Source: Clavibacter michiganensis
GTDB lineage: Bacteria > Actinomycetota > Actinomycetes > Actinomycetales > Microbacteriaceae
Assembly (NCBI RefSeq): GCF_016907085.1
Contig: NZ_JAFBBJ010000001.1
Coordinates: 620,001 to 684,000 of the forward strand
Direction: 5' to 3'
Length of the DNA: 64,000 bases
Position 1 is the stretch's first letter, and each line of letters begins with the position of its first letter. A program made the position numbers and the translations under genes. Below the pieces are notes generated by a model. The model searched no databases and was not told the origin of the DNA. It saw only the letters and a program-made list of their open reading frames with translations. This document shows, piece after piece, positions 1 through 64,000 of the stretch.

Positions 1-839
<839 letters not shown>

Positions 840-842
840 CGC

Positions 843-864
843 CTCCCTCCGTGCGCGGAGGGAG
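843..864. terminator. Hairpin terminator between convergent lepA and the first secreted repeat gene
   Basis: A perfect 9-bp inverted repeat, CTCCCTCCG and CGGAGGGAG, is separated by a 4-nt loop, 4 bases after the lepA stop. It lies between convergent genes and can serve both. There is no T-tract, as is common at this GC content. Confidence 0.6.
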
Positions 865-870
865 CGGCCC

Positions 871-1689
871 TCAGCAGGTCGTCGGTCGCGGGGAGCCCGC
901 GGCCACCCACTGGGAGTAGGTCATCTTCACGCCGTCGGGCGCCGCGTAGCCGGAGTACGTGATGTCGGGAGATCCGGCTGCCATGCAGTACCGGTCCCCG
1001 GGGAACGACTTCACGACCTGGGGCGTGGGATACGCGTACGAGGCCCACGAGTCGTAGGAGAGCAGCTCGCCCTGCACGTTCCTCGTGTCCTCGATCACGA
1101 TGGAGGGCAGCCACGGCAGCTTGCGCACGTAGGAGCTGGCGTAGAAGACGTTCCCCTCGCCGGGCTGCTCCGCGAGGGCCGGCGAGCCGAGGTGCCGGTA
1201 CTCGTCGAAGGTGAGCTTGTGGTCGGTGAACTCGGTGCGTCCGACCGAACGCGACAGCGAGGCGATGCTCGAGAAGACCTCGCTGGACGAGGCCCACTTG
1301 TACACGCCGGCCGTCGAGGACAGGCGCGTGGTGACGGGGCGCGGGGAACCGGCGCGCTGCCATTCGCCGTAGCTGATCGGCAGCGAGACGGGATAGTCGG
1401 GGAGGGCGATCTCGGCGTACACGACGGGCGACCACGTGGATCCGAAGAACGTGGCGGACTCCCGGGTGGGAGCCGGGAACCCATCGGCTCGCCACTCCGA
1501 GAACGTCGCGATCGTGGTGACGGTGTCCTCCGGGTTGCCGTCTCCGTCGACGAGGATCAGATCGTCGAGGAACGGCACGGAGTGGTACGAGCGTGTCCGG
1601 GCCTCGGCGGCGCTGGCGGGGGCGGCCGCGACGGCGCCGCCGACGAGGAGCGCGCCGACGAGGGCGAGCGCGGTGAGGGAACGGTTCAT
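871..1689 (-). CDS. Secreted five-repeat W-x3-G-x-P protein, copy 1
   Basis: Predicted secreted protein of 272 residues with no function I recognise. It has a Sec signal peptide (MNRS, hydrophobic core, APASA cleavage region near residue 27). The mature part is five degenerate repeats of about 43-50 residues, each closing on a W/Y-x3-G-x-P box: TFSEWRADGFPAP, SYGEWQRAGSPRP, TFDEYRHLGSPA, SYDSWASYAYPTP and TYSQWVAAGSPRP. Two cysteines, one in DRYC and one as the very last residue (PTTC), probably form a disulfide. The ATG at 1689 was chosen because a signal peptide and a GAGAGG ribosome site follow from it; the frame is open further upstream but reads as non-coding sequence. It is the last of three tandem paralogues. 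Confidence 0.85.
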   Translation of the reverse strand: MNRSLTALALVGALLVGGAVAAAPASAAEARTRSYHSVPFLDDLILVDGDGNPEDTVTTIATFSEWRADGFPAPTRESATFFGSTWSPVVYAEIALPDYPVSLPISYGEWQRAGSPRPVTTRLSSTAGVYKWASSSEVFSSIASLSRSVGRTEFTDHKLTFDEYRHLGSPALAEQPGEGNVFYASSYVRKLPWLPSIVIEDTRNVQGELLSYDSWASYAYPTPQVVKSFPGDRYCMAAGSPDITYSGYAAPDGVKMTYSQWVAAGSPRPTTC

Positions 1690-1897
1690 GGAGGCCTCTC
1701 GGGCGATGGGGATGAGGGTGGGGAGACGGGTGGAGACGGAAGACCGCGAGGCGGTCCTGTCCGAGCATGGCGTGCATCCGTCCGCCGCCGCGCGTGCTTC
1801 CGGACCACCACCTGGACGGCTGGCCGGACGGGCGTCCATCGCGTAGCCGTCAGGGTGACACCTGGCCGGTGGGTCGGTCCGAGCCCGCCGTGCACGA

Positions 1898-1929
1898 CGC
1901 GCCCCCTGCCTCGAGGGGCAGGGGGCGCG
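1898..1929 (-). terminator. Strong hairpin terminator after secreted copy 2
   Basis: A 13-bp perfect stem (CGCGCCCCCTGCC pairing with GGCAGGGGGCGCG) around a 6-nt loop lies 21 bp past the stop of the 1951-2721 gene. It should isolate that gene from copy 1, so copy 1 probably has its own promoter in 1690-1897. Confidence 0.75.
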
Positions 1930-1950
1930 TCGACCGGCAGGCGGAGTCCG

Positions 1951-2721
1951 TCAGCAGGTCGTCGGACGCGGGGAACCGGCGGCCACCCACTGACCGAAGG
2001 TGAGGGTCACGCCGTCCGGCGCCGCCAGACCCGAGTAGCGGACGTCCGCCGAGCCGGCGGCCTGGCAGTATCGGTCGCCGTCGAAGGAGGCGACGACCTG
2101 CGGCGTGGGCTGCGCGAGGTAGGTCCACGTCGCGAAGTCGATCCGCGCGACCTGGCCGGTGTAGAGCTCCCTTCCCACGATGCTGTCGCTCCACGACAGC
2201 TTGCGGTAGGGCTCCTCCTGGGGCCCGACGACGGCGGGGTACCCGAGGTGGCGATACTCGGGGAACGTCAGCTTGTGCTGGGCGGGCTCGTCCGCGAAGG
2301 CGACGCCGGCGGAGACGAAGAGCTCGTCGGAACCGCGGTACTTGTACACGGTGGAGTCCGCGGCGAGACGGTCGGTGCGCGGCGTCGGCGCACCCAGCTT
2401 CGTCCAGGACGCGTAGTCGAGGTACGCCGAGAACGTGACGCGGCCTGCGGTGGCGTCGGCGAAGATCGTCGAGTCCCACGTGTACTTCACGTAGTCCATG
2501 GAGGCGGGCCGCGGCTTCGGGAAACCGTCCTGCTTCCAGTCATCGAAGGTCGCGGGCACGACGGTCGGGCCGTCGGGGGAGTCCACGTCGACGAAGAGGT
2601 CGGCGCTGTACGGAACGGAGTAGTACTGCCCGGCGCCGATCGCGGCGTGGGCGGGCAGGGCGACGGCGGCGCTGCCGAAGACGACGGCGGCCGCGATGAG
2701 GGAGCGGATCGTGCGGTTCAT
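1951..2721 (-). CDS. Secreted five-repeat W-x3-G-x-P protein, copy 2
   Basis: A 256-residue paralogue of its two neighbours, function unknown. The signal peptide runs to about residue 26 (LPAHA). Repeat boxes end near residues 70, 114, 163, 206 and 253: TFDDWKQDGFPKP, DYASWTKLGAPTP, TFPEYRHLGYPA, DFATWTYLAQPTP and TFGQWVAAGSPRP. The repeats also share an aromatic Y-x-W-x-x-x-I segment near the start of each unit. Cysteines are only Cys219 (DRYC) and the terminal Cys256. Each repeat resembles the repeat in the same position of the other copies more than its own neighbours, so whole genes were duplicated after the repeats diverged. The ATG at 2721 is preceded by GAAAGG. Extracellular or cell-surface location is inferred. 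Confidence 0.87.
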   Translation of the reverse strand: MNRTIRSLIAAAVVFGSAAVALPAHAAIGAGQYYSVPYSADLFVDVDSPDGPTVVPATFDDWKQDGFPKPRPASMDYVKYTWDSTIFADATAGRVTFSAYLDYASWTKLGAPTPRTDRLAADSTVYKYRGSDELFVSAGVAFADEPAQHKLTFPEYRHLGYPAVVGPQEEPYRKLSWSDSIVGRELYTGQVARIDFATWTYLAQPTPQVVASFDGDRYCQAAGSADVRYSGLAAPDGVTLTFGQWVAAGSPRPTTC

Positions 2722-2812
2722 GATGCCTTTCGTGGCGGGTAGCTGATGGTCATGCGGCCGGATGGCGCGAGTGCCGGGGGAGACACCGGGGTGTCGGGGT
2801 GGCGGGGTGGCA

Positions 2813-3583
2813 TCAGCAGCGCGCGGGCTGCGGGGAACCGGCCGCGACCCACTGGCCGAAGTCGAGCTTCACGCCGTCCGGTGCCGCGATGCCGACGTAG
2901 CGGATGTCCGCGGAGCCCGCGGCCTGGCAGAACCTGTCGCCGTCGAACGACTTCACGATCCGCGGGGTGGGACGGGCGTAGTAGTCCCAGGTGGCGAAGT
3001 CGAGCGCCTCGTCCTCGCCCGTCCCCGTGTCGGGGCCGACGATCGAGGGGAGCCAGGACAGCTTGCTGAACGCGTAGTCCAGGACGTCGGGAGCGGGGTA
3101 GCCGAGGTGAGCGAATTCGGCGAAGGTCAGCTTGTGGTTGACCGGGAGGTCGTCGCCGTAGCTGCCCTGACCGACGAAGACCTCGGAGGAGTATCCGTAG
3201 CGGAAGGCCTGGCCGTCCACCGCGAGGCGGTCGCTGGTGGCCTTCGGCGATCCCGCAGCGCGCCACTGCCCGTACGTGAGGGCGAACGACGCGGCCGCGG
3301 CGTCGGTCTGCACGTCGGCGTAGATCGTCGGGGACCACGTGTAGGAGCGGTAGGCGACCCGGCTCGGCACCGGCTTCGGCAGCCCGTCCGAGGCCCACTC
3401 GTCGAAGGTGGCGATCTGGAGGTAGAAGACCCCCTCGCCCTCGCCGGTCGTGTAGAGGTCGCCGCTGAAGGGGACCGAGTAGTAGGTGCCGTCGCCGGGT
3501 GCCGCCTGCGCCGGCGTGGCGACGAGGGCGCTGCCGAGCACGAGGGCTCCGGCGATGGCGAGGGCGGGGATGGAGCGGTTCAC
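2813..3583 (-). CDS. Secreted five-repeat W-x3-G-x-P protein, copy 3
   Basis: A 256-residue paralogue and the first of the three in transcription order, starting at GTG 3583 behind GGAAGG. The signal peptide ends near ATPAQA. Five repeat boxes follow: TFDEWASDGLPKP, TYGQWRAAGSPKA, TFAEFAHLGYPAP, DFATWDYYARPTP and DFGQWVAAGSPQP. The cysteine pair is conserved (DRFC and the C-terminal PARC). The gap to copy 2 is 91 bp with only a weak 5-bp hairpin, so these two could be co-transcribed. No catalytic motif, LPXTG sorting signal or transmembrane tail is visible, so the product is probably released or non-covalently attached to the wall. Confidence 0.87.
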   Translation of the reverse strand: MNRSIPALAIAGALVLGSALVATPAQAAPGDGTYYSVPFSGDLYTTGEGEGVFYLQIATFDEWASDGLPKPVPSRVAYRSYTWSPTIYADVQTDAAAASFALTYGQWRAAGSPKATSDRLAVDGQAFRYGYSSEVFVGQGSYGDDLPVNHKLTFAEFAHLGYPAPDVLDYAFSKLSWLPSIVGPDTGTGEDEALDFATWDYYARPTPRIVKSFDGDRFCQAAGSADIRYVGIAAPDGVKLDFGQWVAAGSPQPARC

Positions 3584-3717
3584 GATGGCCTTCCGATGGT
3601 CGACGCGATGGTCGAGAGGTGCGGGAGTGGATGCGGGGGTACGGCGGATCGAGGCGCGTACGACGACCGGACCGCGATGCGGACCGGGACGAGTGCACCC
3701 GAGATGACGTTCCCCTG

Positions 3718-3734
3718 GGCCGGTCCGACCGGCC
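3718..3734. repeat. 17-bp palindrome upstream of the secreted repeat genes
   Basis: GGCCGGTC-C-GACCGGCC has perfect 8-bp arms around one central base. It lies just downstream of a possible minus-strand -10 (GATAGC, 3745-3750), a position suited to an operator. Chance occurrence in GC-rich DNA cannot be excluded. Confidence 0.4.
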
Positions 3735-3983
3735 GTGGCTGAAAGCTATCGGCCCCGGGAGGCGCGAAGGAGAACCCCGGGTCACGGACGGATAACGCTT
3801 CGATCCGCGCTACGGCGCGGGGATGAGGGACCCGCCCTCGTCGTCATCCGCACGGATGAGACGGGGCCGTCCGGCACCCCCGAGCAGGGGGCGAGCGTGC
3901 TCCGCGGGCCTCGTCGCGGGCGGCGCCGCACGGCGCGATGAGGCGAGCCCGCCCACGTCGGGGGAGCGCGCAGCGACACGCCG

Positions 3984-3989
3984 TAGTCT
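3984..3989 (+). promoter_or_regulatory. -10 box TAGTCT for the DUF1990 gene (leaderless)
   Basis: TAGTCT ends 7 nt before the ATG at 3997, and there is no ribosome site between. Transcription would begin at or next to the start codon. Confidence 0.55.
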
Positions 3990-3996
3990 TGACGTC

Positions 3997-4650
3997 ATGC
4001 GCCGCAGCACCTACACCGCGACCGCCGTCACGTACGGCTCCGTCGGCGGCACCCAGGCCGTCGACCTCATGACCTACCCGCCCGAGGGCTACCGTCCCGC
4101 GGAGGCGAGCGCCCGGCTCGGCAGCGGCGACGAGCGCTTCGAGCAGGCCGTCGCCCTCCTCATGACGTGGGGCGTGCAGCGCGGCAGCGGCATCGAGGTC
4201 ACCCGCATCGAGCAGGAGGTGCCGGACGACCCCGGCTACACCGGCCTCGAGTTCGACGAGGACGGGGTGCCCCAGGTGCCGGTCGACCGCCCGCGGGAGA
4301 CGCTGTACGGCGACGACGGCACCGCATGGATCACGTCGGGGACCTCGGCCGTGCTGCGCATGCCGTTCGGCCCGTTCCATCCCGAGGCGCCGGTCCGCGT
4401 CGTGTACACCGTGCAGGAGACCGACCGCGTCGGCTTCGCGTACGGCACGGTGCACGGGCACCCGCTGAGCGGCGAGGAGGCGTTCCTCGTCTCCCGGGAG
4501 CCCGACGGCAGCGTGTGGCTCACCCTCCGTGTCTTCTCGCGACCGGCGTCGTGGCCGATGCGGCTCGCGAGCCCGGTCCTGCGCATCGTGCAGGGCGTGT
4601 TCATGCGCCGGTACCTGCGGTCGCTGCACCCGGCGGTCGCGTCCGCCTGA
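3997..4650 (+). CDS. DUF1990 family protein
   Basis: A 217-residue protein of the DUF1990 family, function unknown. Family-like features are the YGSVGGT start, the MTWGVQRGSGIEV segment, a TYTVQE-like strand (VVYTVQETDRVGFAYGTVHGHPLSGEEAF) and a C-terminal RYLRSL. No signal peptide or membrane segment, so probably cytoplasmic. The ATG at 3997 was preferred over upstream in-frame codons because a -10 box lies 7 nt before it and the family alignment begins there. It is convergent with the HAD gene 21 bp downstream. Confidence 0.8.
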   Translation: MRRSTYTATAVTYGSVGGTQAVDLMTYPPEGYRPAEASARLGSGDERFEQAVALLMTWGVQRGSGIEVTRIEQEVPDDPGYTGLEFDEDGVPQVPVDRPRETLYGDDGTAWITSGTSAVLRMPFGPFHPEAPVRVVYTVQETDRVGFAYGTVHGHPLSGEEAFLVSREPDGSVWLTLRVFSRPASWPMRLASPVLRIVQGVFMRRYLRSLHPAVASA

Positions 4651-4671
4651 TCCGCCGTCCGCCGAGCCGCG

Positions 4672-5373
4672 TCAGCGCGCGGAGAGCCCGTCCAGGTACG
4701 CCATGACCTCGTCGTGGCCCGTCGCGAGATCGGGCACCACGACGGCCGCGTGCGCGTCCGGCGACCGGAGCTGCGCGACGTCGTAGGCGCCCGTGGCGAC
4801 GGCGACGAACGGGAAGCCGGCGGCCTCGGCCGCGACGCCGTCGGCGGGGGTGTCGCCGATGATCACGACGGTCGCCCCGGCCAGCGCCTCCGCGGCGCGG
4901 CGCGTGAGGTCGCTGCGGATCCGCGCCTCGTGCCCGAAGAACGACGCGTCCCAGTCGAAGAGGTCGACGTCGAGCCCTGCGCCGTCCAGCTTGTACCGCG
5001 CGCGGAGCGGCGAGTTCCCGGTGAGCAGGGCGTTCACCCAGCCGCGCCCGGCGACGTCGGCGACGAGCCGCGGCACGCCGACCGGCACCTCGCGCCGGCC
5101 CGCGCCGTAGTGCTCGACGCGCGACATGCCCTCGAGCTGCTCGCGGACCGCCGCGTGCAGCGACTCCGGCAGGCCGTACAGGTCGAGCGTCTCCCAGATG
5201 ATCTGGCCGTCCGTCTTCCCGTGCGCGTGCACGGTGCGGTCCGGGAGCTCCTCGCCCGCGGCGAGCTCGATGGCGCGGTGGTACATGCTGCCGGCGCGCG
5301 GGCCGTTGAGGAGGAGCGTGCCGTCGACGTCCCAGAGGACGTGCAGGGGCCGGGGCGAGGGGGCGTCGGTCAT
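4672..5373 (-). CDS. HAD-family hydrolase, phosphoglycolate-phosphatase type
   Basis: A 233-residue haloacid dehalogenase-fold phosphatase. Motif I is WDVDGTLLL with nucleophile Asp15 and Asp17. Motif II is LLTGNS. The acidic motif IV is IIGDTPADG. An alpha-helical cap lies between motifs I and II. It probably removes phosphate from a small phosphorylated metabolite in the cytoplasm; the substrate cannot be read from sequence. CAGGAT lies 6 nt before the ATG at 5373 (box 5380-5385 on the minus strand), consistent with a leaderless message. It is divergent from hemW, with 79 bp between them. Confidence 0.85.
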   Translation of the reverse strand: MTDAPSPRPLHVLWDVDGTLLLNGPRAGSMYHRAIELAAGEELPDRTVHAHGKTDGQIIWETLDLYGLPESLHAAVREQLEGMSRVEHYGAGRREVPVGVPRLVADVAGRGWVNALLTGNSPLRARYKLDGAGLDVDLFDWDASFFGHEARIRSDLTRRAAEALAGATVVIIGDTPADGVAAEAAGFPFVAVATGAYDVAQLRSPDAHAAVVVPDLATGHDEVMAYLDGLSAR

Positions 5374-5440
5374 GCCCCCATCCTGCCGGAGGACGGGGCC
5401 GCCCCCGCCGGCGGCGGACCCGGGCGCCTCCCGGCCGGGG

Positions 5441-5446
5441 GATGAT
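5441..5446 (+). promoter_or_regulatory. -10 box GATGAT for hemW (leaderless)
   Basis: GATGAT ends exactly 6 nt before the hemW ATG at 5453, matching the spacing at recO and other genes here. Confidence 0.5.
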
Positions 5447-5452
5447 GGACGG

Positions 5453-6676
5453 ATGCCGTCCGCCCTGCCCCTCGCCGATCCCGCCCCCGCCGACGGCCTG
5501 CTCCCCGCCTCGGCGTCGGTCGGCGCCGACGCCCGCGCGTTCGGCGTGTACCTGCACGTCCCTTTCTGCCGCGTCCGCTGCGGCTACTGCGACTTCAACA
5601 CCTACACGGCACCGGAGCTGCGCGGCGTGAAGCAGTCCGACTACGCGTCGCAGGCCGTGCAGGAGGTGCGCTTCGCGGGATCCGCGCTGCGGGCCTCCGG
5701 CGTGCCCGCGCGTCCCGCGTCCACCGTCTTCCTCGGCGGCGGCACCCCGACGCTCCTGCCGGTCGAGGACCTCGTCCGGATGCTCGACGCCGTGCGCGAC
5801 ACGTGGGGCATCGCCGCGGGCGCCGAGGTCACGACCGAGGCGAACCCCGACAGCGTGGACGACGCGTACCTGGCCGCCCTCGCGGCGGGCGGCTTCACGC
5901 GCGTGTCCTTCGGCATGCAGTCCGCCGTGCCGCGCGTGCTCGCGACGCTCGAGCGCACGCACGATCCCGCCCGGATCGCGCCCGTCGTCCGCGGCGCCCG
6001 CGCCGCCGGACTCGAGGTCAGCCTCGACCTCATCTACGGGACGCCGGGGGAGACCATCGACGACTGGCGCGCCTCGCTCGAGCAGGCGATCGCGCAGGAG
6101 CCCGACCACCTGTCCGCGTACGCGCTCATCGTGGAGCCCGGCACGAAGCTCGCGCGGCAGATCCGCCGCGGCGAGGTCCCCGAGCCCGACGAGGACCTCC
6201 AGGCCGACATGTACGAGCTCGCCGACCGCCTCCTCGGCGAGGCCGGCTACGAGTGGTACGAGGTGAGCAACTGGGCGCGTGGCGGCCGCCGGAGCCGGCA
6301 CAACCTCGCCTACTGGCAGGGCCACGACTGGTGGGGCGTCGGCCCCGGCGCGCACAGCCACGTGGGCGGCGTCCGCTGGTGGAACGTCAAGCACCCCGCC
6401 GCCTACGCCGACCGCGTGCTCGCGGGGGCCTCGCCCGGCGCGGGCCGCGAGTCGCTCGACGACGCGACGCGCGAGGTCGAGCGCGTGCTCCTCGGCGCCC
6501 GCATCCGCGACGGCCTCGCCATCCCGACGCTCGCCGCGGAGGGCCGCAGGCAGGTCGCGGGGCTCATCGCGGACGGCCTGGTCGATCCGCGTGCCGCGCT
6601 CTCCGGCACCCTCGTTCTCACGCTGCAGGGGCGCCTGCTCGCCGACGCCGTCGTGAGGCGCCTCCTCGAGGACTAG
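5453..6676 (+). CDS. hemW: Radical SAM heme chaperone HemW
   Basis: A 407-residue radical-SAM protein of the HemW (formerly oxygen-independent coproporphyrinogen oxidase-like) family, which binds heme and delivers it to target proteins. The 4Fe-4S motif is Cys39-x3-Cys43-x2-Cys46 within HVPFCRVRCGYCDF, followed by the glycine-rich SAM segment FLGGGTPTLL. The HemW signatures SFGMQS and LIYGTPGET and a C-terminal HemN-like domain (ISNWARGGRRSRHNLAYW-like region) follow. True HemN has an extra N-terminal cysteine that this family lacks. The ATG at 5453 was chosen from the -10 box 6 nt upstream; the frame stays open earlier but is unrelated. Standing between lepA and hrcA is the standard actinobacterial order. 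Confidence 0.93.
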   Translation: MPSALPLADPAPADGLLPASASVGADARAFGVYLHVPFCRVRCGYCDFNTYTAPELRGVKQSDYASQAVQEVRFAGSALRASGVPARPASTVFLGGGTPTLLPVEDLVRMLDAVRDTWGIAAGAEVTTEANPDSVDDAYLAALAAGGFTRVSFGMQSAVPRVLATLERTHDPARIAPVVRGARAAGLEVSLDLIYGTPGETIDDWRASLEQAIAQEPDHLSAYALIVEPGTKLARQIRRGEVPEPDEDLQADMYELADRLLGEAGYEWYEVSNWARGGRRSRHNLAYWQGHDWWGVGPGAHSHVGGVRWWNVKHPAAYADRVLAGASPGAGRESLDDATREVERVLLGARIRDGLAIPTLAAEGRRQVAGLIADGLVDPRAALSGTLVLTLQGRLLADAVVRRLLED

Positions 6677-6695
6677 GCGTCGGCCAGGCCGGGCG

Positions 6696-7109
6696 TCAGA
6701 GGACGACCGCGCCCACCACGTCGACGCCCTCGCGCTCCGCGTCGCTGCGCTCCACGCAGAACTCGTTGCCCTCGGGATCCGCGAGCACCACCCAGCCGCT
6801 CCCGTCCGCGTTCCTGCGGTCGGCGACGAGCGACGATCCGAGCGCCAGCACCCGGTCGACCTCCTCGTCGCGGGTGCGGTCGTCGGGTGCGAGGTCGAGG
6901 TGGAGCCGGTTCTTGGTGGTCTTGGGGCTGTCCGCCCGCTGCAGGATGATGCCGAGGCCGGAGACGGGATCACCGAGCCATGCGGCGTCCTGGCCGGGCA
7001 GGTTCGGCTCGTCCGGGTCCTCCGCGAAGCCCGTCACGCCCGCCCAGAAGAGCGAGAGCGCGTGCGGGTCGCGGCAGTCGATCGCGACGTGCCGGATCCT
7101 CGCGCTCAC
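6696..7109 (-). CDS. VOC (glyoxalase-like) family protein
   Basis: A 137-residue glyoxalase/bleomycin-resistance fold protein. It begins RIRHVAIDCRDPHALSLFWAGVTG, the typical first beta-alpha unit with a metal-ligand-type His. The second half contains NRLHLDLAP with the second His and ends with DPEGNEFCVE, where the Glu is the usual third ligand. Such proteins bind or isomerise small hydrophobic or electrophilic compounds; the substrate is unknown. Start is GTG 7109. It begins 10 bp after the stop of the DUF4870 gene on the same strand, so the two are probably co-transcribed. Confidence 0.82.
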   Translation of the reverse strand: MSARIRHVAIDCRDPHALSLFWAGVTGFAEDPDEPNLPGQDAAWLGDPVSGLGIILQRADSPKTTKNRLHLDLAPDDRTRDEEVDRVLALGSSLVADRRNADGSGWVVLADPEGNEFCVERSDAEREGVDVVGAVVL

Positions 7110-7119
7110 GGTCGTCCGC

Positions 7120-7515
7120 CTACTTGATCCACCGGATGTTGAGCGGGTAGCGGTATGGCCGGCCGGCCTGGACGCGCGTGCCGCCGATGATCGCGAACAC
7201 GATGTTGACCACCACGACCGCGAAGATCACGAGGCCGAGGAGGAGGTTGAGGATGATCCCGAGGATGGGGATGACGATGAAGATCGCCTGCAGCACGTTG
7301 AGGATGACGAGCGCGCCCGCGACGTTGATGGTCCAGTTGGTCGCCTCCTTGCCCTCCTGGTCGGTGAAGCGGCCGCGCTCGCGGAACACGAGCCAGACGA
7401 TGAACGACGGCACGATGAGGATCGCGAGGAAGTGCGTGAGCGACGCCCAGAGGCGGTCCTCGCTCGGCGTGAGCGGGGCGGGCGCGCCGTACGGGTGGGG
7501 ATCGGGTGCGGACAT
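7120..7515 (-). CDS. DUF4870 (Tic20-like) membrane protein
   Basis: A 131-residue integral membrane protein of the DUF4870 family. The N-terminus is Pro-rich (PHPYGAPAPLTPSEDRLWASLTH), then come three or four hydrophobic helices, and the family motif KEATNWTINV lies at the loop before helix two. The C-terminus ends RYPLNIRWIK. Its molecular role is not established. ATG 7515 with an upstream GAGAGGC ribosome site begins the protein; the frame remains open far upstream antisense to hrcA and dnaJ, which is a GC artefact. It is divergent from hrcA. Confidence 0.85.
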   Translation of the reverse strand: MSAPDPHPYGAPAPLTPSEDRLWASLTHFLAILIVPSFIVWLVFRERGRFTDQEGKEATNWTINVAGALVILNVLQAIFIVIPILGIILNLLLGLVIFAVVVVNIVFAIIGGTRVQAGRPYRYPLNIRWIK

Positions 7516-7657
7516 CGCGGGAGCCTCTCGGTGCCGGGTGCCGACCGGGGAACGGCGGACGCAGGCGGATCGTGGGTGGAGCCTGGCAGCACCGGGCTGG
7601 TCCACGGTACCGCCGACGACGCGCGCCCGGCAACGCCGAGCACCCGCGGAGCCGCGG

Positions 7658-7663
7658 TACGAT
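7658..7663 (+). promoter_or_regulatory. -10 box TACGAT of the hrcA promoter
   Basis: TACGAT immediately abuts the CIRCE-like element, which would therefore cover the transcription start. The downstream leader is about 30 nt and carries an AGGAGGG ribosome site. Confidence 0.6.
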
Positions 7664-7689
7664 TGGCAGTCAGAACCGACGAGTGCCAG
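7663..7689. promoter_or_regulatory. CIRCE-like HrcA operator
   Basis: TTGGCAGTC, 9-nt spacer, GAGTGCCAG. This matches the CIRCE arrangement TTAGCACTC-N9-GAGTGCTAA in spacing and in most arm positions, with a weaker left arm. HrcA, encoded 13 bp downstream, is the repressor that binds CIRCE, so autoregulation of hrcA-dnaJ by heat shock is inferred. Confidence 0.8.
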
Positions 7690-7701
7690 GAGGGAGCCGC
7701 C

Positions 7702-8724
7702 ATGGTCTCGGAACGCGGACTCGACGTCCTCCGGGTGATCGTGCAGGACTACGTGTCCTCGCGGGAGCCCGTGGGCTCCAAGTCCATCGTCGAGCGCCAC
7801 GCCTTCGGCGTCTCGGCCGCCACCATCCGCAACGACATGGCCCTCCTCGAGGAGGAGGAGCTGATCGCCGCCCCGCACACGTCGTCCGGCCGCGTGCCGA
7901 CGGACAAGGGGTACCGCCTCTTCGTCGACCAGCTCGCCGACGTGCGTCCGCTCACGCCCGCGCAGCGCCAGGCGATCCACGTGTTCCTCGGCGAGTCGGT
8001 CGACCTCGACGACGTGCTCGCGCGCACCGTCCGCCTCCTCGCGCAGCTCACCAACCAGGTCGCGCTCGTGCAGTACCCGTCGCTCGCCACGAGCCACGTG
8101 AAGCACGTCGAGCTCGTGGCGCTCTCCACCACGCGCGTGCTCACCGTGCTCATCACCGACACGGGTCGCGTCGAGCAGCGCGTCGTCGAGCTGGCGGGCG
8201 ACCCGGACGACGCGTTCCTCGCGGTCATGCGCACGCGCATCAACCAGGCGGTCGGCGGGCTCGGCCTCGCCGAGGCGGCGGCCCGGCTCGAGACCCTGTC
8301 CGACGAGGTCGAGCCCGCGCAGCGCGCGGCCGCGTCCGTGCTGGCGGGCACGCTCGTCGAGCAGGTGCTCGCGAACCGGCAGGAGCGATTGCTGCTCGCC
8401 GGATCCGCGAACCTCGCCCGCACGGAGCGCGACTTCCCCGGCAGCATCTCGCCCGTCCTCGAGGCCATCGAGGAGCAGGTGGTGCTCCTGCGCCTCCTCG
8501 GCGAGATGGAGGCCGACCAGCACGGCGTCTCGGTGAGCATCGGCCGGGAGAACGCCCCGTTCGGCCTCGGCGAGACCAGCGTGCTCACCAGCGGCTACAG
8601 CTCGTCCGGAGGGGTCCTCGCGCGCCTCGGCGTGCTGGGGCCGACCCGGATGGACTACTCCACCAACATGGCGTCGGTGCGCGCGGTCGCGCGCTACCTC
8701 TCGCGCCTGCTCGAGGAGCGGTGA
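7702..8724 (+). CDS. hrcA: Heat-inducible transcription repressor HrcA
   Basis: A 340-residue repressor of class I heat-shock genes. The N-terminal winged helix (residues 1-75) includes SREPVGSKSIVERH and the recognition helix VSAATIRNDMALLEEEEL, then the family signature HTSSGRVPTDKGYRLFVDQL. A GAF-like middle domain and the C-terminal dimer region (GYSSSGGVLARLGVLGPTRMDYSTNM) follow. The ATG at 7702 has an excellent AGGAGGG ribosome site. A CIRCE-like element overlaps its promoter. It is followed 60 bp later by dnaJ, the common actinobacterial hrcA-dnaJ pair. Confidence 0.96.
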   Translation: MVSERGLDVLRVIVQDYVSSREPVGSKSIVERHAFGVSAATIRNDMALLEEEELIAAPHTSSGRVPTDKGYRLFVDQLADVRPLTPAQRQAIHVFLGESVDLDDVLARTVRLLAQLTNQVALVQYPSLATSHVKHVELVALSTTRVLTVLITDTGRVEQRVVELAGDPDDAFLAVMRTRINQAVGGLGLAEAAARLETLSDEVEPAQRAAASVLAGTLVEQVLANRQERLLLAGSANLARTERDFPGSISPVLEAIEEQVVLLRLLGEMEADQHGVSVSIGRENAPFGLGETSVLTSGYSSSGGVLARLGVLGPTRMDYSTNMASVRAVARYLSRLLEER

Positions 8725-8784
8725 CGGCCCCGCGCCGGCGCACCGCCCCTGATCCCCACGACCATCACCACCGAAGGGCCCGAC

Positions 8785-9900
8785 GTGGCTGACCACTACG
8801 AAGTACTCGGCGTGAGCCGCGAGGCGACGCCAGAGGAGATCAAGAAGGCGTACCGCAAGCAGGCGCGCCAGCTCCACCCGGACGTCAACGACGCCCCCGA
8901 CGCCGCCGAGCGGTTCAAGCTCGTCACGCACGCGTACGACGTGCTGTCGGATCCCCATCAGCGCCAGCAGTACGACCTCGGCCCGCAGGCCGGCTTCGGC
9001 GGACAGGGCGGCCAGGGCTTCGGCGGCTTCGGCGACATCTTCGAGACGTTCTTCGGCGGCCAGCAGGGCGGCGGCGGACGCGGGCCGCGCTCGCGCCAGG
9101 AGCGGGGCCAGGACGCGCTCCTGCGCGTCGAGGTCGAGCTCGAGGAGGTCATCTTCGGCGTGCACCGCGACCTCGAGGTCGACACGGCCGTCGTGTGCGA
9201 CACGTGCCACGGATCCTGCGCGCAGCCCGGCACGAGCGCCGTCACGTGCGACATCTGCCGCGGCTCCGGCAGCATCCAGCGCCAGGTGCGCTCGCTGCTC
9301 GGCAACGTCATGACCTCGAGCCCGTGCGGCACGTGCCGCGGCTACGGCACCGTCATCCCGCACCCGTGCCCCACGTGCCAGGGCCAGGGTCGCGTCCGCG
9401 CGCGCCGCACCGTGCCGGTGGACATCCCGGCCGGCGTCGACACGGGCCTCCGCCTGCAGATGCCGGGCTCCGGCGAGGTCGGCCCCGCGGGCGGCCCGAA
9501 CGGCGACCTGTACCTCGAGATCAAGGTCAAGCACCACGAGGTCTTCAGCCGCAACGGCGACGACCTCCTCGCGACCGTCGAGGTGAGCATGGTGGACGCG
9601 ATCCTCGGCAGCGACGCGCACATCGAGGCGCTCGACGGCGACGTCGACCTGGAGCTGCGTCCCGGGATCCAGAGCGCAGAGATCATCACGGTGCGCGGAC
9701 GCGGCGTCACGAAGCTCCGCGGCTCCGGGCGCGGCGACCTCAAGATCGGGATCCAGGTGGTGACGCCGCAGAAGCTCGACCACAAGGAGCGCGACCTCAT
9801 CCAGCAGTTCGCGCGCCGGAACAAGGCGCCCGCGCCGCACCTCGCGCACTTCCAGCAGGGCCTGTTCCAGAAGCTCCGCGACCGCTTCCTCAACGTCTGA
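8785..9900 (+). CDS. dnaJ: Chaperone DnaJ (type I, HrcA-linked copy)
   Basis: A 371-residue Hsp40 co-chaperone that stimulates DnaK ATPase. The J domain (1-65) has His31-Pro-Asp. A Gly/Phe-rich linker follows (about 70-110). The zinc-binding region starts at Cys138 with four CxxC units: [24 protein letters not shown] and CPTCQGQG. The first unit has Cys where the final Gly is usual. The C-terminal substrate-binding domains end KLRDRFLNV. Start GTG 8785 gives the standard [10 protein letters not shown]-terminus. It is probably co-transcribed with hrcA and rsmE. Actinobacteria often carry a second dnaJ beside dnaK; this is the hrcA-linked one. Confidence 0.95.
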
Positions 9901-9902
9901 CC

Positions 9903-10661
9903 GTGGCCCACTTCTACCTGGCCGACGACATCGGCGCCTCCGACCTCGCGGTCGGCCGCCTGCTCGTGCTCGCCGGGCAGGAGGCCAGGCACGCCGTGAC
10001 CGTGAGCCGGGTGCGCTCCGGCGAGGGGATCCTCGTGGGCGACGGGCGCGGCACCATCGCCTCCGGCACCGTCACGTCGGCCGAGCCGCAGCGACTGGAG
10101 CTCCGCGTGGAGTCGGTCGAGGCGCACCCCGAGCCGTCGCCGCGCGTCGTCCTCGTGCAGGCGCTCGCGAAGGGCGACCGCGACGAGCTCGCCGTGCAGG
10201 CGGCCACCGAGCTGGGCGTCGACGCCGTGATCCCGTGGCAGGCGCAGCGCTCGGTCTCCCGGTGGGAGGGCGCCAAGGTCGCCAAGGGCCGAGAGCGCTG
10301 GCGCGCGATCGTCCGCGAGGCCGTGAAGCAGTCCATCCGCCCGCGCGTACCCGAGGTGGAGCAGCTCGCGACGACCAAGGACCTCGTGCGGATGGCCGCG
10401 ACCGCGCGCGTCCTGGTCCTCGACCCGACCGCCGAGGCGCGGCTGTCGCGCCTCGACCTCGCGGCGGCCGACTCCGACTCCGACGCCGCGACCGACGTGC
10501 TGCTCGTCGTCGGTCCGGAGGGCGGCATCAGCCCCGCCGAGGTCGACGCGCTCCGCGAGGCGGGGGCGATCCCGGTCGCGCTCGGCCCGGGGATCCTCCG
10601 CACGTCGACCGCGGGACCGGCCGCGCTGGCGCTCGTCAACGCCGGGCTCGGACGCTGGTGA
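9903..10661 (+). CDS. rsmE: 16S rRNA (uracil(1498)-N(3))-methyltransferase RsmE
   Basis: A 252-residue SPOUT-class methyltransferase that methylates N3 of U1498 in 16S rRNA. An N-terminal PUA-like domain (FYLADDI to about residue 70) precedes the knotted SAM domain with ALAKGDRDELAVQAATELGV, VGPEGGISPAEV and the C-terminal LGPGILRTSTAGPAAL. The family usually reads ILR-x-ETA at the last motif; here it is ILRTSTA. GTG 9903 follows the dnaJ stop by 2 bp, implying translational coupling. Confidence 0.93.
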   Translation: MAHFYLADDIGASDLAVGRLLVLAGQEARHAVTVSRVRSGEGILVGDGRGTIASGTVTSAEPQRLELRVESVEAHPEPSPRVVLVQALAKGDRDELAVQAATELGVDAVIPWQAQRSVSRWEGAKVAKGRERWRAIVREAVKQSIRPRVPEVEQLATTKDLVRMAATARVLVLDPTAEARLSRLDLAAADSDSDAATDVLLVVGPEGGISPAEVDALREAGAIPVALGPGILRTSTAGPAALALVNAGLGRW

Positions 10662-10677
10662 CGTCGCGGGTCCCGCG

Positions 10678-10683
10678 TAGGCT
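10678..10683 (+). promoter_or_regulatory. -10 box TAGGCT for the HIT-phoH-ybeY operon (leaderless)
   Basis: TAGGCT ends 6 nt before the ATG at 10690 in the 28-bp gap after rsmE, giving the downstream operon its own leaderless start. Confidence 0.55.
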
Positions 10684-10689
10684 GGGCGC

Positions 10690-11046
10690 ATGACCAGCAG
10701 CGCAGAGCCCACCGTCTTCGAGCGCATCGTCGCCCGCGAGATCCCGGCCGAGATCGTCGCGGAGACCGACCGCGTCATCGCCTTCGAGGACATCGCGCCC
10801 AAGGCCCCCGTGCACGTGCTCGTGGTGCCCAAGACGGCCGCGTACCGCGACGTCGTCGAGCTCGCCGCAGGCGACCCCGGGCTCCTCGCGGAGGTCGTCG
10901 AGGTCGCGTCGCGCATCGCCGCCGAGCGCGCGGGCGGGCAGTTCCGGCTCCTCTTCAACACGGGGGCCGACGCCGGCCAGACCGTCTTCCACGTGCACGC
11001 GCACGTGCTCGCCGGCTTCGACCAGGGGGACCATGTCGGGCTCTGA
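10690..11046 (+). CDS. HIT-family (histidine triad) hydrolase
   Basis: A 118-residue HIT protein (HINT/PKCI-like) that hydrolyses nucleotide phosphoramidates or related adenylates. It opens TVFERIVAREIPAEIV, the usual HinT start, contains DRVIAFEDIAPKAPVHVLVVPK, and ends with the catalytic triad motif VFHVHAHVLAG. Its 3' end overlaps phoH by 14 bp, an order seen widely in actinobacteria. Confidence 0.92.
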   Translation: MTSSAEPTVFERIVAREIPAEIVAETDRVIAFEDIAPKAPVHVLVVPKTAAYRDVVELAAGDPGLLAEVVEVASRIAAERAGGQFRLLFNTGADAGQTVFHVHAHVLAGFDQGDHVGL

Positions 11047-12082
11047 CCCGCGGGGCGGCGCATCCACGCAGGATGACCGCGTCGAGCAGACGGCGACCAT
11101 GGACGGCGTGCTCATGGTGCGCCTCCTCGGGCCGCAGGACCGGCTGCTCCGGCAGATCGAGCGCGAGCACCCGGACGTCGACGTCCGGGTCCGCGGCAAC
11201 GAGATCACGCTCGTCGGCACCCGGGCGGACGTGGCAGCGGCCCGTCGGCTCATCGACGAGGTCGTGGCGATGGTGGAGGACGGACAGCACGTGGAACCCC
11301 AGGAGATCGAGACGAGCGCACGCCGGCTCGGCGAGGACGACGCGCGGACCCTGTCCGACGTGCTGAGCGAGGCCATTGTGCAGTCTCGCGGCCGCACCGT
11401 CCGGCCGAAGACGCAGGGGCAGAAGCAGTACGTGCAGGCGATCGACGAGAACACCATCGTGTTCGGCATCGGCCCCGCGGGCACCGGCAAGACGTACCTC
11501 GCGATGGCGAAGGCCGTCCAGGCGCTGCAGCGCAAGGAGGTCGAGCGCATCATCCTCACGCGCCCGGCCGTCGAGGCGGGCGAGCGGCTCGGCTACCTGC
11601 CGGGATCGCTCACCGACAAGATCGACCCGTACCTCCGGCCGCTGTTCGACGCGCTCAACGAGATGATGGATCCGGAGCTCGTCCCGAAGCTCATGGCCTC
11701 CAACACCATCGAGGTCGCCCCGCTCGCCTACATGCGCGGCCGCACGCTCAACAACGCGTTCGTGGTGCTCGACGAGGCGCAGAACACGACGCCCGAGCAG
11801 ATGAAGATGTTCCTCACGCGCCTCGGCTTCGGCTCGAAGATGGTGGTCACGGGCGACATCACTCAGGTCGACCTGCCCACCGGGTCCAGCGGCCTGCAGC
11901 TGGTCACGCGCGTGCTCGACGGCATGGACGACATCCACTTCTCCCGCCTCACGAGCGACGACGTCGTGCGGCACACCCTGGTCGGCCGCATCGTCGACGC
12001 GTACACGCGCTACGACGCGGAGCGCCAGGCCGCCGACCACCTCCGCGCCGAGCGCCGCACCGCCCCTGGGAGCACCCGATGA
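11033..12082 (+). CDS. phoH: PhoH family ATPase
   Basis: A 349-residue cytoplasmic P-loop ATPase of the PhoH family. An N-terminal KH-like segment (residues about 20-90, [25 protein letters not shown] region) precedes the ATPase. Walker A is [11 protein letters not shown] and Walker B is [10 protein letters not shown], followed by [13 protein letters not shown] and [12 protein letters not shown]. The family is linked to ribosome maturation and RNA metabolism because of its near-universal pairing with ybeY, which is seen here as a 4-bp ATGA overlap. Start ATG 11033 lies within the end of the HIT gene. Confidence 0.94.
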
Positions 12083-12540
12083 GCATCGAGATCAACAACG
12101 AGTCGGCGATCGAGGTCGACGAGCCGCTCATCCAGCGGCTCGCCACGTACGCGCTCGACACCCTGCACGTGCACCCCGACGCGGAGCTCGCCATCGTGAT
12201 GGTGGACGAGGGCGCCATGGAACAGCTGCACGTGCAGTGGATGGACGAGCCGGGGCCCACCGACGTCCTCAGCTTCCCGATGGACGAGCTGCGCCCGGGC
12301 ACCGAGGACCGGCCGACGCCCGCCGGGCTCCTCGGCGACATCGTCGTGTGCCCGCAGGTCGCGGCCGAGCAGGCGGTGACGGCCGGGCACTCCACGATGG
12401 AGGAGATCCTGCTGCTCACGGCGCACGGGATCCTGCACCTGCTCGGCTTCGACCACGCCGAGCCCGACGAGGAGCGCGAGATGTTCGGTCTCCAGCGCGA
12501 CATCCTGATCGGGTTCGCCATGAGCGAGCGCGGGCGCTGA
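12079..12540 (+). CDS. ybeY: Endoribonuclease YbeY
   Basis: A 153-residue zinc-dependent endoribonuclease required for 16S rRNA 3' maturation and ribosome quality control. The metal site is [21 protein letters not shown], matching H-G-x-L-H-L-x-G-x-D-H. Upstream are [10 protein letters not shown] and LLGDIVVCP, both family signatures. It overlaps phoH by ATGA and precedes the CNNM/CorC gene by 8 bp, in the order phoH-ybeY-corC-era. Confidence 0.95.
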
Positions 12541-12548
12541 CCCCCTCG

Positions 12549-13868
12549 ATGCTCACCCTCCTCCTCCCCGCGTTCCTCCTCGTCGTGCTCGGCGGCCTGT
12601 TCGCCGCGGCGGAGTCGGCCATCTCCTCGCTGTCCCGCGCGGACATCCAGGAGCTCGCCCTCACCTCGCGCGCCCGGCGCTCGATGCTCGCCATCTCCGC
12701 CGACACCGGGGCGTACATCAACGCGCTCGGCTTCGTGCGCATCATCGCGGAGACGGGTGCCGCGGTCCTCGTGACGCTCGCGCTGGCCTCGACGATCGCC
12801 GAATGGTGGATCACGCTGCTGGTCGCCGCCGCGATCATGACGGCCGTGTCCTTCGTGCTCGTCGGCGCGAGCCCGCGCTCCGTCGGCCGCGTCCACGCCC
12901 GTCCGCTGCTCGCGTGGACGGCGCTGCTCGTGCGCGTCATCCGCGTGGCCATCGGGCCCGTCGCCGACGCGCTCGTGGCCCTCGGCAACCGGGTGACGCC
13001 CGGGCGCCCCAAGACCGTCGCGACGTTCACCAGCGAGGAGCAGCTGCTCAGCATGGTCGACGAGGCGACGGAGCTGGAGGTCCTCGAGGAGGACGACCGG
13101 GAGCTCATCCACTCGATCTTCGAGTTCAACGACACGGTGGTGCGCGAGGTCATGATCCCCCGCACGGACATGGTGGTCGTCGAGCAGACCGTGCACGTCG
13201 GATCCGCGCTCGGGCTCTTCCTGTCCCGCGGCATCTCGCGCGCGCCCGTCACGGGCCGCGACTCCGACGAGATCGAGGGCGTGCTCTACCTCCGCGACCT
13301 CGCGCGCATGGTCTACGAGCGGCCCGAGGAGGCGGAGCGGACGACCGTGGACCAGCTCGCGCGCCCCGCCGTCTTCGTGCCCGAGTCGCAGAAGGCCGAT
13401 GCGCTGCTGCGGCAGATGCAGCTCGAGTCGAACCACCTCGCGATGGTCGTGGACGAGTACGGCGGGATCGCCGGGCTCGTGACGCTCGAGGACCTCATCG
13501 AGGAGCTCGTGGGCGACATCAGCGACGAGTACGACCGCGACGTGCCGGAGTTCGAGGACCTCGGTGACGGCGTGTACCGTGTGAGCGCCCGGCTGCCGAT
13601 CGACGAGCTGGGCGACCTGTTCGGGCTCGAGCTCGACGACGACGACGTGGACAGCGCCGGCGGACTCCTCGCGAAGACCCTGGGGCGCCTGCCCGAGCGC
13701 GGATCCGTCGTGCGCGTCGGCGGGCTCGTCCTCACGGCCGACCGCGTCGAGGGGCGCCGCACGCGCATCAGCACGATCCTCGTCGAGCGCGACAGCGCGG
13801 GCGACGACGACGACCACGAGGCGGCCCCCGCGGGCGCCGCCGCCAGCAGAGGACACGACCATGACTGA
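12549..13868 (+). CDS. CNNM/CorC-type hemolysin-family transporter with CBS domains
   Basis: A 439-residue membrane protein, probably a divalent-cation (Mg/Co-type) transporter or regulator. The DUF21/CNNM transmembrane domain (about 1-190) begins MLTLLLPAFLLVVLGGLFAAAESAISSLSR. A cytosolic CBS pair follows (about 200-330, including REVMIPRTDMVVVE and ALLRQMQLESNHLAMVVDEYGGIAGLVTLEDLIEELVGDI). A CorC_HlyC domain is at the C-terminus (DGVYRVSARLPIDELGDLFGLEL). The ATG at 12549 lies 8 bp after ybeY. Its end overlaps era by 8 bp. Confidence 0.92.
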   Translation: MLTLLLPAFLLVVLGGLFAAAESAISSLSRADIQELALTSRARRSMLAISADTGAYINALGFVRIIAETGAAVLVTLALASTIAEWWITLLVAAAIMTAVSFVLVGASPRSVGRVHARPLLAWTALLVRVIRVAIGPVADALVALGNRVTPGRPKTVATFTSEEQLLSMVDEATELEVLEEDDRELIHSIFEFNDTVVREVMIPRTDMVVVEQTVHVGSALGLFLSRGISRAPVTGRDSDEIEGVLYLRDLARMVYERPEEAERTTVDQLARPAVFVPESQKADALLRQMQLESNHLAMVVDEYGGIAGLVTLEDLIEELVGDISDEYDRDVPEFEDLGDGVYRVSARLPIDELGDLFGLELDDDDVDSAGGLLAKTLGRLPERGSVVRVGGLVLTADRVEGRRTRISTILVERDSAGDDDDHEAAPAGAAASRGHDHD

Positions 13869-14910
13869 TCCCCGGGACGACGGGATGCCCGACGAGGCTG
13901 CACCGCTCGACGACGCGTCTGCCGACGCGACCGCCGAGCCGGCCCCGCTCTCCGACGAGGCGTGGGGCATCGACCGCGCCGCCGAGCCGTCGCGCGCGAA
14001 GCGCAAGCCGCGCGGCGGGGCGCCCGCCTACCGCGCCGGCTTCGTCTCGTTCGTCGGCCGACCGAACGTGGGCAAGTCGACGCTGACGAACGCGCTCGTG
14101 GGGGAGAAGGTCGCCATCACCAGCTCCAAGCCGCAGACGACGCGCAAGGCCATCCGCGGCATCGTGCACCGGCCGGACGGGCAGCTCATCCTCGTCGACA
14201 CCCCCGGGATCCACCGACCGCGCACGCTCCTCGGCGAACGGCTGAACGCACTGGTGCAGACCACGCTCGGCGACGTCGACGTCATCGGGCTCTGCATCCC
14301 CGCGGACGAGCGGATCGGCCCAGGCGACCGCTTCATCAACGAGCAGCTCGACGAGTACCCGCGCGCCCGCAAGATCGCGATCGTCACCAAGACCGACTCC
14401 GCCTCGCGCCACGCGGTCGCCGAGCAGCTCCTTGCCGTGCAGGAGCTGCGCGACTGGGACGCCATCGTGCCCGTCTCGGCCGTCGAGGCGATCCAGCTCG
14501 ACGCGCTCGTGGGCGAGCTGCTGAAGGCGCTGCCCGTCTCGGAGCAGCTCTACCCGTCCGACGCCGTCACCGAGGAGGGCCTCGAGGCCCGCATCTCGGA
14601 GCTGATCCGCGAGGCCGCGCTCGAGGGCGTCCAGGACGAGCTGCCGCACTCCCTCGCCGTGACGATCGACGACATGATCCAGCGCGAGGACAAGGAGCTG
14701 CTCGAGATCTACGCGAACCTCTTCGTCGAGCGCGACAGCCAGAAGGGCATCGTCATCGGCGCGCAGGGCTCGCGGCTGAAGCACGTCGGGCAGGTGGCGC
14801 GCGCGCAGATCGAGCCGCTCGTGGGCACGCGCGTGTTCCTGTCGCTGCGCGTGAAGATCGCGAAGGACTGGCAGCGCGACCCGAAGCTGCTCGGCCGCCT
14901 CGGCTTCTGA
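13861..14910 (+). CDS. era: GTPase Era
   Basis: A 349-residue GTPase that binds 16S rRNA 3' sequence and assists 30S assembly. G1 is GRPNVGKST, G3 is DTPGIH, and G4 is TKTD rather than the common NKxD. The KH domain carries IVIGAQGSRLKHVGQVARAQIE. About 55 residues of acidic, Ala-rich sequence precede the GTPase domain, making it longer than the usual 300; a later start is possible but none has a ribosome site or promoter box. It closes the phoH-ybeY-CNNM-era operon. Confidence 0.94.
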   Translation: MTDPRDDGMPDEAAPLDDASADATAEPAPLSDEAWGIDRAAEPSRAKRKPRGGAPAYRAGFVSFVGRPNVGKSTLTNALVGEKVAITSSKPQTTRKAIRGIVHRPDGQLILVDTPGIHRPRTLLGERLNALVQTTLGDVDVIGLCIPADERIGPGDRFINEQLDEYPRARKIAIVTKTDSASRHAVAEQLLAVQELRDWDAIVPVSAVEAIQLDALVGELLKALPVSEQLYPSDAVTEEGLEARISELIREAALEGVQDELPHSLAVTIDDMIQREDKELLEIYANLFVERDSQKGIVIGAQGSRLKHVGQVARAQIEPLVGTRVFLSLRVKIAKDWQRDPKLLGRLGF

Positions 14911-14952
14911 TCCGCGAGGGGCGGCGTCCGCGTACATCCCGCGGATGAGATC

Positions 14953-14993
14953 GGGGCGCCGCGGCGGGGATCATCGTCCGCCGGGGGCGCCCC
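14953..14993 (+). terminator. Hairpin terminator after era
   Basis: GGGGCGCC (14953-14960) pairs with GGCGCCCC (14986-14993), and the inner CGGCGG pairs with CCGCCG, giving 14 base pairs with small bulges and a 10-nt loop. It lies 43 bp past era and just before the promoter of the histidine kinase. Confidence 0.55.
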
Positions 14994-15009
14994 GGCCGGG
15001 CGCGGCACG

Positions 15010-15015
15010 TACGGT
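15010..15015 (+). promoter_or_regulatory. -10 box TACGGT for the histidine kinase (leaderless)
   Basis: TACGGT ends 6 nt before the ATG at 15022 with no ribosome site between. Confidence 0.5.
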
Positions 15016-15021
15016 GGTCGC

Positions 15022-16533
15022 ATGCTCCGACGGATCCCGAGGTACCAGCTCGTCCTCGACGTCGTCCTCGCGGCGGCGTTCGTCGCCGTCCTCTCTCCCG
15101 GGTCGATCGGCGTGGCGGCCGCGAGCGCGTTCGGGGTCTTCTCGTTCGCGACCTCCGAGGTCTCCCTGGTCCTCGTGCTCCTCATGGGCGCGGCCCTCGC
15201 CGTCCGCCGGCTCGCGCCGGGGCTCTCGCTCGCCGTCGCGTGGGCGGGCGCGATCATCCAGATGGGAGCCGGAGCCGCGGTCGAGCCCGGCGACATCGCC
15301 ATCGCGGGCGTCGTCTACTGCACCGCGGCGTACGGCGGCCGCATCGTCCGGGCGCTGGGCCTCGCCTCCGCCATCGTCGGCGGCGTGGTCGCGGCCTCCT
15401 ACCTGTCGTACGCCTCGGGCCGCGTCCCCATCGGCAGCCAGGCGTTCAGCACGGGGGAGTGGACCGCGTTCGCGACCCTGTTCCTGTTCCTGCTCCTGTG
15501 CGCGTGGAGCGTGCTGCTCGCGTCGTGGACGGCCGGCCGCCTCGTGGTCGCGTCCCGCGCGTCGCACGCGAGCCGGGACGCCCAGGAGGCCGCCGAGCGC
15601 GACCAGGCCCGCGCGCTCCAGGACGTCGTCGTCGAGCAGGAGCGCAACCGGATCGCGCGGGACATGCACGACGTGGTCGCCCACTCGCTCGCCGTCGTGA
15701 TCGCCCAGGCCGACGGCGCGCGCTACGCCCGGCTGGTGGATCCCGAGGCCGCGGACGAGGCGCTGCGCACCATCTCCGCCACCGCCCGGCAGGCGCTCGG
15801 CGACGTGCGGATCCTCCTGGCGCAGCTCCGGCACAGCGAGGACGACGCCCCCCAGCCCGAGCTCAAGGAGCTGAGCGACCTCATCGACCAGATGCGCTCC
15901 ACGGGCCTCACCATCCGGTTCCTCGAGACGGGCCAGCCCGGCGAGTTCGGCACCGGGCAGCAGCTCGCGGTGTACCGGATCGTGCAGGAGGCGCTGACCA
16001 ACGTGCTGCGGCACGGCGACGTCGCGCACCCCGTCGAGGTGGAGCTCGCGTGGGAGCCGGACGGCGTCTCGGTGTCCGTGCGGAGCCGGACGCTCCCGGA
16101 TCCGGTGCGACCCGCGCGCACCACGACCGGCATCATCGCCCTCCCCGTGCTCCCGCCCGCGCCCGCCACCCCCGCGCAGCCGGTCGGCCACGGCCTCGCC
16201 GGCATGCGCGAGCGCGCCACGCTCTCCGGCGGCCGCTTCTCCGCGGGCGTGCGCGAGGGCGTGTGGACCGTGTCCGCCTGGATCCCGTTCGCGCCCGCCA
16301 CGCGCCCCGTGCCCCGCGTCCCCGTCGCCGGCGCGTCCGTCGGCACGGGAGCCGACGCTCCCAGCCGCCCCCTCACCCTCGACGAGCTGTTCCCGCCGGA
16401 GGCCGCTGCCGCGGGCACCGCGACACCCGGAGCGCCCGCCGCGCACGTCAGCCCGCACCGCACGGCCGCCGCCCGCGGGGCTGCCGCCTCCGCCGCGCGG
16501 CGCGCGCGCGACGACCGGCCAGCCGGATCCTGA
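15022..16533 (+). CDS. NarL-system sensor histidine kinase
   Basis: A 503-residue membrane histidine kinase of the HisKA_3/HATPase type. Five or six hydrophobic helices fill residues 1-170. A coiled linker leads to the phospho-acceptor helix ERNRIARDMHDVVAHSL, with His216. The ATPase domain shows YRIVQEALTNVLRHG (N box) and GHGLAGMRERATLSGG (G box). About 45 residues between them are Pro/Thr-rich, replacing the usual D-x-G strand. The long C-terminal tail is Ala/Pro/Arg-rich and probably disordered. It lacks a recognisable extracellular sensor domain, so an intramembrane cue is likely. The cognate regulator follows 55 bp later. Confidence 0.9.
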   Translation: MLRRIPRYQLVLDVVLAAAFVAVLSPGSIGVAAASAFGVFSFATSEVSLVLVLLMGAALAVRRLAPGLSLAVAWAGAIIQMGAGAAVEPGDIAIAGVVYCTAAYGGRIVRALGLASAIVGGVVAASYLSYASGRVPIGSQAFSTGEWTAFATLFLFLLLCAWSVLLASWTAGRLVVASRASHASRDAQEAAERDQARALQDVVVEQERNRIARDMHDVVAHSLAVVIAQADGARYARLVDPEAADEALRTISATARQALGDVRILLAQLRHSEDDAPQPELKELSDLIDQMRSTGLTIRFLETGQPGEFGTGQQLAVYRIVQEALTNVLRHGDVAHPVEVELAWEPDGVSVSVRSRTLPDPVRPARTTTGIIALPVLPPAPATPAQPVGHGLAGMRERATLSGGRFSAGVREGVWTVSAWIPFAPATRPVPRVPVAGASVGTGADAPSRPLTLDELFPPEAAAAGTATPGAPAAHVSPHRTAAARGAAASAARRARDDRPAGS

Positions 16534-16551
16534 CCCGCCGCGCCTCAGCGG

Positions 16552-16557
16552 TACGCT
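16552..16557 (+). promoter_or_regulatory. Possible -10 box TACGCT for the response regulator
   Basis: TACGCT in the 55-bp gap after the kinase gene. A GAAGGA ribosome site (16577-16582) precedes GTG 16589, so this message would have a short leader. Confidence 0.4.
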
Positions 16558-16588
16558 CCCCCCGCCGACCCCGATCGAAGGACCCTCC

Positions 16589-17275
16589 GTGCCCACCCCA
16601 CCCATCCGCGTCGCCCTGGTCGACGACCAGGCCCTGTTCCGCACGGGCGTCCGCATGCTCATCTCCTCCCAGCCCGACCTGGAGTTCGCCGGCGAGGCCG
16701 CCAACGGCCAGGAGGCCGTGGAGCTCGCGCGCACCGAGCACCCCGACGTGATCCTCATGGACATCCGCATGCCGGTCATGGACGGGATCCAGGCCACGGC
16801 CGAGGTCCTGCGCGCGGCGGACGCGCGGGGCGACCGCCCGCCGCGCGTCCTCGTGCTCACGACCTTCGACCTCGACGAGAGCGCCGCGCGCGCCATCCGG
16901 GCCGGCGCGAGCGGCTTCGTGCTGAAGGACGCGGACCCCGAGTTCCTGCTCGCCGCCATCCGCACCGTCCACGCGGGCAACTCGGTCATCGCGGCGTCCG
17001 CGACGAGGCAGCTCCTCGAGCACTTCGACCCGGGATCCCGGCCGCGGGTCGCCCCGCCCGCGTTCGCCTCGCTCACCTCGCGCGAGCGGGAGATCTTCGT
17101 CCTCGCGGCGCGCGGGCTCAGCAACGCGGAGATCGCGCAGGCGGAGTTCCTCAGCGAGGCGACGGTGAAGACGCACGTGAGCCGCATCCTCGCGAAGCTC
17201 AGCCTCCGCGACCGCGTGCAGCTCGTGGTGTTCGCCTTCGAGCACCGGCTGAACGGATCGCCGACCCAGGGCTAG
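16589..17275 (+). CDS. NarL/LuxR-family response regulator
   Basis: A 228-residue two-component regulator. The receiver domain (about 7-130) has acidic pocket VDDQ, phospho-acceptor Asp58 in VILMDIRMPVMDG, the Thr in VLTTFDLDE and the Lys in VLKDADPE. The C-terminal LuxR helix-turn-helix is LTSREREIFVLAARGLSNAEIA then SEATVKTHVSRILAKLSLRDR. It follows its kinase on the same strand. Target genes are not visible directly; the esterase and phospholipid synthase genes immediately downstream are candidates by position only. Confidence 0.93.
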   Translation: MPTPPIRVALVDDQALFRTGVRMLISSQPDLEFAGEAANGQEAVELARTEHPDVILMDIRMPVMDGIQATAEVLRAADARGDRPPRVLVLTTFDLDESAARAIRAGASGFVLKDADPEFLLAAIRTVHAGNSVIAASATRQLLEHFDPGSRPRVAPPAFASLTSREREIFVLAARGLSNAEIAQAEFLSEATVKTHVSRILAKLSLRDRVQLVVFAFEHRLNGSPTQG

Positions 17276-17316
17276 CCGATCCCCGCGCCACCCTGCTCGC
17301 TCAGGATCGCGTGGGC

Positions 17317-17322
17317 TAGATT
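17317..17322 (+). promoter_or_regulatory. -10 box TAGATT for the esterase-LPG synthase operon
   Basis: TAGATT lies 33 nt before GTG 17356, which also has an AGAGGA ribosome site (17345-17350). This promoter would serve the two-gene operon. Confidence 0.5.
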
Positions 17323-17355
17323 CGATCGCCTTCGTTCCCGCCCCAGAGGACCACC

Positions 17356-18759
17356 GTGCTCCACGATCTCGCCGACCTCCCGATCATCTCGGCGTCCTTC
17401 GTGACCGCCGCGACCGTCGTGCCGATCGTCGGCCTCGTGCTCCTCTTCGTGGTCGCGCGCCGGGCGCGGATCCTCACGGGAGCGCGCACGGCGCATCCCG
17501 TCAGGACCGCGCGGGCCCTCCTGATCGGCGCGATCGTCGGTGGGCTCGCCGGTCTCGCCCTGGCATGGGTCCTCGGGGACCTCCTCGACCTCTTCGGGGT
17601 GATCCTGTCCGTGCCGACGCGCGTCTGGACGGCGCTCGGCGGGCTGGGGCTCGGGGTGGCGGTCGTGGTGGTCGCGCGGAGCCGGCGCGCGGTCACGGGC
17701 GTGGGCGGCCGTGCGGCTCCGCCACGTGGTCTGCGCATCCTGCACACCGCCATCGCGATCCTGATCGCCCCGCTCGTGGTGTTCGCCGCCGCGATCGGGA
17801 TCAACGCCGACCTCCAGGAGTACCCCAACATCGCGGCCGCGTTCGGCATCTCGCGGATCAGCCCGCTCGACGTCTCGGCGCTGCCCGCCCCGGACGCCAC
17901 GGGCGGACCGGACGGCACGGACTCCACGGCACCGGTCGAGGGGACCTGGCGGGCGTCGGAGAACCTGCCCGCCCGCGGCCGCGTCGGCAGCGTCACGATC
18001 CCGGGGACGCAGTCGGGCTTCGCCGCACGCGACGCCCTCGTCTACCTGCCCCCGGCCGCGCTCGTGTCCGACGCTCCCGACCTCCCCGTCGTGGTGGCGA
18101 TGTCGGGACAGCCCGGATCCCCGCTCGACCTGATCGCCTCCGGTCGCATGGACAGGGTCCTCGACGAGTACGCCGCCGTGCACGGCGGCCTCACGCCCAT
18201 CGTCGTCATCCCGGACCAGCTCGGCGCCCAGGACGCGAACCCGATGTGCGTCGACTCCCCGCTCGGGAACACGTCGACGTACCTCACGGTCGACGTGCCC
18301 GCCTGGATCACGGCGAACCTGCGCGTCCTGCCGGGGCCCGCCCACTGGGCCATCCTCGGCTTCTCGCAGGGCGGCACCTGCGCCGCCCAGATCGGTGCGG
18401 CGCGCCCCGACCTCTTCGCGACCATCGTCGACATCTCGGGCGAGGTCGCCCCCACGCGCGGTGGCGACACGGTGGCCGCCGCGTTCGGCGGATCGCAGGC
18501 GACGTACGCCGCGGCGTTCCCGGCGGCGATCATGGAGTCGCGCGCGCCGTATCCCGACACCACGGCGTTCTTCTGCGTGGGCGAGGTCGACCAGCAGTAC
18601 CGTCCCGAGGTGGAGCAGGTGGCGGCGGCGGCGAAGGCGGCGGGGATGGACACGCACATGAGCACGGCGCCCGGACGCGCCCACGACTGGGGAGCCGTCA
18701 ACACGTGCGTCCACGACATCATGCCGGCGCTCGGCCAGCGCCTGGGGCTCACGCCGTGA
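17356..18759 (+). CDS. Membrane-anchored alpha/beta-hydrolase (esterase family)
   Basis: A 467-residue protein with about four N-terminal membrane helices (residues 10-155) followed by an extracytoplasmic esterase-type alpha/beta-hydrolase domain. The nucleophile elbow is GFSQG with Ser337 (LGFSQGGTCAAQIG). Likely acid and base residues are Asp in VGEVDQQYRPE and His in PGRAHDW. Earlier strands include DLPVVVAMSGQPGSPLDL and TPIVVIPDQLG. It overlaps the MprF-like gene by GTGA. In Corynebacterium glutamicum an esterase, AhyD, is encoded beside the Ala-PG synthase and removes alanine from the modified lipid; by context this gene may do the same. That role is inference. Confidence 0.82.
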   Translation: MLHDLADLPIISASFVTAATVVPIVGLVLLFVVARRARILTGARTAHPVRTARALLIGAIVGGLAGLALAWVLGDLLDLFGVILSVPTRVWTALGGLGLGVAVVVVARSRRAVTGVGGRAAPPRGLRILHTAIAILIAPLVVFAAAIGINADLQEYPNIAAAFGISRISPLDVSALPAPDATGGPDGTDSTAPVEGTWRASENLPARGRVGSVTIPGTQSGFAARDALVYLPPAALVSDAPDLPVVVAMSGQPGSPLDLIASGRMDRVLDEYAAVHGGLTPIVVIPDQLGAQDANPMCVDSPLGNTSTYLTVDVPAWITANLRVLPGPAHWAILGFSQGGTCAAQIGAARPDLFATIVDISGEVAPTRGGDTVAAAFGGSQATYAAAFPAAIMESRAPYPDTTAFFCVGEVDQQYRPEVEQVAAAAKAAGMDTHMSTAPGRAHDWGAVNTCVHDIMPALGQRLGLTP

Positions 18760-21320
18760 CGGCGCGGCCCCGCATCCTCACGCTCCAGGGCGCCGTCCGA
18801 GCGCTGCTCTCGCGACTGGTCGCGCAGCCGGTGACCCTCGGGATCGCCGGGGTGATCCTGCTGCTCGCCGTGCTGCCCGCCGTCTCCGGAACGTGGCGCC
18901 GCGTCGTGCACCACGAGCTGGCGACGGGCTACGAGGCAGTCGTGGAGCGCGGACACTGGTGGACCACCGCCACGGCCGCCTTCCTCACCGACGGCCCCGT
19001 GGAGCTCGTCGTCTCGATCCTCGCGGTGCTGGTGCTCGTGGGCGTCGCGGAGCACCTCATGGGCTGGTGGCGCACGCTCCTCGGCTTCGTGCTCACCGGG
19101 ACCGTCGGCTCGCTCCTCGGCATCGCGGTGCAGGCTCAGGGGCTCGTGGACGGCGAGCTGTGGTCGCACGGCGTCCGGGGCATCGCGACGGCGGATCCGC
19201 TCACGGCGGTCGCGGGCGTGCTCGCGCTCTCGAGCGCGTGGGCGGGCGTCCTGTGGCGGCGCCGCATCCGCGTGGTGCTCGTCGTGGTGGTGCTCGTGTT
19301 CCTGCTCTACTCGGGCCAGCCGAGCGATCTGTACCGGCTCCTCGCGATCCTGGTCGGCGGCGTCGTCGGCGCGCTGCTGCATCGGCCGGCCGGGGGAGCG
19401 CGCTGGCAGCGGAGCTCCCATCACGAGGTGCGCGTGATGCTCGCGGCGGTCGTCGCGATCCTCGGCACGGGCCCCGTGATCGCGCTGCTGTCCCGCAGCC
19501 GCTACGGCCCGCTCGCGCCCATCGCGCTGCTGTTCGTCGACGACCGGGTGCCGGGCGACGCGATCTCGACCCGCTGCCTGTCGAGCGACTTCACGCACGA
19601 CTGCCTGCAGGAGATCATGCTCGCGCGGATCGGCGGCGGGGTCGGTCCGATCCTGCTCTCGGTGGCGCCGCTGCTCGCCCTGCTGGTCGCCGCGTACGGC
19701 CTGGCACGCGGGCGGCGCTTCGCCGTGTGGCTGGCGGTCAGCGTCAACGTGCTGCTCGCCGTGCTGTCGGCCTACGCGTTCGGGATGCTCGTGCACCGCG
19801 ACATGGTCTCCCCGCGGCTGTCCGCGTCGCCGTCCGCGCACCCGGAGGCGGTCGCGGCCCTCATCGCCTCGGTGGCGCTGCCGCTCGGCAGCGCGATCAT
19901 CCTCGTGCTCCTGCGCCGGCACTTCACCATCCTCTCGACCGCCCCCGCGATCCGGCGCTTCCTCGTGACCACGGGCGTCGCCCTCGCCGGTCTCATGGCG
20001 CTCTTCGTGGCCACGGGGCTCGCGCTCTCCGACGCGTTCACGCGCCCGGTGGACCTGAACGACCTGCTGGCCGAGGCCCCCGACCGCTTCATCCCGGCGT
20101 CGTTCCTGCGGGGCGAGTCGCTCGACTTCCTGCCGACCGACCCCATCACCGACGTCGTCTACCGCGGGGTCGGCCCGGTGTTCTGGATCATCCTGGTCAT
20201 CGCGAGCCTGCGCGCCATCGCCGACGTCCGCATCGCCGCCGTTCCCCGGGCGCAGGCGCGCGTCACGCCGGCCCTCCGCCGCGGGGCGATCGGCTCGCTG
20301 TCCCACATGGCGACCTGGCCGGGCAACTCGTACTGGATCGCCGCGGACGGGCAGACGGTCGTGGCCTACCGCGTGGTGGGCAGCGTCGCCATCACCACGG
20401 CCGCGCCCCTCGGGCCGCCCGCCGACGACCGGGCGCTCCGCGATGTCCTCGGCCAGTTCGCGCGCTTCGCCGACGACAACGGATGGACCCCCGTCTTCTA
20501 CAGCGTGCCCGCGTCGATGACGCCGCTGTTCCGCGACATGGGCTGGGAGACGCTCGTCGTCGCCGAGGAGACCGTCGTGCGCCCGGGCACCTGGCAGACC
20601 ACGGGCAAGAAGTGGCAGGACGTGCGCACGTCCATCAACCGGGCCGACCGCGCCGGCATCCGCGCCGAGTGGACCACCTGGGCCGAGCTGCCGCTCGCCT
20701 GGGCCAGCCAGATCGAGCAGATGTCCGAGGAGTGGGTCGCGGAGAAGGAGCTGCCCGAGATGGGCTTCACGCTCGGCGGCGTGGAGGAGCTGCGCGATCC
20801 GGCGGTGCGGCTCATGCTCGCGATCGACGCCGACGACCACGTGCAGGCCGCCACGAGCTGGCTGCCCACCTGGCGCGACGGCGAGGTCGTCGGCTGGACG
20901 CTCGACTTCATGCGCCGCCGCCCGGACGGCATCAACGGCGTGATGGAGTTCCTCATCGCCCGCTCGGCCATGCGGATGAAGGAGGACGGCATCGAGTTCA
21001 TGAGCCTGTCCGCCGCACCGCTCGCGCAGACCCGCGCGGCCTCCCCGAAGGGCGAGCACGAGGACGCGGGCGCCGGCCAGGAGCCGCAGGAGAGCGCGGT
21101 CGAGCGGATCCTCGAGTTCCTCGCCGACTCGCTGGAGCCGGTCTACGGCTTCCGCTCGCTCCTGGAGTTCAAGCGCAAGTTCCAGCCGGAGCTCGTGCCG
21201 CTGATCATGGCCTACCCGGACGCGACCGCCCTGCCGACCGTCGGCCTCGCGCTCACCCGCGCGTACCTGCCGTCGACGTCGGTGCGCGACCTGACCCGCG
21301 TGCTCCGCTCCGCCCGATGA
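18756..21320 (+). CDS. MprF-like aminoacyl-phosphatidylglycerol synthase with rhomboid-like N-terminus
   Basis: An 854-residue integral membrane enzyme, expected to transfer an aminoacyl group from tRNA to phosphatidylglycerol. Residues 20-210 hold about six helices resembling a rhomboid fold (ERGHWWTTATAAFL, WWRTLLGFVLTG) without an evident catalytic Ser/His pair. More helices continue to about 490. The C-terminal DUF2156 catalytic domain (about 505-850) carries GKKWQDVRTSINRA, an E-x-E-x-x-Y-like LPEMGFTLGGVEEL segment, and YGFRSLLEFKRKFQP near the end, all typical of MprF/LPG synthases. The amino acid (Lys or Ala) cannot be told. GTG 18756 overlaps the esterase stop. No terminator was seen before the leuA leader. 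Confidence 0.85.
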   Translation: MTARPRILTLQGAVRALLSRLVAQPVTLGIAGVILLLAVLPAVSGTWRRVVHHELATGYEAVVERGHWWTTATAAFLTDGPVELVVSILAVLVLVGVAEHLMGWWRTLLGFVLTGTVGSLLGIAVQAQGLVDGELWSHGVRGIATADPLTAVAGVLALSSAWAGVLWRRRIRVVLVVVVLVFLLYSGQPSDLYRLLAILVGGVVGALLHRPAGGARWQRSSHHEVRVMLAAVVAILGTGPVIALLSRSRYGPLAPIALLFVDDRVPGDAISTRCLSSDFTHDCLQEIMLARIGGGVGPILLSVAPLLALLVAAYGLARGRRFAVWLAVSVNVLLAVLSAYAFGMLVHRDMVSPRLSASPSAHPEAVAALIASVALPLGSAIILVLLRRHFTILSTAPAIRRFLVTTGVALAGLMALFVATGLALSDAFTRPVDLNDLLAEAPDRFIPASFLRGESLDFLPTDPITDVVYRGVGPVFWIILVIASLRAIADVRIAAVPRAQARVTPALRRGAIGSLSHMATWPGNSYWIAADGQTVVAYRVVGSVAITTAAPLGPPADDRALRDVLGQFARFADDNGWTPVFYSVPASMTPLFRDMGWETLVVAEETVVRPGTWQTTGKKWQDVRTSINRADRAGIRAEWTTWAELPLAWASQIEQMSEEWVAEKELPEMGFTLGGVEELRDPAVRLMLAIDADDHVQAATSWLPTWRDGEVVGWTLDFMRRRPDGINGVMEFLIARSAMRMKEDGIEFMSLSAAPLAQTRAASPKGEHEDAGAGQEPQESAVERILEFLADSLEPVYGFRSLLEFKRKFQPELVPLIMAYPDATALPTVGLALTRAYLPSTSVRDLTRVLRSAR

Positions 21321-21367
21321 GCGCCGGCCGCGCGCCCCGGCGGGTGCGGACCCCCGCGGCGCCGGTG

Positions 21368-21373
21368 TAGCGT
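21368..21373 (+). promoter_or_regulatory. -10 box TAGCGT of the leuA leader transcript
   Basis: TAGCGT ends 6 nt before the ATG of the 14-residue leader peptide, so the leader peptide itself appears leaderless. Confidence 0.55.
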
Positions 21374-21379
21374 GGTCGC

Positions 21380-21424
21380 ATGCAGTCTGGCCGCCTCCTC
21401 CTTAGTCGCCGCGGCGAGGCCTGA
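21380..21424 (+). CDS. leuA leader peptide (MQSGRLLLSRRGEA)
   Basis: A 14-codon frame between a -10 box and leuA, with three consecutive Leu codons (CTC CTC CTT, 21395-21403) and stop TGA at 21422-21424. Such Leu runs in front of leuA are the signature of leucine-responsive leaders. A conserved LEU pseudoknot element has been predicted upstream of leuA in most actinobacteria (comparative genomics literature). The Leu codons themselves contain CTCCTC, complementary to the leuA ribosome site GAGGAG. Translation of the peptide is inferred, not shown. Confidence 0.7.
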   Translation: MQSGRLLLSRRGEA

Positions 21425-21431
21425 TCCGGCC

Positions 21432-23252
<1,821 letters not shown>

Positions 23253-23278
23253 TCCCCTCGGGGCGGCAGGCGCTCCCA

Positions 23279-23314
23279 CGACGACGGCCGGGCGGCGACG
23301 CCCGGCCGTCGTCG
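23279..23314. terminator. Bidirectional hairpin terminator between leuA and the TRIC gene
   Basis: A 15-bp perfect stem, left arm CGACGACGGCCGGGC and right arm GCCCGGCCGTCGTCG, around a 6-nt loop. It lies between convergent genes, 5 bp from the TRIC stop. Its left arm shares 14 bases (CACGACGACGGCCG) with the hairpin at 49745-49786. Confidence 0.8.
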
Positions 23315-23318
23315 CGCG

Positions 23319-23996
23319 TCAGCGGCGCGGGCGCGGCCGGCGCAGCGCCGTGAAGCGCAGGCGGCTGAGCGCGCGCTGCTCCGGCAGGCTCCAGCCGAAG
23401 CGCACGGCCAGGAGCCGCGTGGTGGCCGTGACGGCGACGCAGACGATGGCCGCGATCCACATGGGCACGCCGAACCCCGCGAGCACGACGACGATGACGG
23501 CGCCCACGCCCGCGGCGACCGCGTAGAGCGAGCCCACGTGCATCATCGCGATGGGCAGGTTGAGCAGGAGGTCGCGGACGAACGACCCGCCGACCGCCGA
23601 CACCACGCCGATGAAGACGGCCGGCACCCCCGGCACCCCGGCCGCCAGCGCCTTCGACGTGCCGATGGCGCAGAAGAGGCCGATGGTGAGCGCGTCGAGG
23701 GCGGTGATGACCACGTCGAGGCGGGTGAAGATCCGCTCGAGCAGCATGCCGCCCAAGGCCGCCGCGACCGCGACGAGCATGAGCCAGTTGCTGGAGAGCG
23801 CCGCGGGCGTGACGTCGAGGAACACGTCGCGGAGGAGCCCGCCGCCGAGGCCCGTGGCCGTGCCGATGATGGCGACGCCGAGCAGGTCGAGGCGGCGGTC
23901 GCGGAAGCCCGCCGCGAACATGGCGCCCTGGAGGCTGCCGATGCTGACCGCCAGGAGGTCCGCCCAGAGCGGGATGGTGAGGGGGACGGGATCCAT
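23319..23996 (-). CDS. Trimeric intracellular cation channel (TRIC/UPF0126) family protein
   Basis: A 225-residue membrane protein with two copies of the three-helix UPF0126/TRIC repeat. The repeat signatures are GTATGLGGGLLRDVFL and VVSAVGGSFVRDLLL, each with the glycine-rich turn followed by RD. Prokaryotic TRIC homologues form trimeric potassium/sodium-permeable channels. A basic C-terminal tail (RRPRPRR) is cytosolic. ATG 23996 has GGGGAGG unusually close upstream. It is convergent with leuA and divergent from recO. Confidence 0.9.
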   Translation of the reverse strand: MDPVPLTIPLWADLLAVSIGSLQGAMFAAGFRDRRLDLLGVAIIGTATGLGGGLLRDVFLDVTPAALSSNWLMLVAVAAALGGMLLERIFTRLDVVITALDALTIGLFCAIGTSKALAAGVPGVPAVFIGVVSAVGGSFVRDLLLNLPIAMMHVGSLYAVAAGVGAVIVVVLAGFGVPMWIAAIVCVAVTATTRLLAVRFGWSLPEQRALSRLRFTALRRPRPRR

Positions 23997-24093
23997 GGCC
24001 TCCCCTTGATAGCACAGCGCGGGTGCCGCGCCCGGCCGCGTGACGCCGGGCGGCCCGGCCCGCGCGGCGGCGGGGGAGCGCAGGTGCGGGGCG

Positions 24094-24099
24094 GATAAT
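24094..24099 (+). promoter_or_regulatory. -10 box GATAAT of recO (leaderless)
   Basis: GATAAT, close to the TATAAT consensus, ends 6 nt before the GTG at 24106. This fixes the recO start and argues for a leaderless message. Confidence 0.65.
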
Positions 24100-24105
24100 C
24101 GAGGG

Positions 24106-25017
24106 GTGCCCCTCTACCGTGACGAGATCGTCGTCCTGCGCACCCACAAGCTGGGCGAGGCGGACCGGATCGTCACGATGCTCTCGCGCCAGCACGGCAA
24201 GATCCGCGCGGTGGCGAAGGGCGTGCGCCGCACGCAGTCGAAGTTCGGCGCCCGGCTCGAGCCGTTCATGGTCGCCGACGCGCAGTTCTTCGAGGGCCGC
24301 ACGCTCGACATCATCACGCAGGCCGAGTCCATCGCCTCCTACGGCGCCCTCATCGCGGCCGACTACGGCAGCTACACGGCCGCCAGCGCGATGGTCGAGA
24401 CGGCCGACCGCGTGACCGAGGACGAGGGCTCGCTCCAGCAGTACCTGCTCCTCGTGGGCGCGCTCCGGTCCCTCAGCCGCCGCGAGCACGGCGCGAGCCT
24501 CACGCTCGACTCGTACCTGCTGCGCAGCCTGTCGATGGCCGGATGGGCGCCGAGCTTCCAGGACTGCGCGGTGACGGGCGCGCCCGGCCCGCACTCCGCC
24601 TTCGTCGTGCAGCTCGGCGGCGTGGTGGCCGACGCGGCCGCCCCGCCCGGATCCCCGCGGCTCGACCCCGACACCCTCGCGCTCCTCTCCGCCCTCCTCA
24701 CGGGCGACTGGCCCCACGCCGAGGCCGCCACGCTCCGGTCGCAGGCGCGCGCGAGCGGCGTGGTGGCGGCGTACGCGCAGTGGCACCTCGACCGGGGGAT
24801 CCGCTCGCTCGGCCTCGTCGACCGCAGCGACGCGCGCCAGCTGCTGCCGCCCACCGAGCGGCCCGTGCCGCTCGACGCGCCCGACCTCGACGGCGCAGAA
24901 CCCGATCCCGCCGCGGCCCTCGCCGCCGCGACCGCGTCCGCGGTCCGGTCCACGCCGCCCGCCGCCGAGCCCGCCCCGCCCGCCGACCGCCCCCGAGCAC
25001 AGGAGACGACCCCATGA
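24106..25017 (+). CDS. recO: DNA repair protein RecO
   Basis: A 303-residue recombination mediator that anneals DNA and helps load RecA in the RecFOR pathway. The N-terminal OB fold begins [25 protein letters not shown] and continues [25 protein letters not shown] helical region holds [10 protein letters not shown] and [10 protein letters not shown]. The zinc-ligand cysteines of some RecO proteins are not complete here. About 50 Ala/Pro-rich C-terminal residues (from PLDAPDLDG) are low complexity. It overlaps uppS by ATGA, the usual actinobacterial recO-uppS pair. Confidence 0.94.
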
Positions 25018-25880
25018 GCCGACGCCCCGAGGTCCCCGGACGCACCGACCTCCCGCTCGACTGGACCGGTGAGCAGCCGCCCGCGATCCCCGCCGACCTC
25101 GTGCCGAAGCACATCGCGGTCGTCATGGACGGCAACGGCCGCTGGGCGAACCAGCGCGGGCTCCCGCGCACGGCCGGCCACCAGGCGGGCGAGGAGGCGT
25201 GGTTCGACACCGTCGCGGGCGCCGTGCAGCTGGGCGCCACGCACCTGTCCGTCTACGCCTTCTCGACCGAGAACTGGAAGCGCTCGCCCGCCGAGGTGCG
25301 CTTCCTCATGGGCTTCAACCGCGACGTGATCCACCGCCGCCGCGACCAGCTGAACGCCTGGAACGTGCGGATCCGCTGGGCCGGCCGCCGCCCCCGGCTC
25401 TGGCGCAGCGTCATCGACGACCTGCAGGTGGCCGAGGAGATGACCAGGCACAACACCGGGATGACGCTCACGATGTGCATCAACTACGGGGGCCGCACCG
25501 AGATCGGCGACGCCGTGCGCCGCATCGCCGAGGAAGTGGACGCCGGCCGGCTCAAGGCGTCGCGCGTCGACGAGCGCACCATCCAGCGCTACCTGTACCT
25601 GCCGGACGTGCCGGACGTCGACCTCTTCATCCGCAGCTCCGGCGAGCAGCGCACGAGCAACTTCCTGCTGTGGCAGTCGGCGTACGCGGAGATGGTGTTC
25701 CTCGACCGGCTCTGGCCCGACTTCCGCCGGAAGGACCTGTGGGACGCCGTCGAGAGCTACGTGCACCGCGACCGGCGGTTCGGCGGCGCGGTCGACGCCC
25801 ACGCCGCGGGCGAGGACGAGGGCTCGGCCGAGGATCCGGACGCCGAGGGCGAGGGCGACCCCGAGCCGGCCGCTCAGTAG
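25014..25880 (+). CDS. uppS: Isoprenyl transferase (undecaprenyl/decaprenyl diphosphate synthase, UppS)
   Basis: A 288-residue cis-prenyltransferase that makes the polyprenyl diphosphate carrier for peptidoglycan and, presumably, the exopolysaccharide built by the locus at 49795-61630. The diphosphate-binding Asp39 lies in [13 protein letters not shown]. Further signatures are [24 protein letters not shown] and the C-terminal [19 protein letters not shown]. The final 25 residues are an acidic tail ([15 protein letters not shown]) beyond the family core. It starts within the recO stop. Confidence 0.95.
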
Positions 25881-25883
25881 CAT
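25878..25883 (+). promoter_or_regulatory. -10 box TAGCAT for the MocA oxidoreductase (leaderless)
   Basis: TAGCAT overlaps the uppS stop and ends 6 nt before GTG 25890, without a ribosome site. Confidence 0.5.
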
Positions 25884-25889
25884 CGGGAC

Positions 25890-26999
25890 GTGAGCACACC
25901 CGAGACCGCGCCCCGTCCCTCCGCCTCCGTCGCCTCGCCCGAGGGCGGCGACGCCCCGATCCGTGTCGGCCTCGTCGGCTACGGCCTCGCCGGCCGCGTC
26001 TTCCACGCGCCGTTCCTCGCCGCGAGCCCCGACTACCGCATCGCCCTCGTCTCCACCTCCGACCCGGACCGCGCCGCCCAGGTGCGCGAGCGCCACCCCG
26101 GCGCCGACGTGGTCGCCTCCGCGGACGAGCTGTTCGCGCGCTCCGCCGAGCTCGACATGGTCGTCATCGCCTCGCCCGCCTCCGCGCACCTCCGCCAGGG
26201 CCTCCAGGCCCTCGACGCGCACCTGGCCGTCGTGATGGACAAGCCGTTCGTCGCGACCGTGGACGAGGCGCTCATGCTCATCGAGCGCGCCGAGGCGCTC
26301 GGCGTCCCGTTCTCCGTCTTCCAGAACCGGCGATGGGACGGCGACTTCCTCACCGTGAAGGCGCTCATCGACTCGGGCCGTCTCGGGGAGGTCCACCGCT
26401 TCGAGTCGACGTTCGAGCGCTGGGGCGGACCCGTGCGTGACCGCTGGCAGGACCGCGAGACGCCGGCCGACGCCGCGGGCATCTCCTACGACCTCGGCAG
26501 CCACCTCATCGACCAGGCGCTCCAGCTGTTCGGCCCGGTCGCCGACTTCGCGGCCGAGCTGGCCACCGTCCGCGACGGATCCGCGAGCGACGACGACGCC
26601 TTCTACTCGCTGCTGCACGAGTCGGGCGTGCAGTCGCACATCACCGTCAGCCGCGTCGCCGCGTTGGCGGGCCCGCGCTTCCGCGTGCTCGGCACCGCCG
26701 GCGCGTACGCCGTGCACGGGCTCGATCCGCAGGAGCCGCTGCTCAAGCAGGGCGCGTCACCGACCGACCCCGGCTTCGGCGAGGCGCCCGAGGCGGAGTG
26801 GGGGACGCTCGTCGAGGCGGCGGGGGATCCCGCGGGGGAGCGGATCCCCACCGAGCGCGGACGCTACGCCGACTTCTACCGCGCCATGGCCGACGCCGTC
26901 CGCGGCCGCGGCCCCGTGCCGGTCGAGCCGCGCGACTCCCTCGAGACCGTCCGCATCGTGGAGCTCGCCCACCGGCGGACCGCGGGCGACGAGGACTGA
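25890..26999 (+). CDS. Gfo/Idh/MocA family oxidoreductase
   Basis: A 369-residue NAD(P)-dependent dehydrogenase of the Gfo/Idh/MocA family. The Rossmann fold starts [20 protein letters not shown]. The conserved [18 protein letters not shown] and the catalytic-loop [14 protein letters not shown] (E-K-P type motif, here DKP) follow. The C-terminal domain includes [18 protein letters not shown] and [16 protein letters not shown], as in YvaA/YdgJ-type scyllo-inositol or sugar dehydrogenases. The substrate is probably a polyol or sugar and is not resolvable. It is a single gene between uppS and glyS, starting at GTG 25890 by its promoter box. Confidence 0.9.
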
Positions 27000-27011
27000 G
27001 CGCCCCGCCCG

Positions 27012-27017
27012 TAGACT
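27012..27017 (+). promoter_or_regulatory. -10 box TAGACT of glyS
   Basis: TAGACT lies about 90 nt upstream of glyS, leaving a leader of roughly 85 nt. I saw no T-box or other named regulatory fold in it. Confidence 0.5.
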
Positions 27018-27108
27018 GGGGGCCGCCTTTCCCGGTGACGCCGGCATCCCGCCGGACCGTCGCCGACCGCCGACCGGGCACCCAGTCCGGCCCTACCTTG
27101 GAGCAAAC

Positions 27109-28494
27109 GTGGCAACCCCCTCGCGTCTCGACCCCGTCATCAACCTCGCCAAACGGCGCGGGTTCGTCTTCCAGGCGGGTGAGATCTACGGCGGCTCGCG
27201 CTCCGCGTGGGACTACGGGCCGCTCGGCGTGGCGCTGAAGGAGAACATCAAGCGCCAGTGGTGGCAGACCATGGTCAACGGCCGGGACGACGTCGTGGGT
27301 CTCGACTCCTCGGTGATCCTGCCCCGTCGCGTGTGGGAGGCCTCCGGCCACGTCGAGGTCTTCAGCGACCCGCTCGTCGAGTCGCTGCACACGCACAAGC
27401 GCTACCGCGCGGATCACCTCCTCGAGGCGTACGAGGCGAAGCACGGACACCCGCCGGTCAACGGCCTCGCCGACGTCAACGACCCCGACACCGGCCAGCC
27501 CGGATCCTGGACCGAACCGCAGAACTTCTCGGGCCTGCTCAAGACCTTCCTCGGCCCGGTCGACAACCAGGAGGGCCTGCACTACCTCCGCCCCGAGACC
27601 GCGCAGGGCATCTTCGTCAACTTTGCGAACGTCCTCAGCGCCGCGCGCCAGAAGCCGCCGTTCGGCATCGGCCAGATCGGCAAGAGCTTCCGCAACGAGA
27701 TCACGCCGCAGAACTGGATCTTCCGCACGCGCGAGTTCGAGCAGATGGAGATGGAGTTCTTCGTCGAGCCCGGCACCGACGCCGAGTGGCACCAGTACTG
27801 GATCGACGCGCGCTACGCCTGGTACACCGACCTCGGCATCGACCCGGAGAACCTCCGCCTGTTCGAGCACCCGGCCGAGAAGCTCTCGCACTACTCGACC
27901 CGCACGGTCGACATCGAGTACCGCTTCGGCTTCGCCGGCGGCGCGTGGGGCGAGCTGGAGGGCATCGCGAACCGCACCGACTACGACCTGCGCACGCACT
28001 CCGAGGCGTCCGGCCAGGACCTCTCGTACTTCGACCAGACGAAGAACGAGCGCTGGATCCCGTACGTCATCGAGCCCGCGGCCGGCCTCACCCGGTCGAT
28101 GATGGCGTTCCTCGTCGACGCGTACCACGAGGACGAGGCGCCGAACGCGAAGGGCGGCGTCGACAAGCGCACGGTCCTCCGTCTCGACCGCCGGCTCGCG
28201 CCCGTCAAGGTCGCGGTGCTGCCGCTGTCGCGCAACGAGAAGCTGTCGCCGGTCGCGCGCGAGCTCGCCGCGGAGCTCCGCAAGGTCTGGAACATCGAGT
28301 TCGACGACGCGGGCGCCATCGGCCGCCGCTACCGTCGCCAGGACGAGATCGGCACGCCGTTCTGCGTCACGATCGACTTCGACACGCTCGACGACCAGGC
28401 CGTCACGGTGCGCGAGCGCGACACCATGGCGCAGGAGCGCATCCCGCTCGACGACCTGATGGGGTACCTGGCCGGGCAGCTCATCGGCGCCTGA
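27109..28494 (+). CDS. glyS: Glycine--tRNA ligase (alpha2 type)
   Basis: A 461-residue class II aminoacyl-tRNA synthetase, the dimeric bacterial/eukaryotic-type GlyRS. Signatures in order are [34 protein letters not shown] (motif 1), [41 protein letters not shown] (motif 2) and [14 protein letters not shown] (motif 3 region). The anticodon-binding domain begins at [15 protein letters not shown] 27109 follows a GGAG ribosome site. It is convergent with the YbaK gene. Confidence 0.97.
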
Positions 28495-28524
28495 CCCGTC
28501 GATCCCGCACGGCCGATCCGCCGT

Positions 28525-28552
28525 CCCCGACCCGCCTCGCGCGGGTCAGGGG
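28525..28552. terminator. Hairpin between convergent glyS and the YbaK gene
   Basis: GACCCGC and GCGGGTC form a 7-bp stem over a 5-nt loop, flanked by CCCC and GGGG that can extend it past a bulge. It overlaps the last codons of the minus-strand gene. Confidence 0.5.
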
Positions 28553-29079
28553 CGGCGGATCGTCAGTTCGTCCGTGATGTCGCCGACGGACGCGCCGAGC
28601 GCGGCCACGAGCGCGTCCGCGTCCACCAGGGCCGAGACGCCGTGCTCGCCGCCGCCCATGCCGATGCGCCGGCCCGCGATCCGCTCGTCCGCGTAGACGG
28701 GCAGGTCGCCCTGGGCGCCGAGCGGCGTGATCGTGCCGCGCTCGTACCCGGTCGCCTGGAGCGCGACCTCGGGCGCGGGCATCGAGAGCTTGTTGACGCC
28801 CACGAGCGCGCGCAGCTTCGCCCAGCTGATCTGCCGGTCGCCCGGCACGAGGGCGATGAGCAGGCCGCCGTCGTGGCGCTTCACCACGAGCGACTTCACG
28901 AGGTGCGACGGCGCGATGCCGAGGCCGCGGGCCGCCTCCTCGAGGGATCCGGCGTCCGGGCGGTCGACGACCTCGACGTCGATCCCGAGGCGGGCGGCGT
29001 GTGCCAGCACGCGGGCGCGGCCGCGAGGAGCGGCGTCGTCGGATGCGGGAGGGACGGTGGAGGGGGAGGTGTCGGCCAT
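28546..29079 (-). CDS. YbaK/EbsC-family aminoacyl-tRNA deacylase
   Basis: A 177-residue YbaK/ProX-fold protein that hydrolyses mischarged tRNAs, most often Cys-tRNA(Pro). Core features are the SLEEAARGLGIAPSHLVKSLVVK helix with the conserved catalytic-type Lys, LLIALVPGDRQISWAKLRAL, ATGYERGTITPLG and the closing GVSALVDADALVAALGASVGDIT. ATG 29079 was chosen at the domain start; the upstream open frame is antisense to the FrnE gene. It is divergent from the FrnE-like gene across only 51 bp. Confidence 0.87.
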   Translation of the reverse strand: MADTSPSTVPPASDDAAPRGRARVLAHAARLGIDVEVVDRPDAGSLEEAARGLGIAPSHLVKSLVVKRHDGGLLIALVPGDRQISWAKLRALVGVNKLSMPAPEVALQATGYERGTITPLGAQGDLPVYADERIAGRRIGMGGGEHGVSALVDADALVAALGASVGDITDELTIRRP

Positions 29080-29130
29080 GCTCGGGCAACACCGCGGGAA
29101 TGCCCCGTCTTCCCGACCGGTTGCCCACCC

Positions 29131-29856
29131 GTGACCGACTCCTCCGCCCCCGCCCTGCCCGCCATCCGCGTCGACGTCTGGTCGGACATCGCGTGCCCGT
29201 GGTGCTACGTCGGCAAGCGGCGCTTCGAGGCCGGAGCGCGCGCCTTCGCCGAGCGGACGCCGGGTGCGCCGGAGATCGAGGTCACCTACCGCTCCTTCGA
29301 GCTCGCCCCCGACACCCCGGTCGACTTCCAGGGCACCGAGGTCGACTTCCTCGCGGGCCACAAGGGCATCCCGGCCGACCGCGTCACGACGATGCTCGAC
29401 GACATGACCCGCCTCGCCGCCGCCGAGGGCCTCGCCTACGACTACGACGCGCTGCAGCACACCAACACGGTGCTGGCCCACGAGCTGCTGCACCTGGCGC
29501 GCGTGCGCGGCGTGCAGCTCGAGATGGTGGAGCGGCTGCTGAAGGCGTACTTCACCGAGGGGCGCCACGTGGGCCGCGTGCCGGATCTCGTCGAGCTCGC
29601 GGTCGAGGTCGGCCTCGACGCCGACGAGGCGCGCGAGGCCCTCGAGTCGCATCGGCACCTCGACGACGTGCGCGCCGACCAGGCGCAGGCGATGGCCTAC
29701 GGGATCCAGGGCGTGCCGTTCTTCGTGATCGACGAGCGCTTCGGCATCTCCGGCGCGCAGGACCCGACCGTCTTCGCGTCCGCGCTCGGCGAGGCGCTGG
29801 CCGCGCGCGACGGCGACACCGTCCGCGTCGTCGCGGGCGAGGAGGCGACGCGATGA
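29131..29856 (+). CDS. DsbA-family oxidoreductase, FrnE-like
   Basis: A 241-residue thioredoxin-fold protein of the FrnE/DsbA family. The active site Cys22-Pro-Trp-Cys25 lies in RVDVWSDIACPWCYVGKRRF. The cis-Pro loop is GIQGVPFFVID, and the remaining FrnE features include TYRSFELAP and LLHLARVRG. No signal peptide, so it acts in the cytoplasm, probably in disulfide isomerisation or isomerase-type chemistry under stress. Start GTG 29131. It overlaps a 68-residue gene by ATGA. Confidence 0.88.
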   Translation: MTDSSAPALPAIRVDVWSDIACPWCYVGKRRFEAGARAFAERTPGAPEIEVTYRSFELAPDTPVDFQGTEVDFLAGHKGIPADRVTTMLDDMTRLAAAEGLAYDYDALQHTNTVLAHELLHLARVRGVQLEMVERLLKAYFTEGRHVGRVPDLVELAVEVGLDADEAREALESHRHLDDVRADQAQAMAYGIQGVPFFVIDERFGISGAQDPTVFASALGEALAARDGDTVRVVAGEEATR

Positions 29857-30059
29857 GCGCGGCGCCCGCCACCGGCGCGCTGCCCGTCGCCGCGAGCCCG
29901 TTCACGATGCTCGGCGCTTCCGACGCCGCCGCCTGCGAGGGCGACGCGTGCCTCGTGCCCGGTGCCTCCACGGCCGACTCGCCGGCCGCGAACGACGCGT
30001 CCGCGGCCGCCGACCTCGCGCGCGTGCGCGACGCGATCGACGCCGGGCGGGCCATCTGA
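29853..30059 (+). CDS. Small Cys-x4-Cys protein co-translated with the FrnE gene
   Basis: A 68-residue protein I cannot assign. ATG 29853 overlaps the FrnE stop (ATGA), a strong sign of translational coupling. It is Ala-rich with a central SPFTMLGASDAAACEGDACLVP; Cys28 and Cys33 form the only cysteine pair (C-x4-C). The C-terminal half contains a predicted helix (AADLARVRDAIDAG). No signal peptide or membrane segment. It could be a redox partner or substrate of the upstream thioredoxin-fold protein, but this is inference. Coding status rests on the overlap and on intact codon usage. Confidence 0.6.
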   Translation: MSAAPATGALPVAASPFTMLGASDAAACEGDACLVPGASTADSPAANDASAAADLARVRDAIDAGRAI

Positions 30060-30136
30060 CCGTCCCTCCCCAGGCGCCCGCCGCCTGGCCCCCGCGGGGA
30101 TCGCGCCCCGCGTCCGCCGCCCGCCGTCCCGTCTGG

Positions 30137-30142
30137 GAGAAT
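30137..30142 (+). promoter_or_regulatory. -10 box GAGAAT of dusB
   Basis: GAGAAT ends 9 nt before ATG 30152 in the 92-bp gap after the small Cys protein. There is no ribosome site in between. Confidence 0.45.
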
Positions 30143-30151
30143 CGAGCCGTC

Positions 30152-31378
30152 ATGTCCTCTCCGACCCTCGCCCCCGTCCCCTCCGCGGCCGACGCGCCCG
30201 GCGCCCCCGCGCCCGCCGCCGAGCCCGCCCTCCGCATCGGCGGCATCCCGCTCGACGTGCCCGTGGTGCTCGCCCCCATGGCCGGCATCACCAACACCGC
30301 CTTCCGCCGCCTGTGCCGCGAGTTCGGCGCGGGCCTCTACGTCAGCGAGATGATCACGAGCCGCGCCCTCGTCGAGCGCACGCCCGAGTCCATGCGGCTC
30401 ATCACACACCACCCGTCGGAGAAGGTCCGGTCCATCCAGCTCTACGGGGTGGATCCGAAGACCGTGCGCGAGGCCGTCACCATGCTCGTCGCGGAGGACC
30501 GGGCCGACCACATCGACCTCAACTTCGGCTGCCCGGTCGCCAAGGTCACGCGCAAGGGCGGGGGAGCGGCGCTCCCGTGGAAGCTCGGGCTGTTCACCGA
30601 CATCGTCGAGGGCGCCGTGAAGGCGGCCGGCGACATCCCCCTCACGGTCAAGATGCGCAAGGGCATCGACGCCGACCACCTCACCTACCTCGAGGCCGGG
30701 CGCGCCGCCGAGGGCGCCGGCGTCGCCTCCATCGCGCTGCACGCGCGCACGGCCGCCGACTACTACAGCGGCCACGCCGACTGGTCCGCCATCGCCAAGC
30801 TCAAGCAGGCCATCCACAGCGTCCCCGTGCTCGGCAACGGCGACATCTGGGCCGCGGAGGACGCCATCCGCATGATGGACGAGACGGGCGCGGACGGCGT
30901 CGTCGTCGGCCGCGGCTGCCTCGGCCGCCCGTGGCTCTTCGGCGACCTCGCCGCCGCATTCCACGCGCGCGCCGCCGGCCTCGATCCCGCCGACACGCCC
31001 CGCGCGCACCCGTCGCAGGGCCAGGTCGCCGACACCTTCCGCCGCCACGTCGAGCTCCTCGCCGAGTTCTTCGAGAGCGAGGAGCGGGGCTGCCGCGACG
31101 CGCGCAAGCACGTCGCCTGGTACTTCAAGGGCTATCCCGTGGGCGGCGACCTGCGGGCCGCGCTCGCCTCGGCGTCCTCGCTGGAGGAGATCGACGGCCT
31201 GCTGGCCACGCTCGACCGCGACCAGCCGTACCCGGGTGCGGGCGCCGAGGGCGCGCGCGGCCGCCAGGGCAGCATGAAGCGCACGGCGCTGCCCGACCGC
31301 TGGCTGGAGAGCCGCGACATCGACGCGCAGGATGCGATGGAGATCGCGGACGGGGAGATCCACAACAGTGGCGGCTGA
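30152..31378 (+). CDS. dusB: tRNA-dihydrouridine synthase B-type
   Basis: A 408-residue FMN-dependent enzyme that reduces uridines in tRNA. The TIM barrel starts VPVVLAPMAGITNTAFRRLCREFG. Next come SIQLYGVDP, the catalytic-Cys motif DLNFGCPVAKVTRKGGGAAL, LTVKMRKG and SIALHARTA. The flavin-phosphate site is VPVLGNGDI and GADGVVVGRGCLGRPWLF. A helical C-terminal tRNA-binding domain holds RDARKHVAWYFKGYP. About 25 N-terminal Ala/Pro-rich residues exceed the family core. It overlaps dgt by 11 bp. Confidence 0.94.
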   Translation: MSSPTLAPVPSAADAPGAPAPAAEPALRIGGIPLDVPVVLAPMAGITNTAFRRLCREFGAGLYVSEMITSRALVERTPESMRLITHHPSEKVRSIQLYGVDPKTVREAVTMLVAEDRADHIDLNFGCPVAKVTRKGGGAALPWKLGLFTDIVEGAVKAAGDIPLTVKMRKGIDADHLTYLEAGRAAEGAGVASIALHARTAADYYSGHADWSAIAKLKQAIHSVPVLGNGDIWAAEDAIRMMDETGADGVVVGRGCLGRPWLFGDLAAAFHARAAGLDPADTPRAHPSQGQVADTFRRHVELLAEFFESEERGCRDARKHVAWYFKGYPVGGDLRAALASASSLEEIDGLLATLDRDQPYPGAGAEGARGRQGSMKRTALPDRWLESRDIDAQDAMEIADGEIHNSGG

Positions 31379-32642
31379 GGGCACGACGACGAGGTCCACG
31401 TACAGCGAGACCGACGCCGAGCGCTGGTACCCGGAGCAGCACTCGTCGAGGCGGAGCGACTTCGCGCGCGACCGCGCCCGGCTCCTGCACTCCAGCGCGC
31501 TGCGCCGCCTGGCGGCCAAGACGCAGGTGCTGAGCCCCATGGCCGGGCTCGACTTCGCGCGCAACCGCCTCACGCACTCCCTCGAGGTGGCGCAGGTGGG
31601 CCGCGAGCTCGCCTCCAGCCTCGACCTGGATCCCGACGTGGTCGACACCGCGTGCCTCGCGCACGACATCGGCCACCCGCCCTTCGGCCACAACGGCGAG
31701 CGGGCCCTCAACGACTGGGCGTCCGACATCGGCGGCTTCGAGGGCAACGCGCAGACGCTGCGCCTGCTCACGCGGCTCGAGCCCAAGGTCGTCGGGCCGG
31801 AGGGGCGTCCCTACGGCCTCAACCTCACGCGCGCCAGCCTCGACGCGAGCTGCAAGTACCCGTGGCCGAGCTCGCAGTCGGTGCCGGATCCGTCGGGCCG
31901 CGGCAAGTTCGGCTTCTACGACGACGACGTGGCCGCGTTCGAATGGCTGCGCGAGGGGGCGCCGGTCGGCCGCAAGTGCATCGAGGCCGAGGTCATGGAC
32001 CTCAGCGACGACATCGCCTACTCCGTGCACGACTTCGAGGACGCCATCGTCGGCGGCTACGTCGACGTGCGGGCGCTCGGCGCCCGGGTCGACCACGAGG
32101 AGCTCGTCGACTCGATGGTCGCGTGGATCGGCGGGGCGCACTCGCACGAGGAGCTCATCCAGGCGTTCGACCGGCTCGACTCGCTCGACGTGTGGGTGGA
32201 CGAGTACGACGGCGGCCGCGGCGCGCAGGCGGCGCTGAAGGACCTCACGAGCCAGCTCATCGGCCGGTTCGCCGGCGCGGCCACGCAGCTCACGCGGGCC
32301 ACGCACACCGACCGCAGCCTCATCCGGTTCGGCGCGCACGTCGTCGTGCCGCGCGCCATCCAGGCGGAGATCGCCGTGCTCAAGGGCATCGTCGCGGCGT
32401 TCGTCATGTCGAAGAACACGCGACAGCCCATCTACGCCCGCCAGCGCGAGGTGCTCGCGGGCCTCGCCGACGCCCTGCACGCGCGCGGCGCCGACGAGCT
32501 CGACCCGGGCTTCGCGGGCGACTGGCGCGAGGCCGCGGACGACGGCGCGCGCAAGCGCGTCATCGTCGACCAGGTCGCCAGCCTCACCGACCAGTCGGCC
32601 ATCTCCTGGTACGAGCGCCTGTGCGCCAGGCCGGTCTTCTGA
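31368..32642 (+). CDS. dgt: Deoxyguanosinetriphosphate triphosphohydrolase-like protein
   Basis: A 424-residue HD-domain protein of the Dgt family, which cleaves dNTPs to nucleoside and triphosphate. HD residues are in NRLTHSLEVAQVGRELA and CLAHDIGHPPFGHNGERALNDW. Also visible are FEGNAQTLRLLTRLE and MDLSDDIAYSVHDFEDAI with the last metal Asp. The N-terminal RRSDFARDRARLLHSSALRRLAAKTQV is the Dgt signature. GTG 31368 begins within the end of dusB. The dusB-dgt-dnaG order is standard in actinobacteria. Confidence 0.94.
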   Translation: MAAEGTTTRSTYSETDAERWYPEQHSSRRSDFARDRARLLHSSALRRLAAKTQVLSPMAGLDFARNRLTHSLEVAQVGRELASSLDLDPDVVDTACLAHDIGHPPFGHNGERALNDWASDIGGFEGNAQTLRLLTRLEPKVVGPEGRPYGLNLTRASLDASCKYPWPSSQSVPDPSGRGKFGFYDDDVAAFEWLREGAPVGRKCIEAEVMDLSDDIAYSVHDFEDAIVGGYVDVRALGARVDHEELVDSMVAWIGGAHSHEELIQAFDRLDSLDVWVDEYDGGRGAQAALKDLTSQLIGRFAGAATQLTRATHTDRSLIRFGAHVVVPRAIQAEIAVLKGIVAAFVMSKNTRQPIYARQREVLAGLADALHARGADELDPGFAGDWREAADDGARKRVIVDQVASLTDQSAISWYERLCARPVF

Positions 32643-32691
32643 TGCCCGCGGGGCGCGGTCGCGGGCCCCGGGTGGCCGAGGGCGCCCGACG

Positions 32692-32697
32692 TAGGAT
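32692..32697 (+). promoter_or_regulatory. -10 box TAGGAT of dnaG (leaderless)
   Basis: TAGGAT ends 6 nt before ATG 32704, with no ribosome site. Confidence 0.6.
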
Positions 32698-32703
32698 GAG
32701 CCG

Positions 32704-34596
32704 ATGGCCCTGATCCGCAAGAGCGACATCGACGAGGTCCGCTCCCGGGTCAACCTGGGCGACGTGGTGGGGGAGTACGTCACCCTCAAGTCCGCCGGCG
32801 TCGGATCCCTGAAGGGCCTCTGCCCCTTCCACGACGAGCGCACCCCGAGCTTCCACGTGCGGCCGCAGGTCGGCTTCTACCACTGCTTCGGCTGCGGCGA
32901 GGGCGGCGACGTCTACACGTTCCTGCAGCGCATGGACCACGTCACGTTCGCCGAGGCCGTCGAGCGCATGGCGCAGCGGATCGGCTACCAGCTGCACTAC
33001 GAGGACGGCCAGGCCGCCACCGACCAGGGCAACCGCTCCCGGCTCCTCGGCGCGAACGAGGCGGCCGCGGAGTTCTTCGTCGAGCAGCTCGGATCCGAGG
33101 AGGCGGAGATCGGCCGCACCTTCCTCGGGGAGCGCGGCTTCGACCAGGGCGCGGCGCAGCGCTTCGGCGTCGGCTTCGCCCCGCAGAGCTGGGACGCGCT
33201 GTCCTCGCACCTGAAGGCCAAGGGATACACGGAGGCCGAGCTCGTGACCGCGGGCCTCCTCAGCCAGGGCGACCGCGGCGCCTACGACCGGTTCCGCGGC
33301 CGGCTGGTGTGGCCCATCCGCGACTTGACCGGCGCCACCGTCGGCTTCGGCGCGCGCCGCCTCCGCGAGGACGACAAGGGCCCCAAGTACCTCAACACCC
33401 CCGAGACGCCCGTCTACCACAAGAGCTCCGTGCTCTACGGGCTCGACCTCGCCAAGCGCGACGTGAGCCGGGGCCGTCAGGTCGTCGTGGTCGAGGGCTA
33501 CACCGACGTCATGGCGTGCCACCTCGCGGGCGTCACGACGGCCGTCGCCACGTGCGGCACGTCGTTCGGCGTCGACCACATCAAGGTCCTCCGCCGCGTG
33601 CTCGGCGACGACAGCGGGCTCGGCGAGGTCGTCTTCACCTTCGACCCCGACGCGGCAGGCCAGAAGGCCGCCATGCGCGCGTTCTCCGAGGAGCGCCGCT
33701 TCGCCGCGCAGACCTACGTCGCGGTCGGCCCCGAGGGGCTGGATCCCTGCGACCTCCGCCTCACGCGCGGCGACGACGCCGTGCGCCGCATGATCCAGGG
33801 CAAGAAGCCCATGTTCGAGTTCGCGATCAAGCAGATCCTCGCCGACCACGACCTCGACACCGTCGAGGGGCGGGTCGCCGCGCTGCGCGCCGCCGCCCCC
33901 GTGGTCGCCGACATCCGCGACCCGTCGCTCCGCCCCGGCTACGCGCGCGAACTCGCGGGCTGGCTCGGCATGGACCTCACCGAGGTCGGCCGCGCCGTCC
34001 AGACCGCCGGACGCAGCATGCCCGCCGACGGCGCCGACCGCTCCGGCGGTGCGCCGCAGGGCCGGCACGCGCAGGGCGGGCACGGCCCGGACGACGACGG
34101 CGCCGGCGACGCCTCCCGCTCGATGTCGCTCATGGACCTGCCGACCGACCTCGCCACCCGGCTCGAGCGCGACGCGCTCATGGCGATGCTGCAGCACCCC
34201 GAGCTCGTGGGGAACGACCTCGTGATGCGCGCCGCGCAGGTCACGTTCGTCAACGAGAGCCTCGCGGTCGTCCGCGACGGCGTCATCGGGAGCATGGACG
34301 CCCTCGGCGGCGCGGACTGGCTGTCGCGCGTGGCCCTCGAGGTGCCCGAGTCGTTCGCGACGCTCGTGAAGCAGCTCGGCGTCGCACCGCTGCCGAACCG
34401 CGGCGACGCCGACAAGCTCGCCGTGTACGTGAAGGGCGTCACGGCCGAGCTCGTCGGGCGCGACCTGCTGCGCCGCAAGGCCGACCTCATCGGGCGGCTG
34501 CAGCGCACGGACGCGACGCACGAGCGCGAGCGGTACCAGGAGATCCAGCGCGAGCTCATGCAGGTCGAGGCCGAGCGCCGCGCGCTCCGCGAATAG
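32704..34596 (+). CDS. dnaG: DNA primase
   Basis: A 630-residue primase that makes RNA primers at the replication fork. The CHC2 zinc finger (about residues 38-66) reads CPFHDERTPSFHV then FYHCFGCGEGGD. The RNA-polymerase core has GRLVWPIRDLTGATVGFGAR and PKYLNTPETP. TOPRIM motifs are VVVVEGYTDVMACHLAG and FTFDPDAAGQKAA. The C-terminal DnaB-binding helical domain follows a Gly/His/Asp-rich linker (about 440-470). ATG 32704 is set by the promoter box. Confidence 0.97.
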   Translation: MALIRKSDIDEVRSRVNLGDVVGEYVTLKSAGVGSLKGLCPFHDERTPSFHVRPQVGFYHCFGCGEGGDVYTFLQRMDHVTFAEAVERMAQRIGYQLHYEDGQAATDQGNRSRLLGANEAAAEFFVEQLGSEEAEIGRTFLGERGFDQGAAQRFGVGFAPQSWDALSSHLKAKGYTEAELVTAGLLSQGDRGAYDRFRGRLVWPIRDLTGATVGFGARRLREDDKGPKYLNTPETPVYHKSSVLYGLDLAKRDVSRGRQVVVVEGYTDVMACHLAGVTTAVATCGTSFGVDHIKVLRRVLGDDSGLGEVVFTFDPDAAGQKAAMRAFSEERRFAAQTYVAVGPEGLDPCDLRLTRGDDAVRRMIQGKKPMFEFAIKQILADHDLDTVEGRVAALRAAAPVVADIRDPSLRPGYARELAGWLGMDLTEVGRAVQTAGRSMPADGADRSGGAPQGRHAQGGHGPDDDGAGDASRSMSLMDLPTDLATRLERDALMAMLQHPELVGNDLVMRAAQVTFVNESLAVVRDGVIGSMDALGGADWLSRVALEVPESFATLVKQLGVAPLPNRGDADKLAVYVKGVTAELVGRDLLRRKADLIGRLQRTDATHERERYQEIQRELMQVEAERRALRE

Positions 34597-34633
34597 CCGG
34601 CACCTGTTCGCGCGGGCCGCGATCCGCACCGGA

Positions 34634-34667
34634 TTCACACGCGCCTGCCATGTTTCATTCGTGTGAA
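34634..34667. repeat. Inverted repeat upstream of the peptide ABC operon
   Basis: TTCACACG (34634-34641) and CGTGTGAA (34660-34667) are perfect 8-bp arms with an 18-nt, locally AT-richer spacer that contains TGTTTCATT. The region lies 130-163 bp upstream of the lipoprotein gene and suits a regulator site or an mRNA hairpin. No regulator was identified. Confidence 0.45.
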
Positions 34668-34796
34668 GAAGCGTCCCCGCGCGTCCCCCGGGTCCGGGCT
34701 GCTGTTTCCCGTGTGTTAGAAATCATGCACAGCACAGCGTCCGTGTCTTCCCGATGCGCGGGCGCGAATCCCCTTCATGAAAGAGGCACTCGGAAC

Positions 34797-36452
34797 ATGA
34801 CGTCCGCATTCACCCGGCGCTCACGCGTCCTGCTCGCCACGGCCGGATTCTCCGCCGCGGCCCTCGTCCTCGCCGGCTGCTCCGGCGGATCCGGCGACCC
34901 GCTCGCCGAGGACGGCGCGTCAGGCGGCGGATCCATCGTCGTCGGCACGACCGACAAGGTCCTCTCGCTCGACCCGGCCGGCTCCTACGACAACGGCTCG
35001 TTCGCGGTGCAGAACCAGGTCTACCCGTTCCTGTTCAACAGCCCCTACGGCAGCCCGGACGTCGAGCCCGACCTCGCCGTCTCCGGCGAGTACACCTCGC
35101 CGAACGAGTTCACGGTCGAGCTCAAGCCCGACCTGAAGTTCGCCAACGGCCATGCGCTCACCGCGAGCGACGTCAAGTTCACGTTCGACCGCATCGCGAC
35201 CATCGCGGCCAACGGCGCCGACAACGGCAACGGCCCGTCGTCGCTCCTCGCGAACGTCGAATCCGTCGCGGCGCCCGACGACACCACCGTCGTCTTCACG
35301 CTGAAGACCGCGAACGACCAGACCTTCGAGCAGGTGCTCTCCAGCCCCGCCGGCCCCATCGTCGACGAGGAGGTCTTCCCGGCCGACGCGCTGGCCGACC
35401 CGGCCGCCATCGTCGCGGCGAACGCCTTCGCGGGCCAGTACGTCATCACCGACTTCCAGCTCAACCAGCTCGTCGCCTACGCGCCGAACGCCGACTACCA
35501 GGGCGTCCTGCCGAAGGCCGCGAACGGCGGCGTGACCGCGCGCTACTACGCGGACGAGACCACGATGAAGCTCGCCGTGCAGAACGGCGAGATCGACGTC
35601 GCGGGCCGCTCGCTCGGCGCGACCGACATCGCGGACCTCAAGAAGGACGACTCCGTCCAGGTCATCGAGGGCCCCGGCGGCGAGATCCGCTACATCACCT
35701 TCAACCTGAACACGCAGCCCTTCGGCAAGACCACCGGCGAGGCCGACGAGGCCAAGGCCCTCGCCGTGCGCCAGGCGGCCGCCGACCTGATCGACCGCGA
35801 GGAGCTGTCGACCCAGGTCTACAACGGCACCTACACGCCGCTCTACTCCTACGTGGCCGACGGCCTCTCCGGCGCCAACGAGGCGCTCAAGGGCATCTAC
35901 GGCGACGGGAACGGCGGGCCGGACGCGGACAAGGCCGCGAAGGCCCTGGCCGACGCCGGCGTGCAGACGCCCGTCGCGCTGCAGCTCCAGTTCAACCCGG
36001 ACCACTACGGCGCCGGCTCGGACGACGAGTACGCGCTCATCAAGCAGCAGCTCGAGGCGACCGGCCTGTTCCAGGTCAACCTGCAGTCCACGATCTGGGA
36101 CCAGTACAGCAAGGCCCGCGTCAACGACGAGTACCCGGCGTACCAGCTCGGCTGGTTCCCCGACTACTCGGACGCGGACAACTACCTCACGCCGTTCTTC
36201 TCCCCGCAGTCCTTCGTGAAGAACCACTACGACAACGCCACGGTGACGGACCTCATCACGCAGCAGCTGTCGGAGGCCGACTCCACGAAGCGCGCCGAGA
36301 TCATCGGCCAGATCCAGGACGACGTCGCCGCCGACCTGCCGACCCTGCCCCTGCTCCAGGGCTCGCAGGTCGCGGTGGCCGGCAAGGGCGTGGACGGCGT
36401 GACGCTCGACGCGTCCTTCAAGTTCCGCTACGCCCCGATCACCAAGGGCTGA
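34797..36452 (+). CDS. Oligopeptide-type ABC transporter substrate-binding lipoprotein
   Basis: A 551-residue extracytoplasmic solute receptor of the SBP family 5 (DppA/OppA) type, tethered as a lipoprotein. The signal sequence MTSAFTRRSR plus hydrophobic core ends in lipobox LAGC with Cys28. The family signature is FTVELKPDLKFANGHALTASDVKFTFDRI. Later are VRQAAADLIDREEL and a C-terminal TLPLLQGSQVAVAGKGVDG. The likely ligand is a peptide or similar small molecule; specificity is not readable. A strong hairpin after the gene separates it from the permeases, as expected if the receptor is made in excess. Confidence 0.93.
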   Translation: MTSAFTRRSRVLLATAGFSAAALVLAGCSGGSGDPLAEDGASGGGSIVVGTTDKVLSLDPAGSYDNGSFAVQNQVYPFLFNSPYGSPDVEPDLAVSGEYTSPNEFTVELKPDLKFANGHALTASDVKFTFDRIATIAANGADNGNGPSSLLANVESVAAPDDTTVVFTLKTANDQTFEQVLSSPAGPIVDEEVFPADALADPAAIVAANAFAGQYVITDFQLNQLVAYAPNADYQGVLPKAANGGVTARYYADETTMKLAVQNGEIDVAGRSLGATDIADLKKDDSVQVIEGPGGEIRYITFNLNTQPFGKTTGEADEAKALAVRQAAADLIDREELSTQVYNGTYTPLYSYVADGLSGANEALKGIYGDGNGGPDADKAAKALADAGVQTPVALQLQFNPDHYGAGSDDEYALIKQQLEATGLFQVNLQSTIWDQYSKARVNDEYPAYQLGWFPDYSDADNYLTPFFSPQSFVKNHYDNATVTDLITQQLSEADSTKRAEIIGQIQDDVAADLPTLPLLQGSQVAVAGKGVDGVTLDASFKFRYAPITKG

Positions 36453-36497
36453 TGAGGCCGACGGGAGGGCGCTCGATAGGCTGACGCCCTCCCCGGA

Positions 36498-36527
36498 TGG
36501 GGCGTCCCGCTGCGGCGGGACGCCCCA
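36498..36527 (+). terminator. Hairpin between the receptor gene and the permease genes
   Basis: TGGGGCGTCCCGC pairs with GCGGGACGCCCCA, a 13-bp stem with a 4-nt TGCG loop, 45 bp after the receptor stop. It can act as a partial terminator or protect the receptor mRNA 3' end. Confidence 0.65.
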
Positions 36528-36590
36528 CTCCTGTGTCTCCCGCGGTGCCCCGCCGCCCGCTCCTCCGACGACCTGAAAGGCCCATCCGCC

Positions 36591-37682
36591 GTGACCGTCA
36601 TCCCGGACGCCGTACCCGCGTCCGCGCCCCCCGGGGCGCAGCCCAAGGCCCGGAAGCAGGGGATCGGGCTCGGCCAGTACATCCTCATCCGCGCCGTGCT
36701 CATCATCCCGACCGTCTTCATCCTCGTGACGCTCGTCTTCTTCCTCATGCGCATCGTGGGCGACCCAATCTCCGCCGCCGTGGGCGACCGCCTCACCCCG
36801 GAGCAGCTCCAGGAGCGTCTCGCGACCGCGGGCTTCGACCGGCCGCTCATCGTGCAGTACGTCGAGTACCTCGGCCAGATCGCCACCGGGAACTTCGGCC
36901 GCTCGCTCACCGACAACCGGCTCATCAGCGAGGTGCTGCTGCAGTACGGCTCGGCCACGCTCGAGCTCGTCGTCTACTCGCTGATCGTCGCCTTCGTCAT
37001 CGGCATCCCGCTCGGCCTCGTCGCCGCCTACTTCAAGGACCGCACGCCCGACGCCGTGCTGCGGATCCTCGCGATCCTCGCCTACGCCACGCCCGTCTTC
37101 TTCGCGGGCCTGCTGCTGAAGCTCGTCTTCTCCGTCTGGCTCGGGATCCTGCCGCTGTCGGGCCGCGCCGACACCCGCGTCGAGGTCGCCCTGGGGAGGC
37201 TGGAGAACCCGACCGGCATCTACCTGATCGACGCGCTCCGCCTCGGCAGCCCCACCGCCGTCAGCGACGTGCTCGAGCACGCGGTGCTCCCGGCGCTCGC
37301 GCTGGGCCTCCTGACCGCGGGCATCTTCCTCCGGCTCGTGCGCACCAACGTCATCTCCACGCTCGGCACCGAGTACGTGGACGCGGCGCGGTCGCGCGGC
37401 GTCGGCGAGTTCCGGCTCACGACCCGGCACGCGCTGAAGCCCGCGCTCATCCCGATCATCACCGTGGTGGGCCTGCAGATCGCCGTCATGCTCGGCGGCG
37501 CGGTGCTCACCGAGACCACGTTCGAGTGGCGGGGCCTCGGCTTCCAGCTCGCGCAGTACCTGGCGGCGCGCGACTTCGTGGCCGTGCAGGGCATCGTGGC
37601 GCTCCTGGCCGTGATCGTCGCGGTCACCAACTTCATCGTCGACGTCATCGCGGCGCTCATCGACCCGCGAGTGAGGTACTGA
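36591..37682 (+). CDS. ABC transporter permease, DppB type
   Basis: A 363-residue inner membrane permease. The first helix is IRAVLIIPTVFILVTLVFFLMRIV, followed by the family's large extracytoplasmic loop (GDRLTPEQLQERLATAGFDRPLIVQYVEYLGQIATGNFGRS). Four to five more helices follow, and the EAA coupling loop is YVDAARSRGVGEFRLTTRHALKPALIPII. GTG 36591 is preceded by GAAAGG at slightly long spacing. The next permease begins 1 bp after its stop. Confidence 0.93.
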   Translation: MTVIPDAVPASAPPGAQPKARKQGIGLGQYILIRAVLIIPTVFILVTLVFFLMRIVGDPISAAVGDRLTPEQLQERLATAGFDRPLIVQYVEYLGQIATGNFGRSLTDNRLISEVLLQYGSATLELVVYSLIVAFVIGIPLGLVAAYFKDRTPDAVLRILAILAYATPVFFAGLLLKLVFSVWLGILPLSGRADTRVEVALGRLENPTGIYLIDALRLGSPTAVSDVLEHAVLPALALGLLTAGIFLRLVRTNVISTLGTEYVDAARSRGVGEFRLTTRHALKPALIPIITVVGLQIAVMLGGAVLTETTFEWRGLGFQLAQYLAARDFVAVQGIVALLAVIVAVTNFIVDVIAALIDPRVRY

Positions 37683-37683
37683 C

Positions 37684-38709
37684 ATGACCGACACCACCAC
37701 CACGGCGCCCGCGCCCGCCCCCGCGCGCCGCACCCTGTTCCAGCGCCTGCCGCTCATCTCGCACGTGCGGCAGAGCGTGGGGCTCCAGCGCGGCATGCTC
37801 GTCGCCGGCATGGTCATCACGGGGATCTTCATCCTCCTCGCGGCGTTCGCGCCGCTCATCGCCCCGTTCGGCTTCGACCAGGACCGGGACGACGCGGGCT
37901 CCTTCACGCGCCAGGCCGCCCCCGACGCCGCGCACATCTGGGGCACGACGGTCGGCGGCTACGACGTGTTCTCCCGGGTCGTCTGGGGCACCCAGACCGC
38001 GCTCTCGGTCGTCGTGATCGCCGTGGTCCTGTCGCTGTTCGCCGGCGTGCTGCTCGGCGTCGTCTCGGGCTACCTCGGCGGCTGGCTCGACCGGATCCTC
38101 GTGGTCATCGCCGACGCCATCTACCCCTTCCCGACGCTGCTGCTCGCGATCGTCGTCAGCATCGTGCTGACCGGCGGGCAGTCGAGCCTCTGGGGCGGCA
38201 TCCTGGCGGCGGCCGTGAGCATCACGGTCGTCTACATCCCGCAGTACTTCCGGGTCATCCGCGCGGAGGTCGTGCGGCTGAAGGCGGAGGCGTTCGTCGA
38301 GAGCGCGAAGGTCATCGGCACGTCGACGCCGCGGATCATGTTCGTGCACGTGCTGCGGAACTCCACGCGCACGCTGCCGCTGATCCTCACGCTCAACGCG
38401 TCCGAGGCGATCCTCACGCTCGCGGGCCTCGGCTTCCTCGGCTTCGGCATCTCGCCGACGTCGGCCGCGGAGTGGGGCTACGACCTCAACCGGGCGCTCG
38501 CGGACACCGCGAGCGGCGTCTGGTGGACGGGCGTCTTCCCGGGCGTCGCCATCGTCCTGCTCGTCCTCGGGCTCACGCTCGTGGGCGAGAGCGTGAACGA
38601 CATCTCCGACCCCAAGCTGCGTGCCCGCAAGCGCGCGAAGACGAGGGACATCTCCGACCCCCAGCCGCGTGCCCGCAAGCGCGCCGACAAGAAGAAGGTG
38701 TCCACATGA
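37684..38709 (+). CDS. ABC transporter permease, DppC type, with duplicated basic tail
   Basis: A 341-residue permease partner. It starts with a cytosolic Pro/Ala-rich arm, then a helix (GMLVAGMVITGIFILLAAFAPLI) and the DppC loop HIWGTTVGGYDVFSRVVWG. The coupling loop is FVESAKVIGTSTPRIMFVHVLRNS. The usual end motif GESVNDISDPKLR is followed by an in-frame copy, so DISDP-x-x-RARKRA occurs twice 16 residues apart before KKKVST. The fused ATPase gene overlaps by ATGA. Confidence 0.92.
   Translation: MTDTTTTAPAPAPARRTLFQRLPLISHVRQSVGLQRGMLVAGMVITGIFILLAAFAPLIAPFGFDQDRDDAGSFTRQAAPDAAHIWGTTVGGYDVFSRVVWGTQTALSVVVIAVVLSLFAGVLLGVVSGYLGGWLDRILVVIADAIYPFPTLLLAIVVSIVLTGGQSSLWGGILAAAVSITVVYIPQYFRVIRAEVVRLKAEAFVESAKVIGTSTPRIMFVHVLRNSTRTLPLILTLNASEAILTLAGLGFLGFGISPTSAAEWGYDLNRALADTASGVWWTGVFPGVAIVLLVLGLTLVGESVNDISDPKLRARKRAKTRDISDPQPRARKRADKKKVST
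38599..38684 (+). repeat. 48-bp-period direct repeat at the end of the DppC-like gene
   Basis: Two 38-nt copies (38599-38636 and 38647-38684) differ at two positions and are 48 bp apart. They encode the duplicated DISDP-x-x-RARKRA tail in frame. A recent tandem duplication is likely. Confidence 0.85.
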
Positions 38710-40418
38710 GCGACGTCGTCTCGATCCGCGACCTCGGCGTCACCTTCGCGACCGACGGCGGCGACGTCCGCGCGGTCGACGGGGTGTCTCTGACCGTCGC
38801 ACCCGGCGAGATCCTCGCCATCGTGGGGGAGTCGGGCTCGGGCAAGTCCGTCACCGCCCGCACGATCCTCGGCCTCCTGCCCGACACCGCCGTCACCGCC
38901 GGGGCCGTGCTCCTCAGCGACCGGACGGGGGCGGGCGCGGTCGACGTGCTCTCCATCTCCGCCGACGAGCTGCGCCGCGCGCGCGGCCGCGACGTCGCGA
39001 TGGTGTTCCAGGAGCCGTCGACGGCGCTCAACCCCGTGCACACGGTGGGCTGGCAGATCATCGAGGGCCTCCGCGCCCACGGCCGCGTCTCGAAGAAGGA
39101 GGGCCGCGCGAAGGCGATCGACATCCTCCGCCGCGTGGGCATCCCCGACCCCGAGACCCGCGTCGACCACTACCCGCACCAGTTCTCCGGCGGGCAGAAG
39201 CAGCGCGTCGTCATCGCGATGGCGCTCGTGCTGGATCCGGGGCTCATCGTCGCCGACGAGCCGACCACCGCGCTCGACGTCACCGTGCAGGCCGAGATCC
39301 TCGACCTGCTGCGCCGATGCCGCGACGAGTTCGGCGCCGCCGTGATCCTCATCACGCACAACATGGGCGTCGTGGCCGACCTCGCCGACCGCGTGGCCGT
39401 CATGTACCGCTCGCGGCTCGTGGAGCAGGCCGACGTCGCCACGCTCTTCGCGTCGCCGAAGGAGGAGTACACGCGGAACCTGCTGGCCTCCGTCCCGAAG
39501 CTCGGCGAGGGCGTCGCCGCGACCGTGGAGCGCGCCGCGGTGCGCACCCGGGCGCGCGCGGAGTCGGCCACCGAGGCGGCGCCCGTCGTCGTCGCGAAGG
39601 GGCTCGAGATCGAGTACCCGGGGCGCCTCGGCTCGCCCGCCTTCCGCGCCGTGAAGGGCGTCGACCTGCGCATCGAGGCGGGTGAGGTCCTCGGGCTCGT
39701 GGGGGAGTCGGGCTCCGGCAAGACCACCATCGGGCGCGCCATCGCGGGACTCACCAACGTGACCGGCGGATCCCTGCAGGTCCTCGGCACCGAGATGCTC
39801 GGCGTGCGCGAGCGCGACTTCCGGAAGCTCCGCGCCGACATCGGGTTCGTGTTCCAGGACCCGGCGACGAGCTTCAACCCGCGCCTCACGATCGCCGAGT
39901 GCGTGGCCGAGCCGCTCATCGTGCACGGCCGCGCGAAGTCGCCGCAGGCCGCGCGCGGCCGCGTCGACGAGCTGCTCGAGGCGGTCCAGCTGCCGAAGGC
40001 GTTCGGCGACCGGTACCCGCACGAGCTCTCGGGCGGGCAGCGCCAGCGCGCGAGCCTCGCCCGCGGGCTCGCGCTCGAGCCGTCGCTGCTGGTCGCGGAC
40101 GAGCCCACGAGCGCGCTCGACGTGTCCGTGCAGGCGCGCGTGCTGGAGCTCTTCGCCGAGCTGCAGCGCGAATTCGGGTTCGCGGCGCTGTTCATCAGCC
40201 ACGATCTCGCCGTCGTCGACCTGCTCGCCGACCGCATCGCCGTGCTGTACCGCGGCGAGCTCGTGGAAGAGGGGACGGGCGCCGAGGTGCTCGGGAACCC
40301 GCAGCACCCGTACACGCAGCGTCTGCTGGCGTCGCTGCCCGTGCCGGACCCGGGCGAGCAGGCCGAGCGCCGCGCCCGGCTGCACGCGCTCCGGGCCGCC
40401 GAGCGGGCCGCCGGCTAG
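38706..40418 (+). CDS. ABC transporter ATPase with two fused nucleotide-binding domains (DppD-DppF type)
   Basis: A 570-residue cytosolic ATPase carrying both domains of a peptide importer. Domain 1 has Walker A GESGSGKS (41-48), signature FSGGQKQR and Walker B LIVADEPTTALD. Domain 2 has Walker A GESGSGKTT, Q-loop FQDPATSFNPRLT, signature LSGGQRQR and Walker B LLVADEPTSALDVS. Each ends with the oligopeptide-family C-terminal motif (P-x-x-x-Y-T-R/Q-x-L-L-A-S-x-P). ATG 38706 overlaps the preceding permease stop. With the receptor and permeases it makes a complete importer. Confidence 0.94.
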   Translation: MSDVVSIRDLGVTFATDGGDVRAVDGVSLTVAPGEILAIVGESGSGKSVTARTILGLLPDTAVTAGAVLLSDRTGAGAVDVLSISADELRRARGRDVAMVFQEPSTALNPVHTVGWQIIEGLRAHGRVSKKEGRAKAIDILRRVGIPDPETRVDHYPHQFSGGQKQRVVIAMALVLDPGLIVADEPTTALDVTVQAEILDLLRRCRDEFGAAVILITHNMGVVADLADRVAVMYRSRLVEQADVATLFASPKEEYTRNLLASVPKLGEGVAATVERAAVRTRARAESATEAAPVVVAKGLEIEYPGRLGSPAFRAVKGVDLRIEAGEVLGLVGESGSGKTTIGRAIAGLTNVTGGSLQVLGTEMLGVRERDFRKLRADIGFVFQDPATSFNPRLTIAECVAEPLIVHGRAKSPQAARGRVDELLEAVQLPKAFGDRYPHELSGGQRQRASLARGLALEPSLLVADEPTSALDVSVQARVLELFAELQREFGFAALFISHDLAVVDLLADRIAVLYRGELVEEGTGAEVLGNPQHPYTQRLLASLPVPDPGEQAERRARLHALRAAERAAG

Positions 40419-40475
40419 GCGGCTCCGAGCGGGGCCCGGTCGACCCCGGGCATGATGGGTCGGAACCCGCATCCG

Positions 40476-40508
40476 TCGTGCGGCCGGTCACGCCGGCCGG
40501 CCGCACGA
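40476..40508 (+). terminator. Hairpin after the fused ATPase gene
   Basis: TCGTGCGGCCGG pairs with CCGGCCGCACGA, a perfect 12-bp stem over a 9-nt loop, in the 113-bp gap before the next ATPase gene. It would end or attenuate the importer transcript. Confidence 0.6.
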
Positions 40509-40531
40509 TCACGCCGAGGACGGAGCAGCGA

Positions 40532-41488
40532 ATGACGCACACCCCCCGAGATACCGGCGCGGACGGCGCATCCGCCGAGCCCGTGCTCGACGCCCGCGAC
40601 CTGCGTCTGGCGTACCCCGCGCGCCGCGGGGCCGAGACGCCGCCGGCCGTCGACGGGATCACGCTGCGGATCCAGCCCGGCGAGGTCCTCGGCGTCGTGG
40701 GCGCGAGCGGATCCGGCAAGTCGTCGCTCGCGCGCGTGCTGGCGGGCCTCATCCCGTCGGGCGACGAGGGGGCCGCCGTGCCGCGGATCACGGGCGGCGA
40801 CGCCTCGGTGCTCGGCCAGGGCCTCCGCCGCATGGGCCGCCGCGCCCGCACGCGCACCACCTACGGCATCGGCTACGTGCCGCAGGACGCCGGCACCACG
40901 CTGCACCCGCAGCTCACCGCCAGCGAGGCCATCGCCGAGCCGATCTTCTCCCGCGACCGCCGCTTCGACAGCCAGGTGGCCGCCCGCCGCGTCGTCACGC
41001 TCCTCACGGCGCTCGACCTCCCGCCCGGCACGCAGGACCGCTACCCGCACGAGCTCTCCAGCGGCCAGCGCCAGCGCGTCGCGCTCGCCCGCGCGCTCGT
41101 CCTCGGCCCGCGCCTCCTCATCGCCGACGAGCCGACCTCGGGCGTCGACGTCATGAGCCGCGTCGCCGTGCTCGACCTCCTGCGCGACCTCCAGTCCCGC
41201 GGCGGCTTCTCCGCCCTCGTGGTCAGCCACGACCTCGCCGTGGTCGAGCGCCTCACCGACCGCCTCGCCGTGCTGCATCGCGGCACCCTGGTCGGCTACG
41301 GCGCGATCGACGACGTGCTCGCGGATCCCACGCACCCGTACGTGCAGGGGCTCGCGGAGTCGCGCACCGCGGCGGACGCCGGCCGGGAGCCCGCGGAACG
41401 GGATCCGGACCCCGCCGAACCGGTCGTCACCCTGCGATCCCCTGAACCGCCCGCCCGCGTCCCGCACCCCAGGAGGCCCCGCACATGA
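40532..41488 (+). CDS. Additional ABC transporter ATPase, oligopeptide family
   Basis: A 318-residue single-domain ATPase. Walker A is GASGSGKSS, the Q-loop region is VPQDAGTTLHPQLTASEAI, the signature is LSSGQRQR (Ser replacing the first Gly of LSGGQ), Walker B is LLIADEPTSGVDV, and the switch His is in VVSHDLAVV. The C-terminus has the family end HPYVQGLAESRT followed by a Pro-rich tail. It lies beyond a hairpin, next to a dehydrogenase gene it overlaps by ATGA, and has no permease of its own. It may serve the upstream permeases as an alternative ATPase, or be part of a different function. Confidence 0.88.
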   Translation: MTHTPRDTGADGASAEPVLDARDLRLAYPARRGAETPPAVDGITLRIQPGEVLGVVGASGSGKSSLARVLAGLIPSGDEGAAVPRITGGDASVLGQGLRRMGRRARTRTTYGIGYVPQDAGTTLHPQLTASEAIAEPIFSRDRRFDSQVAARRVVTLLTALDLPPGTQDRYPHELSSGQRQRVALARALVLGPRLLIADEPTSGVDVMSRVAVLDLLRDLQSRGGFSALVVSHDLAVVERLTDRLAVLHRGTLVGYGAIDDVLADPTHPYVQGLAESRTAADAGREPAERDPDPAEPVVTLRSPEPPARVPHPRRPRT

Positions 41489-42504
41489 CCGACACCACCG
41501 CACCCGCTCCCGGCCCCCGCCGCGTCCATCGCGCGGTCGACGGCGCCACCCCGCACCGCCTCACGGGCGACGCGCGTCCCATCCCCGGCCCGATCGCGAT
41601 GCTGCCGCGCACCGAGGAGGCCTACCTCGAGGCCGTCCGCGAGGCCGGCGGCGAGGTGGTCGAGCTGTCGGAGGAGACCCGCGGCATCGTCTGGCTCTCC
41701 ATCACCCGCGCCGCCGAGCTCACCGACACGCTCGCCGCCAACCCTCAGGTCCAGTGGGTGCAGCTGCCGTTCGCGGGCGTCGACGCCTTCGCCGCGACCC
41801 TCCGCGAGTGCGATCGGCCGGACCTCGTCTGGACGAGCGCGAAGGGCGCCTACTCCGAGCCGGTCGCGGAGCACGCCCTCGCGCTGACCCTCGCGACCCT
41901 GCGGCAGCTGCCGGAGCGCGCCCGGGCGACCTCGTGGGGATCCTCCGCGGGCCTGTCGCTCTACCGCTCCGAGGTCGTCGTGGTCGGCGCGGGCGGCATC
42001 GCGCTGGAGTACATCCGGCTGCTCGCCCCGTTCGACTGCTCCGTGACGGTCGTCCGCCGCAGCGGTGACCCCGTCGAGGGCGCCGACCGCACCGTCACGG
42101 CCGACCGGCTCGACGAGGTGCTCCCCGGCGCCGACGTCGTGATGCTCGCCGCGGCCAGCACCGACGACACCGCCGGGCTCATCGGCGCCGCGCAGCTCGC
42201 CGCGATGAAGGACACGGCCGTGCTCGTCAACATCGCCCGCGGCGCGCTCATCGACCCCGACGCTCTGCTCGACGCGCTGCGCTCGGGCGCCATCCACGGC
42301 GCGGGCCTCGACGTCACGTCGCCCGAGCCGCTGCCCGACGGCCACCCGCTGTTCTCCGAGCAGCGCTGCATCGTCACGCCGCACACCGCCGACACCCCGG
42401 ACATGGTGCGGCCGCTGCTGGCCGAGCGGATCCGCCTCAACACCGAGGCCTTCCTCCGCACGGGGGACTTCGTCGGCATCGTCGAGCCGAGCTCCGGCTA
42501 CTGA
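41485..42504 (+). CDS. D-isomer-specific 2-hydroxyacid dehydrogenase family protein
   Basis: A 339-residue NAD(P)-dependent dehydrogenase. The nucleotide-binding motif is VVVVGAGGIALEYIRLLAPF. Catalytic residues sit in LVNIARGALID (Arg), LDVTSPEPLPDGHPLF (Glu) and VTPHTADT (His). It starts with a long N-terminal substrate domain (WVQLPFAGVDAF). The pairing with an orphan ABC ATPase through a 4-bp overlap suggests co-expression, perhaps with the importer's substrate, but the 2-hydroxyacid used is unknown. Confidence 0.89.
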   Translation: MTDTTAPAPGPRRVHRAVDGATPHRLTGDARPIPGPIAMLPRTEEAYLEAVREAGGEVVELSEETRGIVWLSITRAAELTDTLAANPQVQWVQLPFAGVDAFAATLRECDRPDLVWTSAKGAYSEPVAEHALALTLATLRQLPERARATSWGSSAGLSLYRSEVVVVGAGGIALEYIRLLAPFDCSVTVVRRSGDPVEGADRTVTADRLDEVLPGADVVMLAAASTDDTAGLIGAAQLAAMKDTAVLVNIARGALIDPDALLDALRSGAIHGAGLDVTSPEPLPDGHPLFSEQRCIVTPHTADTPDMVRPLLAERIRLNTEAFLRTGDFVGIVEPSSGY

Positions 42505-42551
42505 CGCGCGTGCCGTCGACGGCACGGCCGCCCGCGCCGCGTCGGGCCCCG

Positions 42552-42557
42552 TAGGGT
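42552..42557 (+). promoter_or_regulatory. -10 box TAGGGT of the lactonase gene (leaderless)
   Basis: TAGGGT ends 7 nt before GTG 42565 and 10 nt before ATG 42568. The regular 6-7 nt spacing elsewhere favours the GTG. Confidence 0.5.
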
Positions 42558-42564
42558 GACAGGC

Positions 42565-43596
42565 GTGATGACGCCCGAGGAAGCCGCCGTGCCCGAGGTC
42601 TCGATGTGGGCGGGCGGCTACACCGCCGACGCGGGCGGATCGGGCGTCGGCATCACGGCCCTCGCGGTCGATCCCATCACGGGCGACCTCGCGGTCGTCG
42701 GCACGGCGGTGGAGACGCCGTCGCCCTCGTTCCTCCTCGCGCACGGCGACATGGTCTACGCGGTGGGAGAGGCGGCCGACCGCGTGGAGGCGTTCCGCCG
42801 GGGGCCGGGCGGCTCGCTGCAGTGGGCGGGCGGACAGCCGAGCGGCGGATCCGGCCCCTGCCACCTGCACGTCGTCGACGGCCTGCTCCTCACCTCGCAC
42901 TACGGCGACGGCACCGTCGCCGTCCACCCCGTCTCGCATGACGGCACCCTCGGCGAGGCGATGCAGCTGCTCGCCGCCGAGGGATCCGGTCCGCGCCCCC
43001 AGCAGGACGGCCCGCACGCGCACGCGACGCTCCACGTCGGCGGCGGCGTCGTCCTCAGCGCCGACCTCGGCACCGACGCCGTCCACGTGCACGCGCTCCG
43101 CGACGGACGCCTCGACCGCATCGGCGCCGTGGCCCTCCCGCCCGGCACGGGGCCGCGGCACATGGCCCTCCTGTCGTCGGGCCGCGTGCTCCTCGTGGGC
43201 GAGCTCGACGGCACGCTGCACGCGCTCGAGGGCCGGGGCGCGTCCTGGCACCTCGCCGCATCCACCGCATGCGCGGCCGAGCCGGACGCGCGCGACTCCG
43301 CCGCCGAGGTGCGGGTGTCCTCCGACGAGCGCCTCGCGTACGTCGGCCTCCGCGGTTCCGACCGGATCGCGGTGGTCGGCATCGCCGCCGACGGCGCGCT
43401 CGCCCCCGTCGCCGCGTTCGACTGCGGCGGCGCGACGCCCCGCCACCACGTCGTCGTCGACGACGGCCTGCACGTGGCGAACCAGGGATCCGGCACGGTC
43501 GCGTCCTTCCGGCTCGACCCGGCGACGGGGCTGCCCACCGCCGGGCCCGCCGTGATCGCGGTGCCGAGCCCGACCTACCTGCTCCCCGTCGACTAG
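42565..43596 (+). CDS. Lactonase-family beta-propeller protein (6-phosphogluconolactonase type)
   Basis: A 343-residue seven-bladed propeller of the YbhE/Pgl lactonase family. Family features are the opening WAGGYTADAGGSGVGI, CHLHVVDGLLLTSHYGDGTVAVHPV, QQDGPHAHATLHV, LGTDAVHVHAL, TGPRHMAL and RHHVVVDDGLHVANQGSGTVASF. It probably hydrolyses 6-phosphogluconolactone or a related sugar lactone in the cytoplasm. GTG 42565 was chosen from promoter spacing; the next codon, ATG 42568, is the alternative. A possible weak terminator is a 6-bp hairpin at 43603-43622. Confidence 0.88.
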   Translation: MMTPEEAAVPEVSMWAGGYTADAGGSGVGITALAVDPITGDLAVVGTAVETPSPSFLLAHGDMVYAVGEAADRVEAFRRGPGGSLQWAGGQPSGGSGPCHLHVVDGLLLTSHYGDGTVAVHPVSHDGTLGEAMQLLAAEGSGPRPQQDGPHAHATLHVGGGVVLSADLGTDAVHVHALRDGRLDRIGAVALPPGTGPRHMALLSSGRVLLVGELDGTLHALEGRGASWHLAASTACAAEPDARDSAAEVRVSSDERLAYVGLRGSDRIAVVGIAADGALAPVAAFDCGGATPRHHVVVDDGLHVANQGSGTVASFRLDPATGLPTAGPAVIAVPSPTYLLPVD

Positions 43597-43624
43597 CGGG
43601 AGCGCACGTCCGGGCGCGTGCGGC

Positions 43625-43990
43625 TCAGCGCAGCAGGAGGGGAGCGGCCGCCCGGATCTCCTCCTCGACCCCGAGACCGCGCCAACCGGACGCGGTGAAC
43701 GCCCGGCCGTCGACCCCGTTGCGGTCCATCAGGGCGAAGCCGACCGCGCGGATCCCCGAGTACGCGATGAGCACGGGGCGCACGGGGTCGGAGACGAGGC
43801 GCACGATGCGCTCGCGCCGGGCCTCGAGGACGGGCAGCGTGTCCGCGGGCCCGTCGGCCGGTCGGACGAGGATCGCGTCGGCGACCGGGTCGTCGGGCGC
43901 GGCGTCGCGCGAGCGGACGTCCGCGTCGAGCAGCGGCCACAGCCGGTCCGCGTCGTTCGGACGCGCGACCACGACCTGGAACATCCCCAT
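43625..43990 (-). CDS. Hypothetical protein (121 aa)
   Basis: An unrecognised 121-residue protein starting MGMFQVVVARPNDADRLWPLLDADVRSRD. It has alternating strands and helices, no cysteines, no signal peptide and no membrane segment. The central PVRPVLIAYSGIRAVGFALMDRNGVDG looks like a buried strand-turn-strand, and the end GVEEEIRAAAPLLLR an amphipathic helix. A TAGCGT box 6 nt before the ATG supports both its reality and its start. It is convergent with the lactonase gene, 28 bp away, and lies beyond the tRNA-Asn terminator. Confidence 0.65.
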   Translation of the reverse strand: MGMFQVVVARPNDADRLWPLLDADVRSRDAAPDDPVADAILVRPADGPADTLPVLEARRERIVRLVSDPVRPVLIAYSGIRAVGFALMDRNGVDGRAFTASGWRGLGVEEEIRAAAPLLLR

Positions 43991-43996
43991 GTCCCG

Positions 43997-44002
43997 ACGC
44001 TA
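43997..44002 (-). promoter_or_regulatory. -10 box TAGCGT for the 121-aa hypothetical gene (leaderless)
   Basis: On the minus strand TAGCGT ends 6 nt before ATG 43990, the same geometry as at recO and dnaG. Confidence 0.5.
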
Positions 44003-44028
44003 CCCGGCGCGGGCCAGCGCCAGCGGGC

Positions 44029-44065
44029 AAAGTAAAAGGCCCCGCGGGTGGAGCCGCGAGGCCTT
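44029..44065 (-). terminator. Intrinsic terminator of tRNA-Asn
   Basis: A 12-bp stem (44036-44047 with 44054-44065, one G-T pair) is followed on the minus strand by a T-rich tail read as TTTACTTT. This is the only terminator in the window with a convincing T-tract. It lies 3 nt after the tRNA. Confidence 0.85.
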
Positions 44066-44067
44066 CG

Positions 44068-44140
44068 CTCCCCGAGTTGGACTCGAACCAACAACCTGCC
44101 GGTTAACAGCCGGCTGCTCTGCCAATTGAGCTATCGAGGA
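44068..44140 (-). tRNA. tRNA-Asn (GTT)
   Basis: A 73-nt cloverleaf. The acceptor TCCTCGA pairs with TCGGGGA (one T-G), discriminator G. The anticodon stem GCCGG/CCGGC encloses loop CTGTTAA, with anticodon GTT at 44105-44107. The T arm is GTTGG-TTCGAGT-CCAAC. The 3' CCA is not encoded. A T-tailed hairpin follows immediately. Confidence 0.95.
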
Positions 44141-44217
44141 TCACGTGGAGCAACCTGCAAAGCGTAGCAAAGAAATCGGTCGCCTCCGGTCACCGGGTGT
44201 CGACCCGGGCGCGTCCC

Positions 44218-44784
44218 TCAGTCCTCGAGGTGGTCGCGCCCCGGGAGCCACGACTGCCCGGGCACGCCCCAGCCGCTCTTGCGGATGACCTTCGCCACCG
44301 GCTTCCGGTGCTCGTGCGCGAGCCGGTCGGTGTACAGCAGGCCGTCGAGGTGGTCGAACTCGTGCTGCAGGATGCGCGCGAACCACCCGGCCGCCTCGAT
44401 CTCGAAGGGCGTGCCGTCGAGGTCGACCGCGCGGAGGATCGCCCGGTCGGCGCGCACCAGCGGGAAGCGCTCGCCCGGGAAGGAGAGGCAGCCCTCCTCC
44501 TCGGTGTCCTCGTCGGCCTCGCGCACGGCGACGGGCGTGATGAAGAGGTCCGGGTTGACGGCGACGCCCCGCAGCGGCTCGCCCTCGTCGGTCTCGTACG
44601 AGTAGACGAACACGCGCAGCGGCACACCCACCTGGGGCGCCGCGAGACCCACGCCCGGCGCCTCGTCCATGGTGTCGTACATGTCGGCCACGAGGGCGCG
44701 CAGGTCGTCGTCGAACGCCTCCACCTCGCGGGCCGGGGCGTGCAGGACGGGGTCTCCGGTGATCCGGATGGGGAGGACGGCCAT
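44218..44784 (-). CDS. def: Peptide deformylase
   Basis: A 188-residue metalloenzyme that removes the formyl group from nascent proteins. Motif 1 is GVGLAAPQVG (44-53), motif 2 EGCLSFPGE with metal ligand Cys99 (the family often has EGCLS-V-P), and motif 3 QHEFDHLDG with His141, Glu142 and His145. The length is usual for type I. ATG 44784 is preceded by TATCAT at 7 nt and no ribosome site. It shares a 39-bp divergent region with the DMT transporter. Confidence 0.95.
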   Translation of the reverse strand: MAVLPIRITGDPVLHAPAREVEAFDDDLRALVADMYDTMDEAPGVGLAAPQVGVPLRVFVYSYETDEGEPLRGVAVNPDLFITPVAVREADEDTEEEGCLSFPGERFPLVRADRAILRAVDLDGTPFEIEAAGWFARILQHEFDHLDGLLYTDRLAHEHRKPVAKVIRKSGWGVPGQSWLPGRDHLED

Positions 44785-44791
44785 GCTGCCG

Positions 44792-44797
44792 ATGATA
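44792..44797 (-). promoter_or_regulatory. -10 box TATCAT of the deformylase gene (leaderless)
   Basis: On the minus strand TATCAT ends 7 nt before ATG 44784. It lies only 14 bp from the oppositely oriented TAGGGT box at 44812-44817. Confidence 0.55.
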
Positions 44798-44811
44798 GGC
44801 GGACCGCCGGG

Positions 44812-44817
44812 TAGGGT
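44812..44817 (+). promoter_or_regulatory. -10 box TAGGGT of the DMT transporter gene (leaderless)
   Basis: TAGGGT ends 6 nt before GTG 44824, back to back with the deformylase promoter. Confidence 0.55.
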
Positions 44818-44823
44818 CGGGGC

Positions 44824-45735
44824 GTGCCCTTCGACGCCAGCCCCGTTCTCCAGGCCGCCTCGTTGACCCCGTACCAGGCGCTCGGCATCCCGATCGCGCT
44901 CGTCGGCGCCGTGTTCCTGTCCCTGGGCGCGCAGCTGCAGTCGCAGGGCGTGGCGAAGATGGAGGCGCGCGGGAAGAAGAGCACGGCGGGCCTCAGCCTC
45001 CGCCAGCTCGGCGCGCTGCTCGGCCGCCCGTCGTGGGTCGCCGGCACCGTGATGCTCGGCCTCGCCATCGTGTTCCAGCTCGCGAGCCTGCGCCTCGCGC
45101 CGCTCATCGTCGTGCAGCCGCTCGGCGCGGTGGCGCTCGTGGTCACGGCCGTCCTCAACTCCCGCGCCACGGGCAAGCGGCTCGACCTCAAGGCGAAGCG
45201 GGCCGTCGCGCTCTGCATCGGCGGCGTCGGGCTCTTCGTGGTCTTCGCGGCCGTCTTCGCCAAGGAGACGCCCATCCGCACGCCCGAGCTCATCACGATC
45301 CTGGTGATCCTCGCCGTCGTGCTCGCGCTGCTCGGCGGCCTCTTCCTCTACTTCCGCCGCCACGTGCGCGCGATCTTCTACATCATCAGCGCGGGCGTGC
45401 TCTACGGCTTCGTCGCGACGCTCGCCAAGGTCGTCATCAACCGCCTCACGACGGGCGACTTCGACGTCCTCACGGCCGTGTGCATCGTGGCCCTCGTCGC
45501 CGCGACGCTGCTCGGCGCGTACTTCGTGCAGACGGCCTACTCGTCGGGACCGCCGGACCTCGTCATCGCGGGCCTCACGGTGGTCGACCCGCTCGTCGCC
45601 GTCTGCATCGGCGTGACCGTCCTCGGCGAGGCCGCGGACGCGCCGTTCTACGCGGGCGTGGCCTTCCTCGTCGCGGGCGCCGTGGCGGTCGTCGGGGTGT
45701 TCCAGCTCGCGAAGCACCACCCGCACGCGTCCTGA
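44824..45735 (+). CDS. DMT-superfamily (NIPA/EamA-like) membrane protein
   Basis: A 303-residue integral membrane protein with about nine helices. The pattern resembles actinobacterial DMT/NIPA-like proteins: ALVGAVFLSLGAQLQSQGV in helix 1, LRLAPLIVVQPLGAVALVVTAVLNSR in helix 3-4, and the second-half counterpart GPPDLVIAGLTVVDPLVAVCIGVTVLGE. The loop between helices 1 and 2 is basic (EARGKKSTAG). Substrate unknown; NIPA relatives move magnesium and EamA relatives move small metabolites. Start GTG 44824 follows from the promoter box. The tail KHHPHAS is His-rich. Confidence 0.83.
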   Translation: MPFDASPVLQAASLTPYQALGIPIALVGAVFLSLGAQLQSQGVAKMEARGKKSTAGLSLRQLGALLGRPSWVAGTVMLGLAIVFQLASLRLAPLIVVQPLGAVALVVTAVLNSRATGKRLDLKAKRAVALCIGGVGLFVVFAAVFAKETPIRTPELITILVILAVVLALLGGLFLYFRRHVRAIFYIISAGVLYGFVATLAKVVINRLTTGDFDVLTAVCIVALVAATLLGAYFVQTAYSSGPPDLVIAGLTVVDPLVAVCIGVTVLGEAADAPFYAGVAFLVAGAVAVVGVFQLAKHHPHAS

Positions 45736-45914
45736 GGCCGCGACCGGCCGCATCGCCTGCCCGGCGCCGGACACCCGGAGGCGGCTGCCGCGACCGCGGT
45801 GCGCCGTCGGGCCGCCCCGGGACCCGTGCGATACGTTGCTCAGCGACACCCGGCCCGCGCCACCCCGATCCACGTGACGCGCGCCGGACGCCGACACCAC
45901 TGGAGAGACACTTC

Positions 45915-47174
45915 TTGCCGAACACCTCAGGGCAGACCCCGCGCGAGCCGGCGACCCCCGGTCGACCGCTGCGCATCCTCATCGGCGCGGACACGTTCCC
46001 GCCGGACGTGAACGGCGCCGCGCGCTTCGCCGAGCGCCTCGCGGGCGGACTCGTCCGCCGCGGCCACGAGGTGCACATCGTCGCGCCGGCGGCGAGCCGC
46101 AAGCACGGCACCTGGACCGAGGTGCACGACGGCCAGGAGATGACGGCGCACCGTCTGCGCAGCTGGCGCTGGTACCCGCACGACTGGCTGCGGTTCGCCC
46201 TGCCGTGGAACATCAACCGGAACAGCGCCCGGATCCTCGACGCCGTGCAGCCCGACGTCGTGCACTTCCAGTCGCACATCGTCACGGGCCGCGGCCTCAG
46301 CATCGAGGCCGAGAAGCGCGGGATCCGCATCGTCGGGACCAACCACTTCATGCCGGAGAACATGCTCCAGCACACGCTGCTGCCCGTGGCGTGGCAGGAC
46401 AAGGCCATCTCCATGGCGTGGAAGGCCGCTCGCCGCACCTTCGGGCGCGCCGAGGCCGTCACGACGCCCACGCGCCGCGCCGCCCAGTTCCTCGAGCGCT
46501 ACACGGGGCTCCAGGGCGTCATCGCCATCTCCTGCGGCATCGACGCGGCGAACTACACGCCCGACTTCACGCCGCGCACCCGCAACCGCATCGTGTTCGT
46601 CGGCCGGGTGACGGGGGAGAAGCAGATCGACGTGCTGCTGCGCGCCTTCGCGATCCTGCCCGCGCCGCTCGACGCGGAGCTCGAGATCGTCGGCGGGGGA
46701 GACCAGAAGACGGCGCTCGAGAAGCTCGCCGCCGACCTCGGCATCGCCGACCGCACAACGTTCACCGGCTACGTGTCCGACGAGGAGCTGCGCCGCGCCT
46801 ACACGCGCGCGACCGTCCTCGCGATGCCGAGCATCGCCGAGCTGCAGTCCATCGTGACGATGGAGGCCATGGCCTCCGCGCTGCCCGTCGTGGCCGCCGA
46901 TGCCATGGCCCTCCCGCACCTCGTGCACGACGGCGAGAACGGCTACCTCTTCCGTCCCGGCGACGTCGACGACCTCGCCGCGAAGCTGCAGCGGGTGCTC
47001 GAGCTGCCCGATGAGGAGCTCCAGCGCATGAAGCGCGAGAGCCTCGCGGTGGTCGCCACGCACGACATCGAGCGCACGATCTCGACGTTCGAGAGCCTGT
47101 ATCGTGGCGAGTCCGTGGCCGCGCCGGTCACGGACGAGGCACGCGGCGTGACGGACGGCTCAGGCGCCGCCTAG
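45915..47174 (+). CDS. GT4-family glycosyltransferase (GT-B fold)
   Basis: A 419-residue glycosyltransferase, probably a lipid- or glycolipid-directed mannosyl/glucosyltransferase. The N-terminal domain starts LRILIGADTFPPDVNGAARFAERLAGGL with the acceptor-site GAA loop, then HFQSHIVTGRGLSIEAEKRG and GTNHFMPENM. The donor domain has VFVGRVTGEKQIDVLLRAF, VGGGDQKTALEKLA and the EX7E-type MPSIAELQSIVTMEAMASALPVVAADAMALP. It begins at TTG 45915 behind GGAGAG; no ATG or GTG in frame fits. A possible -10 (TACGTT) lies at 45832-45837. Similar to PimB/MgtA-like enzymes, but assignment is loose. Confidence 0.85.
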   Translation: MPNTSGQTPREPATPGRPLRILIGADTFPPDVNGAARFAERLAGGLVRRGHEVHIVAPAASRKHGTWTEVHDGQEMTAHRLRSWRWYPHDWLRFALPWNINRNSARILDAVQPDVVHFQSHIVTGRGLSIEAEKRGIRIVGTNHFMPENMLQHTLLPVAWQDKAISMAWKAARRTFGRAEAVTTPTRRAAQFLERYTGLQGVIAISCGIDAANYTPDFTPRTRNRIVFVGRVTGEKQIDVLLRAFAILPAPLDAELEIVGGGDQKTALEKLAADLGIADRTTFTGYVSDEELRRAYTRATVLAMPSIAELQSIVTMEAMASALPVVAADAMALPHLVHDGENGYLFRPGDVDDLAAKLQRVLELPDEELQRMKRESLAVVATHDIERTISTFESLYRGESVAAPVTDEARGVTDGSGAA

Positions 47175-47186
47175 CTCCGCCGCCTC

Positions 47187-47260
47187 GGGGCGGTAGCTCA
47201 GCTGGTCAGAGCAGCGGACTCATAATCCGTCGGTCATGGGTTCAAGTCCCATCCGCCCTA
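47187..47260 (+). tRNA. tRNA with CAT anticodon, probably elongator tRNA-Met
   Basis: A 74-nt cloverleaf. The acceptor GGGGCGG pairs with CCGCCCT (first pair G-T), discriminator A. The anticodon stem GCGGA/TCCGT encloses CTCATAA with CAT at 47221-47223. The T arm is TGGG-TTCAAGT-CCCA. No CCA is encoded. It lacks the three G-C pairs of initiator tRNA. A lysidine-modified Ile2 tRNA also has CAT, so Met is the likelier but not the only reading. Confidence 0.88.
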
Positions 47261-47317
47261 CTCCCGCGCCGCGCTCCCGCGTGCCCGCTCGACGCCCTCC
47301 GGGCGTGCCCCCGATCG

Positions 47318-47341
47318 CGCACCCCCTCGGACTGGGGTGCG
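47318..47341 (+). terminator. Hairpin downstream of the CAT tRNA
   Basis: CGCACCCC pairs with GGGGTGCG (8 bp) over an 8-nt loop, 57 nt after the tRNA. There is no T-tract. It probably ends the tRNA transcript. Confidence 0.5.
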
Positions 47342-47390
47342 TCGCGGCACTAGCACGGTGCCGCCTCGACCGCCACGGCGATGTCCGCTC

Positions 47391-47396
47391 TATTAC
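47391..47396 (+). promoter_or_regulatory. Possible -10 box TATTAC for the SGNH acyltransferase
   Basis: TATTAC stands out in a GC-rich gap and would give a leader of about 115 nt before ATG 47517, which has its own GAGG ribosome site. Confidence 0.4.
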
Positions 47397-47516
47397 CATG
47401 GGTACCGAAATCACCCCGGTCGCGGGGGCCCCGAGGGCGACCGACGACCGCCACCGGCACCCGCCGACGAGACGCGCGAGCGCGCGTCGGGCCAGCCGCC
47501 CACCCGCGAGGACACG

Positions 47517-49709
47517 ATGACGAGCACGCGACCCACCCGCACGAGCCGATCCACGACGGTCGCGCCGGAGGGATCCCGCACGCGCTCGTTCCGCGGCGAC
47601 ATCCAGGGCCTCCGCGCCCTCGCCGTGGTCGCCGTCATCCTCGACCATTTGCTCGCCTGGCCGTCCGGCGGCTTCCTCGGCGTCGACGTCTTCTTCGTGA
47701 TCTCGGGCTTCATCATCACGTCGCTCCTGCTGCGGCAGCACGACAAGCGCGGCCGGATCTCGTTCGCCGAGTTCTACCGCAAGCGCGTCAAGCGCATCCT
47801 GCCGGCCTCGACCGCCGTGCTCCTCGTCACCGTGCTCGCCAGCTGGATGGTGTTCCTCTCCGGCCGCGCGTCCGCGTTCGCGTGGGACAGCGTCGCCGCG
47901 TTCTTCTTCGTCGCCAACTGGCGCTTCGCCGCGACCGACACCGACTACTGGGCCGCCGACAGCGCCGTCTCGCCCGTCCAGCACTACTGGTCGCTCGGCG
48001 TGGAGGAGCAGTTCTACGTCGTCTGGCCGATCCTCCTCACACTCGGCCTCGCGCTCTCCCTGCGCTTCCGTGGGCCCGGCCGCTACCGCGGGATCCTCAC
48101 CGCGATCCTCGTCGTCATCACGGCGGGATCCTTCGCGTGGGCCATGGCCGACACCGCGGGCAACGCCGCCGTCGCCTACTTCTCCACGCTCTCCCGCGCG
48201 TGGGAGCTCGGCGTCGGGGCGCTCCTCGCCGTCGCCACGCCGCTGCTGCGCCGCATCCCGGACGCCGTGCGGCCGGTCATGGCATACGCCGGCCTCGCCG
48301 TCATCGCCTACGGCCTCTTCGCCCTCAGCAGCGCGTCGCCCATCCCCGCGCCCGGATCCGCCATCCCGGTCGTCGGCGCCGCGCTCGTCATCGCCGGCGG
48401 CACGGGCGGCGCGCAGCGCTTCCTCTGGCCGCTCACGAACCCCGTCTCGCGCTACCTCGGGGACATCTCGTACTCGCTCTACCTCTGGCACTTCCCGGTC
48501 ATCGTGATCCTCGCGGCCGTCTCCGACACCGCCGGGCTCGGCTACCCGGTCATCGTGCTCGTGCTCACCCTCGGCCTCTCGGTGCTCTCGTACCACGGCC
48601 TCGAGGACCCGATCCGCCGCTCGGACTGGCTCGAGCCCGGTGCCGCCGCGCGCCGGAAGAAGAGGCGTTCGCGCCGCCGCCCCGGCTTCGGGGCGTCGAC
48701 GGGCACGAAGGTCGCGGCCCTCGGCACGGCCGCGCTGCTGACGGTCACCTTCATCAGCCTCGCCGTCGTGCGACAGCAGGAGATCCAGGAGGCCTCGCGC
48801 ATCGCGCCGGGCCCGGCCGCGTCCGGCGAGGAGGACCCGGGAGACCCCGCCGTGCTCGCGGCCGGCGACCTCGGCGCGCTGCAGGTCCAGATCCGCGACG
48901 CCCTCGCCGCCACCAGCTGGCCCGCGCTCGACCCCGCGATCGACGGCCTGGAGAAGTCCGCCGTGCCCGTCGAGGACGGCCAGGGCTGCGGCCGCACCGA
49001 CGTGGCGAACCCGCGCTCCTGCTCCTTCGGCGACAGCCGGAAGCCCACGATCATGGTCCTCGGCGACTCGACCGGCATCACCCTGCTGCCCACGGTGCGC
49101 GCCATGTTCGAGGCGACGCACCACATCCGCGGGCTCACCTTCGCCGGCTGCGCCGTCATGGACGTCCAGTGGGACTTCCCCGACGCGTCCACCAAGGGCG
49201 GATGCCTGGACTTCCGCACGCAGGCGATCGCCGCGATCCAGGAGGAGAAGCCGGAGATCCTGTTCGTCAGCAACAGCTACGGGCAGGTCCTCAAGCTCGC
49301 GTCGAAGGCCACGGGCGACGACGCGGTGGCGGAGTGGTCCGCGGGCGTGCAGAGCACGGTCGGCCAGGTGCGCGACAGCGTCGGGAAGGTCGTCCTCGTC
49401 TCGTCCCCGCCGACCGGCCAGCCGCTCGAGACGTGCGCGACGAAGGTCTCCACGCCCGCCGACTGCCAGGCCACGATCCCCGGCGCCTGGAAGGTGGGCG
49501 ACCGCTCCCAGGAGGACGCGGCCCGGGCGCTCGGCATCGCCTACGTCGACACCTCGTCGCTGTTCTGCTGGGAGGAGCGCTGCCCGTCCTTCGTCGGCAG
49601 CACGCCCACGAAGCGCGACAGCGTGCACACCACCCCGCAGTACGCGGCCGTGATCACCCCGGCGTTCCGGCAGATGCTCGACGAGGCGCTGGCGGGCGCG
49701 CCGGCCTGA
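47517..49709 (+). CDS. Membrane O-acyltransferase with C-terminal SGNH domain (OafA-like)
   Basis: A 730-residue two-domain enzyme that acylates cell-surface glycans. The acyltransferase-3 domain (about residues 20-370, ten helices) has FRGDIQGLRALAVVAVILDHL with the catalytic His, GGFLGVDVFFVISGFIITSLL, YRKRVKRILPA and YWSLGVEEQFYVVWP. A single helix leads to the extracytoplasmic SGNH domain (about 480-730) with MVLGDSTGI (nucleophile Ser), FVSNSYG (Asn) and a C-terminal GSTPTKRDSVHTTPQYA (Asp/His). Its target may be the exopolysaccharide made by the adjacent locus or a wall polymer. A strong shared hairpin separates it from fcl. Confidence 0.92.
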   Translation: MTSTRPTRTSRSTTVAPEGSRTRSFRGDIQGLRALAVVAVILDHLLAWPSGGFLGVDVFFVISGFIITSLLLRQHDKRGRISFAEFYRKRVKRILPASTAVLLVTVLASWMVFLSGRASAFAWDSVAAFFFVANWRFAATDTDYWAADSAVSPVQHYWSLGVEEQFYVVWPILLTLGLALSLRFRGPGRYRGILTAILVVITAGSFAWAMADTAGNAAVAYFSTLSRAWELGVGALLAVATPLLRRIPDAVRPVMAYAGLAVIAYGLFALSSASPIPAPGSAIPVVGAALVIAGGTGGAQRFLWPLTNPVSRYLGDISYSLYLWHFPVIVILAAVSDTAGLGYPVIVLVLTLGLSVLSYHGLEDPIRRSDWLEPGAAARRKKRRSRRRPGFGASTGTKVAALGTAALLTVTFISLAVVRQQEIQEASRIAPGPAASGEEDPGDPAVLAAGDLGALQVQIRDALAATSWPALDPAIDGLEKSAVPVEDGQGCGRTDVANPRSCSFGDSRKPTIMVLGDSTGITLLPTVRAMFEATHHIRGLTFAGCAVMDVQWDFPDASTKGGCLDFRTQAIAAIQEEKPEILFVSNSYGQVLKLASKATGDDAVAEWSAGVQSTVGQVRDSVGKVVLVSSPPTGQPLETCATKVSTPADCQATIPGAWKVGDRSQEDAARALGIAYVDTSSLFCWEERCPSFVGSTPTKRDSVHTTPQYAAVITPAFRQMLDEALAGAPA

Positions 49710-49746
49710 TCCGCGGGCACGCGCGGGGACCGTCCGGCCGGGCGCA

Positions 49747-49786
49747 CGACGACGGCCGCCGCGCGGATGCGCGACGGCCGTCGTCG
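49747..49786. terminator. Bidirectional hairpin between the acyltransferase and fcl
   Basis: CGACGACGGCCG and CGGCCGTCGTCG form a 12-bp stem; the 16-nt loop can fold further. It lies between convergent genes and 8 bp from the fcl stop. The left arm matches the leuA terminator over 14 bases. Confidence 0.7.
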
Positions 49787-49794
49787 AGCGGGGG

Positions 49795-50808
49795 CTACTC
49801 CCGCAGCGTCGTGATGTGCTCCCGGTACCACTCGACCGTGGAGCGCAGGCCCTCGTCGAGCCCGATGGAGGAGGTCCACCCGGCGTCGGCGAGCTTCGAC
49901 ACGTCCAGCAGCTTCTGCGGCGTGCCGTCCGGCTTCGAGGTGTCCCACTCGGTGCGGCCCTCGTAGCCGACGACGCGCGCGATGGTCTCCGCGATCTCCC
50001 GGATGGTCACGTCGCTGCCCGTGCCCACGTTGACCTGCTCGGGCCCGTCGTAGTGCTCCAGCAGGTGGAGGCACGCGGCGGCCATGTCGTCGACGTGCAG
50101 GAACTCGCGGCGCGGGGTGCCCGTGCCCCAGTTCGTCACCGACTCCGCGCCGGACTCGCGCGCCTCGTCGTATCGGCGGATGAGCGCGGGCAGCACGTGC
50201 GAGCCCTGCGGCGAGAAGTTGTCGCCGGGTCCGTAGAGGTTCGTCGGCATGGCCGAGATCCACGGCAGGCCGTACTGGCGGCGCACGGCCTGGATCTGCA
50301 TGATGCCCGCGATCTTCGCGATCGCGTAGGCGTCGTTGGTGGGCTCGAGGTGACCCGTGAGGAGGCTGTCCTCGGTGATCGGCTGCGCCGCGAGCTTCGG
50401 GTAGATGCACGAGGAGCCGAGGAACAGCAGGCGGTCCACGCCGTGGGCGAGCGCCGCGTCGAGCACGTTGACCTGGATCCGCAGGTTGTCGCTGAGGAAG
50501 TCGACCGGGTACGTGCTGTTGGCGAGGATCCCGCCGACCTTCGCGGCCGCGAGCACCACGTGCACGGGCTTCTCGGCGGCGAAGAACGCGAAGACCGCGT
50601 CGCGGTCCTTGAGGTCGAGCTCGGCGGACGTGCGGCCGATGACGTCGGTGAAGCCCTCCGCCTCGAGACGGCGGACGATGGCCGAGCCGACGAGACCGCG
50701 GTGGCCGGCCACGTAGACGCGGGCCGAGCGGTCGAGCGGCGCGGGCGTGAAGGCGACGGCGTCGCGCTCGTCGGCGGCGGACGCGCCGGCCGCGGGGGCC
50801 GCGCTCAC
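49795..50808 (-). CDS. fcl: GDP-L-fucose synthase
   Basis: A 337-residue NADPH-dependent epimerase/reductase that converts GDP-4-keto-6-deoxymannose to GDP-L-fucose. The Rossmann motif is [18 protein letters not shown] (Gly-rich loop 35-41). Family signatures are [24 protein letters not shown], the catalytic [31 protein letters not shown] and [16 protein letters not shown]. About 28 N-terminal residues precede the core. It starts at GTG 50808, overlapping the gmd stop by 4 bp, so both steps of fucose-nucleotide synthesis are translationally coupled. Confidence 0.95.
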
Positions 50809-51857
50809 GCCTCGCCCGCGGTCGTGTCGGCCGTGCCCCAGCTCGCGAGCTTCACGGAGTCGATCCACGGACGCCCCTCGGCCTCGAGCGCGGCGATGTC
50901 CGCGTCGACCATGATCCGCGCGAGCATCGTGGTGTCGACCGTGGCCTTCCAGCCGAGCTTCTCCTCGGCCTTCGTGGCGTCGCCCACCAGGGCGTCGACC
51001 TCGGTGGGGCGGAGGTACCGCGGGTCGAACCGCACGTGCTCGGACCAGTCGAGGCCCGCGTGCGAGAACGCGGTCTCGAGGAAGTCGCGCACGGTGAAGT
51101 TGCCGCCGGTCGCGAGCACGAAGTCGTCGGGCTCGTCGGCCTGCAGCATCCGCCACATGCCCTCGACGTACTCGGCGGCGTAGCCCCAGTCGCGGATGCT
51201 GTCGAGGTTGCCGAGGTAGACGTGGTCCTGCTTGCCGGCCTTGATGGCGGCGACCGCGCGCGTGATCTTGCGGGTCACGAACGTCTCGCCGCGGCGGGGC
51301 GACTCGTGGTTGAACAGGATCCCGTTGACGGCGAACATGTCGTACGCCTCGCGGTAGTTCTTCGTGATCCAGAAGCTGTAGAGCTTCGCGGCGCCGTAGG
51401 GCGAGCGCGGGTAGAACGGCGTGGTCTCGCTCTGCGGCGGGGGAGTGGCCCCGTACAGCTCGCTCGAGGAGGCCTGGTAGAAGCGGGTCTCGATGCCCGA
51501 GAGGCGCACGGCCTCGAGCAGGCGGATGGTGCCGGTGCCCGTCGTGTCCGCGGTGTGCTCCGGCTCGTCGAAGGAGACGCGCACGTGCGACTGCGCGGCC
51601 AGGTTGTAGACCTCGTCGGGCTGGATCTGCATCATCAGCGTCGTGAGGCGCGAGCCGTCGCTCAGGTCGCCGTAGTGGAGGAAGAGCTTCGCGCCGTCCT
51701 CGTGCGGGTCCTGGTACAGGTGGTCGATGCGCGACGTGTTGAACGTCGACGAGCGGCGGATGAGGCCGTGGACCTCGTAGCCCTTGGCGAGCAGCAGCTC
51801 CGCCAGGTACGAGCCGTCCTGCCCGGTGATGCCTGTGATGAAAGCCTTCTTGGCCAT
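50805..51857 (-). CDS. gmd: GDP-mannose 4,6-dehydratase
   Basis: A 350-residue short-chain dehydrogenase-like enzyme, the first step from GDP-mannose to GDP-fucose. Signatures in order are [79 protein letters not shown] (catalytic Tyr/Lys) and [20 protein letters not shown] 51857 follows a TGGGGGGA ribosome-site variant that is also seen at the initiating transferase gene. GDP-mannose must come from genes elsewhere. Confidence 0.97.
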
Positions 51858-51933
51858 GGATCCCCCCAGATTCTCATGCGGTGCGACGCGACGACGGCGG
51901 GGCAGTCGCCCGGCGCGGCCGTCCGTCCGGTCG

Positions 51934-51939
51934 AATCTA
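51934..51939 (-). promoter_or_regulatory. -10 box TAGATT of gmd-fcl
   Basis: On the minus strand TAGATT lies about 77 nt before the gmd ATG, in the 170-bp divergent region at the centre of the exopolysaccharide locus. Confidence 0.5.
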
Positions 51940-52015
51940 ACGTGAGGGCGTCGCTCGAGGGCAATCGGGGTACGACGCCGCGCGCTGCGTTAACGACATC
52001 GAAACCTCCAGGCAC

Positions 52016-52021
52016 CAGAAT
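52016..52021 (+). promoter_or_regulatory. -10 box CAGAAT of the rightward exopolysaccharide operon (leaderless)
   Basis: CAGAAT ends 6 nt before ATG 52028. It would drive the overlapping set of genes up to the Wzx-like flippase. Confidence 0.5.
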
Positions 52022-52027
52022 GGGGCC

Positions 52028-53314
52028 ATGGGGGATTTGAGCACGACCGACGCTGCGCGCACGCAGACGGCGGACCTGGGGGGCCTCACGGTCTGCCTGG
52101 TCGGCATCAACTACTGGCCGGAGACCACGGGCATCGCGCCGTACACGACCGCGATGGCCGAGGCGCTCACCGACGCGGGGGCGTCGGTGCACGTGGTCAC
52201 CGGGATACCGCACTACCCGCAGTGGAAGCTGCAGGACGAGCGGTACGCCGAGGGCAGGCGCTGGGAGGAGATGCGCGACGGCGTCCGCATCACCCGCGTC
52301 CGCCACACCATCCCGGAGACGCCGGACCTCGCGGGCCGGGCGAAGCTCGAGGCGAGCTTCCTGCGCGGAGCGCTCCGCGAGGTGCGACGCGACACGAGCG
52401 AGATCGTCATCGCGGTCACGCCGTCGCTCGCCGGCCTCGCCGCCGGCGCGCTCGGCCGCGGCCGCCGTCCGTTCGGCGTCCTGGTGCAGGACCTCACGGG
52501 CAACGCCGCGGGGGAGTCCGGCACCACGGGAGGCCGAGCCTCGCGCCTCATCGCGTCGGGGGAGTACGCGCTCCTCCGCCGGGCCGACCGAATCGGCGTG
52601 ATCACGCCCCGCTTCGGCGACCTGCTGATCCAGCAGGGCCTGCCCGACGCGTCCATCTCGGGGCTCCCGAACTTCACGCACATCACGCCGGTGGACGTCT
52701 CCACCGCAGCGGCCCGCACCCGGCTCGGCTGGACCCGGGACGCGTTCACCGTCGTCCACACCGGCAACATGGGCATGAAGCAGGGGCTGGAGTCGGTCGT
52801 CGAGGCCGCCCGCCTCTCGGACGCGCGCGACCTCGGCATCGAGTTCGTGCTCGTGGGCGACGGCAACCAGCGGGCCGCCCTCGAGGCGCAGGGCGCGGGG
52901 ATCCGCTCGCTCCGATTCGTCCCGCCGCTCGACGGCGACGACTACCCGTACGCCCTGGCCGCGGCCGACGCGCTCCTGCTCAACGAGAAGCCGGGCGTGC
53001 GCGAGATGAGCATGCCGTCGAAGCTCACCTCGTACACGAGCAGCAAGCGCCCGATCATCGCCGCGGTCGAGGACGGCGGCATCACCGAGAGCGTCGTGCG
53101 CGAGCACGGAGCGGCGGCCATCATCCCGCCGGGCGACCCGGAGCGGCTGCTCCAGGCGGCGCAGGACCTCCGATGCGACAGCGACGGCGCCGCGGCCCTC
53201 ACCACCGCCGCGCAGCGGATGTACCAGAACCGCTACTCGCCCGTGAGCGCCCACGCCAGGTACGTGCGTTTCGCGCAGTCGCTGGCCACCATGGGCGCCG
53301 GGGTCCCCGCGTGA
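52028..53314 (+). CDS. WcaI-like glycosyltransferase (colanic acid type, GT4)
   Basis: A 428-residue GT-B glycosyltransferase of the WcaI type. It starts GLTVCLVGINYWPETTGIAPYTTAMAEAL and continues VVTGIPHYPQWKLQDERY, both typical of WcaI. The donor domain has VVHTGNMGMKQGLESVVEAARL, FVLVGDGNQR, LLLNEKPGVREMSMPSKLTSYTSSKRPIIAAV and the C-terminal glycine-rich PPGDPERL. E. coli WcaI is thought to add a fucose; here the acceptor and donor are not known. It is the first gene of a run with mostly 4-bp overlaps. Confidence 0.88.
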   Translation: MGDLSTTDAARTQTADLGGLTVCLVGINYWPETTGIAPYTTAMAEALTDAGASVHVVTGIPHYPQWKLQDERYAEGRRWEEMRDGVRITRVRHTIPETPDLAGRAKLEASFLRGALREVRRDTSEIVIAVTPSLAGLAAGALGRGRRPFGVLVQDLTGNAAGESGTTGGRASRLIASGEYALLRRADRIGVITPRFGDLLIQQGLPDASISGLPNFTHITPVDVSTAAARTRLGWTRDAFTVVHTGNMGMKQGLESVVEAARLSDARDLGIEFVLVGDGNQRAALEAQGAGIRSLRFVPPLDGDDYPYALAAADALLLNEKPGVREMSMPSKLTSYTSSKRPIIAAVEDGGITESVVREHGAAAIIPPGDPERLLQAAQDLRCDSDGAAALTTAAQRMYQNRYSPVSAHARYVRFAQSLATMGAGVPA

Positions 53315-53892
53315 CGGCGGCGCCCGATCCCACGACCGACGTCCCGGTGATCGACCTGTCGCGCGCGCCCGGCGAGCACCAGGCCTGGGACCGCCCGAAG
53401 CGCACCGTCTACCTGTGGGCCGTGGTCGAGCTGATCCTCGTCACGAACCCGTGGCAGATCAGCTCGTCGCTCCGGGTCCGCGCGCTCCGGGCGTTCGGCG
53501 CCGAGATCGGCGACGGGGTGGTCTTCCGGCCGCGCACGCGGGTCAAGTTCCCGTGGAAGCTGCGCATCGGGGACCGCTCCTGGATCGGCGAGGGCGTCTG
53601 GTTCCACAACCAGGACCTCATCACCGTCGGCCACGACGTCGTGCTCTCCCAGGAGACGATGCTCACCACGGGCAGCCACGCACACCGGCGCGACATGGCC
53701 CTCCTCACGCGCCCCATCGTCATCGAGCCGGGCGCGTGGATCACGTCGCGCTGCCTGGTCCTCGGTGGCGCGCACGTGGGCCGCTCGGCGCTCGCCCGGC
53801 CGATGACCGTGGTCGCGGGCGACGTGCCCGCCGACGCGATCGTGTCGGGTCCCGACTGCACCGTGGTCGGCTCGCGCTTCTCCGGACGCTGA
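53311..53892 (+). CDS. WcaF-like hexapeptide acetyltransferase
   Basis: A 193-residue left-handed beta-helix O-acetyltransferase of the WcaF type. A short N-terminal helix region (WAVVELILVTNPWQISSSLRVRALRAFGAEIG) leads into hexapeptide repeats, FRPRTRVKFPWKLRIGDRSWIGEG then ITVGHDVVLSQETMLTTGSHAHRRD, with the likely catalytic His in GSHAHRRD. It probably acetylates a repeat-unit sugar. GTG 53311 overlaps the WcaI-like stop by GTGA. Confidence 0.9.
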   Translation: MTAAPDPTTDVPVIDLSRAPGEHQAWDRPKRTVYLWAVVELILVTNPWQISSSLRVRALRAFGAEIGDGVVFRPRTRVKFPWKLRIGDRSWIGEGVWFHNQDLITVGHDVVLSQETMLTTGSHAHRRDMALLTRPIVIEPGAWITSRCLVLGGAHVGRSALARPMTVVAGDVPADAIVSGPDCTVVGSRFSGR

Positions 53893-53996
53893 CGCGCGCG
53901 TCCTCCGGCTCCTCCGGCGCACCCCGCTCACCGCGGCCATCCCCTTTCCCGCCGGCGACCGCACCAGCCGTCGCCGCCCCGAACGAAGGCTCCATC

Positions 53997-54932
53997 ATGA
54001 ACGGACTCCTGCTCGATCCCTCCATCTCGTCCGCCAACATCGGCGACCAGATCATCCGCGAGAACGTCCTCCGGGCGCTCGACGGCGTCATGCCGATCAC
54101 CGGCAGCCTGCCCACGCAGACGCGCCTGACGCGCGACCAGCGCCGGACCGCCGCGGACGCCGAGCTGGCGATCGTGGGCGGCACCAACCTCCTCTCCTCG
54201 AACATGCCCTGGTACCGCCAGTGGAAGCTCGACCCGATCGTGGCCCGCAGCCTCAAGCACAAGGTCGTCCTGCTCGGCGTCGGCTGGTGGCAGTACCAGG
54301 ACGAGCCCAACCGCTACACCACGCACATGCTCCGCGAGGTCCTCTCCCCGGACCTCGTGCACTCGGTCCGCGACGAGTACACCAAGGTGCGCCTCGAGCG
54401 CATGGGCTTCCGCGTCGTGAACACGGCGTGCCCGACCATGTGGGGGCTCGACCGGCACAACGGCGTCGAGAGCCCGCGCCCCGCGCAGGCGATCCTGACG
54501 CTCACCGACTACAACCGCGACGTCGCCGAGGACGAGTGGCTCATCGCCCTCGCCGCCGAGCACTACGAGCGCGTCGTGATCTGGCCGCAGTCGATCCGCG
54601 ACGCGGCCTACGCGCGCACCCTGGAGGGCGACTTCACGATCGCGGAGCCGACGCTCGCCGCCTACGACGCGCTCCTCGCCGCGGGCGACTCCGACTACAT
54701 CGGCACGCGCCTGCACGGCGGCGTCCGCGCGCTCGAGACGGGGGCGTGGGGCGTCATCGTCGCCGTCGACAACCGGGCGCTGGAGATCAGCCGCGACACC
54801 GGGCTCCCCGTGCACGCGCGCGGCGAGCGGGAGGCGATCCGCGCGACGGTCGAGCGTCGGGCGCCCCTCGACGTGCGGCTCCCGTACGACGAGATCCACG
54901 CCTGGAAGGCGCAGCTCCCGGTGGCCGGATGA
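53997..54932 (+). CDS. Polysaccharide pyruvyl transferase family protein (WcaK/CsaB-like)
   Basis: A 311-residue enzyme expected to add a pyruvate ketal to a sugar of the repeat unit. The N-terminal NGLLLDPSISSANIGDQIIRENV is the family's GxxNxGD-type start. Next come AELAIVGGTNLLSSNMPWYRQW, KVVLLGVGWWQYQ, SVRDEYTKVRLERMGF and the closing DYIGTRLHGGVRALETG, with the conserved RLHG. ATG 53997 has GAAGG upstream at 11 nt. The gap of 104 bp to the acetyltransferase is the largest within this operon; I saw no terminator in it. Confidence 0.9.
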   Translation: MNGLLLDPSISSANIGDQIIRENVLRALDGVMPITGSLPTQTRLTRDQRRTAADAELAIVGGTNLLSSNMPWYRQWKLDPIVARSLKHKVVLLGVGWWQYQDEPNRYTTHMLREVLSPDLVHSVRDEYTKVRLERMGFRVVNTACPTMWGLDRHNGVESPRPAQAILTLTDYNRDVAEDEWLIALAAEHYERVVIWPQSIRDAAYARTLEGDFTIAEPTLAAYDALLAAGDSDYIGTRLHGGVRALETGAWGVIVAVDNRALEISRDTGLPVHARGEREAIRATVERRAPLDVRLPYDEIHAWKAQLPVAG

Positions 54933-56161
54933 ACGGCGCGCCCGACGCGGATCCGGGTGCCGCCGCCCCGCCCCTGCGCGTCCTCCACCTCAGCGTGCGG
55001 CTCGGCGAGGGCGGCGCGGCCGGCGTCGCCCGCACGCTGATGCACGAGCTGGCCGAGCTGGGCGTCGACGGCTCGTTCGCGTACGGCTACGGACCCGGCG
55101 GCGGCGACTCCGGCGGAGCGGACGCGCCATCGGCCCTCCGCGTCACGTCCCGGCCCCGCGCCGCCCTCAACATGGCGGCGCACCTCGTCGTCGGCACCGA
55201 GGTCGTCCGTCCGGCGTCCGACCGCCGCGAGGAGCTGCGCGCGGCCATCGCGGCCGCCGACGTCGTGCACCTGCACATCGTGCACAGCTACTGGCTGCCT
55301 CCGCGGTGGCTGTTCCGCGAGATCGCCGCGGCCGGCACGCCCGTGGTGTGGACGCTGCACGACCAGTGGATCATGACGGGCCGCTGCGCCCAGCCCGGCA
55401 CGTGCCGGCTCTGGGAGGACGGCTGCCCGCGCTGCCCGGACCTCCAGGCGTACCCGCCGGCCCGCGTCGACAACGCCGCGCGCGTCTTCACCCGTCGGCG
55501 CGAGGACATCGCCGCCCTCCGCCGGGCCGTGCCCTCGGCCGTCGTGGCCTGCGCGCACTGGCTCGCGGCCGAGGCCGCGACGGCGGGCTTCGACGACGTG
55601 CGCACGATCACGAACTCCGTCGACCGCGCGTTCTGGTCGGAGGCGACCGCGGCACGGGTACCATCGGACGCACCGCGCTCGGGTGCCCTGTTCATCTGCC
55701 GCGACCTCCGGGATCCGGCCAAGGTCGACTGGGACGCGCTCCGTGCCATCGCCGCGGACACGACCGAAGGGCTCACGATCATGGGAGACGACGCACCCGA
55801 GGACGCCCCGGGCGCCGCGCGCCTCCCCGCCACCGGAGACCGCGTCGAGCTGGCGCGCGTGATGCGGCGCCACGACCGCCTCGTCTTCACCTCGCGGGTG
55901 GACTACTTCCCGCTCACCGTCTCCGAGGCGCTGACGGCGGGCATGCGCGTGTTCGCCGTCGACTCGCCGGCGATCCGCGAGTTCGGCGACCACCCCGACG
56001 TCACGGTGGTGGGAACGGGCACGGAGCTCGCCGCGGCGCTCCTCGCGGACGAGCGGGCGGGCGCCCGCGCGGATCGCGACGCGCGCGACGTCCGCCGATT
56101 CGACCCGCGGCGCATGGCCGACGAGTACCGCGCCGTGTACGAGGAGCTGGTGTCCGCATGA
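54929..56161 (+). CDS. WcaC-like glycosyltransferase
   Basis: A 410-residue GT-B glycosyltransferase. It begins LRVLHLSVRLGEGGAAGVARTLMHEL, followed by DVVHLHIVHSYWLPPRWLFREI and the WcaC-type cysteine motif VWTLHDQWIMTGRCAQPGTCRLWEDGCPRCPD. The donor domain is shorter than usual, with FTSRVDYFPLTVSEALTAGMRVFAVDSPAIREF as the EX7E-type element. Four cysteines in the motif may bind a metal or form disulfides; their role is unclear. ATG 54929 overlaps the pyruvyl transferase stop and its own stop overlaps the polymerase gene. Confidence 0.86.
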   Translation: MNGAPDADPGAAAPPLRVLHLSVRLGEGGAAGVARTLMHELAELGVDGSFAYGYGPGGGDSGGADAPSALRVTSRPRAALNMAAHLVVGTEVVRPASDRREELRAAIAAADVVHLHIVHSYWLPPRWLFREIAAAGTPVVWTLHDQWIMTGRCAQPGTCRLWEDGCPRCPDLQAYPPARVDNAARVFTRRREDIAALRRAVPSAVVACAHWLAAEAATAGFDDVRTITNSVDRAFWSEATAARVPSDAPRSGALFICRDLRDPAKVDWDALRAIAADTTEGLTIMGDDAPEDAPGAARLPATGDRVELARVMRRHDRLVFTSRVDYFPLTVSEALTAGMRVFAVDSPAIREFGDHPDVTVVGTGTELAAALLADERAGARADRDARDVRRFDPRRMADEYRAVYEELVSA

Positions 56162-57441
56162 CCCGCAGCTACCGGCGCGAGGCGTGGCTGATGGGCGTCG
56201 CGATCATCGGCCAGCACTTCATGATCGTCCAGGCGGCCGGCTACCCCGTCACGCTCGGGCTGGTCGTGGGCGTGCCCCTGATCCTCCTGCTGTCGCGCGG
56301 CGGCTACGCGAGCCGCCTCATCCTCGCGCTCTGCGCGGTCGTGGCGCTCACGGCGTCGGCGGCGCTCGTGACCGGCATGGAGGGCAGCGATCCGCTGTCG
56401 TTCCTCCGCACGCTCGCGCTGTTCGTGCTCGCGGTCATCGTGATCGTCGCCGGATCCGCCGGGCTCGACCCCGGGTTCATCGGCTCGCGGGCCTTCTCCA
56501 CGGCTATCTCCGTCACGCTCCTGCTGGTCGTCGGCCTGTCCGTCCTCCAGGTGGCCGCGGGGACGCTCGGCAGCGAGGCGTTCTTCAACGTGTTCGGGCG
56601 CTTCCAGTACCTGTACGAGTACCAGCCCTACCTCCAGTTCAATCCCATCCCGCGCGCGCAGGGCTTCTTCCTCGAGCCGTCCTACGACGCCTTCGTCATC
56701 GGGACGCTCACGCTCATCTCGCTGCTCACCGGCCGCCACTTCCGCGGCACCATCGCGGTCGGCATCCTCGGCGTCCTCATGTCCCGCTCCGCGACGGGTC
56801 TCCTGCTGCTGCTCATCATCGGCGTCGTCGTGGCCCTCCGCTCGCGGCCGGGCGCGAGCATCGTCGTCCTCAGCGGCCTCGCGGTCGTGGGCGTCGCGAG
56901 CGGCACGTACCTGCAGACCCGGCTGGAGAGCTTCAGCACGTCCGGATCCAGCACCAACTACCGGCTCGTGGCGCCGCTGCAGGTCCTCGGGGACACGCTC
57001 CTGCACACGCCCATCGGCCATGCCCTCGGATCGGTGTCGAACATCCTGCTGGGCTACGACTTGTACAACGGCGCGGAGCTCGGCACCTCGCTCGACAACG
57101 GCCTCTACGTCCTCGTGTTCTACTTCGGGTGGATCGGCCTGGTGCTCATCGCTGCCCTCGCCATCCTGTCGATCCGGGCGATGCTCCGCAGCAGACGCTC
57201 GACCTGGGGAGCCGTGGCGCCGCTGTGGCTCTTCGGGACCCTATTCTTCTCCGGCGGGATCATGCTGCCCGAGTACGCCGTCATGACCGCCCTCCTCATC
57301 GCGACGCTCGTCGCCTGCAACGAAAGCCTGGTCGCTCCCCATGCCGGTATCCCCACCGCTCCTGTCCGTCGTCGTGGTGACCTTCCGGGACCTGCCGGGG
57401 CTCAGCAGCACGCTCCGGTCGGTGCGCCAGCTCGTCCATGA
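56158..57441 (+). CDS. Wzy/WcaD-like polysaccharide polymerase
   Basis: A 427-residue protein with about ten membrane helices, the expected form of an O-antigen/colanic-acid-type polymerase. The largest loop, about residues 140-175 (FNVFGRFQYLYEYQPYLQFNPIPRAQGFFLEPSYDAF), carries the R-x-x-G-x-x-x-E-P-S/H motif of this class. A second loop has TSGSSTNYRLVAPLQVLGDTLLHTPIGHALGS. It would join repeat units outside the membrane. ATG 56158 overlaps the previous gene. Its last 33 codons overlap the next gene by 101 bp, and the tail there (PAGAQQHAPVGAPARP) looks like read-through rather than folded protein. Confidence 0.82.
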   Translation: MTRSYRREAWLMGVAIIGQHFMIVQAAGYPVTLGLVVGVPLILLLSRGGYASRLILALCAVVALTASAALVTGMEGSDPLSFLRTLALFVLAVIVIVAGSAGLDPGFIGSRAFSTAISVTLLLVVGLSVLQVAAGTLGSEAFFNVFGRFQYLYEYQPYLQFNPIPRAQGFFLEPSYDAFVIGTLTLISLLTGRHFRGTIAVGILGVLMSRSATGLLLLLIIGVVVALRSRPGASIVVLSGLAVVGVASGTYLQTRLESFSTSGSSTNYRLVAPLQVLGDTLLHTPIGHALGSVSNILLGYDLYNGAELGTSLDNGLYVLVFYFGWIGLVLIAALAILSIRAMLRSRRSTWGAVAPLWLFGTLFFSGGIMLPEYAVMTALLIATLVACNESLVAPHAGIPTAPVRRRGDLPGPAGAQQHAPVGAPARP

Positions 57442-58090
57442 CGCGGGCGACGCGATCGAGGTCATCGTCGTCGACGGCGGCACGGGGGAGGGGCTCGACG
57501 AGGTCGTGACCTCCTCCGGCGTCCCGGTCGACCTCTCGAGCGGCCCCGACGCCGGCATCTACGACGCCATGAACGCCGGCATCGCCCGTTCGACCGGGAG
57601 GTTCGTCTGGTTCCTCAACGGCGGCGACCGATCCCACGTCGAGTCCTGGGAGCTGCTGTCCGGCATCCTGCGCGCGGCGGGCGACGACGAGCTCCTCCTC
57701 GGCGACTACCTGCTCGACACCGGACACGGCGAGATCCTGCGGAAGGCCCGTCCGCCCTTCTACATCCACCACGGCCTGCCCACCTCCCACCAGGCCATCC
57801 TGTATCCGGGATCCCGCATCCGCGGCGCCCGCTACGACCTCCGCTTCCGCGTCGTCGGCGACTACGAGCTCACGGCCCGGCTGCTGCGATCCGGGGTCCG
57901 CCCGGTCGTCGTGCACGTCCCGCTCGCCGTCTTCGCCGCGGGCGGCATGTCGCAGGTGCGCGCCAAGGAGATCGCCGTGGAGGCGGCGCGGGTGCAGGCC
58001 GAGACGCTGCGCACGCCCCTGCCGATCCGCTGGGCGAGCCGGGCGCTGCACACGGCGAGCCGCATCCGCCGCACGGTGCAGACGTCGTGA
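57341..58090 (+). CDS. WcaE-like glycosyltransferase (GT2)
   Basis: A 249-residue GT-A fold glycosyltransferase. It opens LLSVVVVTFRDLPGLSSTLRSV and has IEVIVVDGGTGEG, the WcaE/GT2 signature GPDAGIYDAMNAGIARSTGRFVWFLNGGD and PTSHQAILYPG, then FRVVGDYELTARLL. Colanic-type WcaE is associated with fucose transfer. Because the catalytic domain starts at residue 8, ATG 57341 cannot be moved past the end of the polymerase gene, so the 101-bp overlap looks real. Its stop overlaps the next gene by GTGA. Confidence 0.9.
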   Translation: MPVSPPLLSVVVVTFRDLPGLSSTLRSVRQLVHDAGDAIEVIVVDGGTGEGLDEVVTSSGVPVDLSSGPDAGIYDAMNAGIARSTGRFVWFLNGGDRSHVESWELLSGILRAAGDDELLLGDYLLDTGHGEILRKARPPFYIHHGLPTSHQAILYPGSRIRGARYDLRFRVVGDYELTARLLRSGVRPVVVHVPLAVFAAGGMSQVRAKEIAVEAARVQAETLRTPLPIRWASRALHTASRIRRTVQTS

Positions 58091-58590
58091 GCGCCGTCGA
58101 CGAGCGCGGCCGCTGGGCCGCCGACCGGGCACGCTACGGCCGCGGGGCCTGGCTCCTGCAGCCGTCGTTCTGGGCGGTGTCCGTCTACCGGTACGGGCGC
58201 TGGACGCGCACCTGCTCGCGGGCCGTGCGGCTGCCCGCCCACGTGCTGTACGTCGCGCTCTACAGCGTGGTGCGGCTGGTGACGGGGATCGACATCCCGC
58301 GGTCGGTCCAGATCGGGCCGGGCATCATGATCCACCACTTCGGCACGGTCATCGTGCACCCGCAGGCGCGCATCGGCGCCCGGTTCACCATGCGCCACGG
58401 GGTCACGATCGGCGCCAAGAAGGGCGACGACGTGCCGGTCATCGGCGACGACGTGCAGGTGGGCGCCTTCGCGCAGATCCTCGGCCCCATCCACGTGGGC
58501 GACGGCAGCACCATCGGCGCGATGACCCTGGTGCTCCGCGACGTGCCCGCCGGGGCGACCGTGGTCGGCGTCCCGGGACGCGTGCTGTGA
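58087..58590 (+). CDS. WcaB/CysE-like acetyltransferase
   Basis: A 167-residue serine-acetyltransferase-like left-handed beta-helix protein. The helical lead QPSFWAVSVYRYGRWTR is followed by DIPRSVQIGPGIMIHHFGTVIVHPQARIG and TMRHGVTIGAKKGDDVPVIGDDVQVGAFAQILG, with the catalytic-type His in IHHFG and MRHGVTIG. It ends VVGVPGRVL. It would be the second acetyltransferase of the locus, matching colanic acid WcaB. GTG 58087 overlaps the WcaE-like stop. Confidence 0.9.
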   Translation: MSAVDERGRWAADRARYGRGAWLLQPSFWAVSVYRYGRWTRTCSRAVRLPAHVLYVALYSVVRLVTGIDIPRSVQIGPGIMIHHFGTVIVHPQARIGARFTMRHGVTIGAKKGDDVPVIGDDVQVGAFAQILGPIHVGDGSTIGAMTLVLRDVPAGATVVGVPGRVL

Positions 58591-58624
58591 CCGCACCTCA
58601 CGGCGCCACCCGTCCGAGCGCGCG

Positions 58625-60049
58625 ATGAGCGCCGACGACCACGCGGCCCGGGCTGCCCGGAGCCGCGACTCCTCGGTGTGGCCGCTCGCGGCGCAGGCGA
58701 TCATCGCGGCGGTCGGCCTCGTCGCCGCCACCCTCGCCGCGCGGCTGCTGGGTCCGTCCGACTACGGCGTCTACTTCCTGGCGCTCACCGTCACGGCCTG
58801 CGTCGCCGTCCTCTTCGACATCTGCGTGCCGCAGGCCGTGCTCACGCACACCCCCGGCTACCTCGAGTCGGCGCGCACCTGGCGCCGCCTGGCCGTCCTC
58901 GTCGCGGCGGGTGCTGCGTCGCTCACCGCGGCGGTCGCGCTCGTCGTCGGCACCTCGCTCGACGCCGACGTGATGTGGGTGATCCTCTGCGCCGCGCTGC
59001 CCGTCACGATGGCGTCCATGACGCCCCGCGCCTTCCTCATCGCGGCCCGTCAGCTCCGCTACGTCTCGCTCGTCGACCTCTCCAGCGTGCTGGTCGGCAA
59101 CGTCGTCGCGATCGGCGCGCTCGTCCTCACCGACAGCCTCTGGGCCGCAGCCAGTAGCCAGCTCGTCATCGCGGCCGTCCGCTGGCTGGCGTTCGAAGCC
59201 GCATGGATCCGCCGGGGGAGGGCCGACCTGCCCGCCCGCGTCCCCGTCCGCCCGGCGGCACGCCAGCTCTACACGTCGATGCACGGCACCTACCAGAGCC
59301 AGCTCGCCGGGTTCGCCGCCCGGAACGGCGACAACCTGCTCGTCAGCATCCTGCTCGGGCCCGTCGCCCTCGCGCAGTACTCCCGGGCCTACTCGTTCCT
59401 CATCGGGCCCCTCCAGCAGGCGCAGCAGGCGCTCAACCCGATGGCCATCCGCGACCTGGCGGTGGCGCGCCTCGCCGGTCGCGCCGACGACCAGCTCCGG
59501 CGCCTCGCCGCCGTGGTCATCGCCGTCGGCGTGCCGGCCGCGCTGGCGATCTCGCTCAGCGGCCCGCACCTCGTGCAGGTGCTGCTCGGAGACGAGTGGC
59601 GGACGGCCGGCGCGCTCATGCCGCTGTCCTGGGGGCTCGCAGCGTCGATGATCGTCGCGATCCCCGCCCGCTGGGCTCTCGTGGCCGGCCACCACTCACA
59701 GGCCCTGACGGTGGACGCCGTCCTCAACTACACCGTGCTGGCGGGCGTCGTGGTCGGCGCGCTCACGGGCGGCCTCGCCGGCGTGCTCGTGATCAACTCC
59801 TTCATCGTCTCGCCAGCCATCACGATCACCGCATGGTGCATGCTGGGCGCGGTGCCCCGCCGGCTGTTCCTCCGGCGCCTGCTGCCCATGGCGATCGCCT
59901 TGGGCGGCCTCACGGCGCTCGTCTGCATCGTCGTCGGCGAGTACGTGCGGTCCAGCCTCGTGGAGACGATCCTCGACCTCGGCATCGGCGGCCTCATCGC
60001 GGTCGCGGCCTTCGTCGTCCTCATGCGACGACGGCGTCGCGCGTCCTGA
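58625..60049 (+). CDS. Wzx-like polysaccharide flippase
   Basis: A 474-residue membrane protein of the MOP/polysaccharide export family, with about 12-14 helices. The N-terminal ATLAARLLGPSDYGVYFLALTVTACVAVLFD is the usual Wzx/WzxC start, and the central MHGTYQSQLAGFAARNGDNLLVSILLGPVALAQYSRAYSF is typical of WzxC. It would move undecaprenyl-linked repeat units across the membrane for the WcaD-like polymerase. It starts 34 bp after the WcaB-like gene and ends 15 bp before the convergent initiating transferase, with no terminator visible between. Confidence 0.9.
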   Translation: MSADDHAARAARSRDSSVWPLAAQAIIAAVGLVAATLAARLLGPSDYGVYFLALTVTACVAVLFDICVPQAVLTHTPGYLESARTWRRLAVLVAAGAASLTAAVALVVGTSLDADVMWVILCAALPVTMASMTPRAFLIAARQLRYVSLVDLSSVLVGNVVAIGALVLTDSLWAAASSQLVIAAVRWLAFEAAWIRRGRADLPARVPVRPAARQLYTSMHGTYQSQLAGFAARNGDNLLVSILLGPVALAQYSRAYSFLIGPLQQAQQALNPMAIRDLAVARLAGRADDQLRRLAAVVIAVGVPAALAISLSGPHLVQVLLGDEWRTAGALMPLSWGLAASMIVAIPARWALVAGHHSQALTVDAVLNYTVLAGVVVGALTGGLAGVLVINSFIVSPAITITAWCMLGAVPRRLFLRRLLPMAIALGGLTALVCIVVGEYVRSSLVETILDLGIGGLIAVAAFVVLMRRRRRAS

Positions 60050-60064
60050 CCGCGGCGGCTCCCG

Positions 60065-61630
60065 TCAGTACGCCCCCTCGCGCGCCAGCACGGCCTTCGC
60101 GGTCTTCCAGAGGATGACGAGATCGCCCACGATGGACCAGTTCTCGACGTAGTACAGGTCGAGCCGCACGCTGTCCTCCCACGAGAGGTTCGACCGGCCG
60201 CTGACCTGCCAGAGGCCGGTGATGCCCGGCTTCACGAGGAAGCGCCGGTGCACCTTCGTCTCGTATGCCTCCACCTCGCGGGCGAGCGGCGGGCGCGGCC
60301 CCACGAGCGACATGCTGCCGTTGAGGACGTTCACGAGCTGCATCAGCTCGTCGAGGCTGTAGCGGCGGAGGAATCGCCCGATCGGCGTGACCCGGGGGTC
60401 GTCCTTCATCTTGAAGAGCACCGAGTTGCCCGCATCCCGCGACTGCTTCTCGAGCTCGAGCAGACGGGCCTCCGCGTCCGTCACCATCGTGCGGAACTTG
60501 AGCATCTGGAACGGGCGCCCGTTGATGCCCACGCGCTCCTGGCGGAAGAGCACGGGTCCCGGCGTGCTGAGCCGGATGGTGATCGCGATGGCGAGGAACA
60601 GGGGCGACGCGAGGATGAGAATCAGCGCGCTCGCGACGATGTCGAACGCCCGCTTCGCGAAGAGCTTGGTGCCCTCGTAGCGCGGGGTCTCCACGTGGAT
60701 GAGGGGCAGGCCCGCGACGGGGCGGGTGTGGATCCGGGGCCCGCCGATGTCGGTGAGGCTGGGCGCCACCACCAGGTGCTGGCGTCCGGGCTCCAGCGAC
60801 CAGCTGAGCTCGCGGATCCGCTCGGGCGAGAGCTCGTCGTTGCTGGCGATGACGATGGTGTCGGCGTCGACCGCGCGCATGGCGGCCTGCAGGTCGGCGA
60901 GCTTGCCCAGGACGGGGATCCCGGTGCCGGGCAGCGTCGCCGCGATCACGCCGGACGGGATGCACGCCCCGACCACGTGGTAGCCGGCGTAGGGCTGGCG
61001 CGCGAGCTCGCGGGCGAGGAACCCCGTCGACGCCTCGGATCCGATCAGCAGCACGCGGGACGAGTAGCGGCCCTTGGCGCGCTGGACGTTCAGCCACTGC
61101 CGCCACATCCAGCGGCTGAGCACGAGGGTCACGAGCCCGAGCGGCAGCGCGATGATGATGTACCCGCGCGCGAAGTCGATGCGGCCGAGGAACGCCACGA
61201 TGGCGACCAGCCCGAAAAGGCGCACGGTGGCGTCGAGGATCAGCCGGTACTCCTGCGGTCCCGTGCCGAGGACGCGATAGCCGCGCGTGCCGTACAGCCC
61301 GAGGGCGACCATCCAGCTCGCGATGATCACGAGGGAGATGAGCGAGTAGCTCACGGCGACGCCCTCGTAGTCGCCGTTGAAGGCGACGTCGGAGGTCTCG
61401 AAGCCGAACCACGCGATCTGGACGCCGAAGACGACCCAGATGAGGACGAGGAGGTCGGTGACGACGAGCCCGACGGCGTAGGTGCGGCGCCAGTCGTGCG
61501 CCCGCAAGCCGTCCGCCTCCGTGAGCGGACCGGCGTCCGCGCGCAACCCCTTCGCGGACCTGTCCGTCATCCGTCGACGGGCGCCGGTCTCCCGTGCTCC
61601 CGTGTCGTGCGTGGTCTTCTGTTCGATCAT
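60065..61630 (-). CDS. Initiating sugar-phosphate transferase (WcaJ/CpsA-like)
   Basis: A 521-residue polyisoprenyl-phosphate hexose-1-phosphate transferase that begins the repeat unit on undecaprenyl phosphate. Four N-terminal helices are followed by a CoA-binding-like Rossmann domain (RVLLIGSEASTGFLARELAR). The catalytic C-terminal domain has AKRAFDIVASALILILASPLFL, GPVLFRQERVGINGRPFQMLKFRTM, the Asp-Glu pair in FLRRYSLDELMQLVNVLNG, MSLVGPRPPL and KPGITGLWQVSGRSNLSWEDSVRLD. ATG 61630 has a TGGGGGGA ribosome-site variant like gmd. A possible -10 (TAGTGT) lies at 61686-61691 on the minus strand. Confidence 0.95.
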   Translation of the reverse strand: MIEQKTTHDTGARETGARRRMTDRSAKGLRADAGPLTEADGLRAHDWRRTYAVGLVVTDLLVLIWVVFGVQIAWFGFETSDVAFNGDYEGVAVSYSLISLVIIASWMVALGLYGTRGYRVLGTGPQEYRLILDATVRLFGLVAIVAFLGRIDFARGYIIIALPLGLVTLVLSRWMWRQWLNVQRAKGRYSSRVLLIGSEASTGFLARELARQPYAGYHVVGACIPSGVIAATLPGTGIPVLGKLADLQAAMRAVDADTIVIASNDELSPERIRELSWSLEPGRQHLVVAPSLTDIGGPRIHTRPVAGLPLIHVETPRYEGTKLFAKRAFDIVASALILILASPLFLAIAITIRLSTPGPVLFRQERVGINGRPFQMLKFRTMVTDAEARLLELEKQSRDAGNSVLFKMKDDPRVTPIGRFLRRYSLDELMQLVNVLNGSMSLVGPRPPLAREVEAYETKVHRRFLVKPGITGLWQVSGRSNLSWEDSVRLDLYYVENWSIVGDLVILWKTAKAVLAREGAY

Positions 61631-61775
61631 CGTCCCCCCAAGCCGATGCTGCGTCCCCCTGAGGCGTCGTCGGCTCTTGGGATCGACACTACAGGCGTTG
61701 TCGTCGATGCCCGTCGGCAGGTGCCCGATGGAGTCCGGGGAGACGCCGTCGGGGGACAGGAGGGGCCTGGCCGGA

Positions 61776-62063
61776 TCAGATGCGGGTCCACGCCCCTCCG
61801 TCGCGACGCGTGATGCTCGCTCGGGGGATCTCGACGAGCTCGCCGGCGCGAGCCCGGACGGCGCCGGCGATGCGCTCCGCCGCCGCGTCGTCGTCCGCGG
61901 TGAAGCGCACCGTGAGCCGGGGCTCACCGCGCACGACCTGGATGTCGTTCGCCTCGAGGGTGGCGATGCGGGCGGCCTCGGCGGCAGCGGCGGGCAGGAC
62001 GGCGGCGGGGTCGGCGCCCGGTCGCAGCGCGCCGACGGTCATGGTGATGCGATAGGAGGGCAC
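61776..62063 (-). CDS. Hypothetical protein (95 aa)
   Basis: An unrecognised 95-residue cytoplasmic protein starting at GTG 62063 (PSYRITMTVGALRPGADPAAVLPAAAAEAARI). It has a beta-alpha-beta-like layout: a first strand, an Ala-rich helix, EANDIQVVRGEPRLTVRFTADDDAAAERIAGAVRARAGELVEI, and a final strand SITRRDGGAWTRI. This resembles a small ferredoxin-like alpha/beta fold. No cysteines or signal peptide. It stands alone between the initiating transferase and the cold-shock gene, both on the same strand. Confidence 0.68.
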   Translation of the reverse strand: MPSYRITMTVGALRPGADPAAVLPAAAAEAARIATLEANDIQVVRGEPRLTVRFTADDDAAAERIAGAVRARAGELVEIPRASITRRDGGAWTRI

Positions 62064-62091
62064 GGTCCATGGTCCCGCACGCCCGGGTGAG

Positions 62092-62136
62092 CGTTAAATG
62101 GAGAACGGCCCCGACCACATGGTCGGAGCCGTTCTC
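62092..62136 (-). terminator. Terminator of the cold-shock gene
   Basis: GAGAACGGC (62101-62109) pairs with GCCGTTCTC (62128-62136), and inside it CCGACC pairs with GGTCGG over an ACAT loop. On the minus strand the stem is followed by CATTTAAC. It lies 43 bp after the cold-shock stop. Confidence 0.8.
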
Positions 62137-62179
62137 GGAAGCTCAGCGTGCTGCGCTCACCAGAGGCGAGCGGGTGGCA

Positions 62180-62383
62180 TTAGAGCGGGCGGATGTTCTC
62201 AGCCTGGGGACCCTTGGGGCCCTGGGCGACCTCGAACTCGACCTTCTGGTTCTCGTCGAGCGACTTGTAGCCGCCCGTCGCGATCGCGGAGTAGTGAGCG
62301 AACACATCCGCGGTTCCGTTGTCGGGAGCGATGAAGCCGAAGCCCTTTTCAGCGTTGAACCACTTGACGGTGCCTGTTGCCAT
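62180..62383 (-). CDS. cspA: Cold-shock protein (CspA family)
   Basis: A 67-residue single-stranded nucleic-acid-binding chaperone. The sequence [21 protein letters not shown] contains RNP1 (KGFGFI); RNP2 is VFAHYSAI. It ends [20 protein letters not shown] 62383 follows a GAAGGAAA ribosome site. The likely promoter at 62503-62508 leaves a leader of about 110 nt with a palindrome, as is common for cold-shock mRNAs. The codons are less GC-biased than neighbours, as expected for a highly expressed gene. Confidence 0.97.
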
Positions 62384-62414
62384 GACGAAATTTCCTTCAA
62401 AAGAGATGCATCGA

Positions 62415-62429
62415 TCCCGGGACCCGGGA
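62415..62429 (-). repeat. Palindrome in the cold-shock mRNA leader
   Basis: TCCCGGG-A-CCCGGGA has perfect 7-bp arms around one base, 32 bp upstream of the cspA start codon. It may form a leader hairpin or a protein site. Confidence 0.4.
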
Positions 62430-62502
62430 CCGCGGGTCGTCTGCCCCTCGTGACCCCTCCGGCGGACCGGGCGGATCGTGAGGACCTGACGACTTGTGAC
62501 CA

Positions 62503-62508
62503 ACCCTA
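62503..62508 (-). promoter_or_regulatory. -10 box TAGGGT of cspA
   Basis: On the minus strand TAGGGT lies 120 bp before the cspA start codon, giving a leader of about 113 nt. No clear -35 was found. Confidence 0.5.
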
Positions 62509-62627
62509 GCGGGTGAAACCGCGCGAGCGGGGGATGCGGGCACAATCCCGTGCGGTGTTTCCCTGCATGACGCGATGCGGGGGAGCTGCGGCGAGCCCGG
62601 GCGGAGGCCGACGTCGGACGCGCGAGG

Positions 62628-62633
62628 GATGAT
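62628..62633 (+). promoter_or_regulatory. -10 box GATGAT of the family A polymerase gene (leaderless)
   Basis: GATGAT ends 6 nt before ATG 62640, identical in sequence and spacing to the hemW box. Confidence 0.5.
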
Positions 62634-62639
62634 GAGGGC

Positions 62640-64000
62640 ATGCACATCCTGGCCGCGCGGACGCCCTCCGGCGTGCGGCTGGTCGACCTCGACGCGAACG
62701 GCACCGTCACGGCCACGCGCGACGTCGCGTCCGCCGAGTGGCCAGCCGTCGCCGCCGCCCGCGAGCGGGCCGACCCCGCGCCACGCTGGGTCTGGGACGA
62801 CACCGCTGTCTGGGCGCGCGCGCTGATCGCCGGAGGCGTCCGCGTCGCCCGCTGCCACGATCTCCGTCTCTGCCACGCGATCCTGCGGCTGTCCACGCAG
62901 ACCGCCGACAGCCCGCTGGCCCGGATGCCCGCCGGGCCCTGGGACCGGGCCGCCCCGTCGGAGCGCGAGCCCTCGACGTCCGCGACGCTCTTCGACGACC
63001 TCGACGCACCCGAGGCCAGCTCGCCCGACGAGCTGGTCGCCGAGCTCCGCCTCCAGCTCGAGGCGGTCGCGGGCAGCGCCGAACCCGGCCGCCTGCGCCT
63101 CCTCCTCGCCGCGGAGTCGGCGGGCGCCCTCGTCGCCGCGGAGATGTCCGCCGACGGGCTGCCGTGGGACACGGCCGTCCACGACGCGCTCCTGATCGAC
63201 CTGCTCGGCGGTCGGCCCGCGCACGGCGGCGCGCCTCCCGCGCTGCTGCGGCTCGCCGCGCGGATCCGGGAGCTCCTCGCCGCCCCCGACCTCAACGTCG
63301 ACAGCCCGCCTGACGTGCTGCGGGCGCTCCGTCGTGCCGGCATCGACGCCACCAGCACCCGGCAGTGGGAGCTGCAGGAGATCGACCACCCCGTCATCGC
63401 GCCGCTGCTGGAGCACAAGAAGCTGTCCCGCCTCCTCACCGCGAACGGGTGGACGTGGATGGAGACATGGATCCGCGACGGCCGCTTCCACCCCGAGTAC
63501 GTCCCCGGCGGCGTGGTCACCGGACGCTGGGCCGCCAGCGGAGGGGGCGCGCTGCAGCTGCCCCGCCAGATCCGCTCCGCCGTCCGCGCGGATCCCGGCT
63601 GGCGGCTCGTCGTCGCCGATGCCGCGCAGCTCGAGCCGCGCGTGCTCGCCGCGCTGGCGGAGGACCGCGCCATGGCCGACGCGGGTCGCGGCACCGACCT
63701 GTACCAGGGACTCGTCGACACCGGCGTCGTCGACACCCGCGCCCACGCCAAGGTCGCGATGCTCGGTGCCATGTACGGCGCCACCTCCGGGGAGAGCGGG
63801 CGCCTGATGCCGCGGCTCGTCCGGGCGTACCCGCGGGCCACCGGCTACGTGGAGCGCGCGGCGCGGGCGGGGGAGAGCGGGGGGATCGTGAGCACGCGGC
63901 TCGGGCGGTCGTCCCCACCGCCCGCCGACGCGTGGGTGGACGTGCAGCAGATCGGACGCGCGGGCGAGGCGTCCGCGACGGACGCCGCCCGCGCCCGCAC
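62640..64000 (+). CDS. Divergent family A DNA polymerase (annotated elsewhere as 3'-5' exonuclease/DNA polymerase), 5' part
   Basis: The first 453 codons of a PolA-like protein that runs off the right edge; no stop is reached. It starts [22 protein letters not shown]. No exonuclease D-x-E motif is visible in the first 200 residues. The polymerase part has [13 protein letters not shown], a T-G-R element [19 protein letters not shown], and motif A DAAQLEPR (Asp327, Glu332 and Arg334 kept, the usual Tyr-Ser replaced by Ala-Ala). In motif [15 protein letters not shown] keeps Arg, Lys and Tyr but has Leu in place of the O-helix Phe. Motif C lies outside the window. The start is set by the promoter box. 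Confidence 0.82.

Follow-up and report, generated by a model that had tools for sequence, protein, structure and literature searches.

Three tandem genes beside lepA

The DNA analysed here, referred to below as the window, is a 64,000-nt stretch of Clavibacter michiganensis (GCF_016907085.1, NZ_JAFBBJ010000001.1, positions 620,001-684,000). On its minus strand, within positions 871-3583, open frames define three tandem genes for putatively secreted proteins of 272, 256 and 256 residues, here called copies A, B and C (Table 1). By eye, all three start with a hydrophobic signal-like stretch carrying A-x-A near residues 25-28, and the triplicated secreted family proposed in the initial annotation is real. 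An upstream ATG that would extend copy A to 322 residues is probably not its true start, because in alignment with the other copies the start falls on MNRS at 1689.

Table 1. Positions of the array genes, the parts of copy C and the flanking features in the window
Feature	Position	Strand	Description or basis
Copy A	871..1689	-	ATG, 272 aa, secreted five-unit protein, lepA-nearest
Copy B	1951..2721	-	ATG, 256 aa, secreted five-unit protein
Copy C	2813..3583	-	GTG, 256 aa, secreted five-unit protein, AlphaFold2-modelled
Copy C signal-peptide-like stretch, residues 1-28	3500..3583	-	Sequence inspection; residues 1-26 low pLDDT
Copy C unit 1, residues 32-74	3362..3490	-	Motif cut, AlphaFold2, hhalign
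Copy C unit 2, residues 75-117	3233..3361	-	Motif cut, AlphaFold2, hhalign
Copy C unit 3, residues 118-166	3086..3232	-	Motif cut, AlphaFold2, hhalign
Copy C unit 4, residues 167-209	2957..3085	-	Motif cut, AlphaFold2, hhalign
Copy C unit 5, residues 210-256	2816..2956	-	Most conserved unit; holds Cys219 and Cys256
Copy C Cys219 codon, first cysteine of pair	2927..2929	-	Sequence; co-occurrence
Copy C Cys256 codon, final residue	2816..2818	-	Sequence; co-occurrence
lepA end, left neighbour of array	3..839	+	PF06421 and PF00679
DUF1990 gene, right neighbour of array	3997..4650	+	PF09348
Very stable hairpin directly after copy B stop	1890..1950	-	Fold z -4.57

Clavibacter arrays hold one to five copies, and the placement between lepA and the DUF1990 gene is kept in all 13 arrays inspected. 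In a tree of the copies, copy A clusters with the lepA-nearest copy of five other Clavibacter genomes. The hairpin after copy B, whose stability was equalled by none of 200 shuffles, is possibly a transcript end; it was unmatched by the terminator pattern and a T run is absent.

Five repeated units and two cysteines in the last one

The pattern [TSD][YF]-x2-[WYF]-x3-[GA]-x-P occurs exactly five times in each of copies A-C, whereas shuffling each protein 2000 times gave means of 0.010-0.023. The W-x3-G-x-P-type repeats described initially thus stand, with a range of lengths slightly wider than the 43-50 residues first given (39-54 as cut). Each unit best matches the unit with the same index in another copy, as had been claimed, in 29 of 30 comparisons, the single exception being copy A's unit 2 when compared with copy B. 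The five unit profiles also match one another in all ten pairs (hhalign probability 79-98%); 100 column-shuffled controls averaged 1.2%, with one at 52% and all others at or below 6.1%. Among 186 collected module proteins, the unit HMM found five units in 172, with four (n=10), three (n=2), two (n=1) or eight (n=1) in the remainder. The plan is also present outside the genus and therefore predates the Clavibacter gene duplications, in line with the earlier proposal.

AlphaFold2 predicts with high confidence five similar strand-plus-short-helix units, rather than the one globular enzyme fold that would have spoken against the repeat architecture. Five-bladed beta-propellers such as GH62 are alike in having five blade-like units, and many propeller titles appear among the weak Foldseek matches listed. 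TM values reach at most 0.17 among the 50 matches listed, and the GH62 entries, which combine TM of at most 0.17 with an rmsd of about 17-22 Å, show no global superposition. The BFVD fold search gave nothing under E 0.001. A PDB sequence search with copy C returned one match only, a hydrogenase subunit (E 0.32), and a search with profile A3 returned none at E up to 10.

The sole cysteines are residues 235 and 272 in copy A and 219 and 256 in copies B and C, bearing out the claim of two cysteines with the second as final residue. The proposed disulfide pairing is supported by the co-occurrence of the two. Within-genome paralogue identity is 0.37-0.41 over units 1-4 versus 0.66 in unit 5. Over units 1-4, dN/dS was 0.14-0.57 in 11 chosen orthologue pairs, and no positive selection was seen at that level; for unit 5, one ratio of 1.04 rests on very few changes. 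When two pairings among the three copies of the window were compared, third-position identity was 0.65 for unit 5, 0.47-0.63 for units 1-4 and 0.57-0.67 for the signal part, and recent gene conversion was not seen in these pairs.

Relatives, distribution and fusion partners

The initial annotation recognised no named family, and copies A-C indeed match none in Pfam at E up to 10 or in NCBIfam; their relatives likewise lack one, and no characterised domain was matched. No description of the module was found in the literature searched, including parts of PMC5217389, PMC7839047, PMC12455917 and PMC4769845, and one may still be published. CMM_1557 is given as a supernatant protein in part of PMC5217389; identity with it was not adopted, as nothing was found in the portions covered that links this tag to the module family.

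Among the closest known systems are the repeat domains R1-R4 of EccB (type VII secretion, PF05108) and, via EccB, the PlyCB N-terminal domain. Copies A-C leave PF05108 unmatched in Pfam at E up to 10, and homology to EccB by sequence was looked for and not seen, the units scoring 0.0-0.4% in hhalign against an alignment of seven EccB proteins. LGFP repeats (PF08310), which serve wall attachment, resemble the module in being secreted repeats of actinobacteria that are joined to wall amidases, but their motif differs and, at E up to 10, copies A-C give no PF08310 match; the same Pfam library detects LGFP in another protein (L039). The pneumococcal choline-binding protein CbpL, as described in part of PMC5137146, joins teichoic-acid-binding repeats to an Excalibur domain and a further domain. 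To the extent of that description, a comparable modular plan is seen in the fourth paralogue of the window genome (P0041), with units and an Excalibur-like tail (sub-threshold match, E 0.34, 11.8 bits vs 22), and in P0057, with units and an Rv1352/Rv1906c domain; copies A-C, unlike CbpL, have no choline-binding family match in Pfam. Excalibur (PF05901) is absent from copies A-C in Pfam. The fourth paralogue is the single further match in the window genome, and no enzyme domain was found in it.

Sources of the module include Arthrobacter, Cryobacterium, Saccharothrix, Serinibacter and other actinobacteria. Five of 17 other Clavibacter genomes gave no match. In three Clavibacter genomes without the family, the lepA slot is occupied by a single secreted protein with LPMTG or LPVTG and a membrane tail at its end, with similarity to Big_13 in the one scanned. 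Elsewhere the module was patchy (5 of 296 other genomes in the order sample, 2 of 393 in the class sample), at a sensitivity that is low because just 7 and 5 candidates, respectively, were scored per genome. Nine of the 15 matching genomes in the order sample matched the Excalibur part of the profile only and were excluded from the count. One match, in genome G026 (E 9.6e-4), was seen by eye to adjoin a kinase and PASTA-like repeats; it was dropped. Viral contigs gave no module match, PADLOC returned nothing for five proteins, and 15 plasmid records match the module protein P0055, all over residues 230-283 only, which is the Excalibur part. None of the phage records matches P0055. Wall-binding domains often occur in lysins, and this absence, like the patchy distribution, is a counter-point to wall binding.

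Fusion partners were counted from precomputed Pfam columns for 144 listed proteins, 143 with the module and one (P0125) without. The commonest partner enzyme is a GmrSD_C-type HNH nuclease (26), and Excalibur occurs in 31 proteins, P0125 included. Peptidoglycan-directed partners are polysaccharide deacetylase (12) and M23 peptidase (2), alongside CAP (8), GDSL esterase (3, of which 2 also carry HNH), cutinase (2) and subtilase (1), all counts without a random secreted-protein control. A recount covered the four largest partner groups, and examples were re-checked with Pfam. Whole-genome searches added VanY (three proteins), SpoIID, a Transglycosylas/Rpf-like domain and an M12-like metalloprotease (one each), and further CAP and deacetylase fusions. 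The module is thus fused to several independent wall-acting enzymes (M23, VanY, SpoIID, Transglycosylas and polysaccharide deacetylase). It precedes M23 and VanY and either precedes or follows the deacetylase, a varying order as expected of a portable accessory domain, and no Pfam enzyme family covered the module itself in the proteins scanned. The nuclease is not a wall enzyme, and cutinase, GDSL esterase and subtilase likewise have their substrates elsewhere, a further counter-point to wall binding.

Gene neighbourhoods were inspected in individual genomes. In G535, a free-standing array of four copies lies about 195 bases from a module-VanY gene and about 11.5 kb from a module-transglycosylase gene, with two family 2 glycosyltransferases and a sugar-nucleotide epimerase nearby. 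In G376, a module-VanY gene adjoins a dTDP-rhamnose enzyme fusion; these polysaccharide neighbourhoods are two single cases without a control. In G053, a SpoIID-module gene adjoins an amidase with LGFP repeats.

A candidate envelope-binding module

We consider it probable (roughly 0.6), judging from sequence, that in copies A-C an unnamed five-unit module, secreted and non-catalytic, stands on its own and binds to the envelope of bacterial cells, either to peptidoglycan or to an attached wall glycan. Envelope binding appears most likely because the module is fused to peptidoglycan-directed enzymes as well as to domains of the CAP, nuclease, cutinase and Excalibur types. In such fusions the module would tether its cargo to the wall. 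The Clavibacter proteins, once exported, would dock on the wall via their repeated aromatic/Pro-Gly units and may coat or decorate it; a disulfide would close the last unit. As units 1-4 differ among paralogues, these could prefer different wall or glycan sites, with unit 5 more constant. A more elaborate version, which we regard as rather unlikely, sees the Clavibacter arrays as a recombining set of wall lectins, in which gene conversion would keep both the signal peptide and the last unit, with its disulfide, uniform among copies as a constant anchor, and the divergent units 1-4 would each offer a face that binds a different glycan of the wall or surface. The lepA slot would in that case be a surface-coat cassette site, occupied in some species by this set and in others by an LPXTG wall protein, the one having replaced the other.

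Of the roles suggested initially, wall binding is the one that the fusion partners favour, whereas a plant-specific or host-facing main role is unsupported, because the module is present in actinobacteria without a plant link shown here and five of 17 other Clavibacter genomes lack a match. It is unlikely, then, that the copies are lectins or adhesins for xylem surfaces or for the glycans of plant cell walls that aid colonisation and whose units 1-4 have diversified towards ligands of the host. The expansion to one to five copies in Clavibacter, the divergence of the middle units and the deacetylase or cutinase of some module proteins, whose substrates could be polymers of plants or fungi, would fit such a role, but an independent free-standing tandem array also occurs in genomes without a plant link shown here, and the dN/dS values over units 1-4 count against it. 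A plant-effector reading was down-weighted on the same evidence.

Given the partners beyond wall enzymes (nuclease, cutinase, GDSL esterase and subtilase), the module could bind extracellular polysaccharide or surfaces generally. That it binds the cell's own exopolysaccharide or biofilm matrix and not the wall proper seems quite unlikely: the mixed secreted partners and the glycosyltransferases and sugar-nucleotide enzymes nearby in two genomes agree with this, but the usual substrate of several partners (M23, VanY, SpoIID and Rpf-like) is peptidoglycan. We give little credence to free copies acting as competitors or regulators that occupy the wall sites of module-enzyme fusions and so set where the enzymes act; free-standing copies do adjoin a module-VanY enzyme in G535, yet the single other match in the window genome has no enzyme domain found. 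An enzyme of unknown type is scarcely credible, despite Asp and Glu residues that are invariant, and a His that nearly is, in the Clavibacter set, as the repeated units are predicted to be alike and the module, with no recognised catalytic domain of its own, is attached to many unrelated ones.

The envelope-binding reading concerns an actinobacterial secreted module, carried by many wall-cutting and other secreted enzymes, that is without an entry in the Pfam and NCBIfam libraries searched. With a name and a ligand assigned to it, well over a hundred protein clusters, many of them 'hypothetical', could be annotated, a new wall-targeting domain would become available for actinobacteria, and it would be clear what is decorated by the secreted arrays linked to lepA in Clavibacter.

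The lepA-DUF1990 locus in Clavibacter

The array consists of three tandem genes flanked by lepA and a DUF1990 gene (table below), in a genome represented by a single contig of 3.32 Mb. The encoded proteins, copies A, B and C, are 46-53% identical to each other. Each contains exactly five occurrences of the strict motif [TSD][YF]-x2-[WYF]-x3-[GA]-x-P, against a mean of 0.010-0.023 in shuffled sequences, and the best match between copies is the unit of the same index in 29 of 30 comparisons. The direct sequence observations of the initial annotation, five repeats per copy pairing by position, were correct. Profiles of the five units, cut from alignment A3 (78, 80, 80, 81 and 44 of its 81 rows kept for units 1-5 after a length filter), match one another with hhalign probabilities of 79-98% in all ten pairs; in 100 column-shuffled controls the mean was 1.2%; a single control reached 52%, and the others stayed at 6.1% or below.

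The window genome has the family, as do 12 of the 17 other genomes of the genus; outside the genus, the search, which covered 60 genomes, gave a single weak match that was judged to be due to chance. In all 13 genomes lepA and the DUF1990 gene flank the array, which has one to five copies per genome oriented against lepA (37 intact copies and one split copy). The lepA-nearest copies of six genomes cluster in the tree, so the duplication that gave rise to this copy predates the species of those six genomes.

The slot was examined in four of the five same-genus genomes that lack the family (G011, G001, G006 and G010; G002, with a short contig piece, was left out). It is empty in G011 (54 bases). 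In each of the other three it holds one secreted protein, whose end consists of LPMTG or LPVTG, a membrane stretch and a tail rich in Arg. The G006 protein, the only one scanned, matches Big_13, and no relative of it was found in the window genome. Surface proteins seem to substitute for one another in this slot.

Features of the window and of loci in other genomes (L-numbers)
Feature	Position	Strand or orientation	Description
Array, copies A-C	window 871-3583	minus	three genes
lepA	left of array		PF06421, PF00679
DUF1990 gene	right of array		PF09348
Hairpin	window 1890-1950		extremely stable, GC, after copy B; T run of a standard terminator absent
Split array copy, G015	L054 6593-7278		two overlapping pieces in different frames
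Slot of G001	L062 4733-6821 (2089 bases)	opposite to lepA	602-aa open frame
Slot of G006	L064 1083-3058 (1976 bases)	opposite to lepA	574-aa open frame
Slot of G010	L063 1355-2804 (1450 bases)	opposite to lepA	375-aa open frame
VanY fusions	L078 17389-18744; L082 1556-2827
Transglycosylas fusion	L078 1294-2292
Metalloprotease fusion	L080 22-2142		M12-like domain at N-terminus
SpoIID and Amidase_2 proteins	L039 15-1439 and 1489-3153		adjoining; two to three units in the SpoIID protein, LGFP repeats in the Amidase_2 protein
G535 module and sugar genes	L078 1294-18744		possible surface-polysaccharide locus

The last unit and possible exchange between copies

Among 183 module copies extending into the last unit, many of them related rows and not independent events, 78 carry a cysteine pair (in the first part and at the end of the unit), 102 carry neither and three carry a single cysteine (at another position in P0069, in the following Excalibur-like region in P0111, and alone after the unit in P0167). 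The pair occurs in proteins of Clavibacter, Arthrobacter, Cryobacterium and genome G535, and we infer a disulfide between its two residues.

Identity between paralogues within genomes is 0.37-0.41 in units 1-4 and 0.66 in unit 5 (43 pairs); over all pairs between genomes it is 0.40-0.44 and 0.60, respectively (623 pairs). In unit trees of 32 of the 37 copies, units 1-4 of copy 4 of G007 cluster with the G004 and G014 orthologues (support 1.0), whereas its unit 5 clusters with the neighbouring copy 5 (support 0.90). Third-codon identity of this unit 5, in chosen pairs, is 0.91 with the paralogue and 0.61-0.63 with the orthologues. Gene conversion in G007 is the simplest reading. No recent conversion was seen in the window's own copies, and units 1-4 of orthologues are under purifying selection.

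Predicted structure

AlphaFold2 modeled copy C (81 rows) with a pLDDT of 90.4 and a pTM of 0.80, low values lying mainly in the signal stretch; each predicted unit comprises short strands and one short helix bearing the W-x3-G-x-P end. The distant module protein P0055 (76 rows; 96.5 and 0.77) has the same predicted unit plan. Foldseek against PDB gave no convincing whole-model match (best E 0.011, TM at most 0.17 among the 50 matches listed), and many of the weak matches are propellers by title. EccB chains rank top in VIA-align for both models, with low Z and over single units. A weak likeness of EccB1 repeats to the wall-binding PlyCB has been published (PMC4769845). Sequence profiles do not connect EccB with the module, and the likeness of the predicted single units may serve as a lead only.

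Distribution, partner domains and probable role of the module

The window genome encodes a fourth paralogue (P0041, 293 aa) with four units, a Gly/Pro linker and an Excalibur-like tail below the Pfam cut-off. Searches with this protein and with the module region of a protein from Arthrobacter yielded at least 144 distinct proteins. A module HMM built from alignment A5 matches 186 of 187 collected proteins (including the window's three, and P0042, which repeats P0041), the exception being P0125. The unit HMM detected five units in 172 of these 186, four in 10, three in two, two in one and eight in one. Sources include Arthrobacter, Pseudarthrobacter, Cryobacterium, Saccharothrix, Actinosynnema, Antribacter, Cellulosimicrobium, Serinibacter, Geodermatophilus and Aeromicrobium. 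Among whole genomes the module is patchy, with 2 of 393 others in the class sample (5 candidates scored per genome) and 5 of 296 others in the order sample (7 candidates).

Precomputed Pfam columns of the 144 listed proteins give, as lower bounds with the four largest classes recounted, Excalibur in at least 31, the nuclease partner GmrSD_C in at least 26, polysaccharide deacetylase in at least 12, CAP in at least 8, GDSL in at least 3, M23 and cutinase in at least 2 each and subtilase in at least 1; many have no partner. Pfam re-scans confirmed examples of each class and added GmrSD_C in P0138 and P0146. Genome searches yielded VanY (also P0126), transglycosylase and metalloprotease fusions (table), as well as further CAP and deacetylase proteins, and P0127 joins SpoIID to two to three units. 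NCBIfam gave below-cut-off matches of the deacetylase part to PdaB, PdaA, NodB and PgdA types, and sunset or Rv1352/Rv1906c domains in tails; five of the ten proteins scanned were without a match, and in none did a match cover the module.

G535 encodes an independent array of four consecutive free-standing copies (247-258 aa), one with the cysteine pair. A module-VanY gene lies about 195 bases from the nearest copy. Beyond the opposite end of the array, at a distance of about 11.5 kb, is a module-transglycosylase gene; two family 2 glycosyltransferases and a sugar-nucleotide epimerase are encoded in this interval.

CMM_1557, a putative secreted protein of C. michiganensis supernatants that is reduced in a (p)ppGpp-less mutant (PMC5217389), was considered as a possible member, but no link to the family was seen. 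A host-facing main role, one of the possibilities raised in the initial annotation, was not supported, and annotation noise was rejected as an explanation of the family. The nuclease and esterase partners are the main source of doubt about wall binding. A cell-envelope-binding domain is nevertheless the reading we favor, at a probability of roughly 0.6, mainly because five kinds of peptidoglycan-directed domain join a single module that has no recognised enzyme fold. The family is a real, unnamed and portable secreted module, present in Clavibacter as free-standing tandem copies, that probably fastens proteins to the cell envelope.
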